The position numbers were made by a program, and so were the translations under genes. Source: Serinicoccus sediminis (GTDB lineage Bacteria; Actinomycetota; Actinomycetes; Actinomycetales; Dermatophilaceae). Taken from it: DNA of 64,000 nt. Shown here piece after piece: positions 1-64,000 of this stretch. The stretch spans positions 124,001 to 188,000 of the forward strand of contig NZ_SDVA01000005.1 in NCBI RefSeq assembly GCF_004153545.1, written 5' to 3'. The stretch's first letter is position 1, and each line of letters opens with the position of its first letter. The notes beneath the pieces are model-generated. The model did not search any database. It saw nothing but the letters and a program-made list of their open reading frames with translations, and was not told where the DNA came from.

Positions 1-632
1 CCCCGTGGACCGAGCGCATCGACTACGCCACCGCGGCGGCGATGCTGGTCGAGCAGCTGCAGGTGCTGGCCGCCGACGGTCCGGTGCACCTCGTCGGTCA
101 CTCGATGGGGGGCAAGACCGCGATGACCGCCGCCCTCAGCTCACCCGAGCTCGTCGACCGGCTCGTGGTGGTCGACATCAGCCCCACCGGGGCGGGCGAG
201 GTGAGCGAGTTCGAGCACCTCATCTCCTCCCTGCTGGCCATCGACCTGGGGTCGATCTCCTCGCACGGGCAGGCGGACGCCGAGCTGGCCGAGGCGGTCG
301 ACTCGCGCATGCTGCGCGGCTTCCTGCTGCAGAACCTGCGCCGCGACCCGCAGACCCACGCCTTCGGGTGGCAGCCGAACCTCGAGGTGCTCCTGCGTGA
401 CCTCGGCAGCATCACCGGGGACGTCCCGCACGAGGGCCGCACCTTCGACGGGCCGGTGCTGTGGGTCGGCGGGAGCGAGTCCCCCTACATCAGCAGCGAG
501 CAGGAGGGGCCGATGCGCGCGCTCTTCCCGCGCACCGTCCAGGTCACCATCAAGGGCGCCGGGCACTGGGTGCACTCCGAGCAGCCGCAGGCGTTCACGG
601 CCACGCTGCGGCACTTCCTGCGCGCCGGCTGA
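1..632 (+). CDS. Alpha/beta hydrolase (YbfF/ABHD11-like esterase), 5' truncated
   Basis: The reading frame is open from the first bases of the window to a TGA at 630-632, so the N-terminus lies outside. The visible part has the nucleophile elbow G-H-S-M-G-G (bases near 105-120), a late acidic loop (VGGSESPYI) and the catalytic His in GAGHWVHSEQP about 20 residues from the end, giving a complete Ser-Asp/Glu-His triad. The pattern and spacing resemble the YbfF/ABHD11 esterase branch. The substrate cannot be told from the sequence. The internal ATG at 42 is not a likely start because conserved-looking sequence continues upstream of it. Confidence 0.85.
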   Translation, partial: PWTERIDYATAAAMLVEQLQVLAADGPVHLVGHSMGGKTAMTAALSSPELVDRLVVVDISPTGAGEVSEFEHLISSLLAIDLGSISSHGQADAELAEAVDSRMLRGFLLQNLRRDPQTHAFGWQPNLEVLLRDLGSITGDVPHEGRTFDGPVLWVGGSESPYISSEQEGPMRALFPRTVQVTIKGAGHWVHSEQPQAFTATLRHFLRAG

Positions 633-686
633 CGGCCGACGCCGGCCGGTGGCACCGAGGGGCTGCCGCGCAGGCCTTTAGGTGGC

Positions 687-698
687 TAGAGTCGGACG
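687..698 (+). promoter_or_regulatory. Leaderless -10 element for yciO
   Basis: TAGAGT followed by exactly 6 nt and the ATG at 699. The mRNA would begin at or next to the start codon. Confidence 0.6.
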
Positions 699-1319
699 AT
701 GGCACGCTTCCTCGACATCCACCCGGTCGACCCGCAGCCCCGCCTCGTCCGGCAGGTGGCCCAGGTGCTGAACGAGGGCGGGCTCGTCGCCTTCCCCACC
801 GACGCCTGCTACAGCCTCGGCGCCCGCCTGGACGACCCGGACGCCAAGGCGCGGATCGTCTCCGTCCGCCAGCTCGACGACCGCCACCACTTCACCCTGA
901 TGTGCGCGGACTTCTCCCACCTGGGCCAGTTCGTGCAGCTGGACAACACCGTCTTCCGGGCGGTGAAGGCGGCCACCCCGGGGTGCTACACCTTCATCCT
1001 GCCGGCGACCAAGGAGGTCCCCCGGCGGCTCCTGCACCCCAAGAAGAAGACGGTCGGGGTCCGCATCCCCGACCACCCCATCTGCCGTGCCCTGCTCTCG
1101 GAGATGGGGGAGCCGTTGCTCACCAGCACCCTGCTCATGCCCGGCGAGGACGAGCCGTTGGGCTACGGCTGGGAGGTCAAGGAGCGACTGGACCACCAGG
1201 TGGACGTCGTCATCGACGGCGACCAGACCGGCTGCGAGCCGACCACGGTGGTCGACCTGTCCGAGGGCGGCGCCGAGGTGCTCCGCGTGGGCTCGGGGGA
1301 CCCCACGCCGTTCCGGTGA
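699..1319 (+). CDS. yciO: Sua5/YciO/YrdC family protein, YciO type
   Basis: A 206-residue protein, the length of E. coli YciO. The first 50 residues carry the signature AFPTDACYSLG and the KARI-region RQLDDRHHFTLMC. The KEVPRRLL...KKKTVGVRIPDHP and PTTVVDL blocks that distinguish YciO from TsaC/Sua5 are all present. The fold binds ATP, threonine and bicarbonate in the threonylcarbamoyl-adenylate synthases. YciO itself is related but its role in tRNA t6A synthesis is less certain, so no essential function is claimed. The start is fixed by a TAGAGT hexamer 6 nt upstream. It stands alone and converges on the cstR gene. Confidence 0.9.
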   Translation: MARFLDIHPVDPQPRLVRQVAQVLNEGGLVAFPTDACYSLGARLDDPDAKARIVSVRQLDDRHHFTLMCADFSHLGQFVQLDNTVFRAVKAATPGCYTFILPATKEVPRRLLHPKKKTVGVRIPDHPICRALLSEMGEPLLTSTLLMPGEDEPLGYGWEVKERLDHQVDVVIDGDQTGCEPTTVVDLSEGGAEVLRVGSGDPTPFR

Positions 1320-1322
1320 GCG

Positions 1323-1368
1323 GGGTGCGGTGCGTCGTGCCGGGCACCGGCCCGCCGCGGCCGCACCC
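1323..1368. terminator. Possible bidirectional terminator between yciO and cstR
   Basis: GGGTGCGG at 1323-1330 pairs with CCGCACCC at 1361-1368, and an inner GTGCC/GGCAC hairpin lies at 1337-1347. No T-tract follows, which is common in high-GC Actinobacteria. Supported by position between two converging genes. Confidence 0.35.
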
Positions 1369-1374
1369 GCGGCG

Positions 1375-1671
<297 letters not shown>

Positions 1672-1673
1672 CT

Positions 1674-1689
1674 ATACCCTGGGGGGTAT
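1674..1689. promoter_or_regulatory. CsoR/CstR-type operator in the divergent promoter
   Basis: ATACCCTGGGGGGTAT is a palindromic GC-tract flanked by AT steps, the known operator form of CsoR-family repressors. It lies between cstR and the persulfide dioxygenase gene, so repressor bound here would block both promoters. Confidence 0.75.
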
Positions 1690-1765
1690 GCAGTCGTCGA
1701 CGCCGGCATTTCCGTGCCACGACGACGCCTGCGCGACCACGAGCAGCCACGAGCAAGGAGCAGCG

Positions 1766-3127
1766 ATGCCCACCCCCACGGTTCTTCCGATCGAGACCGC
1801 CTCCCTCGGTGACCGCAGCTACCTCGTCCACGACGGCGCGGTGGCCTTCGTCGTCGACCCGCAGCGCGACATCGACCGCGTGCTCGACCTCGCCGAGAGC
1901 GAGGGGGTGCGGGTCACCCACGTCTTCGAGACGCACATCCACAACGACTACGTCACCGGTGGCTACCAGCTCGCCCGGCGCACGGGTGCGGCCTACCACG
2001 TCAACGGGGACGACCCGGTGGGCTTCGAGCGGGCCCCCATCGGGGACGGCGACCTCGTGGAGGTCTCGCCGACGCTGCGGGTCCGGGCCATCCACACGCC
2101 CGGGCACACCTTCACCCACCTGTCCTACGCCCTCGAGGGCGAGGACCCCTACGTCTTCACCGGCGGCTCGCTGCTGTTCGGGTCCACCGGGCGTCCGGAC
2201 CTGCTCGGCGACGACCACGCCGAGACCCTCGCGCGCCACCAGCACGCCTCGGCCCGCCGGCTGGCGTCGGAGCTGCCCGAGCAGGCCCAGGTCATGCCCA
2301 CGCACGGCTTCGGCTCGTTCTGCTCGGCCACCCAGGCGCAGGGGGACGCGTCGACCATCGGGCAGGAGCTCGCCCAGAACCCGGTCCTGCGCCAGGACGT
2401 GGAGGACTACGTCCGCGAGACCCTCGACGGTCTCGACCTGTTCCCCGCCTACTACGCCCACATGGGGCCGGCCAACGCCAAGGGCCCGGAGGAGGTCAGC
2501 CTGGAGCTGCCCGCGCGCGCCGACAAGGAGGTGCTCCGCCAGCGGCTGGAGGCGGGGGAGTGGGTCGTCGACCTGCGCCACCGCCGGGCGTTCTCCGCGG
2601 GCCACGTCCCCGGCACCCTCAACATCGGCCTGGACGGCCAGTTCTCGACCTGGCTGGGGTGGATGATCCCGTGGGGGACCCCGCTCACGCTGCTCGGGGA
2701 CGACGCCGAGCAGGTCGCCCAGGCGCAGCGCGAGCTGGTGCGGATCGGCATCGACGAGCTGGCCGGGCAGAGCACCGGGGAGCCCCGCGACTGGACCGAC
2801 GCGCCGCTGGCCACGCTGCGGCAGGCGACCTTCGCCGACCTCGCGCAGGTGCGCCACCACCGTCCGGTGGCCGTCCTGGACGTCCGCAACCCCAAGGAGT
2901 ACGCCGCCGGCCACGTCGACGGAGCGGTCAACATCCCGCTGGGCCAGCTGGCCCGACGTCTCGCCGAGGTGCCGGAGGGCGAGGTCTGGGTGCACTGCGC
3001 CGGCGGCTACCGTGCCTCCGTCGGGGCCTCGGTCGTCGCCGCCTCCGGACGCCCGACCGTGGCGATCGACGACGCCTTCGACCAGGCCCGGACCTGCGGG
3101 CTGCCCGTCACCGAGGCGGACGCCTGA
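1766..3127 (+). CDS. Persulfide dioxygenase-rhodanese fusion (CstB-like)
   Basis: A 453-residue protein with an N-terminal metallo-beta-lactamase-fold domain (residues about 1-245) followed by two rhodanese domains. The first domain has ETHIHNDY (His57, His59, Asp61) and TPGHT (His114), the iron-site motifs of ETHE1/CstB persulfide dioxygenases. The first rhodanese domain (about 270-345) lacks a catalytic Cys. The second has VHCAGGYR with Cys411. CstB-type enzymes oxidise low-molecular-weight persulfides and release thiosulfate. One oddity: the usual FTGD metal-ligand motif reads FTGGS, with Gly at residue 134. AAGGAG sits before the ATG at 1766. Control by the adjacent CstR is likely. Confidence 0.9.
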   Translation: MPTPTVLPIETASLGDRSYLVHDGAVAFVVDPQRDIDRVLDLAESEGVRVTHVFETHIHNDYVTGGYQLARRTGAAYHVNGDDPVGFERAPIGDGDLVEVSPTLRVRAIHTPGHTFTHLSYALEGEDPYVFTGGSLLFGSTGRPDLLGDDHAETLARHQHASARRLASELPEQAQVMPTHGFGSFCSATQAQGDASTIGQELAQNPVLRQDVEDYVRETLDGLDLFPAYYAHMGPANAKGPEEVSLELPARADKEVLRQRLEAGEWVVDLRHRRAFSAGHVPGTLNIGLDGQFSTWLGWMIPWGTPLTLLGDDAEQVAQAQRELVRIGIDELAGQSTGEPRDWTDAPLATLRQATFADLAQVRHHRPVAVLDVRNPKEYAAGHVDGAVNIPLGQLARRLAEVPEGEVWVHCAGGYRASVGASVVAASGRPTVAIDDAFDQARTCGLPVTEADA

Positions 3128-3248
3128 GCCGACCCCGGGCCGGCTCGCCGGTCCGCCGGCACCACCCCTGTCCCACCACCGTGGCCGACACGGCCGCCCG
3201 CAGCACGTCCATGTCCCGCACGACCACCGACCTCAGAGGAGACTCTCC

Positions 3249-3872
3249 ATGACCAGCACGCCCACGCGTACCCCCGCCCACCCCGTCGAGATCGGCGCCG
3301 CCGAGCTGCGGGCCTGGCTCGCGGGCGGGTCCGCCCCCCGCGTCCTCGACGTCCGCACCCCCGGCGAGTTCGCCGCCGGGCACGTGCCGGGCTCCTACAA
3401 CATCCCGCTCGCCACGCTGACCGAGCACGCGCGGTCGGTCGCCGACCACCTCGACCAGGACGTCGTCCTGGTCTGCCGGTCGGGAGCCCGCGCCTCCGCG
3501 GCCGCCCAGGCGCTGGCGGGCACCGGCAGCGAGGGGATGCACGTGCTGACCGGGGGGATGCAGGCGTGGAGCGGTGCCGGCGGCGAGGTCGCCGAGACCT
3601 CCGGCCCCTGGGACCTGGAGCGTCAGGTGCGCCTCGTCGCCGGAGGCGTCGTGCTGACCTCGGTCCTCGCCAGCACCCTGGTGCCCGGGGCCAAGTGGGT
3701 CGCCGCCGGCATCGGCGGGGGGCTGACGTTCGCGGCGCTCAGCAACACCTGCGCCATGGGCCAGGCCCTCATGCGGATGCCGTGGAACCGCGGCGGTCGC
3801 CGCCAGCTCGAGGGTGCCCTGCGCGGGTTGTCCGAGCGGTCGAACGCCTCCGTCGGCGCTCCGCAGGGCTGA
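3249..3872 (+). CDS. Rhodanese with C-terminal DUF2892 membrane domain (YgaP-like)
   Basis: A 207-residue protein. The rhodanese domain (residues about 12-115) has the active-site loop VCRSGAR with Cys76. Residues about 125-190 form a DUF2892 hairpin of two membrane segments, ending in the family signature NTCAMGQALMRMPWNR. The domain order matches E. coli YgaP, a membrane-anchored sulfurtransferase. It follows the persulfide dioxygenase after 121 nt with its own AGAGGAG ribosome site (3234 onward), so it belongs to the sulfide-handling cluster. Its sulfur acceptor is unknown. Confidence 0.88.
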   Translation: MTSTPTRTPAHPVEIGAAELRAWLAGGSAPRVLDVRTPGEFAAGHVPGSYNIPLATLTEHARSVADHLDQDVVLVCRSGARASAAAQALAGTGSEGMHVLTGGMQAWSGAGGEVAETSGPWDLERQVRLVAGGVVLTSVLASTLVPGAKWVAAGIGGGLTFAALSNTCAMGQALMRMPWNRGGRRQLEGALRGLSERSNASVGAPQG

Positions 3873-3945
3873 CGGGACGCGGACCGGGCCCCGGGCCGGC
3901 CGGCCGTGGGCCGACCGGGCGCCCGCCCGTCGTGCCCGCGGACGG

Positions 3946-4275
3946 TCAGTCGCGGTCCCAGGTGAGGCTGTCGGCCCCGTCGCCGAGCTCGACCTCGACC
4001 TCGCCCTCGATGTAGGTGCGGCGCTCCTCGGTCGGCGCATCGACCTCGAACAGCAGCCCGGCGGCCTGCTCGCCCTCGCCCTCGCGCACCGTGATGCGGA
4101 CCTGGCCGCCGTCCCGGAACGGGACGGTGTAGCCGTCCTGCTCGCGCAGCGACCCCCGGTGCATCTGCGAGCGCTCCATGTAGTCCTCCAGCCGCTGCTC
4201 CGGCTGCTCGACCGCGAGGAAGGCCGCGCTGCGCTCGTGGCCGGAGGGGGAGACGGCCTCAAAGGTGTTCGGCAT
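3946..4275 (-). CDS. Hypothetical protein, 109 aa
   Basis: No family recognised. The soluble product, MPNTFEAV..., is charged and rich in Glu, Asp and Arg. A beta-rich second half (GYTVPFRDGGQVRITVREG...FEVDAPTEERRTYIEGEVEVEL) ends in SLTWDRD. The ATG at 4275 is chosen over one 48 nt upstream because GAGGAAG precedes it and the extra N-terminus would be an unlikely arginine-rich tail. It is downstream of and in line with rlmC (79 nt gap). Confidence 0.65.
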   Translation of the reverse strand: MPNTFEAVSPSGHERSAAFLAVEQPEQRLEDYMERSQMHRGSLREQDGYTVPFRDGGQVRITVREGEGEQAAGLLFEVDAPTEERRTYIEGEVEVELGDGADSLTWDRD

Positions 4276-4353
4276 CGGTCTGGCACTTCCTCGTCGTCGG
4301 GGGATGTCGCGGGTGACCATCATGGCAGAGGAGGGTCACGCGCGCCGGGACCC

Positions 4354-5505
4354 TCAGCGGCGGCGCTGCAGCAGCAGCGCGACCTCGTGGTGCCGGGTCT
4401 GGGGGAACATGTCGAACAGCCGGGCGTGCCGCACCGCGTAGGACGGCATCCGCGCCAGGTCCCGGGCCAGGCTGGACGCCGCGCAGCTGGAGTAGACGAG
4501 GTGCGGGACCCCGGAGGACTCCACCCAGTCCGCCAGGTCGGGGCCGATGCCGCGCCGGGGCGGGTTGACCACGAGCACGTCCGGCCGGTCGGCCGGTCCG
4601 GAGGCCCGGGCATACCGGGTCGCGTCGGCGGTGACGAAGGTGGTGTCCTCGGCCCGGCCCTGCAGGGCGGGGTCCTCCCGGCTGCGCCGGGCGCTGCGGA
4701 CGGCCTCGGCGGACTGCTCGACCCCGACGACCGCACGCCCCGGGGCCGAGGTGTGCAGCGCGAAGCCGCCCACGCCGCAGTAGAGGTCCCAGACCCGCCC
4801 GGGACGCAGCCCGTCGACCCAGGCGGCGACCTGCCGGTAGAGCTCGGCGGCGACCTGGGTGTTGGTCTGGAAGAAGCTGCGGGTGCCCAGGTGCAGGGTC
4901 AGCCCGGCCACCGGCATGGGCAGGGTGGCGTCCGCCGTCAGCACCTCCTCGGCCTCGCCCTCGAGCACGGCCTTGTGCTCGGGCTGCAGGTTGACGCTCG
5001 CCACCCGCAGCCGAGGGCCGGTCCGCCCGCCCAGCCCGTCGACGAGGTCGCCGACGCGTCGCCGCTGGCCGGGGGAGCGGAGCACGAACCGGGCCATCAG
5101 CTCGCCCGCGGGGGAGTGGGTGAGGAGCACGTGCTTGAGCTCGCCCTGCCGCGTCGGCACGTCGTAGGGCGTGAGCCCGGACGCCGGCAGCCGGTCGGCG
5201 AGGTCCAGGACGGCGGCGTGCAGCCCCTGCTCGTAGAGGCCGCAGTGGCGCAGGTCCACGCCTCGCCCGGCGGCGTCGAGGATGCCGACGGTCGGTGCCC
5301 CCTTGCGGCCGCCGACGACCAGCTTCGCCTTGTTGCGGAACCCGGACTCCCGGCTGGGTGCCGCGTCGGACCAGCACCCGGGTGCGACCCAGGGCGCGAG
5401 GGTGGCGGCCACGGCGTCCTGCTTGCCGGCCAGCTGGGCGGCGTAGGGCTCGCCCATGAGGGTGCAGGAGCGGCAGACGCCGGCGTCGTAGTAGTCGCAC
5501 TGCAC
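4354..5505 (-). CDS. rlmC: 23S rRNA (uracil-5-)-methyltransferase RlmC
   Basis: A 383-residue protein collinear with E. coli RlmC (RumB, m5U747 methylase). The N-terminus MQCDYYDAGVCRSC supplies three of the four [4Fe-4S] cysteines, and a further Cys is in DLRHCGLYEQG. GFRNKAKLVV, SFFQTN, WDLYCGVGGFALH (SAM site), VNPPRRGIG and the catalytic-Cys motif YSSCAAS follow in order. There is no TRAM domain, which separates RlmC from RlmD. Translation starts at a GTG (5505) with TAGGCT 6 nt upstream. rRNA target U747 is assigned by homology only. Confidence 0.92.
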   Translation of the reverse strand: MQCDYYDAGVCRSCTLMGEPYAAQLAGKQDAVAATLAPWVAPGCWSDAAPSRESGFRNKAKLVVGGRKGAPTVGILDAAGRGVDLRHCGLYEQGLHAAVLDLADRLPASGLTPYDVPTRQGELKHVLLTHSPAGELMARFVLRSPGQRRRVGDLVDGLGGRTGPRLRVASVNLQPEHKAVLEGEAEEVLTADATLPMPVAGLTLHLGTRSFFQTNTQVAAELYRQVAAWVDGLRPGRVWDLYCGVGGFALHTSAPGRAVVGVEQSAEAVRSARRSREDPALQGRAEDTTFVTADATRYARASGPADRPDVLVVNPPRRGIGPDLADWVESSGVPHLVYSSCAASSLARDLARMPSYAVRHARLFDMFPQTRHHEVALLLQRRR

Positions 5506-5517
5506 CGCGCCAGCCTA
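5506..5517 (-). promoter_or_regulatory. Leaderless -10 element for rlmC
   Basis: On the - strand TAGGCT, 6 nt, then the GTG start at 5505. Confidence 0.6.
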
Positions 5518-5543
5518 GGGGAGCGGCGCGGCGGCGGTGCCCG

Positions 5544-6062
5544 TCAGGGACGACCGGCGGTGCGCAGGCTGTCCACCGAGAGGCGGCCGGCGCCGGTGAA
5601 GGCCAGCGGCAGGGTGAGCCCGACGAAGAGGAGGGCGCTCTGCGCCGTGAGGTGCTCCCCGTCGACGAGCAGGGCCCGGTCGGTCCCGAGGAAGACGGCC
5701 AGCGCCCACACCGTGGCCAGGAGCGCGGCGAGCAGGAAACCGGCGGGGCGGGTGAAGAGGCCGACCACGACGAGCACGGGGAGCGCGACCAGGCCGACCA
5801 TGACGCCCCAGGCCACGACGTCGGGCGCCGCGGAGCCCACCAGGCTGTCCGAGACCTGCGCGGTGAAGGCACCCATGTCGGTGGCCGCGCGGGCCCCGAG
5901 CAGGACGAGGGGCAGGGTGGCCAGCCGCAGCAGCAGCAGCCCGAAGTCCAGCCCGCGCCCGTGCGCCTCGACCGGACCGGTGAGGGCGTAGTCCTCGTCC
6001 CACGGGTCGTCCACCTCGCGGTGGTAGTCGCCGGCGGGGTCGTGCTCGGCCGGTCCGGTCAT
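5544..6062 (-). CDS. DoxX-like integral membrane protein
   Basis: A 172-residue protein. An acidic cytosolic N-terminus of about 35 residues precedes four hydrophobic helices (about 40-60, 80-105, 107-128 and 140-160). The first helix, DFGLLLLRLATLPLVLLGARAATDMG, and the FTRPAGFLLAALLATVWA segment look like DoxX/DUF417-type quinone-associated membrane proteins. Family assignment rests on topology and these patches. No catalytic residues are evident, and no promoter element stands out upstream. Confidence 0.7.
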   Translation of the reverse strand: MTGPAEHDPAGDYHREVDDPWDEDYALTGPVEAHGRGLDFGLLLLRLATLPLVLLGARAATDMGAFTAQVSDSLVGSAAPDVVAWGVMVGLVALPVLVVVGLFTRPAGFLLAALLATVWALAVFLGTDRALLVDGEHLTAQSALLFVGLTLPLAFTGAGRLSVDSLRTAGRP

Positions 6063-6123
6063 CTGCCCACTGTGTCAGGCGAGGGGGAGGCTCAGGTGTG
6101 TGCCGGCGGCGTGTCCCCGGAAC

Positions 6124-6522
6124 TCAGCGGCGGGCGAGCGCCTCGCGCAGCGACGCGGCGTCGGCGGCGAGGTCCTCCTGGGCGCGGGGTCCCTTGCGGC
6201 CGAGGTCGAAGTCGGCGGGGTCGGAGGTGGGGAAGACGTGCACGTGGGCGTGGGGCACCTCGAAGCCCTGCACGATGACGCCCACGCGCTCGGCTCCGAA
6301 CACCTGCCGCTGCGCCCGCCCGATGCGCGCCGCGACCTGCATCAGGTGGCCGACGGTCTCGTCGGGCAGGTCGACCCAGTGGTCGACCTCGGCGCGGGGC
6401 ACGACGAGCGCGTGCCCGGGTGTCAGGGGCTCGATGTCGAGGAAGACGGCGCACACCTCGTCGGTCCAGACGACGTGCCCGGGGATCTCGCCCTCGATGA
6501 TCTGGCTGAAGACCGTGCTCAT
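6124..6522 (-). CDS. HIT family protein (nucleotide hydrolase/transferase)
   Basis: A 132-residue protein with the histidine-triad motif HAHVHV (His-x-His-x-His, bases near 6235-6250) and the N-terminal FSQIIEGEIPGHVVWTDE strand-helix typical of HIT/Hint hydrolases. FLDIEPLTPGHALVVPRAEV is the substrate-binding stretch. Such enzymes cleave nucleoside phosphoramidates or AMP-lysine adducts via a covalent His-AMP. The exact substrate is not predictable. A TAGGGT hexamer 6 nt before the ATG at 6522 fixes the start. Confidence 0.92.
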   Translation of the reverse strand: MSTVFSQIIEGEIPGHVVWTDEVCAVFLDIEPLTPGHALVVPRAEVDHWVDLPDETVGHLMQVAARIGRAQRQVFGAERVGVIVQGFEVPHAHVHVFPTSDPADFDLGRKGPRAQEDLAADAASLREALARR

Positions 6523-6534
6523 GCCCCCACCCTA
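6523..6534 (-). promoter_or_regulatory. Leaderless -10 element for the HIT gene
   Basis: TAGGGT, 6 nt, ATG at 6522 on the - strand. Confidence 0.6.
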
Positions 6535-6580
6535 GGCTCGCGGACGGCGCCTGTCCGGGGCACGCGGCATACTCGCTGCC

Positions 6581-7291
6581 ATGACGACGCAGATGGTGCT
6601 GGTGCCCGGGTTCTGGTTGGGGGAGTGGGCGTGGGAGGAGGTGGCGCGCTCCCTCGCCGGTCGGGGGTATGCCGTGGACGCGCTGACCCTGCCCGGCCAG
6701 GGGTTCGAGGACCCGAACCGGACGGTGGTGACCCCGCAGGACCAGGCCGACGCCATCATCGCCGCGCTCGACCCGTCGGCGCGGCGCCGCGTGCTGGCGG
6801 TGCACAGCGGGGCGGCCATCCCCGGGACCCTGGTCCTCGACCAGCGGCCCGACCTCGTCGACCACATGGTCTGGGTCGACACCGCGCCCTCGGCCGACGG
6901 CACGGCCATGGACGCTGACTTCTCCGCCGACGTCCTGCGGCTGGAGGACCGCTGGGACGACGAGCTCGCGGGCGGGTCGATGCGTGACCTCACCGACGAG
7001 CAGCTCGCCACCTTCCGGGAGCGTGCGGTGCCCGAGCCGGGGCTGGTGGTCAGCACCCCGGTGCGGCTGACCGACGACGCCCGCCACGACGTGCCGTCCA
7101 CGGTCGTCTGCACCTCGTTCCCGGCCAGCGACTTCCGGTCCTACGCCGAGCAGGGCGTCGACTTCCTCAAGGCGCTGCCCGACTACCGGGCGCTCACCTA
7201 CGTCGACCTGCCCACCGGGCACTGGCCGATGTGGTCGCGCCCGGAGGAGCTGGCGGACCTGCTGGACGAGGTCGGCCGCGGCGACCGTTGA
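6581..7291 (+). CDS. Alpha/beta hydrolase
   Basis: A 236-residue single-domain hydrolase. MVLVPGFWLGEWAWEEVARSLAGRGY is the first strand and oxyanion-hole region, VLAVHSGAAIPG holds the Ser nucleophile (bases near 6800), and DLPTGHWPMWSRPEELADLL has the catalytic His. The salicylate-esterase-like branch (hydroxynitrile lyase/MES type) often has this short form without a cap domain. Substrate unknown. It is the last gene before the dif-like element and transcribed toward it. Confidence 0.85.
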   Translation: MTTQMVLVPGFWLGEWAWEEVARSLAGRGYAVDALTLPGQGFEDPNRTVVTPQDQADAIIAALDPSARRRVLAVHSGAAIPGTLVLDQRPDLVDHMVWVDTAPSADGTAMDADFSADVLRLEDRWDDELAGGSMRDLTDEQLATFRERAVPEPGLVVSTPVRLTDDARHDVPSTVVCTSFPASDFRSYAEQGVDFLKALPDYRALTYVDLPTGHWPMWSRPEELADLLDEVGRGDR

Positions 7292-7355
7292 GCGGACACC
7301 GCAGCGGGTCTGGGGAGCCCGGTGCGGATGCCGTGGCACGGGCTGCACGACGCTG

Positions 7356-7383
7356 ACTTGACATAATGTGACTTATCGGCGTT
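7356..7383 (-). other. dif site (XerC/XerD chromosome-dimer resolution site)
   Basis: Read on the - strand this 28-mer has an XerC-type arm ending CGCCGATAA, a 6-bp centre GTCACA, and an XerD-type arm TTATGTCAAGT. The 14 bases ACATTATGTCAAGT and CCGATAA agree with the actinobacterial dif consensus as I recall it, and the outer TTATGT also matches E. coli dif. It is a sharply AT-rich island in a non-coding gap of 137 bp between two genes. The GGGGGAG heptamer switches strand exactly around it (last + copy at 6619-6625, first - copy at 8613-8619). The replication terminus should therefore lie here. Confidence 0.88.
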
Positions 7384-7428
7384 TCTCACGGAAGTCGAGA
7401 GAGGCAGGCGAGGGCGGCCGGTCGGTGC

Positions 7429-7833
7429 TCAGGGACGCCCTGCCGCGGGCCCGTCGACGTTGACCGTCGGTGACCCGGTGCCGCACCGCACGACCACCGC
7501 GCGCGACGGCTCGTCACCGGGGTTGGACTCGCGGTGCACGGCGCCGGCGGGCACCCGCACGAAGTCGCCCGGGCCGGCCTCGACGACGTCCCGGCCGTCG
7601 GGCCCGGACTCCAGCCGGAAGGTGCCCGCGACGATGTAGAGCGTCGTCTCGTGCTCGCCGTGGTGGTGCCAGCCGGTGACCGCGCCCGGCTCGGTGTCCA
7701 CCGTGCCGGTCCACATCCCGTCGGCGTGCTCGGCCATCCGCCGGCTCATCCCCGGCGTGGGGTCGGCGGGTCGCAGCGCGCTGTCGACGATGTGGCGGCA
7801 CGGCTCGGCGGAACGGTCCTCCTGCTGGCGCAT
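7429..7833 (-). CDS. Cupin-domain protein
   Basis: A 134-residue protein, essentially one cupin_2 barrel. GWHHHGEHETTLYIVAGTFRLESG is cupin motif 1, with three consecutive His plus a Glu as metal ligands. GDFVRVPAGAVHRESNPGDEP is motif 2 with the fourth His. The N-terminal stretch RPADPTPGMSRRMAEH resembles small cupins of unknown substrate in Actinobacteria. The ATG at 7833 is the first in frame. The gene is divergent from the yihY-like gene. Confidence 0.85.
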   Translation of the reverse strand: MRQQEDRSAEPCRHIVDSALRPADPTPGMSRRMAEHADGMWTGTVDTEPGAVTGWHHHGEHETTLYIVAGTFRLESGPDGRDVVEAGPGDFVRVPAGAVHRESNPGDEPSRAVVVRCGTGSPTVNVDGPAAGRP

Positions 7834-7929
7834 GGTGCCATTCGACCCGGCCGGCGGCCCGCTGTCCACCCAGGGTGCGCGGTATACCGTGTGGTCCCGC
7901 AGGTGCGGACGGGCAGCGAGGAGCGACGG

Positions 7930-9033
7930 GTGGCGGAGGTCCAGGAGGACGGCGTCGAGCGCAACCTCTTCTGGCGCGCCATCCACCGGGTCGACACCTC
8001 CCGGCCGGTCCGGGCCTTCGTCCGCTACCTGCTGGTGCGGGGCAACCTGTCCGCCGGCGGGGTCACCATCTCCGCGCTGGTCTCCCTCACCGCGCTGGTG
8101 ACGATCGGGGTCAACGGGTTCCGCGCGGTCCTGGGGCGTCAGCCCGAGCTCTTCGACCGGGTGGTCATGGCCATCAACACCGCCTTCCCCGGGCTCGTGG
8201 ACGACGGCAGCAACGGCGGCATCATCGACCCGGACCGGCTCGTCCTGGAACGGTCGCTCACCCTGGCCACCCTCGTCTCCATCCCGGTCCTGCTGTGGAC
8301 CGCCACCAATGTCATGACCGGGCTGCGCAACAGCATCCGGTCCATGTTCGGGCTGACCGGGGCCCCGCTGCGCCCGTTCCGCGGCAAGGGCTGGGACGCG
8401 GTGGGCATCCTGCTGCTGAGCCTGGCGGTGCTGCTCTCCTCGGCCCTGCTCAGCGGGTCCGCGGTGCTGGCCCGGGCGGTGCTCGGCGAGCTCGAGGTCA
8501 GTCGCGGGACGAGCGGGTTCCTCATCCGGGTGGCGGCGGTCCTCGTGGCCTTCCTGGTGGACGCGGTGGTGTTCTACCTCCTCTTCCGGGTGACCGCCAA
8601 GGTGCGGATGCCCTCCCCCGACTGGTGGAAGGGGGCGCTGCTGGGGGCGGCCGGCTGGGGCGTCCTGCGGCTGGCCGGCACCCAGGTCATCGGCGCCTGG
8701 GACAACCCGATCTTCGCCTCCTTCGCCGTCCTGGCCACCCTCATCGTGTGGATCAACCTCGGGCTGCGCTGGGTGCTGTTCACGGCCGCGTGGACCGCCA
8801 ACCCCCCGCACACCAACCTGCCGGTCGTGCCCACCGAGGTGCACGCGCGGGAGACGCCGAACTACGTCACCCAGACCGCTCCGCACACCCTGGACTGGCC
8901 GCACCACGAGGTCACCGGCACCCTCATCCCGCACAACGGGATCGCCGGGGACGTCGCCGGCGTCGAGGCGGACGCCGAGCCGTCGGGACAACCACCGGCC
9001 ACGCTCCAGCGGGACGCAGCCGACACCCCCTAG
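7930..9033 (+). CDS. YihY/virulence factor BrkB family membrane protein
   Basis: A 367-residue protein with about six membrane helices between residues 30 and 290. The family features FVRYLLVRGNLSAGGVTISALVSL, MPSPDWWKGALLGAAGWGVLRL and FASFAVLATLIVWINL are present. The family was once misnamed RNase BN; its transport role is unproven. A soluble tail of about 75 residues follows the last helix. The GTG at 7930 is preceded by GAGGAG with a 6-nt gap. Its TAG stop is also the first three bases of the next gene's -10 element. Confidence 0.88.
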   Translation: MAEVQEDGVERNLFWRAIHRVDTSRPVRAFVRYLLVRGNLSAGGVTISALVSLTALVTIGVNGFRAVLGRQPELFDRVVMAINTAFPGLVDDGSNGGIIDPDRLVLERSLTLATLVSIPVLLWTATNVMTGLRNSIRSMFGLTGAPLRPFRGKGWDAVGILLLSLAVLLSSALLSGSAVLARAVLGELEVSRGTSGFLIRVAAVLVAFLVDAVVFYLLFRVTAKVRMPSPDWWKGALLGAAGWGVLRLAGTQVIGAWDNPIFASFAVLATLIVWINLGLRWVLFTAAWTANPPHTNLPVVPTEVHARETPNYVTQTAPHTLDWPHHEVTGTLIPHNGIAGDVAGVEADAEPSGQPPATLQRDAADTP

Positions 9034-9042
9034 ACTCCGGCC
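9031..9042 (+). promoter_or_regulatory. Leaderless -10 element for cls, overlapping a stop codon
   Basis: TAGACT, 6 nt, ATG at 9043. The TAG at 9031-9033 is also the stop codon of the upstream yihY-like gene. Confidence 0.6.
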
Positions 9043-10521
9043 ATGGACGGGCCCACCGCCACGGCGTACACGATCTCCGCGGTCCTCCTGGTCGTGGAGT
9101 ACGGCCTGAAGATCTGGGCCATCGGCACCGTGCCGGAGAACCGGCGCCCGGGCGCGTCGTCGGCGTGGCTGCTGCTCATCCTCTTCATCCCGGTCCTCGG
9201 GTTCCCGCTCTACTTCCTCATCGGCAGCAAGGTCGTCGCCGGGCGCCGCCACGACATCCAACGGCGGGCCAACCAGCTCCTGGCCGACCACGCCGACACC
9301 CTGCCGGACCTTCCCCAGATCCAGCCCGAGGAGGACCTCGCCTCGATCGTCCGGATGAACCGGCGGCTGACCGGGCTGTCCTGCGTCAGCGGGTCGTGCG
9401 ACGGGGTCTACCCGGGCACCGCGGACTTCTTCGCCGCGATGGCGGCCGCGGTGGACGAGGCCCGGGACTTCGTCTTCGTCGAGTTCTACATCGTCGCGTG
9501 GGACGAGAGCACCGACGTCCTGTTCGCCGCGCTGGAGCGGGCCGCCGGGCGCGGGGTCGAGGTCCGGCTGCTGCTGGACCAGCTCGGCTCGCGCAAGTAC
9601 CCCGGTCGCCGACAGCTGGGCGCCCGGATGGAGGCCGCGGGCATCACCTGGCACTACATGATGCCGCTGAACCTCTGGCGCGGTCAGTGGCAGCGCCCGG
9701 ACCTGCGCAACCACCGCAAGCTGCTCGTCGTCGACGGGCGGGTCGGGTTCGTCGGCTCCCACAACCTCATCGACCCGGCCTACGGCAGCGAGAAGAACGC
9801 GCGGATGGGTCGGGCCTGGAGCGACGTGTCGGTCCAGGTCAGCGGTGACGTGGTGCAGCAGGTCTCCGCCGTCTTCATCACCGACTGGTTCACCGAGACC
9901 GGGGAGAACCTCAGCCTGGACCGGGACCGCTACCTGCCCGACCAGCCCGACCTCGTGCCCGGCGGGGCGGCCCACGCCATGCAGCTCGTACCGTCCGGGC
10001 CCGGCTTCCCCACCGAGCCCAACTGGCGCCAGTTCGTGTCCCTCATCCACATGGCGCGCGAGCGGGTGGCCATCACCAGCCCCTACTTCGTCCCGGACGA
10101 GGCCCTGCTGGCGGCGATCACCAGCGCGGTCTACCGGGGCGTGCGGGTGGAGCTGTTCGTCGGCGAGGAGGCCGACCAGTTCCTCGTCGGGCACGCCCAG
10201 CGCTCCTACTACCAGGTGCTGCTCGAGGCGGGTGTCGTCATCCACCTCTACCCGGCCCCCACGGTGCTGCACGGCAAGTACCTCACCGTGGACGACCGGG
10301 TGGCCGTCATCGGCTCCAGCAACATGGACTTCCGGTCGTTCGCGCTGACCTACGAGGTCATGCTGCTCGCCTTCGGCGGCGACCTCGTCCACCGGCTGCA
10401 GGAGGTCGACGAGGTCTACCGGGCGGCCTCCCGGGTGCTCACCCTCGAGGAGTGGTCGGGGCGGTCGTGGCGCCAGCGCTACGTCGACAACGTCTGCCGG
10501 CTCACCTCGGCGCTCATGTGA
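9043..10521 (+). CDS. cls: Cardiolipin synthase (phospholipase D family)
   Basis: A 492-residue protein with two N-terminal membrane helices (about 8-28 and 38-60) and two phospholipase D domains. The HKD motifs are NHRKLLVVDG (near residue 225) and HGKYLTVDD (near residue 411), each followed by the GS(H/S)N signature (GSHNLID, GSSNMDF). This is the bacterial ClsA layout, making cardiolipin from two phosphatidylglycerols or a related phosphatidyl transfer at the membrane. Length and motif spacing are normal. A TAGACT hexamer 6 nt before the ATG supports the start. Confidence 0.93.
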   Translation: MDGPTATAYTISAVLLVVEYGLKIWAIGTVPENRRPGASSAWLLLILFIPVLGFPLYFLIGSKVVAGRRHDIQRRANQLLADHADTLPDLPQIQPEEDLASIVRMNRRLTGLSCVSGSCDGVYPGTADFFAAMAAAVDEARDFVFVEFYIVAWDESTDVLFAALERAAGRGVEVRLLLDQLGSRKYPGRRQLGARMEAAGITWHYMMPLNLWRGQWQRPDLRNHRKLLVVDGRVGFVGSHNLIDPAYGSEKNARMGRAWSDVSVQVSGDVVQQVSAVFITDWFTETGENLSLDRDRYLPDQPDLVPGGAAHAMQLVPSGPGFPTEPNWRQFVSLIHMARERVAITSPYFVPDEALLAAITSAVYRGVRVELFVGEEADQFLVGHAQRSYYQVLLEAGVVIHLYPAPTVLHGKYLTVDDRVAVIGSSNMDFRSFALTYEVMLLAFGGDLVHRLQEVDEVYRAASRVLTLEEWSGRSWRQRYVDNVCRLTSALM

Positions 10522-10589
10522 CCCCGGGCGGGCCCGCACCACGCGGCGCTCCCCCGGCCCCACCGGCTGCGGGCCGGCGCCGGGACGCC

Positions 10590-10601
10590 TAGCGTGAGGG
10601 G
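10590..10601 (+). promoter_or_regulatory. Leaderless -10 element for the aldo-keto reductase gene
   Basis: TAGCGT, 6 nt, ATG at 10602. Confidence 0.6.
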
Positions 10602-11426
10602 ATGCATACCCTCCCTGACGGCAGCACGCTCCCCCACGTCGGTTTCGGCACCTACCCCCTGCGCGGCGAGGAGGGCATCCAGGCGATGGTCTCGGCCCTC
10701 GAGGCCGGGTACCGCTACCTCGACACGGCGGTCAACTACGAGAACGAGCGCGAGGTCGGGGAGGCGCTGCGGCGCAGCGGGGTGCCCCGCGCGGAGGTCC
10801 TCGTCGCCACGAAGATCCCCGGCCGGGCGCACGAGCACGACGCGGCGGTCACCTCGGTCGAGCAGTCGCTGGAGCGGCTCGGGCTGGAGCAGGTCGACGT
10901 CGCGCTGGTGCACTGGCCCAACCCGTCGCAGGGCCGCTACGTCGAGGCCGTGCAGGCCCTGGTGGAGTGCCGGGACCGTGGGCTGGTCCGGTGGGTCGGC
11001 ACCAGCAACTACACGGCCGCCCACCTGCACGAGGTCATCGACGCCACCGGGGAGGCGCCGGTGCTCAACCAGGTGGAGTGCCACCCCCTCTTCCCGCAGT
11101 CCGACCTGCTGGCGGTGCACGAGGAGCTCGGCGTCCTCACCCAGGCGTGGAGCCCGCTGGGCAAGCGGCAGGCGCAGTACGACGCGGAGGCGGTGGCCGG
11201 CCCCGCCGGACGGCTCGGCGTCTCCCCCGCCCAGGTCATCCTGCGGTGGCACCTGCAGCGCGGGGTGATGCCGTTGCCGAAGTCCGGCACGCCCGAGCGT
11301 CAGCGGGCCAACCTGGACGTGCTCGACCTCGAGCTCACCGAGCAGGAGGTCGAGGCGATCACCGCGCTGGGCCGCCCGGACGGGCGGCTCTTCGGCGGCG
11401 ACCCGGAGGTCCACGAGGAGATGTGA
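10602..11426 (+). CDS. Aldo/keto reductase (2,5-diketogluconate reductase-like)
   Basis: A 274-residue (alpha/beta)8 NADPH-dependent carbonyl reductase. The catalytic tetrad is visible as Asp and Tyr in YLDTAVNYENE, Lys in VATKIPG and His in ALVHWPNP. The strand-7 nucleotide site appears as ...RGVMPLPKSGTPERQRANL. The start GFGTYPLRGEEG and the tail lengths fit AKR5-like enzymes (DkgA/DkgB type). Natural substrate unknown. Start supported by TAGCGT 6 nt upstream. Confidence 0.92.
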   Translation: MHTLPDGSTLPHVGFGTYPLRGEEGIQAMVSALEAGYRYLDTAVNYENEREVGEALRRSGVPRAEVLVATKIPGRAHEHDAAVTSVEQSLERLGLEQVDVALVHWPNPSQGRYVEAVQALVECRDRGLVRWVGTSNYTAAHLHEVIDATGEAPVLNQVECHPLFPQSDLLAVHEELGVLTQAWSPLGKRQAQYDAEAVAGPAGRLGVSPAQVILRWHLQRGVMPLPKSGTPERQRANLDVLDLELTEQEVEAITALGRPDGRLFGGDPEVHEEM

Positions 11427-11532
11427 GGCGGCGGGCCCCGCCCGCGTCCACACCCTCCCGTCGGGAGCCGGTCCGTCCACAGATCGGTCGCGGCCCCTCC
11501 CCCACGGGCCTGCGGCCGCCCAGGGTGGTCCC

Positions 11533-11892
11533 ATGACGACCGAAGCGGCGGCACCGGCCAACGAGGTGCACCTGCGCGGACGCGTCAGCGGTGTCCCCAC
11601 CGAGCGCGAGCTGCCGAGCGGCGACGTCCTGGTGCAGCTGCGGGTCGTCGTCCCGCGGCCGCGGCGACGCGGCCGAGGGGGCGCGGCGGGGTCGGCGCAG
11701 CGGGTCGACACCATCGAGGTGTCCTGCTGGACCGCCCGGACCAGGGCGGCCGCGTTGCGCCTCACGGACGGCGTCGGCGTCGAGGTGACCGGTGCCCTGC
11801 GCCGGCGCTTCTTCCGGACCGGCGCGGGGGCCGCCTCCCGCTACGACGTGGAGGCGGCCGCCCTGCGTGGGGTACGGGTGCCGGAGCCGTGA
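11533..11892 (+). CDS. Single-stranded DNA-binding protein-like (OB fold)
   Basis: A 119-residue protein with an SSB-type OB fold. NEVHLRGRVSGVPTERELPSGDVLVQLRVVV and DTIEVSCWTARTRAAALRLTDGVGVEVTGALRRRFFR match strands 1-5 of bacterial SSB. It lacks the long linker and the acidic DDDIPF-like tail that recruits partners, so it is an accessory or short paralogue rather than the replicative SSB. A CAGGGT with 6 nt before the ATG could be a weak leaderless promoter. Its stop is one base from the stop of the converging acyltransferase gene. Confidence 0.8.
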   Translation: MTTEAAAPANEVHLRGRVSGVPTERELPSGDVLVQLRVVVPRPRRRGRGGAAGSAQRVDTIEVSCWTARTRAAALRLTDGVGVEVTGALRRRFFRTGAGAASRYDVEAAALRGVRVPEP

Positions 11893-11893
11893 C

Positions 11894-12952
11894 TCACAGC
11901 ACCCGCCGGACCACCGGGACCCGCCGCCCGGCCAGCACCAGCCCGGTCGTCACGACCGCCACCGTGAGGAAGCGCCCCACGAGGACCGGCCACGGCGCCA
12001 CGGGAGGGCCGAGCACGCCGGTGTCGGTGCCGACGAGCAGGACGAGGAAGTGCAGGGCGAAGATGCCCAGGGTGGCCCGCCCCACCGGGTCCACCACGGC
12101 CATGACGCGGCTCGACGACAGCGGTGACAGGGGCCCCCCGGGAGCGAGGAGGGCCTGCGCCAGCAGGTAGACCGCGACGGACAGCAGCGCCACCGAGGGC
12201 GAGTAGTAGTGCGCCCCCGCCCAGTCCTGCAGCCAGCCCGGAGCCGCCGGGTTCTCCCACTGCCAGGTCAGCAGCACCGACAGGGCGGCCACCAGGAGCA
12301 CCAGGACGGGGACGACGCGAGGGGGCACCCGCACGCCGCGCAGGCCCCAGCCGAGCAGGTAGGCACCCAGGTAGGGCAGCCACCACGTCCACGCGGAGTG
12401 GGTCACCCCGACCGCTTCGCCACCGGGCCCCAGCGGCCAGAGGGACAGGAGGGGCACGGCATACGCCGCGGCCCCGGCCACGATCCACGAGCGCCGCCCG
12501 GTCCGCCCCAGCCACGGCACGAGGAGGGGCGTCAGCAGCGACAGGCCGAGGACGATCCACAGGAAGTACAGGTGCGGGGCGACCTCTCCCGTCAGGGCGC
12601 GGTGCACGGCGTCGACCGGCCCCTGCCACGACCCGCGACGGGTGAGCGCGAGGTAGGCCACGTAGACGAGGTTCCACACCACGACCGCGGGCAGCAGCCG
12701 CGCGACGCGTCGGCGCAGGAACTCCCTGTCCCCCGGGTACCGGCCCGGGTCCAGCGCCAGCGCCCCCGACACCATGACGAAGACCGGCACCACCCACAGC
12801 AGCGGCAGGTCCAGGGCCCGGGCGACCCACCCGTCTACCGGGTCCACCTCGCCCCGTGCCCCGGCGGTCGCGGTCGCCCCGACGGTGTGGATGAGGACCA
12901 CGCCGTAGACCGCGGCGCACCGCAGCCAGCTGATCCACGCCGTGTCCTCCAC
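11894..12952 (-). CDS. Acyltransferase family 3 membrane protein
   Basis: A 352-residue protein with about ten hydrophobic helices. ISWLRCAAVYGVVLIHTVGA near the start carries the family His (residue about 22). PVFVMVSGALALDPGRYPGDREFLRRRVARLLPAVVVWNLVYV is the typical second segment of acyltransferase-3 (OafA/NodX/WecH-like) enzymes, which O-acylate envelope sugars. No fused periplasmic esterase domain is present. The GTG at 12952 gives MEDTAW. No neighbouring glycan genes help to name the acceptor. Confidence 0.85.
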   Translation of the reverse strand: MEDTAWISWLRCAAVYGVVLIHTVGATATAGARGEVDPVDGWVARALDLPLLWVVPVFVMVSGALALDPGRYPGDREFLRRRVARLLPAVVVWNLVYVAYLALTRRGSWQGPVDAVHRALTGEVAPHLYFLWIVLGLSLLTPLLVPWLGRTGRRSWIVAGAAAYAVPLLSLWPLGPGGEAVGVTHSAWTWWLPYLGAYLLGWGLRGVRVPPRVVPVLVLLVAALSVLLTWQWENPAAPGWLQDWAGAHYYSPSVALLSVAVYLLAQALLAPGGPLSPLSSSRVMAVVDPVGRATLGIFALHFLVLLVGTDTGVLGPPVAPWPVLVGRFLTVAVVTTGLVLAGRRVPVVRRVL

Positions 12953-13079
12953 GGGGCCACCCTCTCACCGCGGCACGGGCGGACCCCGCGGGCGAGCGGC
13001 GGGCCGCGCCGCCCGGCGTCGCGTCCCGGCGTTGGCCCGGCCCTGGCGGACCGTGGGGCACCGCGCCCGTGCCGCGCCG

Positions 13080-13092
13080 TAGCCTGTGGGGT
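13080..13092 (+). promoter_or_regulatory. Leaderless -10 element for the mutarotase gene
   Basis: TAGCCT, 7 nt, ATG at 13093. It argues against a GTG 24 nt further upstream. Confidence 0.55.
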
Positions 13093-13974
13093 ATGCCTCC
13101 CCCCATGTCGCCGGACCCGAGGACCGCCGAGCGGGGCGCCTCCCGACTGGTCGCCCACGACGTCGGTGCGCACCTCGCGACCTGGGACGTCGACGGACGG
13201 CCGGTCGTCTGGTGCAGCGACCGTGCCGTCCTGGACGGCAGCCGGCCGATCCGGGGCGGGGTGCCGGTGTGCTTCCCCTGGTTCGCCTCCGGACCCGACG
13301 GGGACCTCTCCCCCAGCCACGGCGTCGCGCGGACCGCGACCTGGCGCCAGGCTGACGCCCACGGCACCGAGGTGTGGGCCTGGACGCTGACCGACGAGGA
13401 CGTCGCCGGTGACCCCGGCACGGAGCACCTGCCGGGCCCGTTCCGGCTGCGGTATGCCGTGTCCCTGCCGACCGACGCGGCGCACCCGAGCCTGCGGCTG
13501 GCCCTGGAGGTGGCCAACCCCGCCGAGCAGCCGCTGCCGGTGGAGGTCGCGCTGCACACCTACCTCGCCGTGCAGGACGTCCGCCGGGTCGAGGTGGTCG
13601 GCCTCGACGGTGCGGACTACCTCGACAAGACGACCGGTAGGCGCCGGCGCCAGGACGGGCCGCTGCGGGTCGACGGTCCGACCGACGCCGTGCTCGACTC
13701 CCCCGGCCGACCCCACGTCGAGGTCGTCGACTCAGGCCGGCGGCTGGTGGTGCAGGCCGAGGGCTCCACGCAGACCGTGGTGTGGAACCCCGGGCCTGAG
13801 CAGGCCGCGACCATGGACGACCTGCGGGACGACGCCTGGCGCGAGTTCGTCTGCGTCGAGACCGCGGCGACCGGCGACCGTCGGCTGCGCCTGGAGCCGG
13901 GCGCCACGCACACGCTGGCGTGCACCCTCACGGTCCTCGACGGGGCACCGCCCGTCGGGAGGACGGGACGATGA
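13093..13974 (+). CDS. D-hexose-6-phosphate mutarotase-like (aldose 1-epimerase family)
   Basis: A 293-residue galactose-mutarotase-fold protein of the YeaD group. RGGVPVCFPWFASGPDGDLSPSHGVART holds the first sugar-contacting His, FRLRYAVSLP and EVALHTYLAVQDVRRVEV hold the second, and VVWNPGPEQAATMDDLRDDAWREFVCVETAA contains the catalytic Glu. It should interconvert anomers of glucose-6-phosphate or a related sugar. Translation is coupled to the next gene by an ATGA overlap at 13971-13974. Confidence 0.88.
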   Translation: MPPPMSPDPRTAERGASRLVAHDVGAHLATWDVDGRPVVWCSDRAVLDGSRPIRGGVPVCFPWFASGPDGDLSPSHGVARTATWRQADAHGTEVWAWTLTDEDVAGDPGTEHLPGPFRLRYAVSLPTDAAHPSLRLALEVANPAEQPLPVEVALHTYLAVQDVRRVEVVGLDGADYLDKTTGRRRRQDGPLRVDGPTDAVLDSPGRPHVEVVDSGRRLVVQAEGSTQTVVWNPGPEQAATMDDLRDDAWREFVCVETAATGDRRLRLEPGATHTLACTLTVLDGAPPVGRTGR

Positions 13975-15467
13975 CCCAGGACCCCGGGACCCCCGCCGAG
14001 GACGCGCCCTCCCTCGACGCCGACCCGGGCGCCCATCCGGACCAGGACGGTCCCGCGGCGGAGGGCCCCGCGGCCGACCCACTCGCAGCGGCCGGACCCG
14101 CCGGAGGGGCGCGCGAGGAGGTACCGGAGGCACCGCCGACGGTCGACCGGGGTGACCTCATCCTCCAGGGGCTGCGCAGCGCGGCGGCCTGGTCCTGGCG
14201 GTTCCTGCTGGTCGTGGCGGCCCTCGCGGTCATCCTCTACCTGCTCGGCCGGGTGTGGGTGGGCGTGCTGCCGATCATCCTCGCGCTCATCGTCAGCTCG
14301 GTGCTGTGGCCGCTCGTCCGCTGGCTGCGCCGGCACCGCTGGCCGGCCGGGCTGGCCGCCGCCACCGTGCTCATCACGGCGCTGGGCATCTTCGGCGGGA
14401 TCGTCGCGGCCATCGCGCCCGGGGTCGGCAGCCAGCTCCGGCAGGTCGTTGACAACGTCACCGCCGGTGCCGACATCGTCCTGGAGTGGCTCTCCGGGCC
14501 TCCGGTGAACCTGCAGAGCGAGCAGCTGGACGACTACGTCGCCCGCGCCACGGAGTGGATGGAGTCCCGGGCGAGCACCCTCGCCGAGGGCGCCTTGTCG
14601 ACGCTCACGACCGTCGGGTCGATCCTGGTCACCACCGTGCTCGTGCTCGTGCTCACCTTCTTCTTCCTCAAGGACGGGCACCGCTTCCTGCCCTGGCTGC
14701 GCAAGTCGGTCGGGCGCACGGCCGGCCTCTACCTCACCGAGGCGCTGGCGCGGGTGTGGGTCACCCTCGGCGGCTTCCTCCGGGCGCAGGCCGTCGTCGC
14801 CGCCGTCGACTCGGTCTTCATCGGCCTCGGTCTCGTCCTGCTCCAGGTGCCGCTGGCCTTCGCCCTGGCGGTCATCACCTTCTTCCTGGCGTTCATCCCC
14901 ATCGTCGGCGCCTTCGTCGCCGGTGGCCTGGCGGTGCTCGTCGCGCTGGTGTCGCAGGGCTGGGTCACCGCCCTGTGGGTGCTCGTCATCGTCGTCGTCG
15001 TCCAGCAGGCCGAGAGCACGTTCGTAGCGCCGCTCATGCACAGCCGCGTCATGTCCATGCACCCGGTCGTCGTGCTGCTGGGCGTCGCCGCCGGCGGCAC
15101 GCTGTGGGGGGTGCTCGGCGCGTTCCTGGCGGTGCCCGTGCTGGCCTCCGCGCTCACCCTCATCAGGTACGGCAGCGAGCACCTGGACCTGCGCACCGGC
15201 GAGCTGCACACCGACGACCTGCGCAACATCACCGAGCAGGGCCGCGCGGCGGCCCAGCGGGCCGAGCGCGCGGCGCCGCTGTTCCAGCTGCGCGCGCGCC
15301 GGGCCTACCTGCAGGCCCAGGGCGAGCAGGGCGCTGCCCGGGTCGCGCTGCTGGACCGCACGAGCGAGATCGCCGCGTCGCTGCGCGACCGGCTCCTGCC
15401 TCCCATCCTGCGCCGCGACCGCGAGGACCGGGACGGCCCGGAGGACGTCGACCCACCCCGGACGTGA
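13971..15467 (+). CDS. AI-2E family transporter (PerM-like permease)
   Basis: A 498-residue protein. A disordered acidic/Pro-Gly-rich N-terminus of about 60 residues precedes roughly eight membrane helices. WRFLLVVAALAVILYLLGRVWVGVLPIILALIVSSVLWPLVRWLRRHRWPAGLAA and the late MHSRVMSMHPVVVLLGVAAGGTLWGVLGAFLAVPV are hallmark sequences of the family. Substrates in this family differ (autoinducer-2, ions) and are not predicted here. The C-terminus is long, cytosolic and arginine-rich. It is the second gene of a two-gene unit, with a strong hairpin starting at its stop codon. Confidence 0.88.
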   Translation: MTQDPGTPAEDAPSLDADPGAHPDQDGPAAEGPAADPLAAAGPAGGAREEVPEAPPTVDRGDLILQGLRSAAAWSWRFLLVVAALAVILYLLGRVWVGVLPIILALIVSSVLWPLVRWLRRHRWPAGLAAATVLITALGIFGGIVAAIAPGVGSQLRQVVDNVTAGADIVLEWLSGPPVNLQSEQLDDYVARATEWMESRASTLAEGALSTLTTVGSILVTTVLVLVLTFFFLKDGHRFLPWLRKSVGRTAGLYLTEALARVWVTLGGFLRAQAVVAAVDSVFIGLGLVLLQVPLAFALAVITFFLAFIPIVGAFVAGGLAVLVALVSQGWVTALWVLVIVVVVQQAESTFVAPLMHSRVMSMHPVVVLLGVAAGGTLWGVLGAFLAVPVLASALTLIRYGSEHLDLRTGELHTDDLRNITEQGRAAAQRAERAAPLFQLRARRAYLQAQGEQGAARVALLDRTSEIAASLRDRLLPPILRRDREDRDGPEDVDPPRT

Positions 15468-15500
15468 CGACGCCCCCGGCCGTGTGACCGGGGGCGTCGT
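15467..15500. terminator. Strong hairpin terminator
   Basis: A perfect 13-bp stem, ACGACGCCCCCGG (15467-15479) pairing with CCGGGGGCGTCGT (15488-15500), around an 8-nt loop. It begins at the last base of the permease stop codon and serves the converging csbD gene from the other side. Confidence 0.8.
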
Positions 15501-15535
15501 GAGCTCGTGGACCCGAGTGGTCCACGTGGAGGGGA

Positions 15536-15718
15536 CTACCGGGTGGCGTCGTTCCAGGCGTCCTTGGCGTTCTCGCCGGCCTGCTTGACGTTGGCGCCGG
15601 CCTGGTCGGCGCGACCCTCCGCCTCCATCTGCTCGTTGTCGGTGGCGTCGCCGACGCCCTCCTTGGTCTTGCCCTTGAGCTCGTCGGCCTTGTTCGAGAT
15701 CTTGTCTCCGAGACCCAT
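15536..15718 (-). CDS. CsbD family small stress protein
   Basis: A 60-residue hydrophilic, lysine/alanine-rich protein, MGLGDKISNKADELKGKTKEGVG..., the CsbD core (KGKxKExxGxxTxxxxxxxxG). CsbD-family genes are general-stress members in Gram-positives; the molecular role is unknown. AAAGGAG ends 6 nt before the ATG at 15718, so unlike many neighbours this gene has a conventional ribosome-binding site. Confidence 0.88.
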   Translation of the reverse strand: MGLGDKISNKADELKGKTKEGVGDATDNEQMEAEGRADQAGANVKQAGENAKDAWNDATR

Positions 15719-15826
15719 GGTCTGCTCCTTTCCTCGGCAACCACCCCAGCCTCGCCCCCGGGCGGGTGCTTCGCAAGCCGAACCGCCCCGGGCCCGCGCC
15801 TGCCCGCTCACGCGCCTGCGGGTCCC

Positions 15827-15838
15827 TACGATGGCCCC
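15827..15838 (+). promoter_or_regulatory. Leaderless -10 element for the MFS gene
   Basis: TACGAT, 6 nt, ATG at 15839. Confidence 0.6.
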
Positions 15839-17227
15839 ATGACAGCTCCCCCGGTGACCCGGGCCGACCCCGCGTCCGAACGCACCCGGGCCCACCAGCG
15901 CGCCTTCGGGTGGTACGACTGGGCGAACTCCGCCTACGTGACGACCACCGGCACGGTCCTCATCGCGCCCTACCTCACCGCGCTGGCGCGGGCCGACGCG
16001 TGCCCGGACCTGGCCGAGGGCGAGACCTGCGACCAGATGCTGTCGGTACTGGGGGTCCCGGTGGCGGTGGGGTCGGTCGCGCCCTACACGATCACCGTGG
16101 CCACCCTGGTCTCGGCCGTGGTGCTCCTCTTCGTCGGCGCGGTCGCCGACCGTCACCCCCGGCCCACCTGGCTCCTCGGCGGTCTCGCCTGGGTGGGGGC
16201 CGCCGCCGCGGCCTCCATGTTCTTCCTGGACGGCAGCAACTGGGAGCTGGGCGTGCTCCTCGTGGTGGTGGCGAACCTGTGCCTGGGCGCCTCCACCGTC
16301 GTCTACGACGCGCTGCTCGTCCGGGTCGCCGCCCCCGACGACCGCGACCGGGTGTCGTCGCGGGCCTGGGCGCTGGGCTACCTGGGCGGAGGTGTGCTCC
16401 TGGCGCTCAACCTGGGCCTCATGACGGTCCACGAGTCGCTGGGCATCTCCTACACCATGGCCGTCCGGCTCAACCTGCTGTCGGCGGGGCTGTGGTGGGC
16501 CGCCTTCACCCTCATCCCGGTCATCGGGCTGCGGCGCATCCGCGGCACGACCGCCACCCCGGTCGAGCGGTCGGCGGGGGTGCTGGGCGGCACGGTGAGC
16601 CAGCTGCGCGACACCTTCGGCGACCTGCGCGGCTACCCGCACACCCTGCTCTTCCTGCTGGCCTACCTCTTCTTCAACGACGGCATCCAGACGGTCATCT
16701 CCTCGGCCAGCCTCTACGGCAGCGAGGCCCTGGGCTTCGACACCAGCCAGCTCATCATCACCATCCTGCTCGTCCAGTTCGTCGCCTTCGGCGGGGCGCT
16801 GGTCTTCGGGGCGATCGCCGGCCGGGTCGGGGCCAAGCGCACCGTCCTGGGCGGCCTGGTCATGTGGACCCTGGTGGTGGCCTTCGCCTACTTCGTGCCC
16901 ACTGGCGCGTTCACGATCTGGCTGGTCTGCGCGGTCTTCATCGGCACCGTCATGGGCGGCACCCAGGCGCTGTCCCGCTCGCTCTACTCCCAGCTGGTCC
17001 CCACCGGCAAGGAGTCGGAGTACTTCAGCTTCTACCAGGCGATGGAGCGCGGCACGAGCTGGTTCGGGACCCTCGCCTTCGGGCTCACCTACCAGCTCAC
17101 CGGCTCCTACCGCCCCGCGATCCTCGTGACCATCGCCTTCTTCGTCGTCGGCGGGCTCATCCTCACCCGGGTGGACATGCGCCGCGGCATCGAGATGGCC
17201 GGCAACGAGCAGCCACGCAAGGTCTGA
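15839..17227 (+). CDS. MFS transporter, UMF1/Atg22-like
   Basis: A 462-residue protein with twelve predicted membrane helices. The opening AFGWYDWANSAYVTTTGTVLIAPYLTALAR is the diagnostic UMF1/Atg22 sequence. FVGAVADRHPRP is the loop 2-3 motif, and RAWALGYLGGGVLLALNL and YPHTLLFLLAYLFFNDGIQTVI are further family blocks. Eukaryotic Atg22 exports amino acids from vacuoles; bacterial substrates are unknown. Start fixed by TACGAT 6 nt upstream. It ends at a strong hairpin shared with rbpA. Confidence 0.88.
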   Translation: MTAPPVTRADPASERTRAHQRAFGWYDWANSAYVTTTGTVLIAPYLTALARADACPDLAEGETCDQMLSVLGVPVAVGSVAPYTITVATLVSAVVLLFVGAVADRHPRPTWLLGGLAWVGAAAAASMFFLDGSNWELGVLLVVVANLCLGASTVVYDALLVRVAAPDDRDRVSSRAWALGYLGGGVLLALNLGLMTVHESLGISYTMAVRLNLLSAGLWWAAFTLIPVIGLRRIRGTTATPVERSAGVLGGTVSQLRDTFGDLRGYPHTLLFLLAYLFFNDGIQTVISSASLYGSEALGFDTSQLIITILLVQFVAFGGALVFGAIAGRVGAKRTVLGGLVMWTLVVAFAYFVPTGAFTIWLVCAVFIGTVMGGTQALSRSLYSQLVPTGKESEYFSFYQAMERGTSWFGTLAFGLTYQLTGSYRPAILVTIAFFVVGGLILTRVDMRRGIEMAGNEQPRKV

Positions 17228-17251
17228 GTGCCTCCACGGACCCTGTACACA

Positions 17252-17293
17252 CGACGAGGGCGTGGCACGCTGTTGCGTGCCACGCCCTCGTCG
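17252..17293. terminator. Bidirectional terminator between the MFS gene and rbpA
   Basis: An 18-bp perfect stem (17252-17269 with 17276-17293) around the 6-nt loop CTGTTG, placed between two converging genes. No T-run. Confidence 0.85.
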
Positions 17294-17310
17294 GTGTCGT
17301 GCGGTGCGCC

Positions 17311-17670
17311 TCAGGCGCTGCGCTTGCGCCGCGGCTTCTCGCCGCGCATCTCACGGAGCAGGCTCAGGCGCTCCTCCAGCAGCTCCTCGAGCTCCGGGAC
17401 GGAGCGCCGCTCGAGCAGCATGTCCCAGTGGGTGCGCTGCGGCTTGGTGGCCTTGAGCTCGGGCTCGGGGCCGTTCTCCAGCCGGGCGTCCAGGCCGCAC
17501 CGGCACTCCCAGATCGGCGGCACCTCCGCCTCCACCGAGAAGGGCAGCTCGCTGACGTGCCCGTCCGGGCAGACGTAGCGGCTGATCTCGCGGTCGCTGA
17601 AGGTGACGCCCTCGTCGCTCTCGAAGGAGAGCCAGCTGAGGTTGGTGCCGCGCAGGGACCTCTCTGCCAT
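17311..17670 (-). CDS. rbpA: RNA polymerase-binding protein RbpA
   Basis: A 119-residue protein with the RbpA signature MAERSLRGTNLSWLSFESDEGVTFSDREISRYVCPDGHVSELPFSVEAEVPPIWECRCG, containing the core-domain cysteines. PQRTHWDMLLERRSVPELEELLEERLSLLRE is the sigma-interaction domain. RbpA binds RNAP and the primary sigma factor and stabilises open complexes in Actinobacteria. The ATG at 17670 follows GGGAGTGG. The gene begins the RbpA-FxsA-Ppm-Lnt block that is also contiguous in mycobacteria. Confidence 0.96.
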   Translation of the reverse strand: MAERSLRGTNLSWLSFESDEGVTFSDREISRYVCPDGHVSELPFSVEAEVPPIWECRCGLDARLENGPEPELKATKPQRTHWDMLLERRSVPELEELLEERLSLLREMRGEKPRRKRSA

Positions 17671-17890
17671 GTGTGTTCCACTCCCATCGTGTCTTCGGAC
17701 ACGCGTGATCGTTCGCTGTCGCTGTGGTGCGGGCCGGGACCGGCGGCGCACTGCTGACTGTTGTCAACGCTGGACGACCACCCCGTGTTCCCCGTCTGCT
17801 CGCCGTCTCCGGGTGCGCCGGAGCCCGGGTATGCGTCGGGGGCAGACGTCCAGCATACCGGCGGACGGGCGGCGCTGACCAGTCGGCGCG
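17671..17890 (-). promoter_or_regulatory. Upstream region of rbpA (220 bp)
   Basis: Non-coding. On the - strand a TTGACA -35-like hexamer lies at 17766-17761 within GCGTTGACAACAG. No convincing -10 at 16-18 bp could be chosen. Two GCATAC/GTATGC-type motifs occur near 17828 and 17855. Confidence 0.35.
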
Positions 17891-18439
17891 TCAGCGGCCC
17901 AGCGGTGGTCGCGGGTCGTCCTCCCAGGGCGGCGGCCGCTCGTCAAGGATCTCGCCGTCGATGACCGTCCCGGCACCGGGGGGGCGACCACCGCGCCGGG
18001 GCCCCTGGCCCACCGGGCCGCCGACCACCGTCAGCGTCCGGCTGGCCACGACGGCCTGCAGCAGGCGGCGCGCCGCCGGACGGGTGAAGGGCAGCACGAG
18101 GAGCAGCGCCAACACGTCGCTCACGAAACCCGGGAGCAGCAGCAGCAGGCCGCCGACCATGAGCAGGATCGCGTCGGTGACCTCGTCGGTCGGCATCCGC
18201 CCCGAGCTCAGCGCCTGCTGCAGGGCCCGGTAGGTGCGGCTGCTCTCGCGCCGCGCCAGCCAGGTGCCGAGGACGGCGACGACGACGATGAGCAGCAGGG
18301 TCCACCACAGGCCGATGCTGCGGCCGACGGCGACGAGGACGGCGATCTCCACGAGGGGCAGCAGCACCAGCGCGAGGAGCACCCAGCGCAGCACCGGTCT
18401 GCGTGGGGTGCGGTTGCCCGAAGGTGTCGTCGTGCTCAC
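17891..18439 (-). CDS. fxsA: FxsA family membrane protein
   Basis: A 182-residue protein. Two membrane helices (WVLLALVLLPLVEIAVLVAVGRSIG and WWTLLLIVVVAVLGTWLAR) are followed by an amphipathic stretch and a third hydrophobic segment (AILLMVGGLLLLLPGFVSDVLALLLVLP). PGFVSD...LLLPFTRPAARRLL is the FxsA signature. E. coli FxsA suppresses F-exclusion of phage T7, but its cellular role is unclear. The GTG start overlaps the stop of the mannosyltransferase gene by GTGA. The tail is proline- and acid-rich. Confidence 0.88.
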   Translation of the reverse strand: MSTTTPSGNRTPRRPVLRWVLLALVLLPLVEIAVLVAVGRSIGLWWTLLLIVVVAVLGTWLARRESSRTYRALQQALSSGRMPTDEVTDAILLMVGGLLLLLPGFVSDVLALLLVLPFTRPAARRLLQAVVASRTLTVVGGPVGQGPRRGGRPPGAGTVIDGEILDERPPPWEDDPRPPLGR

Positions 18440-19236
18440 GTGGCCTCCTCGAGGTGGTGCCAACGAGAACGGCCCCGGGCTGCCAGGTGTTCCCCGAGCT
18501 GCCGCGTCCGACGCTCGAGGGCCCAGACGCCCACCCGCACCACGGCCTCGCGGACGATGCTGCCGGTCATCTTGGAGGTGCCCTCGACCCGCTCGACGAA
18601 GGCGATGGGGACCTCGACGACGCGCAGACCGGCGTCGACCGCCCGCCGGGTCAGGTCGACCTGGAAGCAGTAGCCCTGGGAGGCGACCGTCCCGGCGACG
18701 AGCTCGGTGAGCTGCGGCAACCGGTAGACCCGGAACCCGGCCGTCGCGTCGTGGACGCTCAGGCCGAGGGCGAGGCGGGTGTAGGTGTTGGCTCCCACGG
18801 ACAGGACCCTGCGGTGCCAGGGCCACCGGTGCACCGAGCCCCCGGGGACCCAGCGGGAGCCGATGACCACGTCGGCGCCCTCTCCCTGCTCCGCGGCGGC
18901 GAGCAGCGACGGGAGCTCCTCGGGCTGGTGCGAGCCGTCGGCGTCCATCTCGACGACGGCGTCGAAGCCGCGCCGGGCGGCCCACGCGAAACCGGCGAGG
19001 TAGGCCGGGCCCAGCCCCTCCTTGCCGGGCCGGTGCAGCACGTGCACGTGCGGGTCCCGGGCGGCGGCCTGCTCGGCCAGCTCGCCGGTGCCGTCCGGGC
19101 TGGCGTCGTCGATGACCAGCACCTGGGCGTGCGGGACGGACGCCCGGACCCGTCGCAGCACCTCGGGGAGGGAGTCCCGCTCCTGGTAGGTCGGGATGCA
19201 CACGCAGACGTGGCGCAACGGGCCTCGGGAGGTCAT
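18436..19236 (-). CDS. ppm1: Polyprenol monophosphomannose synthase
   Basis: A 266-residue GT2 glycosyltransferase of the Dpm1/Ppm1 type. CVCIPTYQERDSLPEVLRRVR opens the nucleotide-binding domain, VLVIDDASPDGTGE is the UDP/GDP-binding acidic pair, VVEMDADGSHQPEELP carries the metal-binding DxD, and ATAGFRVYRLPQL plus EVPIAFVERVEGTSKM are acceptor-site blocks. It should transfer mannose from GDP-mannose to polyprenyl phosphate for lipoglycan and protein mannosylation. It lies directly downstream of lnt, as separate genes rather than the fused Ppm1 of M. tuberculosis. Confidence 0.92.
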   Translation of the reverse strand: MTSRGPLRHVCVCIPTYQERDSLPEVLRRVRASVPHAQVLVIDDASPDGTGELAEQAAARDPHVHVLHRPGKEGLGPAYLAGFAWAARRGFDAVVEMDADGSHQPEELPSLLAAAEQGEGADVVIGSRWVPGGSVHRWPWHRRVLSVGANTYTRLALGLSVHDATAGFRVYRLPQLTELVAGTVASQGYCFQVDLTRRAVDAGLRVVEVPIAFVERVEGTSKMTGSIVREAVVRVGVWALERRTRQLGEHLAARGRSRWHHLEEAT

Positions 19237-19248
19237 CGGGTCACCCTA
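19237..19248 (-). promoter_or_regulatory. Leaderless -10 element for ppm1, overlapping the lnt stop codon
   Basis: TAGGGT, 6 nt, ATG at 19236. The TAG (19248-19246) is the stop codon of lnt, the same arrangement as at 9031. Confidence 0.55.
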
Positions 19249-20766
19249 ACCAGCGTGCTCGCGCCTCCCGACCAGGAGCCCGACGAGCACGACCACGGCC
19301 GCGACGGGCACGACCCAGGGCCCGGCGCTGAAGGCGGGGGTCTGCTCGGACCGCAGCGGCAGCTCCCCCCGCAGCAGGGCCTGGGTGAACAGCTCCGTGG
19401 GCTCGTGCACGGTCCCGTCGGGGCTGATGAGGCCGGAGATCCCGACATTGCTGATGTGCACGACGGACCGCCCGTACTCGACCGCCCGGACCCGTGAGGC
19501 CGCGATGTGCTGGGCTGCCTGGTCGCCCTCCCCGAACCAGGCGTTGCTCGTCGGCACCACCAGCAGCTCCGCTCCCCCGGCCACCACGTCCCGCACCGCC
19601 GGGTCGACGACGATCTCGAAGCAGATGCCGAGCCCCAGCCGGACGTCCCTGCCGTCGGCCAGCCGCACGTCCATGACGCCGGGCTCGGTGCCGGCCTCCC
19701 AGTCAGGGATCCGGTCCACCCACTCCGACAGGTGCCGCACCAGGGGACGCAGCGGCATCCGCTCCCCGAACGGCGCCAGGTAGACCTTCTGGTAGGTGTC
19801 GTCGACACCCTCGCCCGGCTGCAGCTCCAGCACCATGTTGCGGGGCACCTCGCCGTCGCCGTACGACACCGCACCCAGCACGACGGGCACCCCCAGTGCG
19901 TCGACGCCGGTCATCATCCGGTCGACGGTGGCGGGCCCGCCGGCCGGAGCGAGCGGGTCCTGGTCGCTCGCACCCTCGGGCCAGATGACGAGGTCGGGTC
20001 GCTCCTTCGAGCCGGAGGAGACGTCGGCGGCCAGCTCCTCGGTCATCGACGTGTAGCGCTCGAGCATGGTGCCGCGCTCGGCGCTCAGGGTGCGGGTGAA
20101 CTCCGCGGGCAGGTCGCCCTGGACGGCGGCCACGTCGAGCGGTGCTCCGTCGGTGGGCCGCGGGAGCGCCGCCGGGGCCAGGGTCAGCACGACCGCGGTG
20201 GCCGCGAGCAGCGCGGCACGGGGCAGGCTGCGCGTCGACCTGGGGGCCAGCCCGAGCTGAGCGGCCCGGGCCAGCAGCCCGCCGACCAGGGCGACCGCGA
20301 AGCCGAGGCCGGTGACCGCGACGAGGCCGGCGACGCCCAGCAGCGGGCTGTCGGCCTGGCTGAACCCGAGCCGGGCCCAGGGGAACCCGCCGAACGGGGT
20401 GACCGAGCGCGCATACTCCATGAGGACCCAGGCGGCCGCGCCCACGACCGGTCGCACTGCCCCCGACCGCTGCAGCAGCGCGAGCAGGCCGCCCAGGGCG
20501 GCGGGGTAGAGGGCAGAGGCGACGCTCATGGCGAGCCACGGCATGACCCCGGCGTAGGTGCCCGCCCAGACGAACATGGGGGTGTACCACGCGAGGCCCA
20601 GCAGGAACCCGGCGACGAGCCCGACCCACACCCGGGCGCCCGCCGTGGCGAGGGCCAGCGCCCCGACCCCGACGGGGGCCAGCGGCCAGAGGTCATGGCC
20701 GGGGAACGCGAGCCACAGGGCGACGCCACCGAGAAGCGCGAGGGTGAGTCGGAGCGTCCAGGGCAC
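19246..20766 (-). CDS. lnt: Apolipoprotein N-acyltransferase
   Basis: A 506-residue protein. Six N-terminal membrane helices (residues about 5-200) are followed by a nitrilase-like periplasmic domain and one C-terminal helix. The catalytic triad is visible as Glu in VIWPEGAS, Lys in YQKVYLAPFGERMP and Cys in LGLGICFEIV. Lnt N-acylates the lipid-modified cysteine of lipoproteins, and a candidate substrate is the FKBP lipoprotein at 37967-39013. GTG start with TAGGCT 6 nt upstream. Confidence 0.95.
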   Translation of the reverse strand: MPWTLRLTLALLGGVALWLAFPGHDLWPLAPVGVGALALATAGARVWVGLVAGFLLGLAWYTPMFVWAGTYAGVMPWLAMSVASALYPAALGGLLALLQRSGAVRPVVGAAAWVLMEYARSVTPFGGFPWARLGFSQADSPLLGVAGLVAVTGLGFAVALVGGLLARAAQLGLAPRSTRSLPRAALLAATAVVLTLAPAALPRPTDGAPLDVAAVQGDLPAEFTRTLSAERGTMLERYTSMTEELAADVSSGSKERPDLVIWPEGASDQDPLAPAGGPATVDRMMTGVDALGVPVVLGAVSYGDGEVPRNMVLELQPGEGVDDTYQKVYLAPFGERMPLRPLVRHLSEWVDRIPDWEAGTEPGVMDVRLADGRDVRLGLGICFEIVVDPAVRDVVAGGAELLVVPTSNAWFGEGDQAAQHIAASRVRAVEYGRSVVHISNVGISGLISPDGTVHEPTELFTQALLRGELPLRSEQTPAFSAGPWVVPVAAVVVLVGLLVGRREHAG

Positions 20767-20778
20767 GCGCCCAGCCTA
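20767..20778 (-). promoter_or_regulatory. Leaderless -10 element for lnt
   Basis: TAGGCT, 6 nt, GTG at 20766. Confidence 0.6.
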
Positions 20779-21195
20779 CGGAAGCCCCCGGACATGGCCG
20801 GACCCCGGCACCTTTGGGGCCGGTCCGTACGCGGCTGGCGGCCGGCACGGTCCCGTTGTCTACTCGGTGCTCGGGGCCCTGGCTCTCCCCCGACGGGCCG
20901 CACGGGCCCGAGGGACAGCACTAGAACGTAGGTCGCGGCTCCGGGAGTGTCAACATCGCGCTGACCTGCACCATCCTGGGAAAGCGCAGGTCAGCGGGCC
21001 TTCCACGGTCCCGGCTTGACGAGAATTTTACCCGTGACCCGGCGTGTCGGCGCGGACACGCCGGTGGGCTCTGTGTATGCCCGCAGCGGGCACGGCGTCT
21101 GCGCTTGGCGCGCCTTGCGGCTGAGATCGTCCTGTCAAACGGCATACACGCAAGAAATCATCCTGCAGATGGTGGATTCGACCGGATGTTGTCCG
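20779..21195. other. Long intergenic region upstream of kamA
   Basis: About 420 bp without a credible gene, the longest gap in the window. It contains an 11-bp inverted repeat, CGCTGACCTGC (20959-20969) and GCAGGTCAGCG (20986-20996), with a 16-nt loop. A locally AT-rich stretch, TTGACGAGAATTTTACC (about 21016-21032), and two GTATGC/GCATAC motifs (about 21075 and 21142) are also present. It could hold a long leader or a small RNA for kamA. No known riboswitch was recognised. Confidence 0.4.
20959..20996. promoter_or_regulatory. Inverted repeat, possible operator or RNA hairpin
   Basis: Perfect 11-bp arms separated by 16 nt between the divergent lnt and kamA genes. Too far upstream to be a terminator for either. 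An Lrp-type or other dimeric regulator could bind here. Confidence 0.4.
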
Positions 21196-21207
21196 TAGCA
21201 TGACGGC
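21196..21207 (+). promoter_or_regulatory. Leaderless -10 element for kamA
   Basis: TAGCAT, 6 nt, ATG at 21208. Confidence 0.6.
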
Positions 21208-22680
21208 ATGAGCGCACAGATCGAGCAGCCCTACGTCTACCGCCGCCGCGAGCTGGTGGAGCCCGACTGGACCCGCTTCCCCGGGTGGGCCGACGTCACC
21301 CGGCAGCAGTGGGAGGACGTGCAGTGGCAGCGGGTCAACTGCGTCAAGAACATCGCGCAGCTGCGCACCGTGATGGGGCCCCTGCTCGACGACGGGTTCT
21401 ACGACGACCTGCAGCGCGACCAGGAGCAGCGCGCGACCATGTCCATGCTGCTGCCGCCGCAGATGCTCAACACCATGGTCAGCGAGCCGACCTGGGCCGA
21501 CGGCCGGATGCCCGCGGCGGGCGCCGACTTCACCGCCGCGTTCCTGGCCGACCCCGTGCGGCGCTACATGCTGCCGGTCTTCTCCGACCGTCGCACCGAC
21601 TGGTCGAGCCACCCGTACGCCACCCGCGACAGCCTGCACGAGCACGACATGTGGGTGGCCGAGGGCCTCACCCACCGCTACCCCACCAAGGTGCTCGCGG
21701 AGATGCTCCCGACGTGCCCGCAGTACTGCGGCCACTGCACCCGGATGGACCTCGTGGGCAACTCGACCCCCACCGTCACCAAGCTCAAGCTGGCCGGCAA
21801 GCCGGTGGACCGCCACACCGCCATCCTCGACTACCTGCGTGCCACCCCGGGCGTGCGCGACGTCGTGGTCTCCGGCGGCGACGTCGCCAACATGCCGTGG
21901 AAGAACCTCGAGGCCTGGCTCGACCAGCTCCTCGACATCGAGTCCATCCGCGACGTGCGGCTGGCGACCAAGGCGCTCATGGGGATGCCGCAGCACTGGC
22001 TGGCCCCGGACACCGTCGAGGGCGTCGGCCGGGTGGCCCGCAAGGCCCGCGAGCGCGGGGTCGGGCTGGCCATCCACACGCACATCAACGCCGCGCAGTC
22101 GGTGACCCCGCTGGTGGCCGAGGCGAGCACGGCGATGCTGGACGCGGGCATCCGTGACGTCCGCAACCAGGGCGTCCTCATGCGGGGTGTCAACGACACC
22201 TCGGCCCAGCTGCTGGACCTGTGCTTCGCCATGTCGGACGAGGCCATGATCACGCCGTACTACTTCTACATGTGCGACATGATCCCCTTCAGCGAGCACT
22301 GGCGGGTCTCCCTCGGGCACGCCCAGCACCTGCAGCACTCGATGCTGGGCTACCTCCCGGGCTTCGCCACGCCGCGCATCGTCTGCGACGTGCCCTTCGT
22401 CGGCAAGCGGTGGGTCCACCAGGTCGACACCTACGACACCGAGCGCGGGATCTCCTACTGGCGCAAGAACTACCGGACCTCGATCGAGGGCGAGGACGTC
22501 GACGTCACCAGTGCGGAGTACGTCTACTACGACCCCATCGACACCCTGCCGGCGAGCGGTCAGGACTGGTGGCGCCGTGAGGCCGCCGAGGTGCACGGGA
22601 CCGACGAGGCGGGCCAGCAGGAGAAGGCCGAGGTGGCCGCGGCCGCTTCCCGACGGGCCTCGGTGGACCAGCTCGCCTGA
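21208..22680 (+). CDS. kamA: KamA-family radical SAM aminomutase (lysine 2,3-aminomutase-like)
   Basis: A 490-residue protein. TCPQYCGHCTRM places the radical-SAM cluster cysteines at 170, 174 and 177 in CxxxCxxC spacing. VVSGGDVANM is the SAM-binding GGD-type motif, and CDVPFVGKRWV probably holds the PLP lysine. Lysine 2,3-aminomutases interconvert alpha- and beta-lysine. The PLP loop differs from the glycine-rich loop of clostridial KamA, so the amino-acid substrate (lysine, glutamate or other) is uncertain. No kamDE-type fermentation genes adjoin it. A 32-bp repeat cluster follows its stop. Confidence 0.85.
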   Translation: MSAQIEQPYVYRRRELVEPDWTRFPGWADVTRQQWEDVQWQRVNCVKNIAQLRTVMGPLLDDGFYDDLQRDQEQRATMSMLLPPQMLNTMVSEPTWADGRMPAAGADFTAAFLADPVRRYMLPVFSDRRTDWSSHPYATRDSLHEHDMWVAEGLTHRYPTKVLAEMLPTCPQYCGHCTRMDLVGNSTPTVTKLKLAGKPVDRHTAILDYLRATPGVRDVVVSGGDVANMPWKNLEAWLDQLLDIESIRDVRLATKALMGMPQHWLAPDTVEGVGRVARKARERGVGLAIHTHINAAQSVTPLVAEASTAMLDAGIRDVRNQGVLMRGVNDTSAQLLDLCFAMSDEAMITPYYFYMCDMIPFSEHWRVSLGHAQHLQHSMLGYLPGFATPRIVCDVPFVGKRWVHQVDTYDTERGISYWRKNYRTSIEGEDVDVTSAEYVYYDPIDTLPASGQDWWRREAAEVHGTDEAGQQEKAEVAAAASRRASVDQLA

Positions 22681-22684
22681 CCCG

Positions 22685-22780
22685 ACCGGGCGTCGCGAGT
22701 GGTTGTCTCCCGAGCCACCGGGCGTCGCGAATGGTTGTCTCCCGAGCCACCGGGCGTCGTGAATGGTTGTCTCCCGGGCG
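22685..22780. repeat. Three tandem copies of a 32-bp repeat
   Basis: Units at 22685-22716, 22717-22748 and 22749-22780. The first two differ by one base and the third decays at its end. Read on the - strand the core is ACCATTCGCGACGCCCGGTG. The same core and the same 32-bp period occur at 37829-37956, so this is a dispersed family. It fills the gap between kamA and ybaK. Confidence 0.9.
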
Positions 22781-22791
22781 GCGCGACGGCA

Positions 22792-22803
22792 TACCCTCGG
22801 TGG
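22792..22803 (+). promoter_or_regulatory. Leaderless -10 element for ybaK
   Basis: TACCCT, 6 nt, GTG at 22804. Confidence 0.5.
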
Positions 22804-23301
22804 GTGGCCAGGAAGAAGACGGGTGGCGGCACCCCGGCGACCCTCGCGCTCGACCGGGCCGGGGTGCCCTACGCGGTGCGGGCGTACGAGCACGACCCGA
22901 CGGCGGAGTCGTACGGCTTGGAGGCGGCGCAGGCGCTGGGCGTGGAGCCCGAGCGCGTCCTCAAGACGCTGCTGGTCGAGGGCGAGGCCGGGCTGGGCGT
23001 CGGCATCGTGCCCGTGGTCGCCCAGCTCGACCTCAAGGCGATGGCCACCGCGCTCGGGACGAAGAAGGTGTCGATGGCCGACCCCCGGGTCGCCGAGCGC
23101 ACGACCGGCTACGTCGTCGGCGGGATCAGCCCGCTGGGTCAGAAGAGGCGGCTGCCGACGGTCCTCGACGCGTCCGCGCTGGGGTATGCCGCGGTGCTGG
23201 TGAGCGGTGGCAAGCGCGGCCTGGACCTGGAGCTCTCCCCGGAGGACCTCGTCGCGGCGACCGACGCGCAGGTCGCCGCGATCGCGCGGGCGCACCGCTG
23301 A
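22804..23301 (+). CDS. ybaK: YbaK/EbsC-type aminoacyl-tRNA deacylase
   Basis: A 165-residue protein of the YbaK/ProX editing family. It begins KKTGGGTPATLALDRAGVPYAVRAYEHDP. The lysine of VLKTLLVEG is the conserved catalytic residue, and KKVSMADPRVAERTTGYVVGGISPLGQKRRLPTVLD is the second conserved block, with the GxxxPxG-like substrate loop. E. coli YbaK hydrolyses Cys-tRNA(Pro). The GTG start is set by the TACCCT element. Confidence 0.93.
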   Translation: MARKKTGGGTPATLALDRAGVPYAVRAYEHDPTAESYGLEAAQALGVEPERVLKTLLVEGEAGLGVGIVPVVAQLDLKAMATALGTKKVSMADPRVAERTTGYVVGGISPLGQKRRLPTVLDASALGYAAVLVSGGKRGLDLELSPEDLVAATDAQVAAIARAHR

Positions 23302-23346
23302 AGCGGACGCACCGCCGGACGCGGGCGGAGCCCGGCCCGACCGGTG

Positions 23347-23811
23347 TCAGGGGGTGGTGGGCAGCTCGAGCGGGAGGGCTCCGAGGCGGTCCTCCCACGG
23401 GGTGGAGAGCACGATCGTCGTGTTGGTGGAGCACGAGCCCTCCTGGCGGATGCGGCCGAGCAGCTCCTCCAGGTCCTGCGGGCGCGGCACCCGGATGAGC
23501 AGCACGTAGTTCTCGTCGCCGGCGACCGACCAGCAGGCCACGATCTCCTCGATGTGGGCCAGCCGCTCCGGGATGTCGTCGTCGTCCGAGGGGTCGAACG
23601 GGGTGACCGACATGAGCGCGGTGAGCGGGAGCCCGACCGAGGCGTAGTCGACGACGGCGCGGTAGCCGGTGATGATCCCGCGCTCCTCCAGCCTCTTGAC
23701 CCGCTGGTGCACGGCCGACGTGGACAGCCCCACCTGCCGACCGAGGTCGGCGAAGCTGATGCGCCCGTCCTGCGCCAGGACGGTGACGATGTGGCGATCC
23801 AGCGGCTCCAT
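23347..23811 (-). CDS. Lrp/AsnC family transcriptional regulator
   Basis: A 154-residue protein. MEPLDRHIVTVLAQDGRISFADLGRQVGLSTSAVHQRVKRLEERGIITGYRAVVD is the N-terminal helix-turn-helix and hinge, and residues about 65-145 form the RAM/effector domain with GDENYVLLIRV at the ligand-binding edge. Lrp proteins sense amino acids. The nearby KamA aminomutase and the 20959-20996 inverted repeat make it a candidate regulator of that gene (inference). The ATG at 23811 has TAGGGT 7 nt upstream. Confidence 0.93.
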   Translation of the reverse strand: MEPLDRHIVTVLAQDGRISFADLGRQVGLSTSAVHQRVKRLEERGIITGYRAVVDYASVGLPLTALMSVTPFDPSDDDDIPERLAHIEEIVACWSVAGDENYVLLIRVPRPQDLEELLGRIRQEGSCSTNTTIVLSTPWEDRLGALPLELPTTP

Positions 23812-23824
23812 GGGGGCAACCCTA
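23812..23824 (-). promoter_or_regulatory. Leaderless -10 element for the Lrp gene
   Basis: TAGGGT, 7 nt, ATG at 23811. The hexamer lies at the end of the upstream small membrane gene. Confidence 0.55.
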
Positions 23825-24049
23825 GTGCCGCCCACCGCCCTCCCTGCGCGAGGTGAGGAGCACCACACCGACCGTCGCCGCGACCAGCAGGGTGGGCAGG
23901 CTGAGCCGCAGCACCGCGCCGTAGTCCGGGCCCGGCGGACGGGTGAGCGGGTTCTCGCCCGCAGCCGTGTCCCACCACGGCCCGAGGAGCAGGACCGCCG
24001 ACACCAGCAGCACGCCCAGGAGCAGCGCGAGGGCCAGGCGTCGAGGCAT
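23822..24049 (-). CDS. Small membrane protein, 75 aa
   Basis: No family recognised. It has two hydrophobic helices, LALALLLGVLLVSAVLLLG (about 5-23) and LRLSLPTLLVAATVGVVLLTS (about 47-67), joined by a Pro/Gly-rich loop, with a basic tail REGGGRH. It ends 10 nt before the Lrp start. The TAGCGT element 5 nt before its ATG supports expression. Confidence 0.65.
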   Translation of the reverse strand: MPRRLALALLLGVLLVSAVLLLGPWWDTAAGENPLTRPPGPDYGAVLRLSLPTLLVAATVGVVLLTSRREGGGRH

Positions 24050-24060
24050 ACCTCACGCTA
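24050..24060 (-). promoter_or_regulatory. Leaderless -10 element for the 75-aa membrane protein
   Basis: TAGCGT, 5 nt, ATG at 24049. It is divergent from the exonuclease promoter 13 bp away. Confidence 0.45.
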
Positions 24061-24072
24061 ACCCACCCGCAC

Positions 24073-24085
24073 TAGGGTGGAGCCC
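24073..24085 (+). promoter_or_regulatory. Leaderless -10 element for the exonuclease gene
   Basis: TAGGGT, 7 nt, ATG at 24086. It rules out the in-frame GTG at 24077, which overlaps the hexamer. Confidence 0.55.
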
Positions 24086-25045
24086 ATGACGACGACCTCC
24101 CCGGGCACCGCTGTCGCGCCGCCGCAGCTGCTGCTGCTCGACACCGCCTCGCTCTACTTCCGGGCGTTCTACGGCGTCAAGGACCTGCGGGAGGCCCCGG
24201 ACGGCACCCCGACCAACGCGGTCCGGGGGCTGCTCGACATGGTCGCCACACTCCTCGCGCGCTTCTCCCCCAGCGAGCTCGCCTGCTGCTGGGACGACGA
24301 CTGGCGCCCCGACTTCCGGGTGGAGGCGATCCCGTCCTACAAGTCTCATCGTCTGGTCGAGGGTTCGCAGGACAAGGAGGAGGCTCCACCTGAGCTCGAG
24401 GTCCAGGTGCCCATCCTCCGGCGCGCCCTGGAGGCGGCCGGGATCCCCGTGCTGGGGGCGCCGGGCTACGAGGCCGACGACGTCATCGGCACCCTCACGG
24501 CGCGGCACCGGGACCGGCTCCCGGTGGGGGTGGTCACCGGCGACCGTGACCTCTTCCAGCTCGTCGACGACGCGGCCGGCGTCACCGTCGTCTACACCGC
24601 CAAGCAGGGGGTGCGGGACGCGGAAGAGATCCACCAAGCCGACCTGCAGCGACGGTATGCCGTGCCGACCGGACGCGCGTACGCCGAGATGTCCATGCTG
24701 CGCGGCGACACCTCGGACGGGCTGCCCGGGGTGAAGGGCATCGGTGAGAAGACCGCGGCCGCGCTCATCGAGGAGTACGGCACCCTCGCCGCGCTGCGCG
24801 AGGCCGTCGACGGCGGCGACCCGGCCATCAAGGGTGCCCGGCGCAGCAACCTCGAGGCGGGTGCGGCATACCTGGACGCGGCCCCGCGGGTGGTCCTCGT
24901 CGCGCAGGACGCACCGGTGGCCGACGTGCCGCTCACCCTCCCCCGGGAGCCCGCCGACCCGGGGACCCTGCAGCAGCTCGTGGAGACCTACGACCTCGGC
25001 AGCCCGGTGGGGCGCCTCCTGGCCGCCCTGGGCATCCAGCCCTGA
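24086..25045 (+). CDS. 5'-3' exonuclease (PolI-N/FEN family, stand-alone)
   Basis: A 319-residue protein equal to the N-terminal domain of DNA polymerase I without a polymerase. QLLLLDTASLYFRAFYGV has the first metal Asp, CCWDDDWRPDFR and YKSHR follow, GYEADDVIGTLTAR and VVTGDRDLFQLVDD hold the acidic cluster, and MLRGDTSDGLPGVKGIGEKTAAALI is the helix-hairpin-helix with further metal ligands. Expected to remove RNA primers or flaps. Normal length for the family. Confidence 0.93.
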   Translation: MTTTSPGTAVAPPQLLLLDTASLYFRAFYGVKDLREAPDGTPTNAVRGLLDMVATLLARFSPSELACCWDDDWRPDFRVEAIPSYKSHRLVEGSQDKEEAPPELEVQVPILRRALEAAGIPVLGAPGYEADDVIGTLTARHRDRLPVGVVTGDRDLFQLVDDAAGVTVVYTAKQGVRDAEEIHQADLQRRYAVPTGRAYAEMSMLRGDTSDGLPGVKGIGEKTAAALIEEYGTLAALREAVDGGDPAIKGARRSNLEAGAAYLDAAPRVVLVAQDAPVADVPLTLPREPADPGTLQQLVETYDLGSPVGRLLAALGIQP

Positions 25046-25087
25046 CGCCGCACGGCCACGGCCCAGGTGCGACCCAGGTCGGCGTCC

Positions 25088-25099
25088 TAGCCTCGGAGG
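25088..25099 (+). promoter_or_regulatory. Leaderless -10 element for the PAP2 gene
   Basis: TAGCCT, 6 nt (CGGAGG), ATG at 25100. Confidence 0.55.
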
Positions 25100-25735
25100 A
25101 TGACGACCGTGACCAGACCCGACACGGCGCCACCGCCGGCCGCCGACCGGCCGCGGTCCGCCGCGTGGCCGGTCGTCCTCGTGCTGGTCGGGGGTCTGGG
25201 CTTCGTGGCCGTCTACGTGGCCGCGGTGCTCAGCACGCGTGGCCAAGGGCTGGACACGGGCGCCATGGACGCGGTGACCGTGAGCGGTGCCCGGCACGAC
25301 CTGCTCGACAGCCTCCTGCCCAACCCCTACCTGCTCCTCGCCGTCGCCCTGGGCGTGGGCGTGCTGGCGCTGCTGCGCCACCTCCGCACCGGCCTGGCCG
25401 TGCTGGTCTCGGTCCCGTTGCTCGTGGCCTCGACGCAGGTGCTCAAGGACGTGCTGCCGCGGCCGCAGCTCGCCGACCCGTGGGTGATGACCAACTCGCT
25501 GCCCAGCGGCCACACGGGCGCGGCGCTCGGGCTGGCGCTCGCCCTGCTGCTGGTGAGCACGCGCCGGCTGCTGCCGCTGGCCCTGCTGGTGGGCGGCGCG
25601 GTCACCGTCTGGATGGGAACGCTCGTCGTATTGCTCGGTTATCACCGGCCCAGCGACGTGGTGGCGTCGGTGCTGCTGGCCGTGGGTGCCGGTGGCCTCG
25701 GGCTGCTCGTCCGCGGCGACCGACCACGCACCTGA
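25100..25735 (+). CDS. PAP2-superfamily membrane phosphatase
   Basis: A 211-residue protein with about five helices. The three phosphatase signatures are KDVLPRP (first motif, KxxxxxRP), NSLPSGHTGAAL (PSGH) and GYHRPSDVVASV (HRxxD-like). Such enzymes dephosphorylate lipid phosphates such as undecaprenyl pyrophosphate or phosphatidate on the outer membrane face. The individual substrate is not deducible. It converges on the thiolase gene. Confidence 0.88.
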   Translation: MTTVTRPDTAPPPAADRPRSAAWPVVLVLVGGLGFVAVYVAAVLSTRGQGLDTGAMDAVTVSGARHDLLDSLLPNPYLLLAVALGVGVLALLRHLRTGLAVLVSVPLLVASTQVLKDVLPRPQLADPWVMTNSLPSGHTGAALGLALALLLVSTRRLLPLALLVGGAVTVWMGTLVVLLGYHRPSDVVASVLLAVGAGGLGLLVRGDRPRT

Positions 25736-25765
25736 CCACGATGCGCCGGAGCGTGCGCGACCGGC

Positions 25766-26971
25766 TCAGGCCACCCGCTCGAAGACCGCCGCCAGGCCCT
25801 GGCCACCGCCGATGCACATCGTCTCGAGGGCGTACCGGCCCTCGCGCCGACCCAGCTCGTGCGCGAGGGTCGCGAGGATGCGCGCCCCCGTCGCACCGAC
25901 CGGGTGCCCCAACGAGATGCCGGACCCGTTGACGTTGAGCCGGTCCCAGGTGGACGGGTCGCTCATGCCCCATGCCTCGAGCACGGCGAGGGCCTGCGCG
26001 GCGAAGGCCTCGTTGAGCTCGACCAGGTCGAGGTCGTCGAGGGTCAGGCCCGCACGGTCCAGCGCCGCCGCGGTGGCCGGCACCGGGCCGATGCCCATCG
26101 TCTCGGGTGCCACCCCGGCGACGGCCCAGGAGCGCAGGGCGAGCATCGGGGTGAGGCCGAGCTCGTCGGCACGGTCGCGGGTGGTGACGACGCACAGGGC
26201 GGCGGCGTCGTTCTGGCCGCTGGCGTTGCCGGCGGTCACCGTGGCGTCGGGGTCCTGACGGCCCATGATTGGGCGGAGCCCGGCGAGGGTGTCGAGGGTG
26301 GTGTCGGGGCGGATGTGCTCGTCGGTGTCGACCGTCGTGCTGCCCTTGCGGCCGGGGACCTCCACCGGCACGAGCTCGTCGACGAACCGGCCCTCGCGCT
26401 GGGCCGCGGCGGCCGCCTGGTGGGAGCGGTGGGCCAACGCGTCCTGCGCCTCCCGGGTGATGGTGTGCTCCCGTCGGAGGTTCTCCGCCGTCTCGATCAT
26501 GCCGCCCGGGATCGGGTGGTGCTCGCCGCCCGCGGTGGCCCGGGCCCGGGCGAGCCGGTCGGCGAGCTGGACGTCGGCGCGCACCCCCTGCCGCAGCAGC
26601 GCGTAGTGCTCCACCTGGCTCATCGACTCCGCTCCCCCGGCCACGACGAGCCGGCTGCCACCGGTGGCCACCTGCGCCGCCGCCGTGAGGACCGCCTGCA
26701 GGCCGGAGCCGCAGCGCCGGTCGAGCTGCATACCCGGGGCGGAGTCCAGCCCGGTGTTGAGGGCGAGGATGCGACCCAGCGCGGGGATCTCTCCGGAGGG
26801 GTTGGCGTTGCCGACGATGACGTCGTCGACCTGGCCGTCCTGCAGGCCGGTGCGCTCGAGCAGCGTCGTCAGCAGCTGGGTGCCGAGGTCGGCGGCGGAC
26901 AGCGGTGCCAGGCTGCCGAGGAACCCCCCGACCGGGGTGCGCAGGGGCGAGCAGATGACGATCTCGGGCAT
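25766..26971 (-). CDS. Acetyl-CoA C-acyltransferase (thiolase)
   Basis: A 401-residue thiolase. LDRRCGSGLQAVLTAAAQV contains the acyl-accepting Cys (about 91). ELNEAFAAQALAVL (NEAF), GSGISLGHPVGATGARI (GHP His) and ETMCIGGGQGLAAVFE (second Cys) complete the active site. It may act in beta-oxidation or acetoacetyl-CoA formation; no companion fad genes are next to it. TAGAGT 6 nt before the ATG fixes the start. A 22-bp repeat cluster separates it from helY. Confidence 0.93.
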   Translation of the reverse strand: MPEIVICSPLRTPVGGFLGSLAPLSAADLGTQLLTTLLERTGLQDGQVDDVIVGNANPSGEIPALGRILALNTGLDSAPGMQLDRRCGSGLQAVLTAAAQVATGGSRLVVAGGAESMSQVEHYALLRQGVRADVQLADRLARARATAGGEHHPIPGGMIETAENLRREHTITREAQDALAHRSHQAAAAAQREGRFVDELVPVEVPGRKGSTTVDTDEHIRPDTTLDTLAGLRPIMGRQDPDATVTAGNASGQNDAAALCVVTTRDRADELGLTPMLALRSWAVAGVAPETMGIGPVPATAAALDRAGLTLDDLDLVELNEAFAAQALAVLEAWGMSDPSTWDRLNVNGSGISLGHPVGATGARILATLAHELGRREGRYALETMCIGGGQGLAAVFERVA

Positions 26972-26983
26972 GGCCGCACTCTA
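26972..26983 (-). promoter_or_regulatory. Leaderless -10 element for the thiolase gene
   Basis: TAGAGT, 6 nt, ATG at 26971. Confidence 0.6.
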
Positions 26984-27003
26984 GCCGCGCGCCCGGAGCA
27001 CGC

Positions 27004-27134
27004 GGACGGCGCGTCCGGAGCACCCGGAGGGCGCGTCCGGTGTGGTCGGAGGGCGCGTCCGGTGTGGTCGGAGGGCGCGTCCGGTGCGGTCGGAGCGCGC
27101 GTCCGGTGCGCTCGGAGGGCGCGTCCGGTGCGTC
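27004..27134. repeat. Six tandem copies of a 22-bp repeat
   Basis: Units begin at 27004, 27026, 27048, 27070, 27092 and 27114. The consensus starts GGAGGGCGCGTCCGGTG, and the first unit is the most diverged. It fills the gap between helY and the thiolase gene. The same sequence, inverted, occurs inside the coding sequence at 35190-35275. Confidence 0.9.
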
Positions 27135-27144
27135 GGCGCGTGCG

Positions 27145-30096
27145 TCAGTCGAGACGGTCGGCGGCGACGACCCCGCGCAGCATGGCGGCGGAGGCGCGGC
27201 GGGCGGTGGCGGCGACGTCCTCGTCGGCGGCGTGGGTGATCTGACCGAGCAGGTCGACGACCTGCTTGGCGCGGCGGACGAAGTCGCCCGCCGACAGGTC
27301 GCCGGAGCGCAGCACCTCCTCCAGCCCGCGGCCGGAGGCCCAGCGGTGCACCATCCAGGTGATGCCGGGGTCCATCTCCCGGTCGCCGGTGAGGTTGTGG
27401 GCGAGCTTGCCGGCCTGCACCTCGGTCCAGATCGAGCCCATCTCGCCCAGCGCCTCGGCCACCTCCACGCTGGGCGTCGGCGGGTCGCCCGGCTCGTCGC
27501 CGCGCGACTCGTGCACCAGCGCGGAGACGACGGAGGCGAGGTCGGCCGGGGTGAGCCGGCGCCACGTCCCCCTGCGCAGCGCCTCGGCCGCGACGAGATC
27601 GAGCTCGGTATAGATCCGGCGCAGCCGCTGCCCCTCCCCGGTGACCTCCTGGCCGTCCTCGCTGAGGTAGCCCATGGCCGACAGCAGGTCGCAGATCCGC
27701 TCGAAGGTCGCCGCCAGGGTGTTCGTGCGGTGGGTCACCCGTCGCTGCAGGTCGTCGGTCTCCTTGCGCAGCGTCCACCACCGTGCCGCCCACCGCGCGT
27801 GGTCCTCGCGCTCGGGGCAGCTGTGGCAGGGGTGCGCGGCCAGGGCGGCCCGCAGCTCGTCGACCTGCGCCTGCGTCCCCTCCGGTATGCCGTCCCGCCC
27901 GCGCCCTGACGACGTGCGCCCGGGCACCGGCTCGTGGACGGTGGAGCGCAGCGCCGCGGCCAGGTCCTTGCGCGCCTTGGGGCTGCGCTCGTTGAAGTGC
28001 TTGGGCACCGTGAGGGTGCCGACGACCTCGGGCACGTCCCGGAAGCCCGGGATCGTCAGCCGCTGCACCCGACCGCTGGACGTGACGACCGTCGGCTCCG
28101 GGCCGGCGCCGCGGGCGCCCCGGACGACCACCGCCATGGTGCCGTGCCGCCCTCCGTCGAGCTGGATCACCTGGCCGCGCTCGAGCTCCTCCAGCGCCTG
28201 GCCGATGTCGCTGCGCCGCTGGGCCTGGCGGGTGCGGGCGGCCTTCTTCTCGACCTCGGAGAGCTGGTGCCGCAGCCTTCCGTACTCGCGGAAGTCGCCA
28301 CGGTCGCAGACCATGGACTCGGCATACCCCTCCAGCGCCTCGGTGTTGTAGCGGATCTGGGTGGTGAGGCCGACGACGGACCGGTCGGCCTGGAACTGCG
28401 CGAAGCTGGCCTGCAGCAGCTCGTGCGCGCGGTCGCGGCCGTACTGCGCGACGAGGTTGACGGCCATGTTGGAGCTCGGCCGGAAGGAGCTGCGCAGCGG
28501 GTAGGTGCGGGTCGAGGCCAGCCCGGCGACGTCCATCGGGTCGGTGCCGCGCCGCCAGAGCACCACGGCGTGGCCCTCGACGTCGATGCCCCGCCGCCCG
28601 GCGCGGCCGGTGAGCTGGGTGTACTCCGCCGGGGTGACCGGCGCGTGCTCCTCGCCGTTGAACTTCACCAGCTTCTCCAGCACCACGGTGCGGGCCGGCA
28701 TGTTGATGCCGAGCGCGAGCGTCTCGGTCGCGAAGACTGAGCGCACCTGCCCGGCGGTGAAGAGCTCCTCGACGATCTCCCGGAACAGCGGCAGCATCCC
28801 GGCGTGGTGCGCGGCGTAGCCGCGGGAGAGCCCCTCGACGAAGTCGTGGTAGCCCAGCACCCCGAGGTCGGCCGGGTCGACCTCGGCGACCCGCTCGGCG
28901 ACCAGGGCCCTGATGGTCTGGCCCTGCTCCTCGGGGATGAGCCGGGTGCCGCGGCCGAGCAGCTGCTGCACCGCCCCGTCGCAGCCGGCCCGGCTGAAGA
29001 TGAAGGTGATGGCCGGCAGCAGCCCGTCGCGGTCGAGCCGGTCGATGACCTGCGCCCGGCTCGCCACGCCCCCGGGCAGCGACCCGCGGGAGAAGCCCCC
29101 GTCTCCACCGCCGCCACCGGTGCCGCGGGCGTCGTCGTAGCGGCGGGACTGCCCGGTGTGCCGAGACCCCCGCTGGTCGCGGCGGTCGCCCCCGCGCCCG
29201 CCGGAGCGTCCCCCGCCCGGGCGTCCACCCCCTGAGCGACCGCGCCCGCGCGGCTCGCCCCGTCGGCCCCGCGGGCCACCGGGGTCGTCGCGTCGCCACC
29301 CGCCGTCGGCCCGCGCCGAGCGCTCGGCCGCCGAGATGCCCTGCAGGAGCTCGGGGTTGACCCGGGTGGTGCCGTCCACCCCGGGTGCGGCGCGCAGCCC
29401 GTCGGTGACGAAGAGGTCGTAGAGCCGCTGCCCGACCATCATGTGCTGCCAGAGCGGCACCGGCCGGTGCTCGGAGACGATGACCCGCAGCGAGTCGGCG
29501 TCCCCGCGCCCGCGCACCTGCCGCAGCCAGTCGCCGAACTCCTCGGCGTTGCTCACCGTCGCCGACAGGGAGATGACCTGCACCGACTCGGGCAGGTGGA
29601 TGATGACCTCCTCCCAGACGGCGCCGCGCCACCGGTCGGCGAGGTAGTGCACCTCGTCCATGATGACGAAGCCGAGCCCGGTGAGGGTCGGGGACGCGGC
29701 ATACATCATGTTGCGCAGCACCTCGGTGGTCATGACGACCACCGGTGCCTCGCCGTTGATCGAGGCGTCCCCGGTGAGCAGCCCGACGTTGGCGGACCCG
29801 TGCCGCGCGACGAGGTCGTGGTACTTCTGGTTCGACAGCGCCTTGATGGGGGTCGTGTAGAACGCCTTGCGCCCGGTCTCCAGGGCGAGCGCGACCGCGA
29901 ACTCCCCGACGACGGTCTTGCCGGCTCCGGTCGGCGCCGCGACGAGCACGCCGGCGCCGTCCTGGACGGCGTCGATGGCCTCGCGCTGGAAGTCGTCGAG
30001 CTCCAGGCCGAGGGTCTCGGTGAACCGTCCCGCGGGGGTGGCGGCACGCGCGGCCCGGGCGCGCGAGGCGGCGTAGCGTTCGGCGGGGCTGGGCAT
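27145..30096 (-). CDS. helY: Superfamily 2 DEVH-box helicase HelY (Ski2/Mtr4-like)
   Basis: A 983-residue protein. The Q-like motif LDDFQREAIDAV, Walker A APTGAGKT (residues about 54-61), MDEVHYLAD (DEVH at 147-150), SLSAT and ...QLTGRAGRRG (motif VI) define an active Ski2-like RNA/DNA helicase. A C-terminal DSHCT-like domain follows. Between the two RecA domains, residues about 264-337 are an insertion of RGG/GGRG repeats, almost without hydrophobic residues, that looks like a disordered nucleic-acid-binding linker. Its place beside tatC/tatA/pafC/pafB is conserved in Actinobacteria. Confidence 0.93.
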   Translation of the reverse strand: MPSPAERYAASRARAARAATPAGRFTETLGLELDDFQREAIDAVQDGAGVLVAAPTGAGKTVVGEFAVALALETGRKAFYTTPIKALSNQKYHDLVARHGSANVGLLTGDASINGEAPVVVMTTEVLRNMMYAASPTLTGLGFVIMDEVHYLADRWRGAVWEEVIIHLPESVQVISLSATVSNAEEFGDWLRQVRGRGDADSLRVIVSEHRPVPLWQHMMVGQRLYDLFVTDGLRAAPGVDGTTRVNPELLQGISAAERSARADGGWRRDDPGGPRGRRGEPRGRGRSGGGRPGGGRSGGRGGDRRDQRGSRHTGQSRRYDDARGTGGGGGDGGFSRGSLPGGVASRAQVIDRLDRDGLLPAITFIFSRAGCDGAVQQLLGRGTRLIPEEQGQTIRALVAERVAEVDPADLGVLGYHDFVEGLSRGYAAHHAGMLPLFREIVEELFTAGQVRSVFATETLALGINMPARTVVLEKLVKFNGEEHAPVTPAEYTQLTGRAGRRGIDVEGHAVVLWRRGTDPMDVAGLASTRTYPLRSSFRPSSNMAVNLVAQYGRDRAHELLQASFAQFQADRSVVGLTTQIRYNTEALEGYAESMVCDRGDFREYGRLRHQLSEVEKKAARTRQAQRRSDIGQALEELERGQVIQLDGGRHGTMAVVVRGARGAGPEPTVVTSSGRVQRLTIPGFRDVPEVVGTLTVPKHFNERSPKARKDLAAALRSTVHEPVPGRTSSGRGRDGIPEGTQAQVDELRAALAAHPCHSCPEREDHARWAARWWTLRKETDDLQRRVTHRTNTLAATFERICDLLSAMGYLSEDGQEVTGEGQRLRRIYTELDLVAAEALRRGTWRRLTPADLASVVSALVHESRGDEPGDPPTPSVEVAEALGEMGSIWTEVQAGKLAHNLTGDREMDPGITWMVHRWASGRGLEEVLRSGDLSAGDFVRRAKQVVDLLGQITHAADEDVAATARRASAAMLRGVVAADRLD

Positions 30097-30109
30097 GCCA
30101 CCCAGGCTA
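30097..30109 (-). promoter_or_regulatory. Leaderless -10 element for helY
   Basis: TAGCCT, 7 nt, ATG at 30096. Confidence 0.55.
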
Positions 30110-30111
30110 CG

Positions 30112-30999
30112 TCAGCCCGGGACGAGCACCCGCAGGCTGGCGGCGTCGACCCGCACGGTCAGCGGCAGGCTCCCGAGCGGCTCGCCGTCGCCGTGCGCGA
30201 CGACGTCGGCCGGTCCCTCGACCGTCACCTCGCGCGCGCGGCTCACCTCCACCGCCGGGTGCCCGGTATGCCGTCCCGCTCGCAACGCGCGCAGCACGCC
30301 CAGGGCCTGGGCCGGGGTGACGGGGTGGACGAGCACGAGGTCGAGCTCGCCGTCGGCCGGGTCCGCCGCGGGCGCGACGGGCAGGCCGCCGCCGAAGAAC
30401 GGCATGGACGCGGCGACCACGACGAGCGCGTCGAGCTCGCGGGTCCGGCCGTCGACGGTGAGCCGGTAGTGCAGGGGCGGTTGCCGGCGCAGCACCGCGA
30501 TCTCCACGAGCGCGGAAAGCGTGTAGGACGCGGCGCCCAGCCGCCGCGGCATCCCGTTGGCGCGAGCGTTGATCCGGGCCTCCAGCGCCCCGCACACCGA
30601 TCCCAGCACCCGCCGGCCCAGGTCGGGCAGGAGCAGGGTGTCGACGGTGCGGGTCCGGCCGGCCAGCAGCACGTCGACGCACCGGGCCGGGTCCCGCGGC
30701 AGCCCCAGGCTGCGGGCGTTGTCGTTGCCGGTGCCCGCCGGGAGGATCCCGAGCGCCGTCGGAGTGCCTGCACAGACGTCGGCCCCGAGGCTCACCAGCC
30801 CGTCCCCACCCGCGACGACCAGGACGTCGACCCCGTCGCCGACGAGGGCGGCGCACGCGGCGCGCGCCTGCTCCAGCGTGCCGGCCGTCACCTGGACGAC
30901 CTCGTGCCCGGCCGAGCGCAGGGCGCCGGTCGCCGCCTCCCCCACCGCGGCCGCCCCGCCACGGCCGGACCGGCGGCCGTGCACGAGGGCATACCTCAT
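30112..30999 (-). CDS. Diacylglycerol kinase-family lipid kinase
   Basis: A 295-residue DAGK_cat protein. VLVVAGGDGLVSLGADV is the nucleotide-binding GGDG motif, and GILPAGTGNDNARSLGLP is the second signature. The C-terminal beta-sandwich contains DPADGELDLVLVHP with the conserved Asp. It phosphorylates a lipid such as diacylglycerol at the membrane. The ATG overlaps the tatC stop (ATGA, 30996-30999), so it is translationally coupled to the Tat genes. Confidence 0.9.
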   Translation of the reverse strand: MRYALVHGRRSGRGGAAAVGEAATGALRSAGHEVVQVTAGTLEQARAACAALVGDGVDVLVVAGGDGLVSLGADVCAGTPTALGILPAGTGNDNARSLGLPRDPARCVDVLLAGRTRTVDTLLLPDLGRRVLGSVCGALEARINARANGMPRRLGAASYTLSALVEIAVLRRQPPLHYRLTVDGRTRELDALVVVAASMPFFGGGLPVAPAADPADGELDLVLVHPVTPAQALGVLRALRAGRHTGHPAVEVSRAREVTVEGPADVVAHGDGEPLGSLPLTVRVDAASLRVLVPG

Positions 31000-31820
31000 G
31001 TCAGCGGGGTCGCCTCGTCCGGGGACAGACCGGCATACCGGTCCGGGTTCCTCTTCGCCCGGCGGCGCTCCATGAGGAACGCGACCCCCACCGCGCACCA
31101 GTAGAGGACGAAGACCGGGCTGGCCATCGCGAGCATCGTCCACGCGCTGGGGTCCGGCGTCATGAAGGCGGAGAAGACGAGGATGCAGAAGAGCACGATG
31201 CGCCAGCTGCGCAGCATGTTGCGGGCCGACAGGATGCCGATCTGGTTGAGCGCGACGAGCACCACGGGCAGCAGGAAGGCCAGCCCGAAGGCGAGCATGA
31301 AGTAGAGCCACAGGGTGAGAAACTCGCTCGCGCCGGGCAGGTTGGCGATGCCGTCCGGGGTGAAGCCGAGCAGGATCGCGACGAGGCGCGGGAAGGTGAA
31401 GGCCGCGAGCGCGGCCCCGGCGAAGAACAGCGGGATGGAGACGAAGAAGTAGGACAGGGCGATCTTCTTCTCGGGGCGGGTCAGACCGGGGAGCAGGAAG
31501 CCCCAGATGTTCCACAGCCAGATCGGGCTGGCGAGCAGGATGCCGCTGAAGATCGCCACCCGCAGCTGCATCGCGAACGGCTCGGTGATGTTCTGGAAGC
31601 GCAGCGAGACGGCCTCGTCCCCGCGCTCGGCGGCCACGGCGTCGATGGGGGCGGTGACGACCGCGATGATCTCGTCGTACCAGTACCACCCGACGACCGA
31701 GAGCACCCCGATCGCCAGGACGCTGATGGTCAGCCGGTTGCGCAGCTCACGGAAGTGGTCCCCGAGGGACATCCTCCCCTCGGGGTCCTTCGCGCGTCGG
31801 GCGCGGGCCGCTCGGGTCAC
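30996..31820 (-). CDS. tatC: Sec-independent protein translocase subunit TatC
   Basis: A 274-residue protein with six membrane helices. MSLGDHFRELRNRL is the TatC N-terminal signature whose Glu contacts the twin-arginine peptide. FQNITEPFAMQLRVAIFSGILLASP and FWGFLLPGL-like WNIWGFLLPGLTRPEKK are the periplasmic and second cytosolic signatures. A GTG at 31820 adds a short basic leader; the ATG 48 nt later is the alternative. It follows tatA by 30 nt. Confidence 0.95.
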   Translation of the reverse strand: MTRAARARRAKDPEGRMSLGDHFRELRNRLTISVLAIGVLSVVGWYWYDEIIAVVTAPIDAVAAERGDEAVSLRFQNITEPFAMQLRVAIFSGILLASPIWLWNIWGFLLPGLTRPEKKIALSYFFVSIPLFFAGAALAAFTFPRLVAILLGFTPDGIANLPGASEFLTLWLYFMLAFGLAFLLPVVLVALNQIGILSARNMLRSWRIVLFCILVFSAFMTPDPSAWTMLAMASPVFVLYWCAVGVAFLMERRRAKRNPDRYAGLSPDEATPLT

Positions 31821-31850
31821 CGTCGGGTATGCCGTGTCGCGCGCGGTCGG

Positions 31851-32141
31851 TCAGGCGCCGGTCGTGCCGGTACCGGACCCGCCCTCGCGCCGCTTCATCG
31901 TGTCGTACTCCTCGCGGGCGGTGTCGGCGTCGTGACCCTTGCGGTCGTCGAGCGCGGGGCGCTCGGCGTCCTTCTCGGTCTTGCGCGCCTCGCCCTCGTC
32001 CTTCATCTGGTCGACCTCGGACTTGAAGACGCGCAGGGATTCACCGACCGACCGAGCCATGCTGGGCAGGTTCTTCCAGCCGAAGAGGATCACGAAAGCG
32101 ATGATGAGCACGACGATGTGCCAGAGCTTGAGGCCAGCCAT
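31851..32141 (-). CDS. tatA: Twin-arginine translocase subunit TatA
   Basis: A 96-residue protein. One N-terminal membrane helix (LKLWHIVVLIIAFVILFGWKNLPSMARSVGESLRVFKSEV) carries the family FG hinge and amphipathic helix. A long charged, disordered tail ends in Gly/Thr. GGGAG precedes the ATG. tatA and tatC together suffice for a minimal Tat pore with TatB elsewhere. Confidence 0.95.
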   Translation of the reverse strand: MAGLKLWHIVVLIIAFVILFGWKNLPSMARSVGESLRVFKSEVDQMKDEGEARKTEKDAERPALDDRKGHDADTAREEYDTMKRREGGSGTGTTGA

Positions 32142-32238
32142 GAGAAGTCTCCCTAGAGTTCGCGCTACCAGGCGTAGAGCCTGCTTCAGTCTACGCCGTG
32201 GCGGCGCACCGGGTGCGTGGTCAGTCTAACGCCGGGCC

Positions 32239-33204
32239 TCACGACAGGTTCCCGGACAGGGCCGTGCGGGCGGCCTCGCGCACCGCGTCGACGAGGGCCG
32301 CCGGCTCGACGACCCGGACTCCCCCGCCCTCGCGCAGCACGAGCCGCAGGAGCCAGCGGGGGTCGGCGACCCGCAGCACCATCCGCACGGAGCCGTCGTC
32401 GCGCGTCTCGACCTCCTCGGCCGGGATCTGCTCGGCGACCCACGCAGAGCCGGTGTCGAGGTCGAGGGTGACGGCCTGGTCCTCAGGGTCCGGGCGGTAG
32501 ACCCCGGTGCCGACGGCACGCTCGGGCAGGTCCTCCGGAGGGGTGGCCGGCACGTCGAGCACCTCGGCGGCCTCGATCCGGTCGAGCCGGAAGAGGCGCA
32601 CGCCCTGGGCGCGGTGGCACCAGCCCTCGAGGTACCACCGGCCGTCCACCGACAGCGCCCGCAGCGGGTCGACGTCGCGCTCGGTGGTCTCGTCGCGGCT
32701 CCCGGAGGTGTAGCGCAGGTGCAGCCGGCGCCGCTCGGTGAGCCCGGCGCGGATGGTCGCCGCGATGCCGTCGTCGGCGGGCTGCTCGAGGTCGACGCGC
32801 ACCGCGGCCGCCGCCCGCGCGGTCTCACCGGCGGCGGTCTCCAGCTTGGCCAGTGCCCGGTCGATGGCGTCCCGCTCGGCCAGGCCCGGGGTGTCGGCGA
32901 GCGCGCGGAGCGCCACGATGAGCGCCAGGGCCTCGTCGCGCCCCAGGCGCAGCGGCCGGGCGATGGTGTCGGCGTTGCCCACGAAGACCCGACCGCCCTC
33001 CCAGGACGCCTCGATGAGGTCGTCCGGGTAGTGACCGGGCAGGCCGCAGAGGAAGAGCACCTGCAGGTCCTCCACGACCTGGCTCTCGCTCACCCCGAGC
33101 TCCGCGGCGGCCGTGGCCAGGTCGATGCCCTGGCGGTGCAGCAGCCACGGCACCATGGTCAGCATCCGGGCCACCCGGGAGGTGGCGCTCTCGTAGGTCG
33201 CCAT
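32239..33204 (-). CDS. pafC: WYL-domain transcriptional regulator PafC
   Basis: A 321-residue protein. The N-terminal winged helix (RVARMLTMVPWLLHRQGIDLATAAAELGVSESQVVEDLQVLFLCGLPG) is followed by a WYL domain whose core reads VDGRWYLEGWCHRAQGVRLFRLDRI, and then a WCX domain. With PafB it forms the heterodimer that activates the LexA-independent DNA-damage response in mycobacteria. Start ATG overlaps the pafB stop by one base, so the two are co-translated. Despite the name they are not part of pupylation chemistry. Confidence 0.93.
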   Translation of the reverse strand: MATYESATSRVARMLTMVPWLLHRQGIDLATAAAELGVSESQVVEDLQVLFLCGLPGHYPDDLIEASWEGGRVFVGNADTIARPLRLGRDEALALIVALRALADTPGLAERDAIDRALAKLETAAGETARAAAAVRVDLEQPADDGIAATIRAGLTERRRLHLRYTSGSRDETTERDVDPLRALSVDGRWYLEGWCHRAQGVRLFRLDRIEAAEVLDVPATPPEDLPERAVGTGVYRPDPEDQAVTLDLDTGSAWVAEQIPAEEVETRDDGSVRMVLRVADPRWLLRLVLREGGGVRVVEPAALVDAVREAARTALSGNLS

Positions 33205-34220
33205 CAGGCCGCTCCCCCCCCGTGCGCAGCGAGCACCGCGCGCAGCCGCCCGGCGACCCGCTCGGCCAGCTCGGCGGGTGCCTCGACGCGCACGTCCGGT
33301 CCGGCGGCGCAGACCTCGCGGGCCAGTGGCGCGAGCGAGGCCACGTCGAGCTCCAGCCGCGACCAGCCCTCGGGGACGTCGGCGCCCTCCGTGCTCTCGC
33401 GGCCCCGCCGCCGCAGCGAGGCGGCCGCGCCGTCGCGCACCAGCAGGCGGACGGTCGTCGACCGCTCGCCGTCCTCCCCGGCGCTGCGCCGGATCATGGC
33501 GAGCGCGTCGAGGTCGTCGGGCACGGCATACCCCCCGGGCCGGCCGGAGCGCTCCGGGATGCCGACGACCCGGTCCAGCCGGAAGACGCGGGGTGCCTCG
33601 CGGTCGAGGTCGTGGGCGGTGAGGTACCACCGGCCGTGCCAGCTCGTGAGCCCCCACGGCTGCACCCGGCGCCGTGCGAGGTCCCCGGAGCCGCCGCGGT
33701 AGTCGAAGCTGATCGCGCACCGCTCCAGCACCGCGTCGCGGACCGGCTCGAAGGCGGGGTCGGGGGTGTGCAGCAGCGGCTCGATCCCGGCGACCGAGGA
33801 CTCGTCGCGCACCACCCCGGCGGCGTCCAGCTTGCGCAGCGCCTGCGCGGCCGGGCCGGCGAGGCTCGCCTGGCCCCAGGCCCGCGCCGCCAGCCCGAGC
33901 ACCGCGAGCTCGTCCGGGGCGAAGTCGATCTCGGGCAGCGCGTACTCGCGCTGGTCGATGCGGTATCCCGGCTCGTCGTCGAAGAAGGCGTCGATCGGCT
34001 CGGTGCGCAGCGGGATCCCCAGGGCGCGCAGCTCGTCCTTGTCGCGCTCGAACATCCGCTCGAAGGCCTCGGGGCTGCTCCGGGCGTAGTCCGGGACCGC
34101 CTGGCGCAGCTTGGCCCGGCTCAGCGGCTGCCGGGTGTGCAGGAGGGCGATGACGAGGTTGAGCAGCCGCTCCGTCTTCGCCGCGGCCGGGCTCGGACCC
34201 GCGCCTGTGCTCTTCGCCAT
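33204..34220 (-). CDS. pafB: WYL-domain transcriptional regulator PafB
   Basis: A 338-residue paralogue of PafC with the same order: winged helix (KTERLLNLVIALLHTRQPLSRAKLRQAVPDY), WYL core (WHGRWYLTAHDLDREAPRVFRLDRV) and WCX tail. The DNA-damage role is known for the mycobacterial pair and inferred here. TAGCCT 7 nt before the ATG marks the start of the pafBC unit. Confidence 0.93.
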   Translation of the reverse strand: MAKSTGAGPSPAAAKTERLLNLVIALLHTRQPLSRAKLRQAVPDYARSSPEAFERMFERDKDELRALGIPLRTEPIDAFFDDEPGYRIDQREYALPEIDFAPDELAVLGLAARAWGQASLAGPAAQALRKLDAAGVVRDESSVAGIEPLLHTPDPAFEPVRDAVLERCAISFDYRGGSGDLARRRVQPWGLTSWHGRWYLTAHDLDREAPRVFRLDRVVGIPERSGRPGGYAVPDDLDALAMIRRSAGEDGERSTTVRLLVRDGAAASLRRRGRESTEGADVPEGWSRLELDVASLAPLAREVCAAGPDVRVEAPAELAERVAGRLRAVLAAHGGGAA

Positions 34221-34233
34221 GCGGTGCAGGCTA
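34221..34233 (-). promoter_or_regulatory. Leaderless -10 element for pafBC
   Basis: TAGCCT, 7 nt, ATG at 34220. Confidence 0.55.
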
Positions 34234-34263
34234 CCGTCCGACCTCCCCCGGTCCGGGCATCGA

Positions 34264-34277
34264 TAGGCTCACCCGTC
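34264..34277 (+). promoter_or_regulatory. Probable -10 element for the DUF3866 gene
   Basis: TAGGCT, 8 nt, GTG at 34278. The spacing is one longer than the local norm. Confidence 0.4.
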
Positions 34278-35519
34278 GTGATCACGTGGCGCGAGGGCGA
34301 GGTGCGCGAGCTGCTGCCGGGGTGGGCCGGCGTGCAGGTCCTCGGTGTCGACGTCGCGGGCGGTCGGCTGCGGGCGCTGGGCTACCCCGACCTCGTCGGC
34401 ACCGCCCGGGTCGGCGACCGGGTCCTGCTCAACGTCACCGCCCTGGAGCGGGGCCTCGGCACGGGAGGGTATGCCCTGGTCGTCGCCCTCCCCGACCGGC
34501 CGGACTCCTGGCCGGTCCGGGCGGGCGCCGAGGACGAGCCGGGGCACCTGGTCAAGGGCCGCTACTCCCCGCTGCAGCCGATGGTGCTGGGCGTGGACGA
34601 CCCCGAGGGCGAGCACCACGCGACGCTCGCCCAGGCCGACGACCTGGGGGGTATGCCGGTGCTCGCCACCGACCTGCACTCCGCGCTCCCCGCGGTGCTG
34701 GCCGGGGTCCGGGCGCAGCGGCCCGGGGCCCGGGTCGCCTACGTCATGACCGACGGGGCCGCCCTCCCCCTGGCGTGGTCACGGACCGTCGCCGGGCTGC
34801 GCGACGCCGGGTGGCTGGCCAGCACGATCACGGCCGGGCAGGCGTTCGGCGGGGACCTCGAGGCGGTCACCGTCCACACCGCGCTGCTCGCGGCCCGGCA
34901 CGTCGTGGGTGCCGACCTGACCGTCGTCGTCCAGGGGCCGGGCAACCTCGGCACCGTCACCCGGTGGGGCTTCTCGGGGGTGGCCGCGGGCGAGGCGCTC
35001 AACGCGGCTGCCGTGCTCGGCGGGCGGCCGGTGGCCGGGCTGCGGGTGTCCCAGGCGGATGCCCGCGAGCGCCACCGCGGCCTGTCGCACCACAGCGCCA
35101 CCGCCTTCGGCCGGGTCCTCGCCCACCCCGCCGACCTGCCGGTCCCCGTGCTCGGGTCCGACGCCCCGGGTCAGGGGGCCGACCTGCCCCTCCCCCGCAC
35201 GGGGGGCGCGCCCGACGCGTCCTCCCCCCGCACCGGAGACGCACCGGACGCGCCCTCCGGGCACACCGGACGCGTGGGAGACAGCGTCGCGCTGCGCGAG
35301 TGCCTGGCACTCGTCCACCGGCAGGCGCGCGACCTGGTCGCCACGGCCCCGCACCTCGCACTGGTCGAGGTCGCCACGGAGGGCCTGGCCGAGGCCTTGG
35401 CGGAGGTGCCGGTCCCCTTGTCGACGATGGGCCGCGGGCTGCAGGACGACCCCGCCGCGTTCCTCACCGCCGCGGCGGCCGGCCGGCACGCCGCACGGCT
35501 CCTCGACCCCGCGGACTGA
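34278..35519 (+). CDS. DUF3866 family protein carrying a repeat insertion
   Basis: A 413-residue protein of unknown function matching the actinobacterial DUF3866 family, usually found beside pafBC. Recognisable blocks include HLVKGRYSPLQPMVLGVDDPE, YVMTDGAALPLAWS, VVVQGPGNLGTVTRWGFSGV and DARERHRGLSHHSATA. Residues about 305-333 are low-complexity (Pro/Asp/Thr/Gly) and are encoded by inverted copies of the 22-bp repeat at 27 kb, so this stretch looks like an in-frame repeat invasion. The flanking conserved sequence stays in frame. Confidence 0.8.
   Translation: MITWREGEVRELLPGWAGVQVLGVDVAGGRLRALGYPDLVGTARVGDRVLLNVTALERGLGTGGYALVVALPDRPDSWPVRAGAEDEPGHLVKGRYSPLQPMVLGVDDPEGEHHATLAQADDLGGMPVLATDLHSALPAVLAGVRAQRPGARVAYVMTDGAALPLAWSRTVAGLRDAGWLASTITAGQAFGGDLEAVTVHTALLAARHVVGADLTVVVQGPGNLGTVTRWGFSGVAAGEALNAAAVLGGRPVAGLRVSQADARERHRGLSHHSATAFGRVLAHPADLPVPVLGSDAPGQGADLPLPRTGGAPDASSPRTGDAPDAPSGHTGRVGDSVALRECLALVHRQARDLVATAPHLALVEVATEGLAEALAEVPVPLSTMGRGLQDDPAAFLTAAAAGRHAARLLDPAD
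35190..35275 (+). repeat. 22-bp-family repeat copies inside a coding sequence
   Basis: ACCGGACGCGCCCTCCGGG and neighbouring degenerate copies are the reverse complement of the units at 27004-27134. They encode a linker-like stretch of the DUF3866 protein without breaking the frame. Confidence 0.8.
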
Positions 35520-35787
35520 GCCCGCCTGCCGCACCACGCCGGCCGGCCCGGGCTCCTTCGTCACACCAGCACCGGTGGCCACCTGGTGCGGGGAGATGTA
35601 CGGAAGGCGGCGACATCACCCTGGCCCGGGTGCACGTCCCCGCACGTGGTGACAGGCGTGACCAGAGGGACCGGTGCGATGACCGGACCAGCCGACCCGT
35701 CCGCGTCCCGGAGCACCTCCGACCGGGCGATCGTCACGTCGTCCTGGGCGCCGTCGTCGCCGGTGCGACGGGACCTCGCCGGTCACC
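35520..35787. other. Intergenic region upstream of the antiporter leader
   Basis: About 270 bp with no credible gene. A near-palindrome, GCACCGGTGGCCACCTGGTGC, lies near 35570-35590. Nothing else is recognised. Confidence 0.3.
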
Positions 35788-35800
35788 TACAGTGAGCGCC
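35788..35800 (+). promoter_or_regulatory. Leaderless -10 element for a short leader ORF
   Basis: TACAGT, 7 nt, ATG at 35801. This is the same arrangement as at confirmed genes, but the ORF it drives has only 25 codons. Confidence 0.5.
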
Positions 35801-35878
35801 ATGACCCTGCCCGTGCTCACGGCATACCGAGACTCCACCTGTCCCACGACGCTCGCGCGCGCTGCTCGCGCCGGCTGA
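35801..35878 (+). CDS. Possible 25-aa leader peptide upstream of the antiporter
   Basis: MTLPVLTAYRDSTCPTTLARA... and a TGA at 35876-35878, 9 nt before the antiporter ATG. It has a leaderless promoter with correct spacing, and no other promoter is visible closer to the antiporter. Translation of it could couple or regulate antiporter expression. It could also be a chance ORF. Confidence 0.45.
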   Translation: MTLPVLTAYRDSTCPTTLARAARAG

Positions 35879-35887
35879 GGCGCGGGT

Positions 35888-37240
35888 ATGTCGTCCGACC
35901 TGCTCTTCCTCCTGGGCGGCGGGGTGCTGCTCCTCGCCGTCGCGCTGCCCAGCCTGCTGACCCGTGCCTGGCTCTCGGCGCCGGTCATCCTCATCCTCGT
36001 CGGGGCGGTCATCGGGTGGCTGCCCATCGCCTCCGGTCTCGGCTTCGACCCCACGGACCAGCGCGAGACGATCGAGCACGTCACCGAGATCACCGTCCTC
36101 GTCGCGCTCATGGGCGTCGGGCTCGCCCTCGACCGGCCGCTCTCCCTGCGCAACCTGCGCTCCTGGCGCACCTGGTCGGCGACCTGGAAGCTGCTCGGCA
36201 TCGCCATGCCGCTCAGCATCGCCGGCGTCTTCCTCCTCGGCTGGTGGGGGCTCGGCCTCGGCGCCGCCCCCGCGCTGCTGCTCGGCGCCGTGCTGGCCCC
36301 GACCGACCCGGTCCTCGCCGGGGACGTCCAGGTCGGCGGGCCGGTCATCACGCGTCGTGAGGCCGACAGCGAGGAGTCCATGGCCGACCAGCTGCACGAC
36401 GACGAGATCAGCGACGACGACGAGGTCCGGTTCGCGCTCACGTCCGAGGCCGGCCTCAACGACGCCCTCGCCTTCCCCTTCGTCTACGCGGCGATCTTCC
36501 TCATGACCATGGGGTCGCCGCTGGACTGGGGGCTGCGCTGGCTGGCCTTCGAGCTGGTCGGCAAGATCGTCATCGGGCTGCTCGTCGGGATGGCCGTCGG
36601 CTGGGTCCTGGCCTACGTCGCCTTCCGCACCCGGCAGCAGGCGCTGCGGCTGGCCGAGCAGGGCGAGTCGCTCCTGGCGCTCGCGGCCATGGTGCTGGCC
36701 TACGGCGTGGCCGAGGTCGCCCAGGGCTACGGCTTCCTCGCGGTCTTCGTGTGCGCCATGACCATGCGCGCACGGGCGCGGCGGCACGAGTTCCACGAGC
36801 ACATGCACGGGGTGGTCGAACGGCTGGAGCGGCTGCTCACCCTCCTCGTGCTGCTCTTCGTCGGGATCGCGCTCACCGACGGTGCCCTGGAGTCCCTCGA
36901 CTGGCGCGGGGTGGTCGTGGGCGTGTCACTCGTCCTCGTCATCCGCCCGCTGGCCGGCTGGGTCGCGCTGCGGCCCGGGCGCTGGCGCATGTGCGACGAG
37001 AGGCTGCGTCCGCTGGCCCGGCGCGAGCAGCTCATCACCGCCTTCTTCGGCATCCGCGGCGTGGGCACGCTGTTCTACATCGCCTACGCCCTGTCCGAGA
37101 CGACCTGGACCGGTGAGCGCTGGCTCTGGGCCACCTGCGTGTTCACCATCGTCTTCTCGGTCGTCCTGCACGGGGTCCTGGTGACGCCGATGATGACGAA
37201 GCTCGAGCGCGACCGGGAGCGCCTCCTCCGGGCGACCTGA
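35888..37240 (+). CDS. Sodium/proton antiporter (CPA family)
   Basis: A 450-residue protein with about twelve membrane helices. The unwound transport-site sequences GAVLAPTDPVLAGDVQVGGP and SEAGLNDALAFPFVYAAIF are the hallmark NhaP/CPA ion-binding regions. An acidic cytosolic loop, DDEISDDDEV, lies between them, and FFGIRGVGTLFYIAYAL near the end is the last conserved helix. It exchanges Na+ or K+ for H+. It may be translated from a transcript beginning at the 25-codon leader. Confidence 0.9.
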   Translation: MSSDLLFLLGGGVLLLAVALPSLLTRAWLSAPVILILVGAVIGWLPIASGLGFDPTDQRETIEHVTEITVLVALMGVGLALDRPLSLRNLRSWRTWSATWKLLGIAMPLSIAGVFLLGWWGLGLGAAPALLLGAVLAPTDPVLAGDVQVGGPVITRREADSEESMADQLHDDEISDDDEVRFALTSEAGLNDALAFPFVYAAIFLMTMGSPLDWGLRWLAFELVGKIVIGLLVGMAVGWVLAYVAFRTRQQALRLAEQGESLLALAAMVLAYGVAEVAQGYGFLAVFVCAMTMRARARRHEFHEHMHGVVERLERLLTLLVLLFVGIALTDGALESLDWRGVVVGVSLVLVIRPLAGWVALRPGRWRMCDERLRPLARREQLITAFFGIRGVGTLFYIAYALSETTWTGERWLWATCVFTIVFSVVLHGVLVTPMMTKLERDRERLLRAT

Positions 37241-37319
37241 CGCGGCCGACGACACGCCCGTCCTGACCGGCTCAGCCACGCAGGTGAACGCCTGGGCCGG
37301 CGACACGGCCACAGCAGTC

Positions 37320-37349
37320 GGCCCAGCCGTTCACGGGAACGGCTGGGCC
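37320..37349. terminator. Hairpin terminator between antiporter and FKBP gene
   Basis: GGCCCAGCCGTTC (37320-37332) and GAACGGCTGGGCC (37337-37349) form a perfect 13-bp stem with a 4-nt loop between converging genes. Confidence 0.85.
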
Positions 37350-37384
37350 GGTGGCGGTGCGCCGGAACGGCGCCTGCGGTCGCG

Positions 37385-37783
37385 TCAGCGGACGTCGACG
37401 AGGTCGACGACGAAGATGAGCGTCTCGCCGCCCTTGATGGCAGCACCGGCGCCGCGGTCGCCATACCCCAGGTGCGGCGGGATGACGATGCGGCGACGAC
37501 CGCCGACCTTCATCCCGAGGAGGCCCTGGTCCCAGCCCTGGATGACCTGGCCGACGCCCGCGGTGAAGGTGAGCGGCTCGCCGCGGTTCCACGAGGCGTC
37601 GAACTCCTCGCCGGTCGACCAGGACACGCCGACGTAGTGCGCGGAGATGGTCGAGCCGGCGGTGGCCTCGGCGCCCTTGCCGACCTCGATGTCCTCGACC
37701 TCGAGCTCGGTGGGCGGCTCGTCGCCGGGGAAGTCGATCTCGGGCTTGGCCTTCTGGACGCGGCCGAAGGGGGACTCGGTCAT
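37385..37783 (-). CDS. FKBP-type peptidyl-prolyl isomerase (cytosolic)
   Basis: A 132-residue single FKBP domain without signal peptide. ISAHYVGVSWSTGEEFDASWNRGEPLTFTAGVGQVIQGWDQGLLGMKVGGRRRIVIPPHLGYGDRGAG contains the FKBP active-site residues (Tyr, Phe-Asp, Val-Ile, Trp, Tyr). It catalyses cis-trans isomerisation at proline. Placement just downstream of pafA in the Pup neighbourhood is common in Actinobacteria. AGAAGGAGCA precedes the ATG. Confidence 0.93.
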   Translation of the reverse strand: MTESPFGRVQKAKPEIDFPGDEPPTELEVEDIEVGKGAEATAGSTISAHYVGVSWSTGEEFDASWNRGEPLTFTAGVGQVIQGWDQGLLGMKVGGRRRIVIPPHLGYGDRGAGAAIKGGETLIFVVDLVDVR

Positions 37784-37828
37784 GATGTGCTCCTTCTCGT
37801 TCGGGGTCAGGTATGCCGTGCGCCGGCA

Positions 37829-37956
37829 ACCATCGGCGGCGCCCGGTGGGTCGTCAGGCCACCACGGGCGGCGCCCGGTGGGCTGTCAGCCCACCATTCG
37901 CGGCGCTCGGTGGGCTGTCAGCCCACCATCGGCGGCGCTCGGTGGGTGTCAGGGGT
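37829..37956. repeat. Four tandem copies of a 32-bp repeat
   Basis: Units start at 37829, 37861, 37893 and 37925, an exact 32-bp period. The core is ACCATTCGCGGCGCTCGGTGG, nearly the core of the 22685-22780 cluster. Within units GGTGGGCTGTCAGCCCACC is a perfect hairpin. It occupies the gap between two FKBP genes. Confidence 0.9.
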
Positions 37957-37966
37957 GACGGTCGGA

Positions 37967-39013
37967 TCAGGAGGCGCCGAGGATGTCGACGACGAACACG
38001 AGGTCCTCGCCGGCCAGCTCGTTGCCGGGGGCCGCGGTCTCGCCCTCGGTCTCCTCCGGCGCGGGGCCGTAGGCCTCCTCGGCCGGGATGACGAGCAGCA
38101 CGCGCGAGCCGACGGTCTGGCCGACGAGCCCCTCGTCCCAGCCGGGGATGACGCTGCCGAGGCCGATGTGGAACTCGGTGGGCTCGCCGCGCTCCCAGGA
38201 GCTGTCGAAGACCTCGCCGTCCGAGGGCTTCGCCCCGGTGTAGTGCACCCGGATGGTCTGCCCGGCGACGACCTCGGGGCCCTCGCCGCGGATGAGCGGC
38301 TGGGTGATGAGCTGGTCGGGTGCCTCGACGCCCTCGACGTCGATCTCCGGACCGGCGTCGCCCATGGTCACGGTGGGCAGGCCCTCCTCGGGCTCGACCT
38401 CCTCGCCCTGCGCCTCGGTGAGCGGCTCGCCGGTGCCCTCGACGACCATGTAGAAGAGCATGGTGTCGGTGGGGCCGACCCCGAGCTGCTCGTTGCCGAC
38501 CTCGCCGAAGGCGTCGGCCGCCGGGATGGCCATGAGCAGCTCGTCGCCGACCATGGCGCCGGGCAGGTTCTCGCGGAAGGCCGGGAAGAGGTTCTCGTCG
38601 GCCAGCTCCAGGGTGACCGCCTCGTCGTTCTCGAAGGTCGACACCAGCTGCTCGCCGTTCGAGCCGTTGACGGTGAGGTACTTCACCCGCACCTCGTCGC
38701 CCTCGGCGACCTCGTCGCCGTCGCCCTCGGTGAGGGTGCGGGTCTCGGTCGACCCGGCCACGAACGGCAGGTCCCCGTCGGCGAACGGCTCGCCGTCCCA
38801 GGTCAGCGCGGGCGCGTCGCCCTCGGTGTCGACACCGATGTCCGCCAGGTCACCGTTGGGCGCGGCCGAGGTCGCGGCCGCGTCGTCACCGGGTGAGCTG
38901 GTCGCCGCGGCGTCGTCGCTCGAGCCCTCGTCGGCCGACTCGGGGCTGCAGCCGGCCAGGAAGATCAGGGGCGCGGCGGCGGCCGCGAGGTAGCGCAGGC
39001 GGGAAGAGCGCAC
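37967..39013 (-). CDS. FKBP-type peptidyl-prolyl isomerase lipoprotein
   Basis: A 348-residue secreted protein. The GTG at 39013, preceded by AAAGGA, gives a signal peptide RSSRLRYLAAAAAPLIFLAGC with lipobox L-A-G-C. A Ser/Asp/Ala-rich linker follows, then a degenerate FKBP-like domain (about 90-210) and an active-looking C-terminal FKBP domain (IRVHYTGAKPSDGEVFDSSWERGEPTEFHIGLGSVIPGWDEGLVGQTVGSRVLLVIPAEEAYGP). Likely an extracytoplasmic chaperone, lipidated and possibly N-acylated by the Lnt encoded at 19246. Confidence 0.9.
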   Translation of the reverse strand: MRSSRLRYLAAAAAPLIFLAGCSPESADEGSSDDAAATSSPGDDAAATSAAPNGDLADIGVDTEGDAPALTWDGEPFADGDLPFVAGSTETRTLTEGDGDEVAEGDEVRVKYLTVNGSNGEQLVSTFENDEAVTLELADENLFPAFRENLPGAMVGDELLMAIPAADAFGEVGNEQLGVGPTDTMLFYMVVEGTGEPLTEAQGEEVEPEEGLPTVTMGDAGPEIDVEGVEAPDQLITQPLIRGEGPEVVAGQTIRVHYTGAKPSDGEVFDSSWERGEPTEFHIGLGSVIPGWDEGLVGQTVGSRVLLVIPAEEAYGPAPEETEGETAAPGNELAGEDLVFVVDILGAS

Positions 39014-39053
39014 AGGTGCGTCCTTTGCAGATCGGGGAAGCGTCCGGGCCAGC

Positions 39054-40460
39054 CTAACCCGGCGACCCTGGGCCTTTCGTGGGAGCACCGCTGGTCGCCC
39101 GGATGTGCTCGAGCAGGGCGTCGACCCGCTCGTCCTGGGCGGCGAACGGGTCCTTGCAGATCACCGTGCGCTGCGCCGCGTCGTTGAGCTTGAGGTGCAC
39201 CCAGTCGACGGTGAAGTCGCGCCGGTGCTCGGAGGCCGTCCGGACGAAGTCGCCGCGCAGCCGCGCCCGGGTGTCCGGCGGGACGGTCGTCGCGGCCTGC
39301 ACGCGCGCCTCGTCGACGACGGTCCGCGCGGCCCCGGAGCGCTCGAGGATGCGCACCAGCCCCCGGGTGGGGTGGATGTCGTGCCAGGCGAGGTCGAGCT
39401 GCTGCAGCCTCGGGTCCCACGGCTGCAGTCCGTGCCGCTGCGCGTAGGAGTCGAGCAGCTTCTTCTTCATCACCCACTCGATCTCGGTGTCGACCAGGTG
39501 CAGCCGGTCGGTCTCGATGGCGTCCAGCCCGCGTTCCCACAGCTCGAGGACGTCGCGGTATGCCGGGTGCTCGGTCAGCCCGGCGCCGCGGGCATACCCG
39601 GTGGTGAGGTCGAGCAGCTCGCGCTGCAGCTCCAGGGCGGTGATGGTGCCGCCCCGGCGCAGCGCCAGCGGGGTGCGCCCGGTGCGGTCCCGGCTCACCT
39701 CGCGGATCGCCTGCATGGGGTTGGCCAGCACGAGGTCGGGCACGACCGTGCCGGCCTCCAGCATCTTGAGCACCAGGTCGGTCGTGCCCAGCCGCAGCAT
39801 CGTCGTGGTCTGGCTCATCGTGGAGTCGCCGACGATGACGTGGAGCCGGCGGTGCCGCTCGGGGTCGGCGTGCGGCTCGTCCCGGGTGTTGATGATGGGC
39901 CGGGACCGGGTGGTGGCCGAGGAGAGGTCCTCCCACATGTGGTCGGCGCGCTGCGACACGAGGTAGGTGGCCCGCTGCTCCACGACGTGCAGCCGGCCCG
40001 CCCCGGTGACGAGCTGGCGGGTGACGAGGAAGGGGACGAGGGTGTCGGTGAGGCGCTCCATCCGGGTGCGCCGCTCGATGAGGTAGTTCTCGTGCGAGCC
40101 GTAGGAGTTGCCGCGCGAGTCGACGTTGTTCTTCAGCACGTAGACCGTGGCCGCGAACCCCTCCGTCGCGAGCCGCTCCTCGGCGTCGTGCGCGAGGTCC
40201 TGGACGATGAGCTCGCCGGCCCGGTCCTGGGCGACGAGGTCGAGCAGGTCGGTACACTCGGCGGTGGCGTACTCGGGGTGGGAGCCGACGTCGAGGTAGA
40301 GCCGGGAGCCGTTGCCGAGGAAGACGTTGGAGGAGCGTCCCCAGGCCACGACCTTGCGGAAGAGGTAGCGGGAGACCTCCTCCGGGGAGAGCCGGGAGCC
40401 GCCGGAGAAGGTGGCGTTGACGCCGAACTCGGTCTCGACGCCCATGATGCGGCTCAGCAC
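39054..40460 (-). CDS. pafA: Pup-protein ligase PafA
   Basis: A 468-residue carboxylate-amine ligase. IMGVETEFGV is the ATP/Mg Glu motif, RLYLDVGSHPEYATAECTD has the catalytic Asp57, and KNNVDSRGNSYGSHENYL, TRSRPIINTRDEPHAD and RLHVIVGDSTMSQTTTMLRLG are further diagnostic blocks. DFTVDWVHLKLNDAAQRTVICKDPF ends the family core. It forms an isopeptide bond between the Pup C-terminal glutamate and target lysines. It lacks the Dop loop. Downstream of pup by 10 nt, probably co-transcribed. Confidence 0.97.
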   Translation of the reverse strand: MLSRIMGVETEFGVNATFSGGSRLSPEEVSRYLFRKVVAWGRSSNVFLGNGSRLYLDVGSHPEYATAECTDLLDLVAQDRAGELIVQDLAHDAEERLATEGFAATVYVLKNNVDSRGNSYGSHENYLIERRTRMERLTDTLVPFLVTRQLVTGAGRLHVVEQRATYLVSQRADHMWEDLSSATTRSRPIINTRDEPHADPERHRRLHVIVGDSTMSQTTTMLRLGTTDLVLKMLEAGTVVPDLVLANPMQAIREVSRDRTGRTPLALRRGGTITALELQRELLDLTTGYARGAGLTEHPAYRDVLELWERGLDAIETDRLHLVDTEIEWVMKKKLLDSYAQRHGLQPWDPRLQQLDLAWHDIHPTRGLVRILERSGAARTVVDEARVQAATTVPPDTRARLRGDFVRTASEHRRDFTVDWVHLKLNDAAQRTVICKDPFAAQDERVDALLEHIRATSGAPTKGPGSPG

Positions 40461-40470
40461 GGCGGCACCG

Positions 40471-40677
40471 TCACTGGCCGCCCTTCTGCACGAAGCCGTG
40501 CACGAACTCCGTCGCGTTGGTCTCCAGCACCCCGTCGATCTCGTCGAGCAGGGAGTCCAGCGCCTCGTCCCGCTGGGCGTGCTGCGCGGCCGGGGCCGTG
40601 GGGGGCGGGGTGGCGTCCGGCTCCGGGCCGTCCCCGGCGCCGCTGTCCCGTCGGCGGTCGAACTGCTGCTGCGACAT
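40471..40677 (-). CDS. pup: Prokaryotic ubiquitin-like protein Pup
   Basis: A 68-residue disordered, acidic protein. The second half, RDEALDSLLDEIDGVLETNATEFVHGFVQKGGQ, is the Pup core helix and terminates in Gly-Gly-Gln. The terminal Gln must be deamidated by Dop before ligation by PafA. It lies between dop and pafA with its own -10 element. The prcBA genes that usually follow pup are absent. Confidence 0.97.
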   Translation of the reverse strand: MSQQQFDRRRDSGAGDGPEPDATPPPTAPAAQHAQRDEALDSLLDEIDGVLETNATEFVHGFVQKGGQ

Positions 40678-40690
40678 GACCCCGATCCTA
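40678..40690 (-). promoter_or_regulatory. Leaderless -10 element for pup-pafA
   Basis: TAGGAT, 7 nt, ATG at 40677. It lies between the dop stop and pup. Confidence 0.6.
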
Positions 40691-40691
40691 G

Positions 40692-42263
40692 TCAGACGTC
40701 CTCGCTGCTGAGCTCGGAGAGGAGCCCGGCGGCGTCGGTATGCCGGTCCAGCAGGTCGGCCACGGTGTCCCGGCGTCCGCCCGTCGGCTCCTCGACGCGG
40801 ACCCGTCGCAGCCGGCCGCGCCCGTCGACGAGGACCACGGAGTCCCACGAGGCGGCCCGCACTCCTCCGCCGGCGCCGTAGCGGCGGACCACCTCGCCGC
40901 GGAACCACGCCCGGGTGTCCTCGGGCGGGTGGGCGACGGCGTGCGCGATCTCGTCGTCGCCGACGAGGCGGTCGAGCCTCCCCGCGGCCCGCAGCCGGCG
41001 GGCGAGACCGCGGTCGGGGTCGAGGTCGTGCCACTGGATGTCCATGGCCGCCAGCCGGGGGTCGTCCCAGCCGGCCCCGGAGCGCTCGGAGAAGCGCTGC
41101 AGGAGCTGGTGCTTGGCCACCCACTCCACCTGCCCCGCCGCCTCGGAGGGGTCGCGGCGCAGGGTGTCGAGGACCTCGCGCCAGCGGCGCAGCACCGGCC
41201 CCGTCGGCTCCTCGGCCGGGTCGCCCCACGCCTCGTGCCCGGACACCGCCGCCTGCTCGGCCGCGTCCAGGTGCGCCTCGAGCAGGTCCAGCCCGGTGAG
41301 GTGGCGTCCGTCGGCCAGCTCGACGGTGGCCCGCAGGGTCGGGTCGTGGCTCACCTGCTGCGCGGCCGCGACGGGCCGGGCCAGCGCGAGGCCGTCGAGC
41401 AGGTGCGGGTGGGTCTCGACCACGCGCAGCACCGCCGAGAGCGACCCCAGCGCGAGGTAGGTCGTGACGTCGGCCATGGTCGCGTCGCCGACGATGACGT
41501 GCAGCCGCCGGTGCAGGTGCGGCGTGGCGTGCGGCTCGTCGCGGGTGTTGACGATGGGGCGGCGCAGGGTGGTCTCGAGACCGATCTCCGCCTCGAGGTA
41601 GTCGGCGCGCTGCGAGAGCTGGAAGCCGGGCCGCTCGCTGGCCTGACCCAGCCCCACCCGGCCGGCCCCGGCGATGACCGGGCGGGCCACGAGGAAGGGG
41701 ATGAGCGCGGCCGCCAGCCGGTCGAAGGGCACCGACCGCGGCACGAGGTAGTTCTCGTGGGTGCCGTAGGACGCTCCCTTGCCGTCCACGTTGTTCTTGT
41801 AGAGGCGGACCTCGAGGCCCTCCTCGGCCAGGGTGCGGACCGCCGCGAGCGCGACCTCCTCCCCCGCCCGGTCCCAGCGCACCGCCGCGAGCGGGCTCGT
41901 GACCTCGGGGCTGGAGTACTCCGGGTGGGCGTGGTCGACGTAGAACCGGGCCCCGTTGGAGAGCACCGAGGTGGCGATCGTCGGGTCCTCGACATCGGTG
42001 AGCTGGGAGCGGTGCGCCAGCGCGCGGGCCATCTCGAAGCCGCGCGCGTCGCGGAGGGGGGTCTCGTCGGCGTAGTCCCAGCCCGCGGCAGCGGGCAGCG
42101 CCGCCCCGGCGGGCGCGCCCGCGGCATACGCCCGGACCACCTGCCCCGAGAGCACCATGGGCGTGACCGGCTGCCCGGCGGCGTCCCGCTGGGTGCTGGT
42201 GATGCCGAGCTCGGTCTCGATCCCCATGACCCGCCCGACGCCCACGGGGGCGCTGCCGCTCAC
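40692..42263 (-). CDS. dop: Pup deamidase/depupylase Dop
   Basis: A 523-residue paralogue of PafA. VMGIETELGI, then the Dop-specific loop of about 50 residues (GQVVRAYAAGAP... to DARGFEMA), then ARFYVDHAHPEYSSPE with the catalytic Asp, KNNVDGKGASYGTHENYL and RRPIVNTRDEPHA. It deamidates Pup-Gln and removes Pup from substrates. The GTG start overlaps the stop of the upstream MFS-fusion gene (GTGA), so dop is translationally coupled to that transporter. Confidence 0.96.
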   Translation of the reverse strand: MSGSAPVGVGRVMGIETELGITSTQRDAAGQPVTPMVLSGQVVRAYAAGAPAGAALPAAAGWDYADETPLRDARGFEMARALAHRSQLTDVEDPTIATSVLSNGARFYVDHAHPEYSSPEVTSPLAAVRWDRAGEEVALAAVRTLAEEGLEVRLYKNNVDGKGASYGTHENYLVPRSVPFDRLAAALIPFLVARPVIAGAGRVGLGQASERPGFQLSQRADYLEAEIGLETTLRRPIVNTRDEPHATPHLHRRLHVIVGDATMADVTTYLALGSLSAVLRVVETHPHLLDGLALARPVAAAQQVSHDPTLRATVELADGRHLTGLDLLEAHLDAAEQAAVSGHEAWGDPAEEPTGPVLRRWREVLDTLRRDPSEAAGQVEWVAKHQLLQRFSERSGAGWDDPRLAAMDIQWHDLDPDRGLARRLRAAGRLDRLVGDDEIAHAVAHPPEDTRAWFRGEVVRRYGAGGGVRAASWDSVVLVDGRGRLRRVRVEEPTGGRRDTVADLLDRHTDAAGLLSELSSEDV

Positions 42264-44287
42264 GCGTCGACCCTCGGGCGCGGGACGCCGGTGACCATGT
42301 CGAGGTCGAGCGTCGTCGAGGTGGCCAGCACGGTGAGCGCGCGGGACCGGGTGCGGCCGGCGTCGTGGTCGACGGCGGTGAGCACGTAGCGGCCCGGGGG
42401 CGGCAGCCCGACCTCGTAGGCGCCGTCGGCGTCGGTGTGGGCGGTGGCGACGTACTCCCCGGAGTGCTTGATGAGCGAGACGAGCACGCCGCCGAGCGGG
42501 CGGCCGTCGTCCAGGACGTGCCCCGAGAGCAGCAGCCGCCGGGTCATCGTCACGTCCTCCTCGTGCCCGACGGCCAGGTCGACGAGGCACGACTGCGGCG
42601 CCCAGCCGTCCGCGGACACGACGAGCAGGTAGGCCCCCGGCTCGGGCAGCGCGAGGGTGTAGCGCCCGTCGTTGTCGGTGCGGCCCCAGTCGATGTGGGT
42701 GCCGTCGGGGCGCAGCACCGTGGTGACGGCCTGGCGCAGCGGCCGGCCCTGGGGCCCCACGACGCGCCCCCGCACGAGCAGCTCGGGCAGGTCACCCATC
42801 CCCGCGTGCTTGACCTCGGTGCGCTCCCCGGTCGCGGCCGCAGCGACGCCGGGCTCCTCGACCCGCACCCGCTGCGGACGCCGGATGAAGGCGGCGATGA
42901 GCCCGCCGCCGAGCGCGGCGGCGGCGCCGGCCCAGAAGACGAGCTGGTATGCCGCGAACGAGGGCGCCGGCACGCCGCTGGCGGTGGCGGTCATCGAGGC
43001 GGCGAAGACGGCCGCGACGAGCGCGGACGCCGAGGACGTGCCGATGGAGCGCAGCAGGGTGTTGAGCCCGTTGGCCGACGCGGTCTCGGTGATGGGCACC
43101 GCCCGCATGATGAGCGTGGGCATGGCCGCGAAGGCCAGGGCGGTGCCGAGCGAGGCGACGCTCGCGGTGACGACCACCTCGAGGACGCTGCCGTGCAGCA
43201 GCGAGCGTCCGACGAAGCCCAGGGCGATGGTCACCGCGCCGGCGATGAGGACGGCCCGGGCGCCGTGCCGGCGGATGAGGCCGGCGGACACCGGCGACAT
43301 CGCCACCATGAGCAGCCCGCCGGGCAGCAGGACCAGGCCGGTGGACACCACGGACAGGCCGAAGCCGTAGCCGGTGTCGGCCGGCATCTGCACCTGCTGG
43401 GCGGAGGTGAGGAAGTTGGCGAACATCGCGAAGCCGACGAGGACCGAGGCCGCGTTGGTGAGCAGCACCGTGCGCCGCATCGACGTGCGGATGTCGACCA
43501 GCGGCTGCCCGGTGCGCAGCTCCCAGGGGACCCACGCGGCGAGCACCAGCCCCGCCCCGGTCAGCAGGCTCAGGGTCAGCGGCGACCCCCACCCCCAGGT
43601 GCCGGCCTTGCTCACCGCCAGCAGGAAGCAGGTGAGCGCCACCGACAGCAGCGCGGCGCCGGCGTAGTCGAAGCGGCCCCGCGTCCTGACCGTCGACTCC
43701 GGCACGACGAGGTAGACCGCGACGAGCATGACCACGGCGAACCCGCCGGAGACGTAGAACAGGGCGTGCCAGTCGAGGTTGTCGTAGATGACGCCGGCCA
43801 GCGGCATACCGATCGCCCCACCGATGCCCAGCGTCGCCGACATGAGCGCGACGCCGGACCCGACCCGGTCGGCCGGCAGGTGGTCGCGCATGATGCTGAT
43901 CCCCACGGGCACCAGGCAGGCGCCGAGACCGCTCAGCCCGCGGCCGAGCACCACCAGCGCGAACTCCGAGCTCAGCGCCGAGACCACCGACCCGGCGATG
44001 ACGGCCCACATGCAGACGATGAGCAGCAGCCGCTTGCCGAACATGTCGGCCAGGCGGGACACGATGGGGGTGCCGACGGCGGCGGTGAGCAGCGTCACCG
44101 TCACCAGCCAGGAGGCGTTGTCGCTGGTCGTCCCGAGGATCTCCGGGAAGACCGGCAGCAGCGGCAGGACGAGCGTCTGCTGCAGCGAGACGAGGGTGCC
44201 GCAGAGCGACAGGACGACGATGATCGCCGTGGTGGGGGTGCCGGGTGCGGACGCCGTCGTGGTCTTCTCGTCCGCCCCAGCCGTCAT
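42260..44287 (-). CDS. MFS transporter fused to two carboxypeptidase-regulatory-like domains
   Basis: A 675-residue protein. Residues about 18-475 are a 14-helix DHA2-type drug:H+ antiporter (LVTVTLLTAAVGTPIVSRLADMFGKR and GRGLSGLGACLVPVGISIMRD are its loop 2-3 and motif C regions). Residues about 505-590 and 590-668 are two tandem Ig-like CarboxypepD_reg repeats, each with a GRYTLALPEPGAYLLVV / GAYEVGLPPPGRYVLTA signature. By topology they should be cytosolic. The gene is inserted between arc and dop and coupled to dop by a GTGA overlap. Its link to pupylation is unknown. Confidence 0.85.
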   Translation of the reverse strand: MTAGADEKTTTASAPGTPTTAIIVVLSLCGTLVSLQQTLVLPLLPVFPEILGTTSDNASWLVTVTLLTAAVGTPIVSRLADMFGKRLLLIVCMWAVIAGSVVSALSSEFALVVLGRGLSGLGACLVPVGISIMRDHLPADRVGSGVALMSATLGIGGAIGMPLAGVIYDNLDWHALFYVSGGFAVVMLVAVYLVVPESTVRTRGRFDYAGAALLSVALTCFLLAVSKAGTWGWGSPLTLSLLTGAGLVLAAWVPWELRTGQPLVDIRTSMRRTVLLTNAASVLVGFAMFANFLTSAQQVQMPADTGYGFGLSVVSTGLVLLPGGLLMVAMSPVSAGLIRRHGARAVLIAGAVTIALGFVGRSLLHGSVLEVVVTASVASLGTALAFAAMPTLIMRAVPITETASANGLNTLLRSIGTSSASALVAAVFAASMTATASGVPAPSFAAYQLVFWAGAAAALGGGLIAAFIRRPQRVRVEEPGVAAAATGERTEVKHAGMGDLPELLVRGRVVGPQGRPLRQAVTTVLRPDGTHIDWGRTDNDGRYTLALPEPGAYLLVVSADGWAPQSCLVDLAVGHEEDVTMTRRLLLSGHVLDDGRPLGGVLVSLIKHSGEYVATAHTDADGAYEVGLPPPGRYVLTAVDHDAGRTRSRALTVLATSTTLDLDMVTGVPRPRVDA

Positions 44288-44300
44288 GCCTCAGACCCTA
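44288..44300 (-). promoter_or_regulatory. Leaderless -10 element for the MFS fusion-dop unit
   Basis: TAGGGT, 7 nt, ATG at 44287. It lies inside the last codons of the DUF3054 gene. Confidence 0.55.
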
Positions 44301-44632
44301 CGCCTGCCCACCGACAGCGCTTGCACGAGCGCCCGCCACCCCAGGGCGCCGCCCACGAGGACGACCGCGGCCACGACGACGAAGGCCGGCGCCGTGCCGG
44401 CCCCGGTCAGGACCCGCAGCAGCATCCCCACCGCCAGCGCGAGCCCGCCGACCGCCAGACCCTCCACCCACCAGCGCCGCGCGCGCCAGGTGAGCATCCA
44501 CCCCACGGCCATGCCGACGGCGAAGGGCCACGCGGTCTGCAGCACCCCGAGCGGCGTGAGGCCCAGCTCGTGGCTGGACCGCCCGGCCACCGCGAAGACG
44601 AGGAGCAGCAGCAGGTCGCCGAGGCGGTGCAC
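44291..44632 (-). CDS. DUF3054 family membrane protein
   Basis: A 113-residue protein with four hydrophobic helices. AGRSSHELGLTPLGVLQTAWPFAVGMAVGWMLT carries the DUF3054 GRxSH and WPF patches, and GALGWRALVQALSVGRRR closes the family core. Function unknown. The GTG start follows the arc stop by 5 nt, so it is the last gene of the trmI-arc unit. Confidence 0.8.
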   Translation of the reverse strand: MHRLGDLLLLLVFAVAGRSSHELGLTPLGVLQTAWPFAVGMAVGWMLTWRARRWWVEGLAVGGLALAVGMLLRVLTGAGTAPAFVVVAAVVLVGGALGWRALVQALSVGRRRV

Positions 44633-44637
44633 GCCGC

Positions 44638-46278
44638 TCAGCGCTCCCCGAGGTCGACCGAGCGGCCCGGCTGGGTGCCGGAGGCGTCCCCCACGAGGGT
44701 GCGGATGTAGGTGATCCGCTCCCCCTTCTTGCCCGACACCCGGGCCCAGTCGTCCGGGTTGGTGGTGTTGGGCAGGTCCTCGTTCTCCTTGAACTCGTCG
44801 AGGTAGGCCTGCTCCAGGTGCCGCTCGCGCAGCCCGTGCTCCCCGAGCGTCAGGGAGTCCTTGATCGCGAGCTTCTTGGCGCGGTCGACGATGTTGTGCA
44901 CCATCGCCCCGGAGGCGAAGTCGCGGAAGTAGAGCACCTCCCGGTCCCCCCCGGCGTAGGTGACCTCGAGGAAGGCGTTGGCCGGGGACACGGCATACAT
45001 CCGCTCGACGACGCCGTCGATGAGGGCGGCGACGGTCGCGGCGCGGTCGCCGTCGTGCGCCTGCAGCGCGGTGTCGTGCAGCGGTATGCCGGGGGTGAGG
45101 TACTTGGAGAAGATGTCGCGGGCGCCCTGCGCGTCGGGCCGCTCGATCTTGATCTTCACGTCGAGGCGGCCCGGTCGCAGGATGGCCGGGTCGATCATGT
45201 CCTCGCGGTTGGACGCACCGATGACGATGACGTTGTCCAGCCGCTCCACCCCGTCGATCTCGGCGAGCAGCTGCGGCACGATCGTGGTCTCGACGTCCGA
45301 GGACACCCCGGAGCCGCGGGTGCGGAAGAGCGACTCCATCTCGTCGAAGAACACGACCACCGGGTCGCCCTCGGCCGACTTCTCCCGCGCCCGCTGGAAG
45401 ATGAGCCGGATGTGCCGCTCGGTCTCACCGACGTACTTGTTGAGCAGCTCGGGGCCCTTGATGTTGAGGAAGTAGCTGCGCGCGCTCCCGGGCGCCAGGC
45501 CCCGCTGCTCGGCCGCCTGCCGGGCCAGCGAGGCGGCCACCGCCTTGGCGATGAGCGTCTTCCCGCACCCGGGCGGCCCGTAGAGCAGCACCCCCTTGGG
45601 CGGCCGCAGGTCGTGGGCGGCGTAGAGGTCGGCGTGCAGGAACGGCAGCTCGACGGCGTCCCGGATCTGCTCGATCTGGCCCGTGAGGCCGCCGATGTCG
45701 GCGTAGGAGATGTCCGGCACCTCCTCGAGCATGAGCTCGGTGACCTCGGGCCGCTCGATGCGCTCGGTGACGAAGCCGCTGCGCGGGTCCAGCAGCAGCG
45801 CGTCGCCCACCCGGACCGCGGCGTCGGCGAGCGAGCCGGCGCGCCGGGCGATGCGCTCGTCCTCGCCCCGCACGAGCACGCTGAGCCGGCCGTCCTCGAG
45901 CACCTCCTTGCAGGTGACGACGTCCCCGGCCCGCTCGTAGTCGGCCACCCCGACGATGGCCTGCGCCTCGTTGAGGAGCACCTCCCGGCCGGGCCGGAGG
46001 TCGCCGGTGTCGACCTCCGAGGAGATCTGGGTGCGGATGCGCCGCCCGGACAGGGAGACGTCCGCGGTGCCGTCACCGACGACCCGGAGCACCTGGCCCA
46101 TGGCCAGCGGCGGCGACGCGAGGGCGTCGAGGTCCTCGCGGAGCCCGACGATCTGCTGCTTGGCGCTGCGCAGCGTGGTCGTGAGCGCGTCGTTCTGCCC
46201 CTTGAGCTCGCTCACCCGGCTGCTGAGCGACTGCACCTGCTGCTCGAGGTGACGCTCGCGCGAGGACGTCTCGGTCAT
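44638..46278 (-). CDS. arc: AAA+ ATPase ARC (Mpa), without proteasome-docking tail
   Basis: A 546-residue protein. An N-terminal coiled coil (about 5-50) binds Pup, two OB folds follow (about 55-190), then an AAA+ module with Walker A GPPGCGKT, Walker [10 protein letters not shown] and the arginine-finger segment [19 protein letters not shown]. Mycobacterial Mpa ends in the GQYL (HbYX-like) motif that opens the 20S gate; this protein ends VDLGER. With prcBA also missing from the locus, it probably unfolds pupylated proteins without proteasomal degradation. ATGA overlap with trmI. Confidence 0.95.
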
Positions 46279-47297
46279 CCCTGCTCCTCCGGGTCGGGTC
46301 CGTCACCGGTCACCCGGTCGGCGGTGCTCTGCGCGTCGCGGCGGGTGCGCCGCAGCTTCTTGTCCGAGACCGGGCGCTCCCCCAGGTCCGCCGGGGTCCA
46401 CTCCCCGCTGGCCGGCTCGTAGTCCTCGCCGTAGGCGCCGGGGGCGGGACGCGTGCGGCGCAGGTGCGCCTGGGTGTCCGGCGCGAGCCGGCGCAGCGTC
46501 ACCAGGAAGCCGGTGTGCCCGTGCATCCGGTGCTCGGGGCGCACCGCCAGGCCCTCCAGGTGCCAGCCGCGGTTCATCGACTCCCACGCCTGCGGCGGCG
46601 TCCAGCCGCCGGCGGCCTTGGCCGCCTCGGCCACCCGGGACAGCTGGGTGGTGGTGGCGACGTAGCAGATGAGCACGCCCCCGGGGGCGAGCGCGTCGGC
46701 CACCACCCCGAGGCAGTCCCACGGCGCCAGCATGTCGAGGACGACCCGGTCGACGGTGCCCGGCTCGACCGCCTCCGGCAGCGCGTCGACGAGGTCGCCG
46801 ACGGTGACCGTCCAGGCCGGGTGGTCCAGCCCGAAGAACGCCCGGGCGTTCGCGCGGGCGATGTCGGCGAAGTCCTCGCGGCGCTCGAAGCTCAGCAGCC
46901 GGCCCTGCTCCCCCACCGCGCGGAGCAGCGACAGCGACAGCGCGCCCGAGCCGACCCCGGCCTCGACGACGGTCGCGCCCGGGAAGATGTCGGCGTAGGT
47001 GACGATCTGGCCGGCGTCCTTGGGGTAGACGACCTGCGCCCCCCGGGGCATCGACAGGACGAAGTCGGACAGCAGCGGCCGCAGCGCGAGGTAGTCGGTG
47101 CCCGAGGTGTGCCGGACCACCGAGCCGTCGGCCGCGCCGATGAGGTCGTCGTGCCGCAGGTGCCCGCGGTGGGTGTGGAACTCCTTGCCCGGCTCCAGGG
47201 TGATGGTGTGCAGGCGGCCCTTGGGGTCGGTCAGCTGCACGCGGTCGCCCGCCCGGAAGGGTCCGCGCCGCATGTCGGCGCCCGTCGGCCTGCTCAT
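46275..47297 (-). CDS. trmI: tRNA (adenine-58-N1)-methyltransferase TrmI
   Basis: A 340-residue protein. [42 protein letters not shown] is the N-terminal beta domain. [22 protein letters not shown] is the SAM site and [15 protein letters not shown] holds the catalytic Asp motif. The C-terminal tail of about 50 residues is charged and proline-rich. It methylates A58 in tRNA T-loops. It heads the trmI-arc-DUF3054 unit, the same neighbours as in mycobacteria. Confidence 0.95.
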
Positions 47298-47309
47298 CGG
47301 GTCAGTCTA
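47298..47309 (-). promoter_or_regulatory. Leaderless -10 element for trmI-arc
   Basis: TAGACT, 6 nt, ATG at 47297. Confidence 0.6.
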
Positions 47310-48407
47310 CGAGCGGCTGCCGGTGAGGTCGTGGGTGCTCACCACGCCCCACGGCCGACCGTGCTCGTCCAGCAGCGCGACCACGCCGGAGCCGCTGCGG
47401 CGCATCACCTCGATGACCTGGTCGAGCCGGGCCTGCGGCGACATCGGCACCGCCCAGCCGTCCGGCAGCCGGACGGCCACCGCGGCGGCGGGGGTGGTCG
47501 TCCACGCCTCCCGGGGGACCTGCCGCAGCGCGGGCGGGTCCACCAGACCGTCCGGGCGGCCGTCGGCGTCGAGCACCACCCACACCGGGTGCTCGGCCCA
47601 CGGCACGGTGTGCAGCGGCGCGTCCACGCCGACGAGACCCGGGCGGTGCGCGGTGTCGGCGACGGTGCGCCGCGAGGCGCGCATCCCCTGACGGCCCATG
47701 CGGGTGGCCTGGCTGGCGCCCTGCCACAGGAAGAGCCCGATGAGGGCCACCCAGGCCACCCGGGTCCAGGGCACCTGGTCGCCCGCCAGCAGCGGGGGCA
47801 GCAGCAGCACGACCGCCACGAGCACGACGACCAGCCGCCCCGACCACCCGGCCACCATCGTGCCGAGGTGCCGGTTGCCGGTCACGCCCCAGACCAGCGC
47901 CTCCAGCAGGTACCCGCCGTCCAGGGGCAGGCCCGGGACGAGGTTGAAGACCGCCACGAACGAGTTGGCCCAGGTGAAGGCATACGCCAGCAGCAGGGGG
48001 ACGCCTGTGCCGTCCAGGACGCCCATGGCCCACCACCCGAGCAGGGCGAGCAGCCCGTTGGCGAGCGGCCCCACGACGGCCACCGCGGCACTGCGGGCGG
48101 GGGTGCCGCCGGCGCCGTCGTGCGCGGTGTGGCCACCCCAGAAGTCCGCGACGATGCGCGAGACCCCGAAGCCGACGCCCTGCGCGACGAGCGCGTGCGC
48201 CGCCTCGTGCACCAGCACCGACACCAGCAGGAGGAGCACGAAGGCCAACGCCACCGCGTAGCTCCAGGCGCCCAGGCCGGGCAGGGTGCGGTCCACCGTC
48301 GGCCCGAACAGCGCGATCATGAGCACGGCCACGAGCACCCAGCTGCGGCCGAGGTAGATCGGGATGCCGGACAGGGTGCCGACCTGCCAGCCGGGTGCTC
48401 GCTCCAT
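47307..48407 (-). CDS. Site-2 protease (M50B, Rip-like) with CBS-like domain
   Basis: A 366-residue membrane metalloprotease. VLVHEAAHALVAQGVGFGVSRI contains the HExxH-type zinc motif (HEAAH) and FNLVPGLPLDGGYLLEALVW the second zinc-ligand NPxPxDG-like motif. After six helices a C-terminal soluble part has CBS-like sequence (VIEVMRRSGSGVVALLDEHGRPWGVVSTHDL). Such proteases cleave membrane anti-sigma factors. Substrate unknown. It is divergent from the RecB-like gene through overlapping -10 elements. Confidence 0.9.
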   Translation of the reverse strand: MERAPGWQVGTLSGIPIYLGRSWVLVAVLMIALFGPTVDRTLPGLGAWSYAVALAFVLLLLVSVLVHEAAHALVAQGVGFGVSRIVADFWGGHTAHDGAGGTPARSAAVAVVGPLANGLLALLGWWAMGVLDGTGVPLLLAYAFTWANSFVAVFNLVPGLPLDGGYLLEALVWGVTGNRHLGTMVAGWSGRLVVVLVAVVLLLPPLLAGDQVPWTRVAWVALIGLFLWQGASQATRMGRQGMRASRRTVADTAHRPGLVGVDAPLHTVPWAEHPVWVVLDADGRPDGLVDPPALRQVPREAWTTTPAAAVAVRLPDGWAVPMSPQARLDQVIEVMRRSGSGVVALLDEHGRPWGVVSTHDLTGSRS

Positions 48408-48431
48408 GCCCCCGAGCGTAGAGTGCGGCCC
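48408..48431. promoter_or_regulatory. Compact divergent leaderless promoter pair
   Basis: On the + strand TAGAGT at 48419-48424, 7 nt, ATG at 48432. On the - strand TACGCT at 48420-48415, 7 nt, ATG at 48407. The two -10 hexamers share the TA at 48419-48420, so only one polymerase could open this 24-bp gap at a time. Confidence 0.6.
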
Positions 48432-49259
48432 ATGGAGGCGGTCACCGAGCACCACGCCCGGGCCCTGTCCCCCTCGCGGGCCGCGGACTTCATGGCGTGC
48501 CCGCTGCTCTACCGCTTCCGGGTCGTCGACCGGCTCCCGGAACCGCCGAGCGCCGCCGCGGCCCGCGGCAGCCTGGTGCACGCCGTGCTGGACCGCCTCT
48601 TCGACCTGCCGCCCGGCCACCGCACCCTGGCGGCGGCGACCGACCTCGTGCCGGGTGAGTGGGAGCGCCTGCGCTCGGCCGACCCGGGCCTGGCCGGGCT
48701 GCTCGAGGAGGAGGCCTGCGGCGGCGCCGACGAGCTGCTGCGCAGCTGGTTCGCGCTGGAGGACCCCACCCGGCTGCACCCGGCCGAGCGTGAGCTCTAC
48801 GTCGAGGCCGACCTCGACGGCCTGGTCATCCGCGGCTACGTGGACCGGCTCGACGAGGCCCCCGACGGGCGCCTGCGGGTGGTCGACTACAAGACCGGGC
48901 GGGCCCCGTCGGAGACCTTCGAGGGACGGGCGCTCTTCCAGCTGAAGTTCTACGCCCTGGCGCTGTGGCGCAGCCGGGGGGTCATGCCCACCCGCCTGCA
49001 GCTGGTCTACCTGCGGGACCGGACCGTGCTGTGGATCGACCCGACGGAGGCCGAGCTGCTCGCCACCGAGCGCAAGATCCAGGCGCTCTGGGCCGCCATC
49101 GAGCAGGTGGCGACCACCGGCGACTGGCGCCCACGTCCGGGACGCGCGTGCTCGTGGTGCGCCCACCGGCCGGTCTGCCCGGCCTGGGGCGGCACTCCCC
49201 CGCCGCTGCCGGAAGGGGCCACCGCGCTCGCCCTGGACCCGCGCTCAGCCGCGGGGTGA
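48432..49259 (+). CDS. RecB-like PD-(D/E)XK exonuclease
   Basis: A 275-residue Cas4/AddB-type nuclease domain. ALSPSRAADFMACPLLYRFRVVDRLPEP begins with the first Fe-S Cys. GSLVHAVLDRLF has the motif I His, VIRGYVDRLDEAPDGRLRVVDYKTGR is the D...(D/E)xK core, and FQLKFYALALWRSRG is motif QxxxY. CSWCAHRPVCPAW supplies the remaining three cluster cysteines. Stand-alone homologues sit beside trmI in mycobacteria as well. Its 3' end overlaps the PAC2 gene stop by 15 bp. Confidence 0.92.
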   Translation: MEAVTEHHARALSPSRAADFMACPLLYRFRVVDRLPEPPSAAAARGSLVHAVLDRLFDLPPGHRTLAAATDLVPGEWERLRSADPGLAGLLEEEACGGADELLRSWFALEDPTRLHPAERELYVEADLDGLVIRGYVDRLDEAPDGRLRVVDYKTGRAPSETFEGRALFQLKFYALALWRSRGVMPTRLQLVYLRDRTVLWIDPTEAELLATERKIQALWAAIEQVATTGDWRPRPGRACSWCAHRPVCPAWGGTPPPLPEGATALALDPRSAAG

Positions 49260-50102
49260 GCCGTCGTCGCGGCGACGCAGGTAGCGCTCGAACTCCTTGG
49301 CGATCGCGTCCCCCGAGGCCTCCGGCAGCTCGGCCGTGTCCTGGGCCTCCTCCAGCTGGCGGACGTAGTCGGCGACCTCCTCGTCGGTGGAGGCCAGGTC
49401 GTCCACCCCGCGCTCCCAGGCCCGGGCCGCCTCGGTCAGCGCGCTGTCGTCGATGACGCAGTCGAGGAGCTCCTCGAGCTGGCCGAGCAGCGCCAGGGAC
49501 GCCTTCGGCGAGGGCGGGCCGCCGGCGTAGTGCGGGACCGCCGCCCAGCAGGACAGGGTCGGCAGGTCCTGCTGGCGCCCCTCGTCGGACAGCACCCCCA
49601 CGATGCCGGTGGGGCCCTCGTAGGTGCTGCGCTCGATCTCCTCGTTGCCCTCCAGCAGCACGGTGTCCTCGGAGCTGATGCTCACCGGGATGGGCCGGGT
49701 GTGCGGCACGTCGGCCAGCAGACCGGCGAGCACCACGAGCAGCTGGGCGTCCCGGGCCAGCAGGTAGTCGAGCAGGTCGCCGGCGAAGGTGCGCCACCGC
49801 ACCGAGGGCTCGATGCCGAGCACCAGGAGGACGTCGCGGCCCAGCGGGGTGTTGCGGGCCAGCAGCACCCGGGTGGTGGGCCAGCGGATCGTCCGGCGCC
49901 CGTCGACGGTGAGCACCTGGGGCCGGTTGACCTGGAAGTCGTAGTAGTCCTCCGGATCGACGGCCGCCACCACCTCGGCCTCCCACACCTGGGCGAGGTG
50001 CTGCACCACGCTCGAGGCGCTCTCGCCGGCGTCGTTCCACCCCTCGAAGGCGGCGATGACGATCGGGTCACGCAGCTCACCGGTGTCCTGCAGCTCGATC
50101 AC
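49245..50102 (-). CDS. PAC2 family protein
   Basis: About 285 residues. PIVIAAFEGWNDAGESASSVVQHLAQVW is the PAC2 N-terminal signature; DFQVNRPQV, GIEPSVRWRTFAGDLL and SSEDTVLLEGNEEIERSTYEGPTGIVGVL follow. The family includes a proteasome-assembly chaperone in eukaryotes; in Actinobacteria the role is unknown and here no proteasome is visible. A C-terminal helical tail is acidic. The start is uncertain: GTG 50102 or GTG 50111, downstream of a -10 TAGGGT at 50168-50163. Confidence 0.85.
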   Translation of the reverse strand: MIELQDTGELRDPIVIAAFEGWNDAGESASSVVQHLAQVWEAEVVAAVDPEDYYDFQVNRPQVLTVDGRRTIRWPTTRVLLARNTPLGRDVLLVLGIEPSVRWRTFAGDLLDYLLARDAQLLVVLAGLLADVPHTRPIPVSISSEDTVLLEGNEEIERSTYEGPTGIVGVLSDEGRQQDLPTLSCWAAVPHYAGGPPSPKASLALLGQLEELLDCVIDDSALTEAARAWERGVDDLASTDEEVADYVRQLEEAQDTAELPEASGDAIAKEFERYLRRRDDGSPRG

Positions 50103-50162
50103 GGGCCTCACCCTCTCGCTCGGAAGCAACGCGCCTGGCTCGGAGGCATCGCGCCGTTCTCC

Positions 50163-50168
50163 CACCCT
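50163..50168 (-). promoter_or_regulatory. -10 element for the PAC2 gene
   Basis: TAGGGT on the - strand. No start codon lies 6-7 nt downstream, so this transcript should have a leader of about 50 nt, unlike its neighbours. Confidence 0.4.
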
Positions 50169-50181
50169 AGTCCGCGTCCTC

Positions 50182-50194
50182 TAGCGTGGTGCGG
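50182..50194 (+). promoter_or_regulatory. Leaderless -10 element for the HAD gene
   Basis: TAGCGT, 7 nt, GTG at 50195. Confidence 0.55.
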
Positions 50195-50932
50195 GTGACG
50201 CGCCAACCCGCCCGCCCGGGCCACCCCGACCTGCCCGCCGCCGTGCTCTGGGACATGGACGGCACCATCGTGGACACCGAGCCGTCGTGGATCGCCGAGG
50301 AGTACGTCCTGGTCGAGGAGGCGGGCGGCACCTGGACCGACGCCGACGCCCACGACCTCGTCGGGCAGGACCTCCTGACCTCGGCCGGCATCATCCTCGA
50401 GCGCACGCCGGTGCGGGGCCGGCCCGAGCAGGTGGTGCGCCGCCTGCTCGCCGGCGTGGTCCGGCGCACCCGCGCCCACGTCCCCTGGCGCCCCGGTGCC
50501 CGGGAGCTGCTGGCCGACCTGCGCGGGCACGGGGTGCCCTGCGCCCTCGTGACCATGTCCTGGACCGAGCTGGCCGAGGTCCTCGTGGAGCAGCTGCCGC
50601 CCGGGACCTTCGACGCCGTCGTGACCGGCGACCAGGTCAGCCGGGGCAAGCCGCACCCGGAGGCCTACCTCGAGGCGGCGGCCCGGCTGGGCGTGGACCC
50701 GGCCCAGGCGCTGGCGGTGGAGGACTCCCCCACCGGGGCCACCGCGTCGACGGCCGCCGGGGTGCCCACTCTCGTCGTGCCGCACACCGTGGCGGTGCCC
50801 GCTCTCCGGGGCAGCCTGCAGGTGCCGAGCCTCGAGGGCCTGACCCCGGCCGACCTCGGGGCGGTGGCCCGCTCGCTCAGCTCAGACCTGCACCCCGAGC
50901 AGCGCGTCGACGGCGTCCGCGACCAGGCGTGA
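50195..50932 (+). CDS. HAD-family phosphatase (beta-phosphoglucomutase-like)
   Basis: A 245-residue haloacid dehalogenase-fold hydrolase. Motif I is [14 protein letters not shown] (nucleophile and acid/base Asp), motif [10 protein letters not shown], motif [15 protein letters not shown] and motif [12 protein letters not shown]. The four-helix cap (about 30-95) marks subfamily IA. Substrate unknown. Its last 51 bp overlap the 3' end of the convergent mshC gene. Confidence 0.9.
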
Positions 50933-52159
50933 GGCGGGCTCGCCCGCGGCCACCGTCGTCGCCCAGTCGTCCACGGCGTCCAGGGCCCCCGGGGTGTCGA
51001 GGTCGTCGGCGATCCGCTCCCGCACGCGCCGCACGGTGGAGGCGTCCGGCTCGGTGACCGAGTCGTGCGCCGCCATGTCGGCGGCCCGGCGCCACAGGTC
51101 CAGCCGCTCGCCCGCCTCGCGCAGGATCTGGTCGGTCCAGCTCCACTCGGTGCGGTAGTGCTGGGCGAGCAGGGCCAGCCGGATGGCCATCGGGTCGACC
51201 CCGGTGGCGCGCAGCCGGGAGACGAGGACGAGGTTGCCCTTGCTCTTGCTCATCTTCTCGCCGTCCAGACCGACCATGGCCTGGTGGACGTAGGCGCGGG
51301 CGAAGCAGTCGTCGCCGCACAGCGCCGCGGCCTGCACGGCGCTCATCTCGTGGTGGGGGAAGACGAGGTCGGTCCCGCCGCCCTGCACGTCGAAGGCGGG
51401 GCCGAGGTAGCGCTGCGCGATGGTGGAGCACTCGATGTGCCAGCCGGGGCGTCCGCGCCCGAGCGAGCCGCCCTCCCAGTGCGGCTCGCCCTGCCGCGCG
51501 GACCGCCACAGCAGGGGGTCGAGCGGGTCCCGCTTCCCGGCCCGCTGCGGGTCGCCACCACGGTCGGCGAAGACCTCGAGCATCTGCTCCCGGGTCCACC
51601 CGGAGACCGCCCCGAAGCTGTCCTGCGTCGACAGGTCGAGGTAGACGTCGGCGCCGCCGGCGCCCTCGGCCGACGCCTCGGCCTGCGGCACCGGCACCCG
51701 GTATGCCGTGCCGGCCGCCAGCAGCCGCTCCACGGCGCTCACGTCGTCGGGGATGCCTTCGACGGCCCCGACGTAGTGGTCCGGCGGGAGCACCCGCAGC
51801 GCCTCCATGTCGGCGAAGAACAGGTCGATCTCGCGCCGGGCGAGGTCCTGCCACGCGATCCCGTCGCGCTCGGCCCGCTCCAGGAGCGGCTCGTCCACGT
51901 CGGTGACGTTCTGGACGTAGGTGACCTGGAGCCCCGCGTCCCGCCACGCGCGCTGCAGGACGTCGAAGGTCACGTAGGTGGCCGCGTGACCGAGGTGGGT
52001 GGCGTCGTAGGGGGTGATGCCGCAGACGTAGAGGCGGGCCCGGCCGTCGGTGCCCCCGACCTCGACCGGCCGGTCGCCCGCGGTGTCGTGCACCCGGACG
52101 GGTGCACCGTCGTGCTCGATCGGCAGCCGGGGCAGGGTGGTGGTGGACCAGGTCTTCAC
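50882..52159 (-). CDS. mshC: L-cysteine:1D-myo-inositol 2-amino-2-deoxy-alpha-D-glucopyranoside ligase MshC
   Basis: A 425-residue cysteinyl-tRNA-synthetase-like enzyme. [23 protein letters not shown] contains the zinc Cys and HIGH-equivalent. [15 protein letters not shown] and [11 protein letters not shown] hold the other zinc ligands, and [18 protein letters not shown] is the KMSKS loop. The anticodon domain is truncated, as in MshC. It couples Cys to GlcN-Ins in mycothiol synthesis. GTG start with TAGGCT 7 nt upstream. Confidence 0.95.
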
Positions 52160-52172
52160 CTGCGGGAGCCTA
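52160..52172 (-). promoter_or_regulatory. Leaderless -10 element for mshC
   Basis: TAGGCT, 7 nt, GTG at 52159. Confidence 0.6.
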
Positions 52173-52217
52173 GCCGTCCGGACGGGCGTCTCCGGCACCG
52201 ACCCGGGGGGACGCCAC

Positions 52218-53042
52218 CTACCAGAGGGGCCAGGGCAACGGGTACCGGTCGGTGGGCGGAGCCGGGAACGTCGCGTCCTCCCGCAGCCGCCGCACACGGG
52301 CCGCCAGCGCCTCCCGCTCGACGCCGGACAGCAGCGTCCGCAGCCCGGTCGCGAGCGGCCCGTCCGCGTCGTCCAGCGCCACCTGGAGGGCCTCCAGCCG
52401 GGCCAGGTCCTCGGGCGCGACCGGTTCGTCGGCGAAGCCCCACAGCACCGTGCGCAGCTTGTCCTCGGTGTGCAGGCTGACGCCGTGGTCGAAGCCGCGC
52501 AGCCGGTCCTGCGTGTCCCGGGTGAGGTGGGCCGCCTTGCGGTCGGCGTTGTTGAGCACCAGGTCCAGGACCGCCATGCTGCGCAGGTCCGGGTGGTCGG
52601 CGTGGGCGACGACGAGCGCGCGGCCGTGCTCGTCCTCTGCCTGGACGACCGGGCACCAGCCCTCGGGCAGGTCCTCGGGCACGACGACGTCGACGAGGCC
52701 CGCGGCCGGGTCGGCCAGCCGATCCGGGTCCTGCTCGACCCACCACTGCACGGAGCCCGGCCCGAGCGGGCCGTCGCACAGCACCGTGGGCGGGACGAGG
52801 TCGAACCCCCCGGCCCGGCTGAGGAGGTAGGCGGCGACCTCGCGCCGGGCGAGCGACGCGGGCGGGAAGTCGTGCAGCGGCCGCTCGCCCTTGACCGGCT
52901 TGTAGACGGCGCGGTGCCCGCTGGGCTCGCCCTGGGCGTCGGCGAGGTCCACGAGCAGGGTGAGGTTGGACGCCTGGGTGAGCACGCCGACCGGTTCCAC
53001 GGTCAGGGTGCGCAGCAGCTCCAGGGCCGCGTCGTCGTCCAC
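52218..53042 (-). CDS. SCO1664-family protein (PI3/4-kinase-like fold)
   Basis: A 274-residue protein. [46 protein letters not shown] resembles the nucleotide-binding Lys region of a PI3/4-kinase-like fold. [18 protein letters not shown] carries the catalytic-loop NxDR motif and [11 protein letters not shown] the metal-binding DHG. Function unknown, but actinobacterial homologues sit with DUF3090 and mshC as here. The GTG lies 1 nt after the DUF3090 stop. Confidence 0.85.
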
Positions 53043-53043
53043 G

Positions 53044-53604
53044 TCAGCGGCGGTACCCGTTGGCGCGGGGGCAGATGTGACCGGTGGGGTCCAGCGGCTG
53101 GCCGCAGAACGGGCAGGACGGGCGGCCTCCCTCGATGGAGGCGGTGCACCGCATCGCGAAGGCGCGGGCCCGACCCGGCTCCAGGACGACCTTGAGGGAC
53201 TGCGGGGGCAGCCCGGCCCACGGCAGGTCCGGGCCCTCGTCGTCACCCTCCAGCTCGGCGACGTCCTCGGCGCTGGGCCGGTCGTACGCCTCCAGGACCA
53301 CCCGGCGCTGACCGGCCTCCCACGCCACCGACAGCCGCTGCACGCGGAAGTCGTCCTCGATGGGCGTGTCGAGGGGCGCGTTGTCGACATACGCCTCGCC
53401 GGCCTCCTCGGTGCCCTCCGGCCCGGCGACGTCGTCGAGCATCTCGGCCAGCGACTCCCCCAGCAGCCGGACCTGCTCCTTCTCCAGGGAGACGGTCATC
53501 ACCCGCTGGGAGTCGCTGGCCTGCAGGAAGAAGGTCCGCCCTCCGGGGGGTCCGACGCTGCCGGCGACGCACCGCTCGGGCGGGTCGAAGACGTGCTCAG
53601 CCAT
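53044..53604 (-). CDS. DUF3090 family protein with zinc-ribbon tail
   Basis: A 186-residue protein. VFDPPERCVAGSVGPPGGRTFFLQASDSQRVMTVSLEKEQVRLLGESLAEMLD is the family start. The middle section is acidic. ALRL-like FAMRCTASIEGGRPSCPFCGQPLDPTGHICPRANGYRR ends the protein, with a CPFC...H..CP zinc-knuckle-like pattern. Function unknown. Coupled to the SCO1664-like gene. Confidence 0.88.
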   Translation of the reverse strand: MAEHVFDPPERCVAGSVGPPGGRTFFLQASDSQRVMTVSLEKEQVRLLGESLAEMLDDVAGPEGTEEAGEAYVDNAPLDTPIEDDFRVQRLSVAWEAGQRRVVLEAYDRPSAEDVAELEGDDEGPDLPWAGLPPQSLKVVLEPGRARAFAMRCTASIEGGRPSCPFCGQPLDPTGHICPRANGYRR

Positions 53605-53617
53605 GGGGGTCAGCCTA
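53605..53617 (-). promoter_or_regulatory. Leaderless -10 element for the DUF3090 gene
   Basis: TAGGCT, 7 nt, ATG at 53604. The hexamer runs into the TGA stop of the upstream phosphatase gene (GTAGGCTGA). Confidence 0.55.
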
Positions 53618-54347
53618 CGTCCTTGCTGCCGGCGCCCCCACCCACCTCTGCGTCACCGCTGGCACCCTGCGCGGCGAGCCGGGTCACCAGGCCGGACAGG
53701 TCCACCGGGTCGCTCCCGGTGTCGTTGGTGCGCAGGACGAACGGGCGCCCGGGCGTGCGGTGGACGAGGCTCAGCGAGGCCGGGTCGACGACGATGCGTT
53801 GGAAGTCGTCCAGCGCGGTCGCGAGCGCGTCGGCGAGGATCGCCTTGATCACGTCGCCGTGGCTCACCGCCACCCACACCGCGCCCGCGCCGTGCTCGCC
53901 CTCGATCCGGGCGTCCCACTCGGTGACCGCCTCGACGGCCCGGGCCGCCATCTGCGCCATCGACTCGTGCGCGAACGCCTCGTCCGCCGGGAACGTCACG
54001 CCCGACGGGTGGTCCTGCACCTCGCGCCAGAGCGGCTCCTCGGCCAGTTCCTTGAGCGGCCGGCCCGTCCACGCGCCGTAGCGCGCCTCCCCCAGGCGCT
54101 CCTCGGTGTGCCGCTGCACCGCCCGGTCCGCGGGCTGGGCCGCGAGCACCGCGGCCGCCGTCTCCTGGCAGCGCTGCAGGGGGCTGGCCACGACCGCGGC
54201 GAGGGGCGTGGCGGCCAGCCGGGACCCGGCGGCCCGGGCCTGGCCCGCGCCCGTGTCGTCCAGGCCGAGGCCGGGCGTCCACCCGGCGAGGACACCGTCC
54301 GCGTTGGCCTGGGTCCGGCCGTGCCGCAGCAGGATGCAGATGGCCAT
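53610..54347 (-). CDS. Histidine phosphatase family protein (MSMEG_4193-like)
   Basis: A 245-residue phosphoglycerate-mutase-fold protein. CILLRHGRTQANADGVLAGW has the phospho-accepting His in RHG, SPLQRCQETA the second Arg, EERLGEARYGAWTGR the acid/base Glu region and WVAVSHGDVIKAIL the second His. The MSMEG_4193 type is named from its constant position near DUF3090 and SCO1664-like genes; the substrate is unknown. Start overlaps the preceding stop by one base. Confidence 0.9.
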   Translation of the reverse strand: MAICILLRHGRTQANADGVLAGWTPGLGLDDTGAGQARAAGSRLAATPLAAVVASPLQRCQETAAAVLAAQPADRAVQRHTEERLGEARYGAWTGRPLKELAEEPLWREVQDHPSGVTFPADEAFAHESMAQMAARAVEAVTEWDARIEGEHGAGAVWVAVSHGDVIKAILADALATALDDFQRIVVDPASLSLVHRTPGRPFVLRTNDTGSDPVDLSGLVTRLAAQGASGDAEVGGGAGSKDVG

Positions 54348-55396
54348 CAGACCTCCGCCTCGAGCCGGCCGTGCGCCTCGACCGCCGCCTCGAGGGCGTC
54401 CATCCGCGCGCGGAGGTCGGCCCCCCACGGGGCCACGGTCAGCGTGGTGATCCCGGCGGACCGGTAACGACGCATCCGCTCGGTGATCCGGTCGACGTCG
54501 CCCAGCAGGCTGGTGTCGTCGACGAACTGCGCGGGCAGCGCCCGGGCCGCCTCGCCGTAGCGCCGCGAGAGGTAGAGCTCCTGCACCTCGTCGGCCTCCT
54601 TCTCGTAGCCCATCCGGCAGGCCAGCTGGTGGTAGAAGTTCTGCTCACGGCTGCCCATGCCCCCGACGTAGAGCGCCGGGTAGGGGCTGACCGTGCGGGC
54701 GCAGGCCTCCAGGTCCTCCCCCACGGCCAGGGCGACGGTGGCGTCGGTCTCGAACGGCCGCTCCGACGGCGTCTGCCGTCGGGCGATGCCGGCGTGCAGG
54801 TGCTCCCGCTGCTCGGCGAAGAAGTCGGGGGCGACGAAGACCCCGAGCCACCCGTCGGCGATCTCGCCCGCCAGCTCGAGGTTCCTGGGCCCGACCGCGG
54901 CGAGGTAGAGCGGGATGTGTGGGCGGTGCAGGTGGGTCAGCCGCAGCGCCTTGCCGGGGCCGTCGGGCAGCGGCAGGGTGAAGAACTCCCCGTCGTAGCT
55001 GACGGTCCGGTGCGCGAGCGCGGTGCGGACGATCTCGACATACTCCCGGGTCCGCGCCAGCGGCTTGGCGAACCGCACCCCGTGCCAGCCCTCCGACACC
55101 TGGGGTCCGCTGACCCCGAGCCCGAGCCGGAACCGCCCCCCGGACAGGCTGTCCAGGCTGACCGCCGACATCGCCGTGGCGGCGGGGGTGCGGGCCGGGA
55201 TCTGCATGACGCCGGCGCCCAGCCCGATCCGGGTCGTGCGGGCGGCGAGGAAGGACAGGATGCTCACCGCGTCCGGCCCGTAGACCTCGGCCACCCACGC
55301 GACGTCGACACCGAGCTCGTCGGCGCGGCGCACCAGCGCGAGGTGGTCCTCGTCGCGGCCCTGCCCCCAGAACCCGCAGCTCAGCCCGAGACGCAC
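54347..55396 (-). CDS. LLM-class F420-dependent oxidoreductase
   Basis: A 349-residue luciferase-like TIM barrel. RLGLSCGFWGQGRDEDHLALVRRADELGVDVAWVAEVYGPD and LGAGVMQIPARTPAATAMSAVSLDSLSGGRFRLGLGVSGPQV are diagnostic of F420-using members such as those of the Mer/F420-glucose-6-phosphate dehydrogenase group. IPLYLAAVGPRNLELAGEIADGWLGVFV completes the cofactor site. Substrate unknown. GTG start, 3 nt after the acidic-protein gene. Confidence 0.9.
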   Translation of the reverse strand: MRLGLSCGFWGQGRDEDHLALVRRADELGVDVAWVAEVYGPDAVSILSFLAARTTRIGLGAGVMQIPARTPAATAMSAVSLDSLSGGRFRLGLGVSGPQVSEGWHGVRFAKPLARTREYVEIVRTALAHRTVSYDGEFFTLPLPDGPGKALRLTHLHRPHIPLYLAAVGPRNLELAGEIADGWLGVFVAPDFFAEQREHLHAGIARRQTPSERPFETDATVALAVGEDLEACARTVSPYPALYVGGMGSREQNFYHQLACRMGYEKEADEVQELYLSRRYGEAARALPAQFVDDTSLLGDVDRITERMRRYRSAGITTLTVAPWGADLRARMDALEAAVEAHGRLEAEV

Positions 55397-55399
55397 CCC

Positions 55400-55777
55400 T
55401 CAGCCCCGCGGCGTCTCGTCGACGTCGTAGTCCTCGTCGTCGAGCCCGGAGTACTCGTCGTCGTCCTCGTCCTCCCCCGGTTCCTCGAGCTCGTCGTCGT
55501 CCTCGTCGTCGTCGTCGTCGTCGTCGTCCTCGTCGTCCTCGTCGTCGTCCTCGTCGTCGTCGTCACCGGCGAGGTCCTCGTCGTAGACCTCCAGCGGGGT
55601 GACCTCCCCGTAGGCGTCCATGAGGGCGTCGTCGTAGGCGGTGAACGCCTCGGCCACGCGCTCGTACGCCTCGACCACGGCGGGGTCGTCGTCACCACGG
55701 CTGACGGCAGCGGTCTCCAGGTGCGTCTCGAGGGCGGCGACGAGGGCGGTCAGGGCGGCGCGCGGGTCATCGGTCAT
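55400..55777 (-). CDS. Acidic low-complexity protein, 125 aa
   Basis: No family recognised. Residues 1-65 form a predicted helical domain (DPRAALTALVAALETHLETAAVSRGDDDPAVVEAYERVAEAFTAYDDALMDAYGEV). Residues about 71-120 are almost pure Asp/Glu, encoded by a GAC/GAG trinucleotide run. The N-terminal part with its AYDDAL pattern looks like small actinobacterial primosomal- or chaperone-like proteins, but this is weak. TACCGT 6 nt before the ATG supports expression. Confidence 0.7.
   Translation of the reverse strand: MTDDPRAALTALVAALETHLETAAVSRGDDDPAVVEAYERVAEAFTAYDDALMDAYGEVTPLEVYDEDLAGDDDDEDDDEDDEDDDDDDDDEDDDELEEPGEDEDDDEYSGLDDEDYDVDETPRG
55420..55565. repeat. GTC/CTC trinucleotide run
   Basis: A near-continuous run of GTC and CTC triplets, longest and purest at about 55495-55563, encoding the Asp/Glu tail of the acidic protein. 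Such a run can slip and change length in units of one residue. Confidence 0.85.
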
Positions 55778-55789
55778 GAGGCGACGGTA
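55778..55789 (-). promoter_or_regulatory. Leaderless -10 element for the acidic protein
   Basis: TACCGT, 6 nt, ATG at 55777. Confidence 0.55.
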
Positions 55790-55844
55790 GCGCGAAATGG
55801 CTCCTGACGGGCGGGTATGTCTCCACGCCGGTGCGGTGGGTGCC

Positions 55845-55857
55845 TATGCTGGGGGCG
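55845..55857 (+). promoter_or_regulatory. Leaderless -10 element for the DUF5703 gene
   Basis: TATGCT, 7 nt, ATG at 55858. Confidence 0.55.
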
Positions 55858-56043
55858 ATGGTCGAGTACGAGTACCGAGAGCTCACCTTCCACCGTGACC
55901 AGGGGCGCGGTGAGGTGCGGCAGGCGCTGACCGAGCACGCGGAGTACGGCGCGTGGGAGCTGGCACGCGTCCGTGTCTACCTCGGTGGCGCGCGCCGCGT
56001 GCTGCTGCGCCGCAAGATCATCCGGGTGCGCCGCACCGCCTGA
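55858..56043 (+). CDS. DUF5703 family protein, 61 aa
   Basis: MVEYEYRELTFHRDQGRGEVRQALTEHAEYGAWELARVRVYLGGARRVLLRRKIIRVRR is nearly the whole family consensus: EYR, LTEHAEYGxWEL and the basic tail RRKIIRV. Function unknown; conserved in Actinobacteria. A DUF4177-like alpha/beta fold is plausible. Confidence 0.88.
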   Translation: MVEYEYRELTFHRDQGRGEVRQALTEHAEYGAWELARVRVYLGGARRVLLRRKIIRVRRTA

Positions 56044-56118
56044 CGGCCGTGGATGCCTTCGGGGGTCCGGTGATGCCCGGTGCCGGACCTCACCACACGG
56101 CGTCCCGGGCTCCCCGTC

Positions 56119-57471
56119 CTAGCAGTCGGCGACCAGCTGACCGAGCACCCGGGTGCCGAACCTGATGGCGTCCACCGGCACCCGCTCGTCGACACCGTGG
56201 AACATCCCGACGAAGTCCAGCTCCTCCGGCAGCCGGAGGGGGGCGAAGCCGTAGCCGGTGATCCCCAGGCGGGACAGGTGCTTGTTGTCGGTGCCGCCGG
56301 ACAGGCAGTAGGGAAGGACGTGCGCGCCCGGATCCTCCTTGAGCAGGGCTCGCTTCATCGAGTCGACGAGCTCACCGCTGCTGGGGGCCTCGAGGGCGAC
56401 GTCCTTGTGCTCGATCTCCACCTCGACGTGCTCGCCCGCCAGCTCGCGGATGGTGCCGAGCAGCTCGTCCTCGTGCCCGGGCAGGAAGCGGCAGTCCAGC
56501 GAGGCCGAGGCGCTCTGCGGGATGACGTTCATCTTGTACCCCGAGTCGAGCATGGAGAAGTTCGAGGTGTCCTGCAGGGTGCCCTCGACGAACCGGCGCG
56601 CGCCGCCGAGGCGGGCGAGCATGTCCTCGACGCCCTCCTCGCTCCACGTCTCCCCGGTGACCCGGGAGACGCCGTCGAAGAGCTCGCGGACCGAGGCGAT
56701 GTAGGTCCGTGGCCACGGGTGGGCGTCGATCCGGGCGATGGCCTCGGCGAGGCGCACGATGGCGTTCTCCTGGTTGGGGACCGAGCCGTGGCCGGCCCGC
56801 CCGCGGGCGTGCAGCCGCAACCAGGCGATGCCCTTCTCCGCGGTCTGCAGGAGGTAGGCGCGGGTCGGTGCCCCGGTCGCCTTGTCCGGAAGGGTGATGG
56901 AGAAGCCGCCGACCTCGCTGATCGCCTCGGTGCACCCCTCGAACCACTCGGGGTGCTCGGCGACGACGTGGCCCGCGCCCTGGGTGCCACCGGCCTCCTC
57001 GTCGGCGAAGAAGGCCCAGACGATGTCGCGCGGCGGCTTCTCGCCGGAGCGGGCCAGCTGGCGCAGGGTCGCCAGCAGCATGGCGTCCATGTCCTTCATG
57101 TCGACCGCGCCGCGGCCCCAGATCATGCCGTCCTTCTCCTCCGCCGAGAACGGGTCGACCGTCCAGTCGGTGGCCTCGGCCGGGACGACGTCGAGGTGCC
57201 CGTGCAGCACGAGACCCGGTCGGGAGCTGTCCCGGCCCGGGGTGCGCACCACGACGCTCACCCGCTCGGGCTGGTCCGCCGGCGCCGTGACCTGCGGGTC
57301 GAGACCGACCTCGCGGAGCAGCTCCACGACATACTCCGCGGCGGCCCGCTCCCCCGGCCCGCTGCCGTCGCCGTAGTTGCTGGTGTCGATCCGGATGAGC
57401 TCCTTGCAGATCCGGACCGCCTCCTCCTCGGCGGTGCTGGACGGGGTCAGGTCGTCAGGGGTGGACGTCAT
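56119..57471 (-). CDS. M20 family dipeptidase/peptidase
   Basis: A 450-residue zinc peptidase. GLVLHGHLDVVPAEATDWTVDPFS has the first metal His and Asp, MIWGRGAVDMKDMDAMLL the bridging Asp, WAFFADEEAGGTQGAGHV the catalytic Glu pair, and MFHGVDERVPVDAIRFG the last ligand His. RAGHGSVPNQENAIVRL opens the dimerisation lid. This is the M20A/CPG2-ArgE type; the substrate is not predictable. TAGGGT 7 nt before the ATG at 57471 excludes an in-frame ATG 18 nt upstream, which overlaps the hexamer region. Confidence 0.92.
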   Translation of the reverse strand: MTSTPDDLTPSSTAEEEAVRICKELIRIDTSNYGDGSGPGERAAAEYVVELLREVGLDPQVTAPADQPERVSVVVRTPGRDSSRPGLVLHGHLDVVPAEATDWTVDPFSAEEKDGMIWGRGAVDMKDMDAMLLATLRQLARSGEKPPRDIVWAFFADEEAGGTQGAGHVVAEHPEWFEGCTEAISEVGGFSITLPDKATGAPTRAYLLQTAEKGIAWLRLHARGRAGHGSVPNQENAIVRLAEAIARIDAHPWPRTYIASVRELFDGVSRVTGETWSEEGVEDMLARLGGARRFVEGTLQDTSNFSMLDSGYKMNVIPQSASASLDCRFLPGHEDELLGTIRELAGEHVEVEIEHKDVALEAPSSGELVDSMKRALLKEDPGAHVLPYCLSGGTDNKHLSRLGITGYGFAPLRLPEELDFVGMFHGVDERVPVDAIRFGTRVLGQLVADC

Positions 57472-57484
57472 ACCGGCCACCCTA
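57472..57484 (-). promoter_or_regulatory. Leaderless -10 element for the M20 peptidase
   Basis: TAGGGT, 7 nt, ATG at 57471. Confidence 0.6.
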
Positions 57485-57555
57485 GCCACGGACCTCCGGC
57501 CCGGCGCGGACCGGATCCCCCGGCACCACGCGTCCTGCCTGCGCGACGGTCGCCG

Positions 57556-58026
57556 CTACGGCGACCCGCCCCCGAGCTCACGCACCAGCCGGGCCACCCG
57601 GCGCGCCCGGGTGTCGGGCCGGACCGCCTCGACGACCGGCTGCAGCAGCCGGCGGCGGGCGGCCGGGCGCAGCTCCTCCCACGGGTCGGCCATCCCTGCG
57701 CCGGCCAGCGCCGCGGCCACGTCGTCCGGCACGGGCACGAGGTCGGGGTCGACCGGGCGCAGCTCGCACCGCAGCGGCTCGCCCACCTCGGCCCGCACCC
57801 GGCGCAGGAGAGCGGGCCCGGCGTAGACGAACGGGTCGTCGAGCACCGGGGCCCGGTTGAGGCCGACGTTGACCTCGACGCCGTCCATCGTGCCGGCCAC
57901 CCGTCGGGTCCCCTCGGTGGCCGCGTCGGCGGCGAGCGCGGCCGGGACCCGGATGACGGTGTAGGTGGTGCCACCCCACACCAGCTCCTCGGCCGCGGCC
58001 GTGAAGCGGTGCGGGGAGGAGGTCAC
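57556..58026 (-). CDS. DUF1905/YdeI-like domain protein
   Basis: A 156-residue protein. RFTAAAEELVWGGTTYTVIRVPAALAADAATEGTRRVAGTMDGVEVNVGLNRAPVLDDPFVYAGPALLRRV is a DUF1905 beta-barrel, and DVAAALAGAGMADPWEELRPAARRRLLQPVVEAVRPDTRARRVARLV is the helical OmdA/YdeI-like part. Function unknown. GTG start overlaps the preceding zinc-ribbon gene by GTGA, making it the last gene of the cox operon. Confidence 0.8.
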   Translation of the reverse strand: MTSSPHRFTAAAEELVWGGTTYTVIRVPAALAADAATEGTRRVAGTMDGVEVNVGLNRAPVLDDPFVYAGPALLRRVRAEVGEPLRCELRPVDPDLVPVPDDVAAALAGAGMADPWEELRPAARRRLLQPVVEAVRPDTRARRVARLVRELGGGSP

Positions 58027-58352
58027 TCGTGCTCCTCCGCGAACAGCTCGAGGTGGCGGCACTCGCGGCACCGGAAGGCACGGACGGGGTGCCGAGCGGC
58101 GTGGTCCACGGCAGCGAAGCCGAAGATCTCGGTCGAGGGAGGATCGCCGACCCACTCCACGTGGCCCGTCATCCCGGGACCTCGACTGGTGAGGAGTCCC
58201 TCGTCCACGAGGTCGACGCTGCCGCAGGCCGTGCACGTGGTGCGCGCCCGGTGCCACGCGTCATCCTCGCCGACACCCCCGGTCACGAGCCGGTGCATGC
58301 CGTCGGCACGCACCGGCCCGGTCCCGGGCTGCTCGCCCACCGGTTCGCTCAC
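58023..58352 (-). CDS. Small zinc-ribbon-like hypothetical protein
   Basis: A 109-residue protein with two CxxC knuckles, TTCTACGSVDLVDEGLL (near residue 47) and FRCRECRHLELF (near residue 99), separated by a beta-rich stretch. No named family recognised. It starts at a GTG overlapping the coxG stop (GTGA) and so is translated with the cox genes; a role in enzyme maturation is possible but unsupported. Confidence 0.7.
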   Translation of the reverse strand: MSEPVGEQPGTGPVRADGMHRLVTGGVGEDDAWHRARTTCTACGSVDLVDEGLLTSRGPGMTGHVEWVGDPPSTEIFGFAAVDHAARHPVRAFRCRECRHLELFAEEHE

Positions 58353-58798
58353 GAGGTGAGCTTGCCCTCGATGCAGTCGACGAACTGGCCGAGCAGCTTG
58401 TCCGAGACCGACTGCATGACCCCGCGGCCGAACTGCGCCGGCTTGCCGGTGATGGTGAGCGAGGTGGCGACGTCGGCCTTGGTCCCGGAACCGTCGGGCT
58501 CGAGCTGCAGCACCACCTTGGCGGAGGCGTTGCCCAGGCCGCGCAGGCCCTTGCCGAGCCCCTCGATGACGGCGCGGTGGGCCTCGTCGTCCCGCTCGAC
58601 GAACCGGCCCTCGCCCTGGTAGGTCACCCCGATGGGGCCGAGCTTGACCTTGACGTTGCCGGTGAACTCCTCCTGGGTGGCCGAGGTGACGGTGGCCCCG
58701 GGGAAGCAGCCACCGACCTGCTCGAGATCGGTGAGCAGAGCCCACGTGGCCTCAGGAGGGGCGTCGACGGTGAAGGTGTGGTGCAGCTCCATCGCCAT
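58349..58798 (-). CDS. coxG: CoxG-like SRPBCC protein
   Basis: A 149-residue START/SRPBCC fold. MELHHTFTVDAPPEATWALLTDLEQVGGCFPGATV and FTGNVKVKLGPIGVTYQGEGRFVERDDEAHRAVIEGLGKG are CoxG signatures. In Oligotropha CoxG tethers CO dehydrogenase to the membrane. The gene follows coxM by 3 nt, consistent with an accessory to this molybdoenzyme. Confidence 0.92.
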   Translation of the reverse strand: MAMELHHTFTVDAPPEATWALLTDLEQVGGCFPGATVTSATQEEFTGNVKVKLGPIGVTYQGEGRFVERDDEAHRAVIEGLGKGLRGLGNASAKVVLQLEPDGSGTKADVATSLTITGKPAQFGRGVMQSVSDKLLGQFVDCIEGKLTS

Positions 58799-58801
58799 CC
58801 G

Positions 58802-59656
58802 TCAGGCTCCCGCCGCCGCCAGCACGGCGCGCCGGGTGAGGACCCCGGCGACGTGCTTGCGGTAGTCCGCCTGGCCGTTGAGGTCCGAGGGCGGGTCGGT
58901 GCCCTCGGCGACCTGGGCGCACGCCTGCGCGACGGCCTCCTCGGTGGCCTCCTGGCCGACGAGGGCCTCCTCGACCGCGCGCGCTCGCAACGGGGTCGCG
59001 CCCATGTTGGTCAGGCCGACCCGGGCCTCGGCGATGGTGCCTCCCTCGGTGCGCACGGCGGCGGCGATGCCGATGATGGCCCACTGGTGGGAGACCCGCA
59101 CGAACTTCTCGTAGTGCGCGCCCCAGCCGGTGTGCTTGGGGATCTCCACGGCGGTGAGCAGCTCGCCCTCACCGACGGCGGTCTCGAAGAGGTCGACGAA
59201 GAAGTCGGCGCCGTCGACCGTCCGCTCGCCGTCCGGCCCCTGGATGACCATGCGGCCCTCGAGCGCCAGCACGGGGGCACCCACGTCGCCCGCCGGGTCG
59301 GCGTGCGCCAGGGCCCCGCACACGGTGCCGCGGTGGCGGATCTGCTCGTCGGCGACCTCCTGGAGGGCGGTGTGCAGCAGGGCGAGGTGCTCCTGGACGA
59401 GCGAGGAGTCGAGCACGTCCTGGTAGGTCGCCCCGGCGCCGATGCGGATCGCGTCACCCACCTCGGTGACGCCCTTGAGCTCCTCGATCCGGGAGATGTC
59501 GACGATGATGCCCGGGGCGTTGAGCCGCATCCGCAGCACCGGCAGCAACGACTGCCCGCCGGAGAGCACCTTGGCGTCGTCTCCGTGCTCGGCGAGCAGC
59601 TCCAGCGCCTCGGCCACCGTGGCCGGGGCGGCGTAGTCGAACTGCGGGGGGATCAT
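58802..59656 (-). CDS. coxM: Molybdenum hydroxylase FAD subunit (CoxM-like)
   Basis: A 284-residue FAD-binding subunit. FDYAAPATVAEALELLAEHGDDAKVLSGGQSLLPVLRMRL contains the FAD-pyrophosphate motif with SGGQSL, and IRHRGTVCGALAHADPAGDVGAPVLALEG is the second FAD signature (TxGGxxxxxD-like). It passes electrons from the Fe-S subunit onward to the acceptor. ATGA overlap with coxL. Confidence 0.93.
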   Translation of the reverse strand: MIPPQFDYAAPATVAEALELLAEHGDDAKVLSGGQSLLPVLRMRLNAPGIIVDISRIEELKGVTEVGDAIRIGAGATYQDVLDSSLVQEHLALLHTALQEVADEQIRHRGTVCGALAHADPAGDVGAPVLALEGRMVIQGPDGERTVDGADFFVDLFETAVGEGELLTAVEIPKHTGWGAHYEKFVRVSHQWAIIGIAAAVRTEGGTIAEARVGLTNMGATPLRARAVEEALVGQEATEEAVAQACAQVAEGTDPPSDLNGQADYRKHVAGVLTRRAVLAAAGA

Positions 59657-62165
59657 GCCTGACCGCCTTCCTGGGTCGTGCCGCCGACGGGGCTGGCGGC
59701 GGTTCCGGGCGGGTCCTGGTTGGGCTCGCCCTCGGCGAAGTGGCCCGCGGCCGCCCCCGCCGTCTCGCTCATGGCACCGGCCGTGCCGTCCTGGATGGCC
59801 CGCCACACCCGTTCCGGGGTGCACGGCATGACGATGTCCTTGACGCCGAACTGCCGGATGGCGTCGAGGACCGCGTTGACCACGGCCGGGGTGGACGCGA
59901 TGCAGCCGGCCTCGCCGACCCCCTTGACCCCGAGGTCGTTGGAGGTGGCCGGCGAGGTGGTCCGGTCGGTGACGAAGTTGATCGTGTCCGCCGTGGTCGG
60001 GAGCGTGTAGTCGACGAACGAGCCGGACACGAGGGTCCCCTGGTCGTCGTAGACCGCCTCCTCCCACAGCGCCTGCGCGATGCCCTGGACCAGCCCGCCG
60101 TGGATCTGACCCTCGACGATGAGCGGGTTGACGACGTTGCCGATGTCGTCGACGCACACGTAGGACCGCATCGTCGTGGCCCCGGTCTCGGTGTCGACCT
60201 CCATCGCGCACAGGTGGGTGCCGTGCGGGAAGGAGAAGTTCACCGGGTCGAAGGTGGCGTCGGCGTCCAGGCTCGGCTCCATCCCCTCGGGGAGGTCGTG
60301 GGCGGTGAACACGGCGAGCGCGAGCCCGGCGAGCCCGATGCCCTCCTGGTCGGCCCCTGCGCCCTTGACAGTGAACTTCCCGTCGCTGAACTCCAGGTCG
60401 TCCACGTTGGCCTCGAGCTGGTACGCGGCGAGCGGCTTGGCCTTCTCGATGACCTTCTTGGCGGCGTTGATGACCGCCTGGCCGCCGACGACGAGCGAGC
60501 GCGAGCCGTAGGTGTCCAGGCCCTTGTGGCTGATCTGGGTGTCCCCGTGCAGCACCTCGACGTCCTCGAAGGGCACGCCCAGCTGGTCGGCCACGATCTG
60601 GCTCCAGGCCGTCTCGTGGCCCTGGCCGTGCGCCGAGGAGCCGGTGATGACCTCGACCTTGCCGGTGGGCAGCATCCGCACCGACGCGTGCTCCCAGCCA
60701 CCGGCCCCGTAGTTGAGCGAGCCGAGGACCCGGGACGGGGCCAGCCCGCACATCTCGGTGAAGGTGGAGATGCCCAGCCCCAGCTGCACCCGGTCGCCGC
60801 TCTCCCGGCGCCGCTGCTGCTCGGCCCGCAGCTCGTCATACCCGAACAGCTCCTTGGCGCGCTCGGTGGCGGCCTCGTAGTTGCCCGAGTCGTACTCGAG
60901 CCCGCAGACGGTGGTGAACGGGAACTCCTCGTGGGTGATCCAGTTCTGCTCGCGCACCTCCATGGGGTCGCGACCCAGCTCGAGGGCGAGCTCGTCCATG
61001 ATGCGCTCGATGGCGAAGGTCGCCTCCGGGCGCCCGGCGCCGCGGTAGGCGTCGGTCCACGTCTTGTTGGTGAAGACGTTGGTGCAGGAGAAGTGGTAGG
61101 CGGGGAACTTGTAGATGGAGTTGTACATGAACGCGCCGAGGATCGGCACGCCCGGCGTGACGAGCCCCAGGTAGGCGCCCATGTCGGCGAGCAGCTCGAC
61201 CTTGAGGCCGGTGACGGTGCCGTCGGCCTTGGCCGCCAGGGTGAGCTTCTGCCACTGGTCGCGGCCGTGGTGCGCGGAGAGGAGCGACTCGCTGCGGGTC
61301 TCGGTCCACTTGCAGGGCTTGCCGGTGTGCCGCGCCACCAGGAAGGTGATGATCTCCTCCGGGGTGACCTGCAGCTTGCCGCCGAAGCCGCCGCCCACAT
61401 CCGGGGCGATGACGCGCACCTTGCCCTCGTCGACGCCGAGGGTCATGGCGAGCATGAGCCGCAGGATGTGCGGCACCTGCGTGGCCGACCACATGACGAA
61501 CTGCTCGCCGGTCGGGTCCACCACGGTGGATCGCGGCTCCATGAAGGCCGGGATGAGGCGCTGCTGGCGGAACTCGCGCTCGACGACCACGTCGGCCTCG
61601 GCGATGGCGTCGTCGACGCTGGAGCCGGTGCCGGCCTCGGCGGAGTCGAAGACCCAGGTCGCCGAGCGGTTGGTGCCGAGGTCGGGGTGCGCCAGGGTCT
61701 CGTCCTGGGCGGCGGCCCGCAGGTCGAGCGCCGCCGGCAGGTCCTCGTAGTCGACGTCCACGAGCTCGGCGGCGTCCCGGGCCGCCGCGGAGGAGCGCGC
61801 GGCGACGACGGCGACGACCTCGCCGGAGAAGGCGACCCGGTCGACCGCGATGGCCGGGTGCGGCGGGGCCTTCTGGTCCTCGGTGATGGGCCAGGCGCAG
61901 GGCAGTGATCCCTGCAGGTCCTTGACGTCCTGGCCGGTGAGCACGGCCACGACGCCCGGCGACTGCTGCGCCGCGGTGGTGTCGACGCCGGTGATGCGGG
62001 CGTGCGCCACCGGGCTGCGCACCATGGCCAGGTGCAGCATGCCCGGGAGCACGTGGTTGTCGGTCCACCGGGTGCGCCCGGTGATGAGGCGCTGGTCCTC
62101 CTTGCGCCGGCGGTCGCGGCCGACCTCCTGGGTGCTGCCGGCCTGGGGCCGGTCGTCGACAGCGG

Positions 62166-62169
<4 letters not shown>
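59653..62169 (-). CDS. coxL: Molybdenum hydroxylase large subunit, form II CO dehydrogenase-like (CoxL)
   Basis: An 838-residue molybdopterin subunit. [21 protein letters not shown] starts the domain. [15 protein letters not shown] and the active-site loop [14 protein letters not shown] follow. AYRGAGR is the form II signature, in contrast to AYXCSFR with the Cu-binding Cys of true form I CO dehydrogenase. [13 protein letters not shown] supplies the catalytic Glu. Oxidation of CO is therefore doubtful and another carbonyl or N-heterocycle is possible. The C-terminal 45 residues are disordered. GTG start overlaps coxS. Confidence 0.93.
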
Positions 62170-62648
<479 letters not shown>

Positions 62649-62759
62649 ACGGCTCTCCCGTCCGGGGGCTGAGGGGACATCCTTGTCCCTGCTGATCCTG
62701 CCCCGACGGGGGGTGCTGCGCAAGAGATACCCGGTGGTCAGACGGTATGCCGTGCCCGC
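62649..62759 (-). promoter_or_regulatory. cox operon upstream region
   Basis: A 111-bp gap between xdhC-like stop and coxS. No clear TANNNT with 6-7 nt spacing; a conventional ribosome-binding site (GGGAGA) suggests a leadered transcript. It contains one GTATGCC motif near 62744. Confidence 0.35.
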
Positions 62760-63896
62760 TCAGCCCGGGTGGCGGTGGATCGCGCCCTCGGTCTCCCGCA
62801 GCGGCTCGCCGCGACCGCCCCAGCGCAGCGCGATGATCTCGCTCGCGATGCTCACCGCCGTCTCCTCGGGGGTGCGGGCGCCGAGGTCGAGACCGATGGG
62901 GCTGCGCAGCCGGGCCAGCTGCTCCTCCCGCAGCCCGGCCTCGCGCAGCCGGGCCAGGCGGTCCTCGTGGGTGCGACGCGAGCCCATGGCGCCGATGTAG
63001 GCCAGCTCCGGCGCGCCCTCCCCCAGCAGCACCTCCAGCAGCGGCACGTCGAACTTCGGGTCGTGGGTGAGGACGCAGGCGACCGTGCGCGCGTCGAGGG
63101 CGTCGTGCGCGACCTGCGCCTCGACATACCGGTGCGGCCAGGAGACCACGACCTCGTCGGCGTCCGGGAAGCGGCTGCGGGTCGCGAAGACCGGCCGGGC
63201 GTCGCAGACCGTGACCCGGTAGCCGAGGAAGGTGCCCATCCGGGCGACCGCGGAAGCGAAGTCGATGGCGCCGAAGACGAGCATGCGCGGGCGGGGTGCG
63301 TAGGACGCGACGAACACCCGCATCCCCTCCCCCCGGCGCTCGCCGTCCGGGCCGTACTCCAGGGTCGCGGTCCGGCCCTGCGCGAGCATGCCCCGGGCGT
63401 CGTCGAGCACCGCGGCGTCCGCGCGGGCGCTGCCGAGGGTGCCCACCACCGGCGCGGGCTCGGGCCGCACCACGAGCCGTCGGCCCAGGTGCTCCGCCTC
63501 CGGGTGCGCCACGACCGTGGCCACGGCGACGGGCCGGCCCGCCTCGATGTCGGCGGCCACCTCCCCCAGCTCGGGGAAGTCCGCCGGCGAGACCCGCTCG
63601 ACGTAGATGTCGAGGATGCCGCCGCACGTCAGCCCGACCCCCATGGCCTCGTCGTCGGACACGCCGTAGCGCTGCAGCACCGGGGTGCCGGTGCCGATGA
63701 CCTGCTCCCCCAGCTCGTAGACCGCGCCCTCCACGCACCCGCCGGAGACCGAGCCTACGGCCTCGCCGTCCGCGCCGACGAGCATGGCGGCCCCCGGCTG
63801 GCGAGGCGCCGACCTCCAGGTGCCGACGACGGTCGCCAGGGCGACCTGCTGGTCGTCCTCCCACCACGGGAGCAGCCGGTCCAGGACGTCACGCAT
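62760..63896 (-). CDS. XdhC-family molybdoenzyme maturation protein
   Basis: A 378-residue protein. [43 protein letters not shown] is the XdhC/CoxI N-terminal domain with its conserved Cys in [40 protein letters not shown] is the Rossmann domain and [22 protein letters not shown] the C-terminal signature. XdhC proteins bind and sulfurate the molybdenum cofactor before insertion. Upstream of and in line with coxSLM, which supports a maturation role for that enzyme. Confidence 0.93.
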
Positions 63897-63928
63897 GTGC
63901 TGATCGTGCCACGGCGCGGCCGGGCGGA

Positions 63929-64000
63929 CTACGCGTCGCCGGCGGCGGCCCTGCGCACGGCGTACGGCACGGCTCCCCACACCCCGCCGAAGAGGGCCAC
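63929..64000 (-). CDS. C-terminal fragment of an unidentified protein
   Basis: An open frame on the - strand from the window edge to a TAG at 63931-63929 reads VALFGGVWGAVPYAVRRAAA and three more residues. It looks like the last membrane helix and basic tail of a small integral membrane protein. Too short to identify. Confidence 0.35.
   Translation of the reverse strand: MALFGGVWGAVPYAVRRAAAGDA

Follow-up and report, generated by a model that had tools for sequence, protein, structure and literature searches.

Bidirectional promoters are an already known kind of bacterial promoter, and a paper of 2021 is reportedly the founding work on them. Such promoters start transcription on opposite strands around a common -10 region, where the two directions exclude each other sterically (PMC12825309, PMC10268837), and they are defined by divergent transcription start sites (TSSs) 7 to 25 bp apart (PMC10268837); values of 18, 10 and 23 bp occur often and depend on how far the -10 element lies from the start (PMC12825309, PMC10268837). 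The csoR-cueA divergon of Bradyrhizobium liaoningense, likewise with overlapping divergent -10 elements, was also termed a bidirectional promoter; csoR is leaderless by 5' RACE, cueA has a leader of 42 nt, and a CsoR box lies over the -10 boxes (PMC5057107). Leaderless promoters of Mycobacterium tuberculosis carry a TANNNT -10 element and no conserved -35 element (PMC3898074). In Actinobacteria, a further class of promoters answers to DNA damage independently of RecA through PafBC, whose motif is TGTCGG-10xN-TA-3xN-T with the variants TGTCAG and TGTCAC (PMC8151990); of its two proteins, PafB is the one that engages the -26 motif and PafC the one in contact with sigma domain 4 (PMC11804915). 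M. tuberculosis deleted for recA overexpresses rv2119, putatively encoding a recB-like exonuclease, under mitomycin C, and the accessible text states no dependence on PafBC (PMC8151990); we found no mention of Rv2119 in the accessible text of PMC5656591.

We analysed a 64,000-nucleotide stretch of the Serinicoccus sediminis genome (hereafter, the window), in which a site-2 protease (S2P) gene and a RecB-like nuclease gene diverge from a short gap. This gap looks like a bidirectional promoter, with overlapping opposite-strand -10 elements kept in all nine genomes that have this layout (called fused below). It would share with the described bidirectional promoters the opposite-strand starts around a common -10 region and the expected steric exclusion; it differs in that its predicted starts are 24 to 25 positions apart, in that it would serve two leaderless mRNAs of conserved genes, and in that comparison with relatives reveals two promoters becoming one. 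In Escherichia coli, the 23-bp class corresponds to a shared-TA layout whose spacers are shorter, as calculated from the published distances (PMC12825309, PMC10268837). Unlike the csoR-cueA divergon, where one gene is leaderless and where the accessible text describes no fusion history or regulator loss, the fused gap would have two leaderless genes. The gap has TANNNT without a conserved -35 element, as in M. tuberculosis, and the accessible account of those promoters does not describe one TA step common to two leaderless genes. Unfused relatives place the RecB-like gene behind TGTC(A/G)G-N10-TANNNT and so share the PafBC motif, whereas the window promoter lacks the -26 part and hence is not a member of that class. 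In the literature searched, which included few subscription papers, we found no precedent for two leaderless genes sharing a TA step, PMC5057107 being the nearest case, nor for recurrence of the arrangement, its origin at TA steps or loss of a PafBC element by fusion. We hold, with good confidence, that the gap is a fused symmetric housekeeping promoter, arisen by deletion between TA steps, that has lost PafBC control and is no bistable toggle.

The shared gap and its conservation

The S2P start codon reads as CAT on the forward strand at 48405-48407 and the ATG of the RecB-like gene lies at 48432-48434, leaving a gap of 24 bp (48408-48431), which is the separation that a sequence-only reading of this DNA had given. 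The same reading held that both -10 hexamers share one TA, and TAGAGT and TACGCT do overlap, at T48419-A48420 only; its two gene identities agree with the Peptidase_M50 and PDDEXK_1 matches (Table 1). The C-terminal part of S2P is CBS-like, with a CBS match slightly under the cut-off. Both genes have TANNNT at the distance of about 6 to 8 nt from the start codon that marks leaderless promoters. We found no consensus sigma-70 -35/-10 pair in 47900-48900; a terminator near the gap was not found in that interval either.

Table 1. Features of the fused gap and its surroundings, in window coordinates
Feature	Position	Strand	Basis or remark
-10 element of RecB-like gene, TAGAGT	48419..48424	+	7 nt before ATG; invariant in 9/9 fused genomes
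-10 element of S2P gene, TACGCT	48420-48415	-	7 nt before ATG
TA step common to both -10 elements	48419..48420	both	sequence inspection
Equivalent place of PafBC -26 element	48403..48408	+	TCCATG in window; includes S2P start codon
RecB-like PD-(D/E)XK nuclease gene	48432..49259	+	PDDEXK_1, E 8.4e-40; putative leaderless ATG at 48432
Site-2 protease (S2P) gene	47307..48407	-	Peptidase_M50, E 5.8e-13; putative leaderless ATG at 48407
TrmI-like tRNA methyltransferase	46275..47297	-	PF14801 + PF08704
Proteasome ATPase gene (arc/mpa)	44638..46278	-	TIGR03689 pup_AAA over cut-off
pafB candidate	33204..34220	-	WYL + WCX domains
pafC	32239..33720	-	HTH_PafC (PF19187, E 4.2e-41), WYL, WCX; true start inside open frame

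The RecB-like nuclease is presumably a member of the Rv2119 family, which its domain and neighbourhood fit. A Pup-proteasome region lies within about 16 kb to the left, with the genes for the proteasome ATPase and the TrmI-like methyltransferase, two genes of the Pup_ligase family, and the pafB/pafC pair. An MFS transporter gene (42260-44287, minus strand), situated between the ATPase gene and the Pup-ligase genes, is preceded by a PafBC-type promoter, TGTCGG-N10-TAGGGT-N7-ATG at 44285-44316 (minus strand), which suggests that this transporter is damage-induced.

We sought the RecB-like protein in 58 genomes, of which 55 gave a match and 50 an orthologue locus that was read, leaving out the three without a match and G022, G040, G046, G048 and G055, whose matches were weak and paralogue-like. 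An S2P orthologue adjoins the RecB-like gene in 43 of these 50 loci, window included; in the other seven no S2P neighbour was detected. Conservation of the spacing in relatives, which the sequence-only reading had proposed as a check, holds in part: the gap is 23 to 24 bp in 9 of the 50 loci, again with the window included, all from Serinicoccus and close kin (among them S. chungangensis, S. kebangsaanensis and two uncultured Serinicoccus), but at the remaining loci with an S2P neighbour the two genes stand further apart and in most cases have a leaderless-type promoter each. The spacer between the S2P -10 element and its ATG is 6 nt in the eight fused relatives versus 7 nt in the window, so that the starts, if both RNAs are leaderless, would be 24 positions apart in the former and 25 in the latter. 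One fused genome, G007, has GTG as the nuclease start codon. All 12 bases of AGCGTAGAGTGC are the same across the nine fused genomes, and the flanking bases of the gap vary. We ruled out a chance overlap of the boxes because these 12 bases are conserved while codons 1 to 250 of both genes keep only 24 of 167 four-fold degenerate sites invariant, and the recurrence counts given below point the same way.

The distance from TANNNT to the start codon was counted more widely, in 130 loci across Actinomycetes that became 120 unique loci once 10 identical around the start had been dropped, with one locus able to score at more than one distance. For the RecB-like gene, TANNNT stands 6, 7 and 8 nt before the start in 16, 69 and 33 of the 120 unique loci, and for S2P in 42, 44 and 6 of 104 loci. 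Other distances from 0 to 40 nt gave 0 to 4 loci, the exceptions being 22 and 23 nt for the RecB-like gene (18 and 8 loci) and 1 nt for S2P (12 loci). Because this distance is fixed across the family, leaderless expression of both genes is likely to be the family rule. We infer that the gap is a single symmetric housekeeping promoter, ANNNTANNNT, which RNA polymerase would bind either way round, initiating at the A of either ATG to give two leaderless mRNAs, S2P leftwards and the RecB-like nuclease rightwards; the two proteins would then be expressed together from one promoter.

An 8-nt inverted repeat, GGTGCTCG/CGAGCACC (48394-48401 and 48446-48453), lies in both coding regions, nearly centred on the fused promoter, and no other inverted repeat was found in 48340-48500. 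Judged by eye, L004, L006, L007 and L008 have the whole repeat and L009-L012 a broken one; as it is not kept in these more distant fused genomes, we took it for coding chance.

PafBC control and a proposed route of fusion

In relatives, the region upstream of the RecB-like gene carries the published PafBC DNA-damage motif. Of 111 unfused unique loci, 94 have TGTC at the exact PafBC spacing, versus 0 of 9 fused ones, and at other spacings from 5 to 17 nt it stands in 0 to 2 unfused loci; the full TGTC(A/G)G is found at the PafBC spacing in 52 of the 111 and at other spacings in 0 to 1. With the looser NGTC(A/G)G the 10-nt spacing gave 56 unfused loci, yet the 16-nt spacing gave 13 as well. Among the 17 unfused loci scored without TGTC, eight carry CGTC at that place, L029 has TGTCGG and was skipped at a contig end, and some genuinely lack the element. 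In L014, from the sister group, the element is absent and no S2P gene adjoins. The PafBC layout and the fused layout are incompatible unless S2P is altered, because the -26 element would overlie the S2P start codon (Table 1).

The nine fused genomes form one nested clade, with support of 0.93 in the RecB-like tree and 0.99 in the S2P tree. Adjoining it are L013 and L016, both with TGTCAG and with promoters that are separate; in the RecB-like tree L014 groups with all of these. Since the fused clade is nested beside unfused L013 and L016, fusion is derived, and we rejected it as the ancestral state, the PafBC element being widespread outside the clade. In two more distant congeners, L018 and L020, TACGCT and TAGAGT are still separate, 26 and 40 bp from TA to TA, and each TA step carries a copy of a repeat, CGTA and CGTAG respectively; a deletion between these copies would yield the fused form. 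The nearest unfused relatives, L013 and L016, have only TA in common at the two steps, so that the ancestral sequence is uncertain and the case for the deletion route is indirect. (Automatic box calls misplaced the RecB-like -10 element in L030 and gave no S2P box for L017 and L025.)

We propose that two leaderless promoters, originally separate, were brought together at their -10 TA steps by a deletion in the ancestor of Serinicoccus and its close kin, which preserved both -10 boxes and left no space for the PafBC -26 element. Because the fusion left no room for this element, the nuclease would have lost RecA-independent induction by DNA damage and become constitutive, probably at a low level; the fusion thus probably removed damage control from the RecB-like nuclease. 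The locus would then serve as a natural experiment: the regulator and its other motif sites stay, yet the repair nuclease has apparently been stripped of an ancient DNA-damage promoter. It would also illustrate a possible origin of two-way promoters.

Loss of PafBC from the genome was ruled out by pafC and the pafB candidate in the window and by 25 sites of the form TGTC(A/G)G-N10-TANNNT-N5-8-(A/G)TG in this genome (reversed control, 0). Of these, 21 precede a frame of at least 40 aa, and the 20 such frames that we scanned for domains (L145 was left out) include polA-type exonuclease, UvrB, UvrA, RecR, HhH-GPD and RNase_T domains, along with transporters and metabolic enzymes, so that some of the sites may lack a function. 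Each of the nine fused genomes holds 25 to 38 such sites, and genomes across the genus 14 to 38, with 0 to 2 in the reversed control. As pafBC and the other motif sites remain, the loss of the -26 element looks specific to the RecB-like promoter.

A different reading is that damage control was retained, by way of another regulator or of a PafBC site that is altered or lies at a distance. In three of the nine fused loci (L010-L012) there is a TGTC with 15 nt, rather than 10, between the end of its TGTCNN word and the -10 box, and M. tuberculosis occasionally has PafBC motifs downstream of the TSS (PMC8151990). This TGTC is 5 nt further out, inside S2P codons, a shift that would amount to about half a helical turn; within an interval reaching 600 bp upstream and 60 bp downstream of the RecB-like start, none of the nine fused loci has TGTC(A/G)G, and no LexA-like box (at most three mismatches) was found between 47426 and 48588. 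We consider retained control unlikely on this evidence and keep to the loss of induction.

Several further observations concern the damage systems of these genomes. At G000:C86:25988-26103 (L156 and L157), a back-to-back pair of PafBC-type promoters is spaced by about 50 bp, one of them before an RNase_T-domain exonuclease and the other before a 23-aa frame, and back-to-back pairs of such sites also occur in G012, G027 and G028. At L145 and L146 (G000:C22), TTTGTTC, which we take to resemble a LexA half site, lies between the PafBC-type site and the start codon, hinting that these promoters may be under both damage systems. The window holds 50 LexA-like matches (at most three mismatches) versus a mean of 18.7 and a largest count of 32 in shuffles, an excess probably due to codon composition; the best of them, with one mismatch, lies at 34048-34063, inside the pafB candidate.

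Use of the two directions

We also considered that only one direction is a real promoter, the other TANNNT being incidental and its gene started from upstream, inside the neighbour. The -35 regions of both promoters lie inside coding sequence and no consensus sigma-70 pair accompanies them, as such a reading would allow. TANNNT nevertheless stands 6 to 8 nt before both genes in most relatives, including those with separate promoters, and both hexamers are invariant in the nine fused genomes, so that a one-way promoter seems to us quite improbable.

The sequence-only reading had argued that initiation in one direction must exclude the other, and in one sense it does: since the -10 boxes overlap, two polymerases cannot occupy the site at once and two open complexes cannot coexist (PMC12825309). 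Momentary exclusion is not a toggle, however, which takes two units that repress each other and have stable alternative states. In E. coli, the basal activity of bidirectional promoters is too low for synthesis of one RNA to affect the other, the five that were tested showing little competition at that level, and repression of the partner requires substantial activation of one side (PMC12825309); for the overlapping-box promoter of Bradyrhizobium the authors invoke polymerase competition under strong induction (PMC5057107). Competition between the directions at the fused gap is thus possible, and would on our reading be steric and arise only when one direction is strongly driven. The built-in toggle of the earlier reading, by which initiation one way would shut off the other and leave either protease or nuclease, finds a footing in the overlapping boxes and in the repression that strong activation of one direction can cause, yet is very improbable indeed given that the nine fused genomes all lack the PafBC -26 element, the one activator element known for the nuclease promoter, that there is no LexA-like box between 47426 and 48588 with up to three mismatches, that the only inverted repeat of 48340-48500 is not kept in the more distant fused genomes, that relatives run the two genes from separate promoters, and that the tested E. 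coli promoters hardly compete. Because the activator element is gone, we read the window promoter as probably constitutive in both directions.

Recurrence of the shared-TA geometry

The pattern CAT-N7-ANNNTANNNT-N7-ATG occurs at 29 sites in 31 genus genomes, with 0 in the reversed control. All 58 genomes together gave 39 sites versus 8 reversed, these controls being confined to four genomes outside the genus, and 118 genomes drawn from the class gave 41 versus 11, which makes the excess strongest in this genus. The 23-bp shared-TA form was found 31 times in the genus (control, 0). Boxes 0, 2 and 8 bp apart with 7-nt spacers were found at 0, 0 and 1 sites in the 31 genus genomes, although these separated-box patterns have 12 fixed bases versus 10 in the fused pattern and so a lower chance background; the arrangements tested were shared TA and distances of 0, 2 and 8 bp with fixed 7-nt spacers, plus the 6/7 shared-TA form.

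The 29 sites are not independent; sorted by gene content and matched sequence, they fall into about nine gene-pair groups, plus L171 and L175, which lack convincing genes. Domains support both genes of the S2P/RecB-like, HerA/VapB-like, DeoC/cupin, biotin ligase/carboxyl transferase and epimerase/nucleotidyl transferase pairs. The L250/L253 pair, whose genes we take to be manC and pyrD, is backed by homology on both sides; in two groups, L167 and L179, the gene on one side is doubtful, and both genes of the L170 pair rest on open frames only. The acylphosphatase/oxidoreductase and TetR/MFS pairs have the 23-bp form. Within this genome's own contigs, an L250-type pair (L254, 1900-1950 in G000:C77) appears fused, TAGACT and TAGGGT sharing a TA; such a pair would have one GTG start, because of which patterns with ATG on both sides undercount fusions.

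The DeoC/cupin pair was read in 17 of 29 matching genomes, leaving out G009 (a split match) and 11 weak matches; 11 of the 17 orthologues are fused and six unfused. Its inner bases vary (TTCT to GAGT, GATCC to GATCA) and the A/T positions of ANNNTANNNT are kept, the pattern expected from selection on both -10 boxes. The biotin-ligase/carboxyl-transferase pair shows the shared-TA fusion in L166 (G032) and L172 (G003); as these come from different genera of the family, the fusion must be old or have happened more than once.

TA is self-complementary and present in both -10 boxes, so that a deletion between TA steps would be the one shortening of a divergent gap that keeps both promoters; divergent pairs may thereby collapse repeatedly into the ANNNTANNNT geometry, which would account for its recurrence. 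We give about even chances to the broader proposal that fusion at TA steps is generally open to leaderless-rich genomes as a route of regulatory evolution, with loss of whatever activator site stood between the promoters, at this locus the DNA-damage element of a repair nuclease. If the deletion route is true, compact divergent pairs in such genomes should take a predictable form and should lose regulation with each fusion.

The next divergent pair in the window, at 50164-50197 (PAC2 on the minus strand, HAD on the plus strand), also has close -10-like boxes, and HAD may start at a GTG at 50195, 7 nt after TAGCGT, rather than at the listed 50186. We did not accept this pair as a second fusion, as its -10-like boxes have no common TA and the PAC2 start is ambiguous. 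The PAC2/HAD pair of genome G041 (L185) has the shared-TA 23-bp form.
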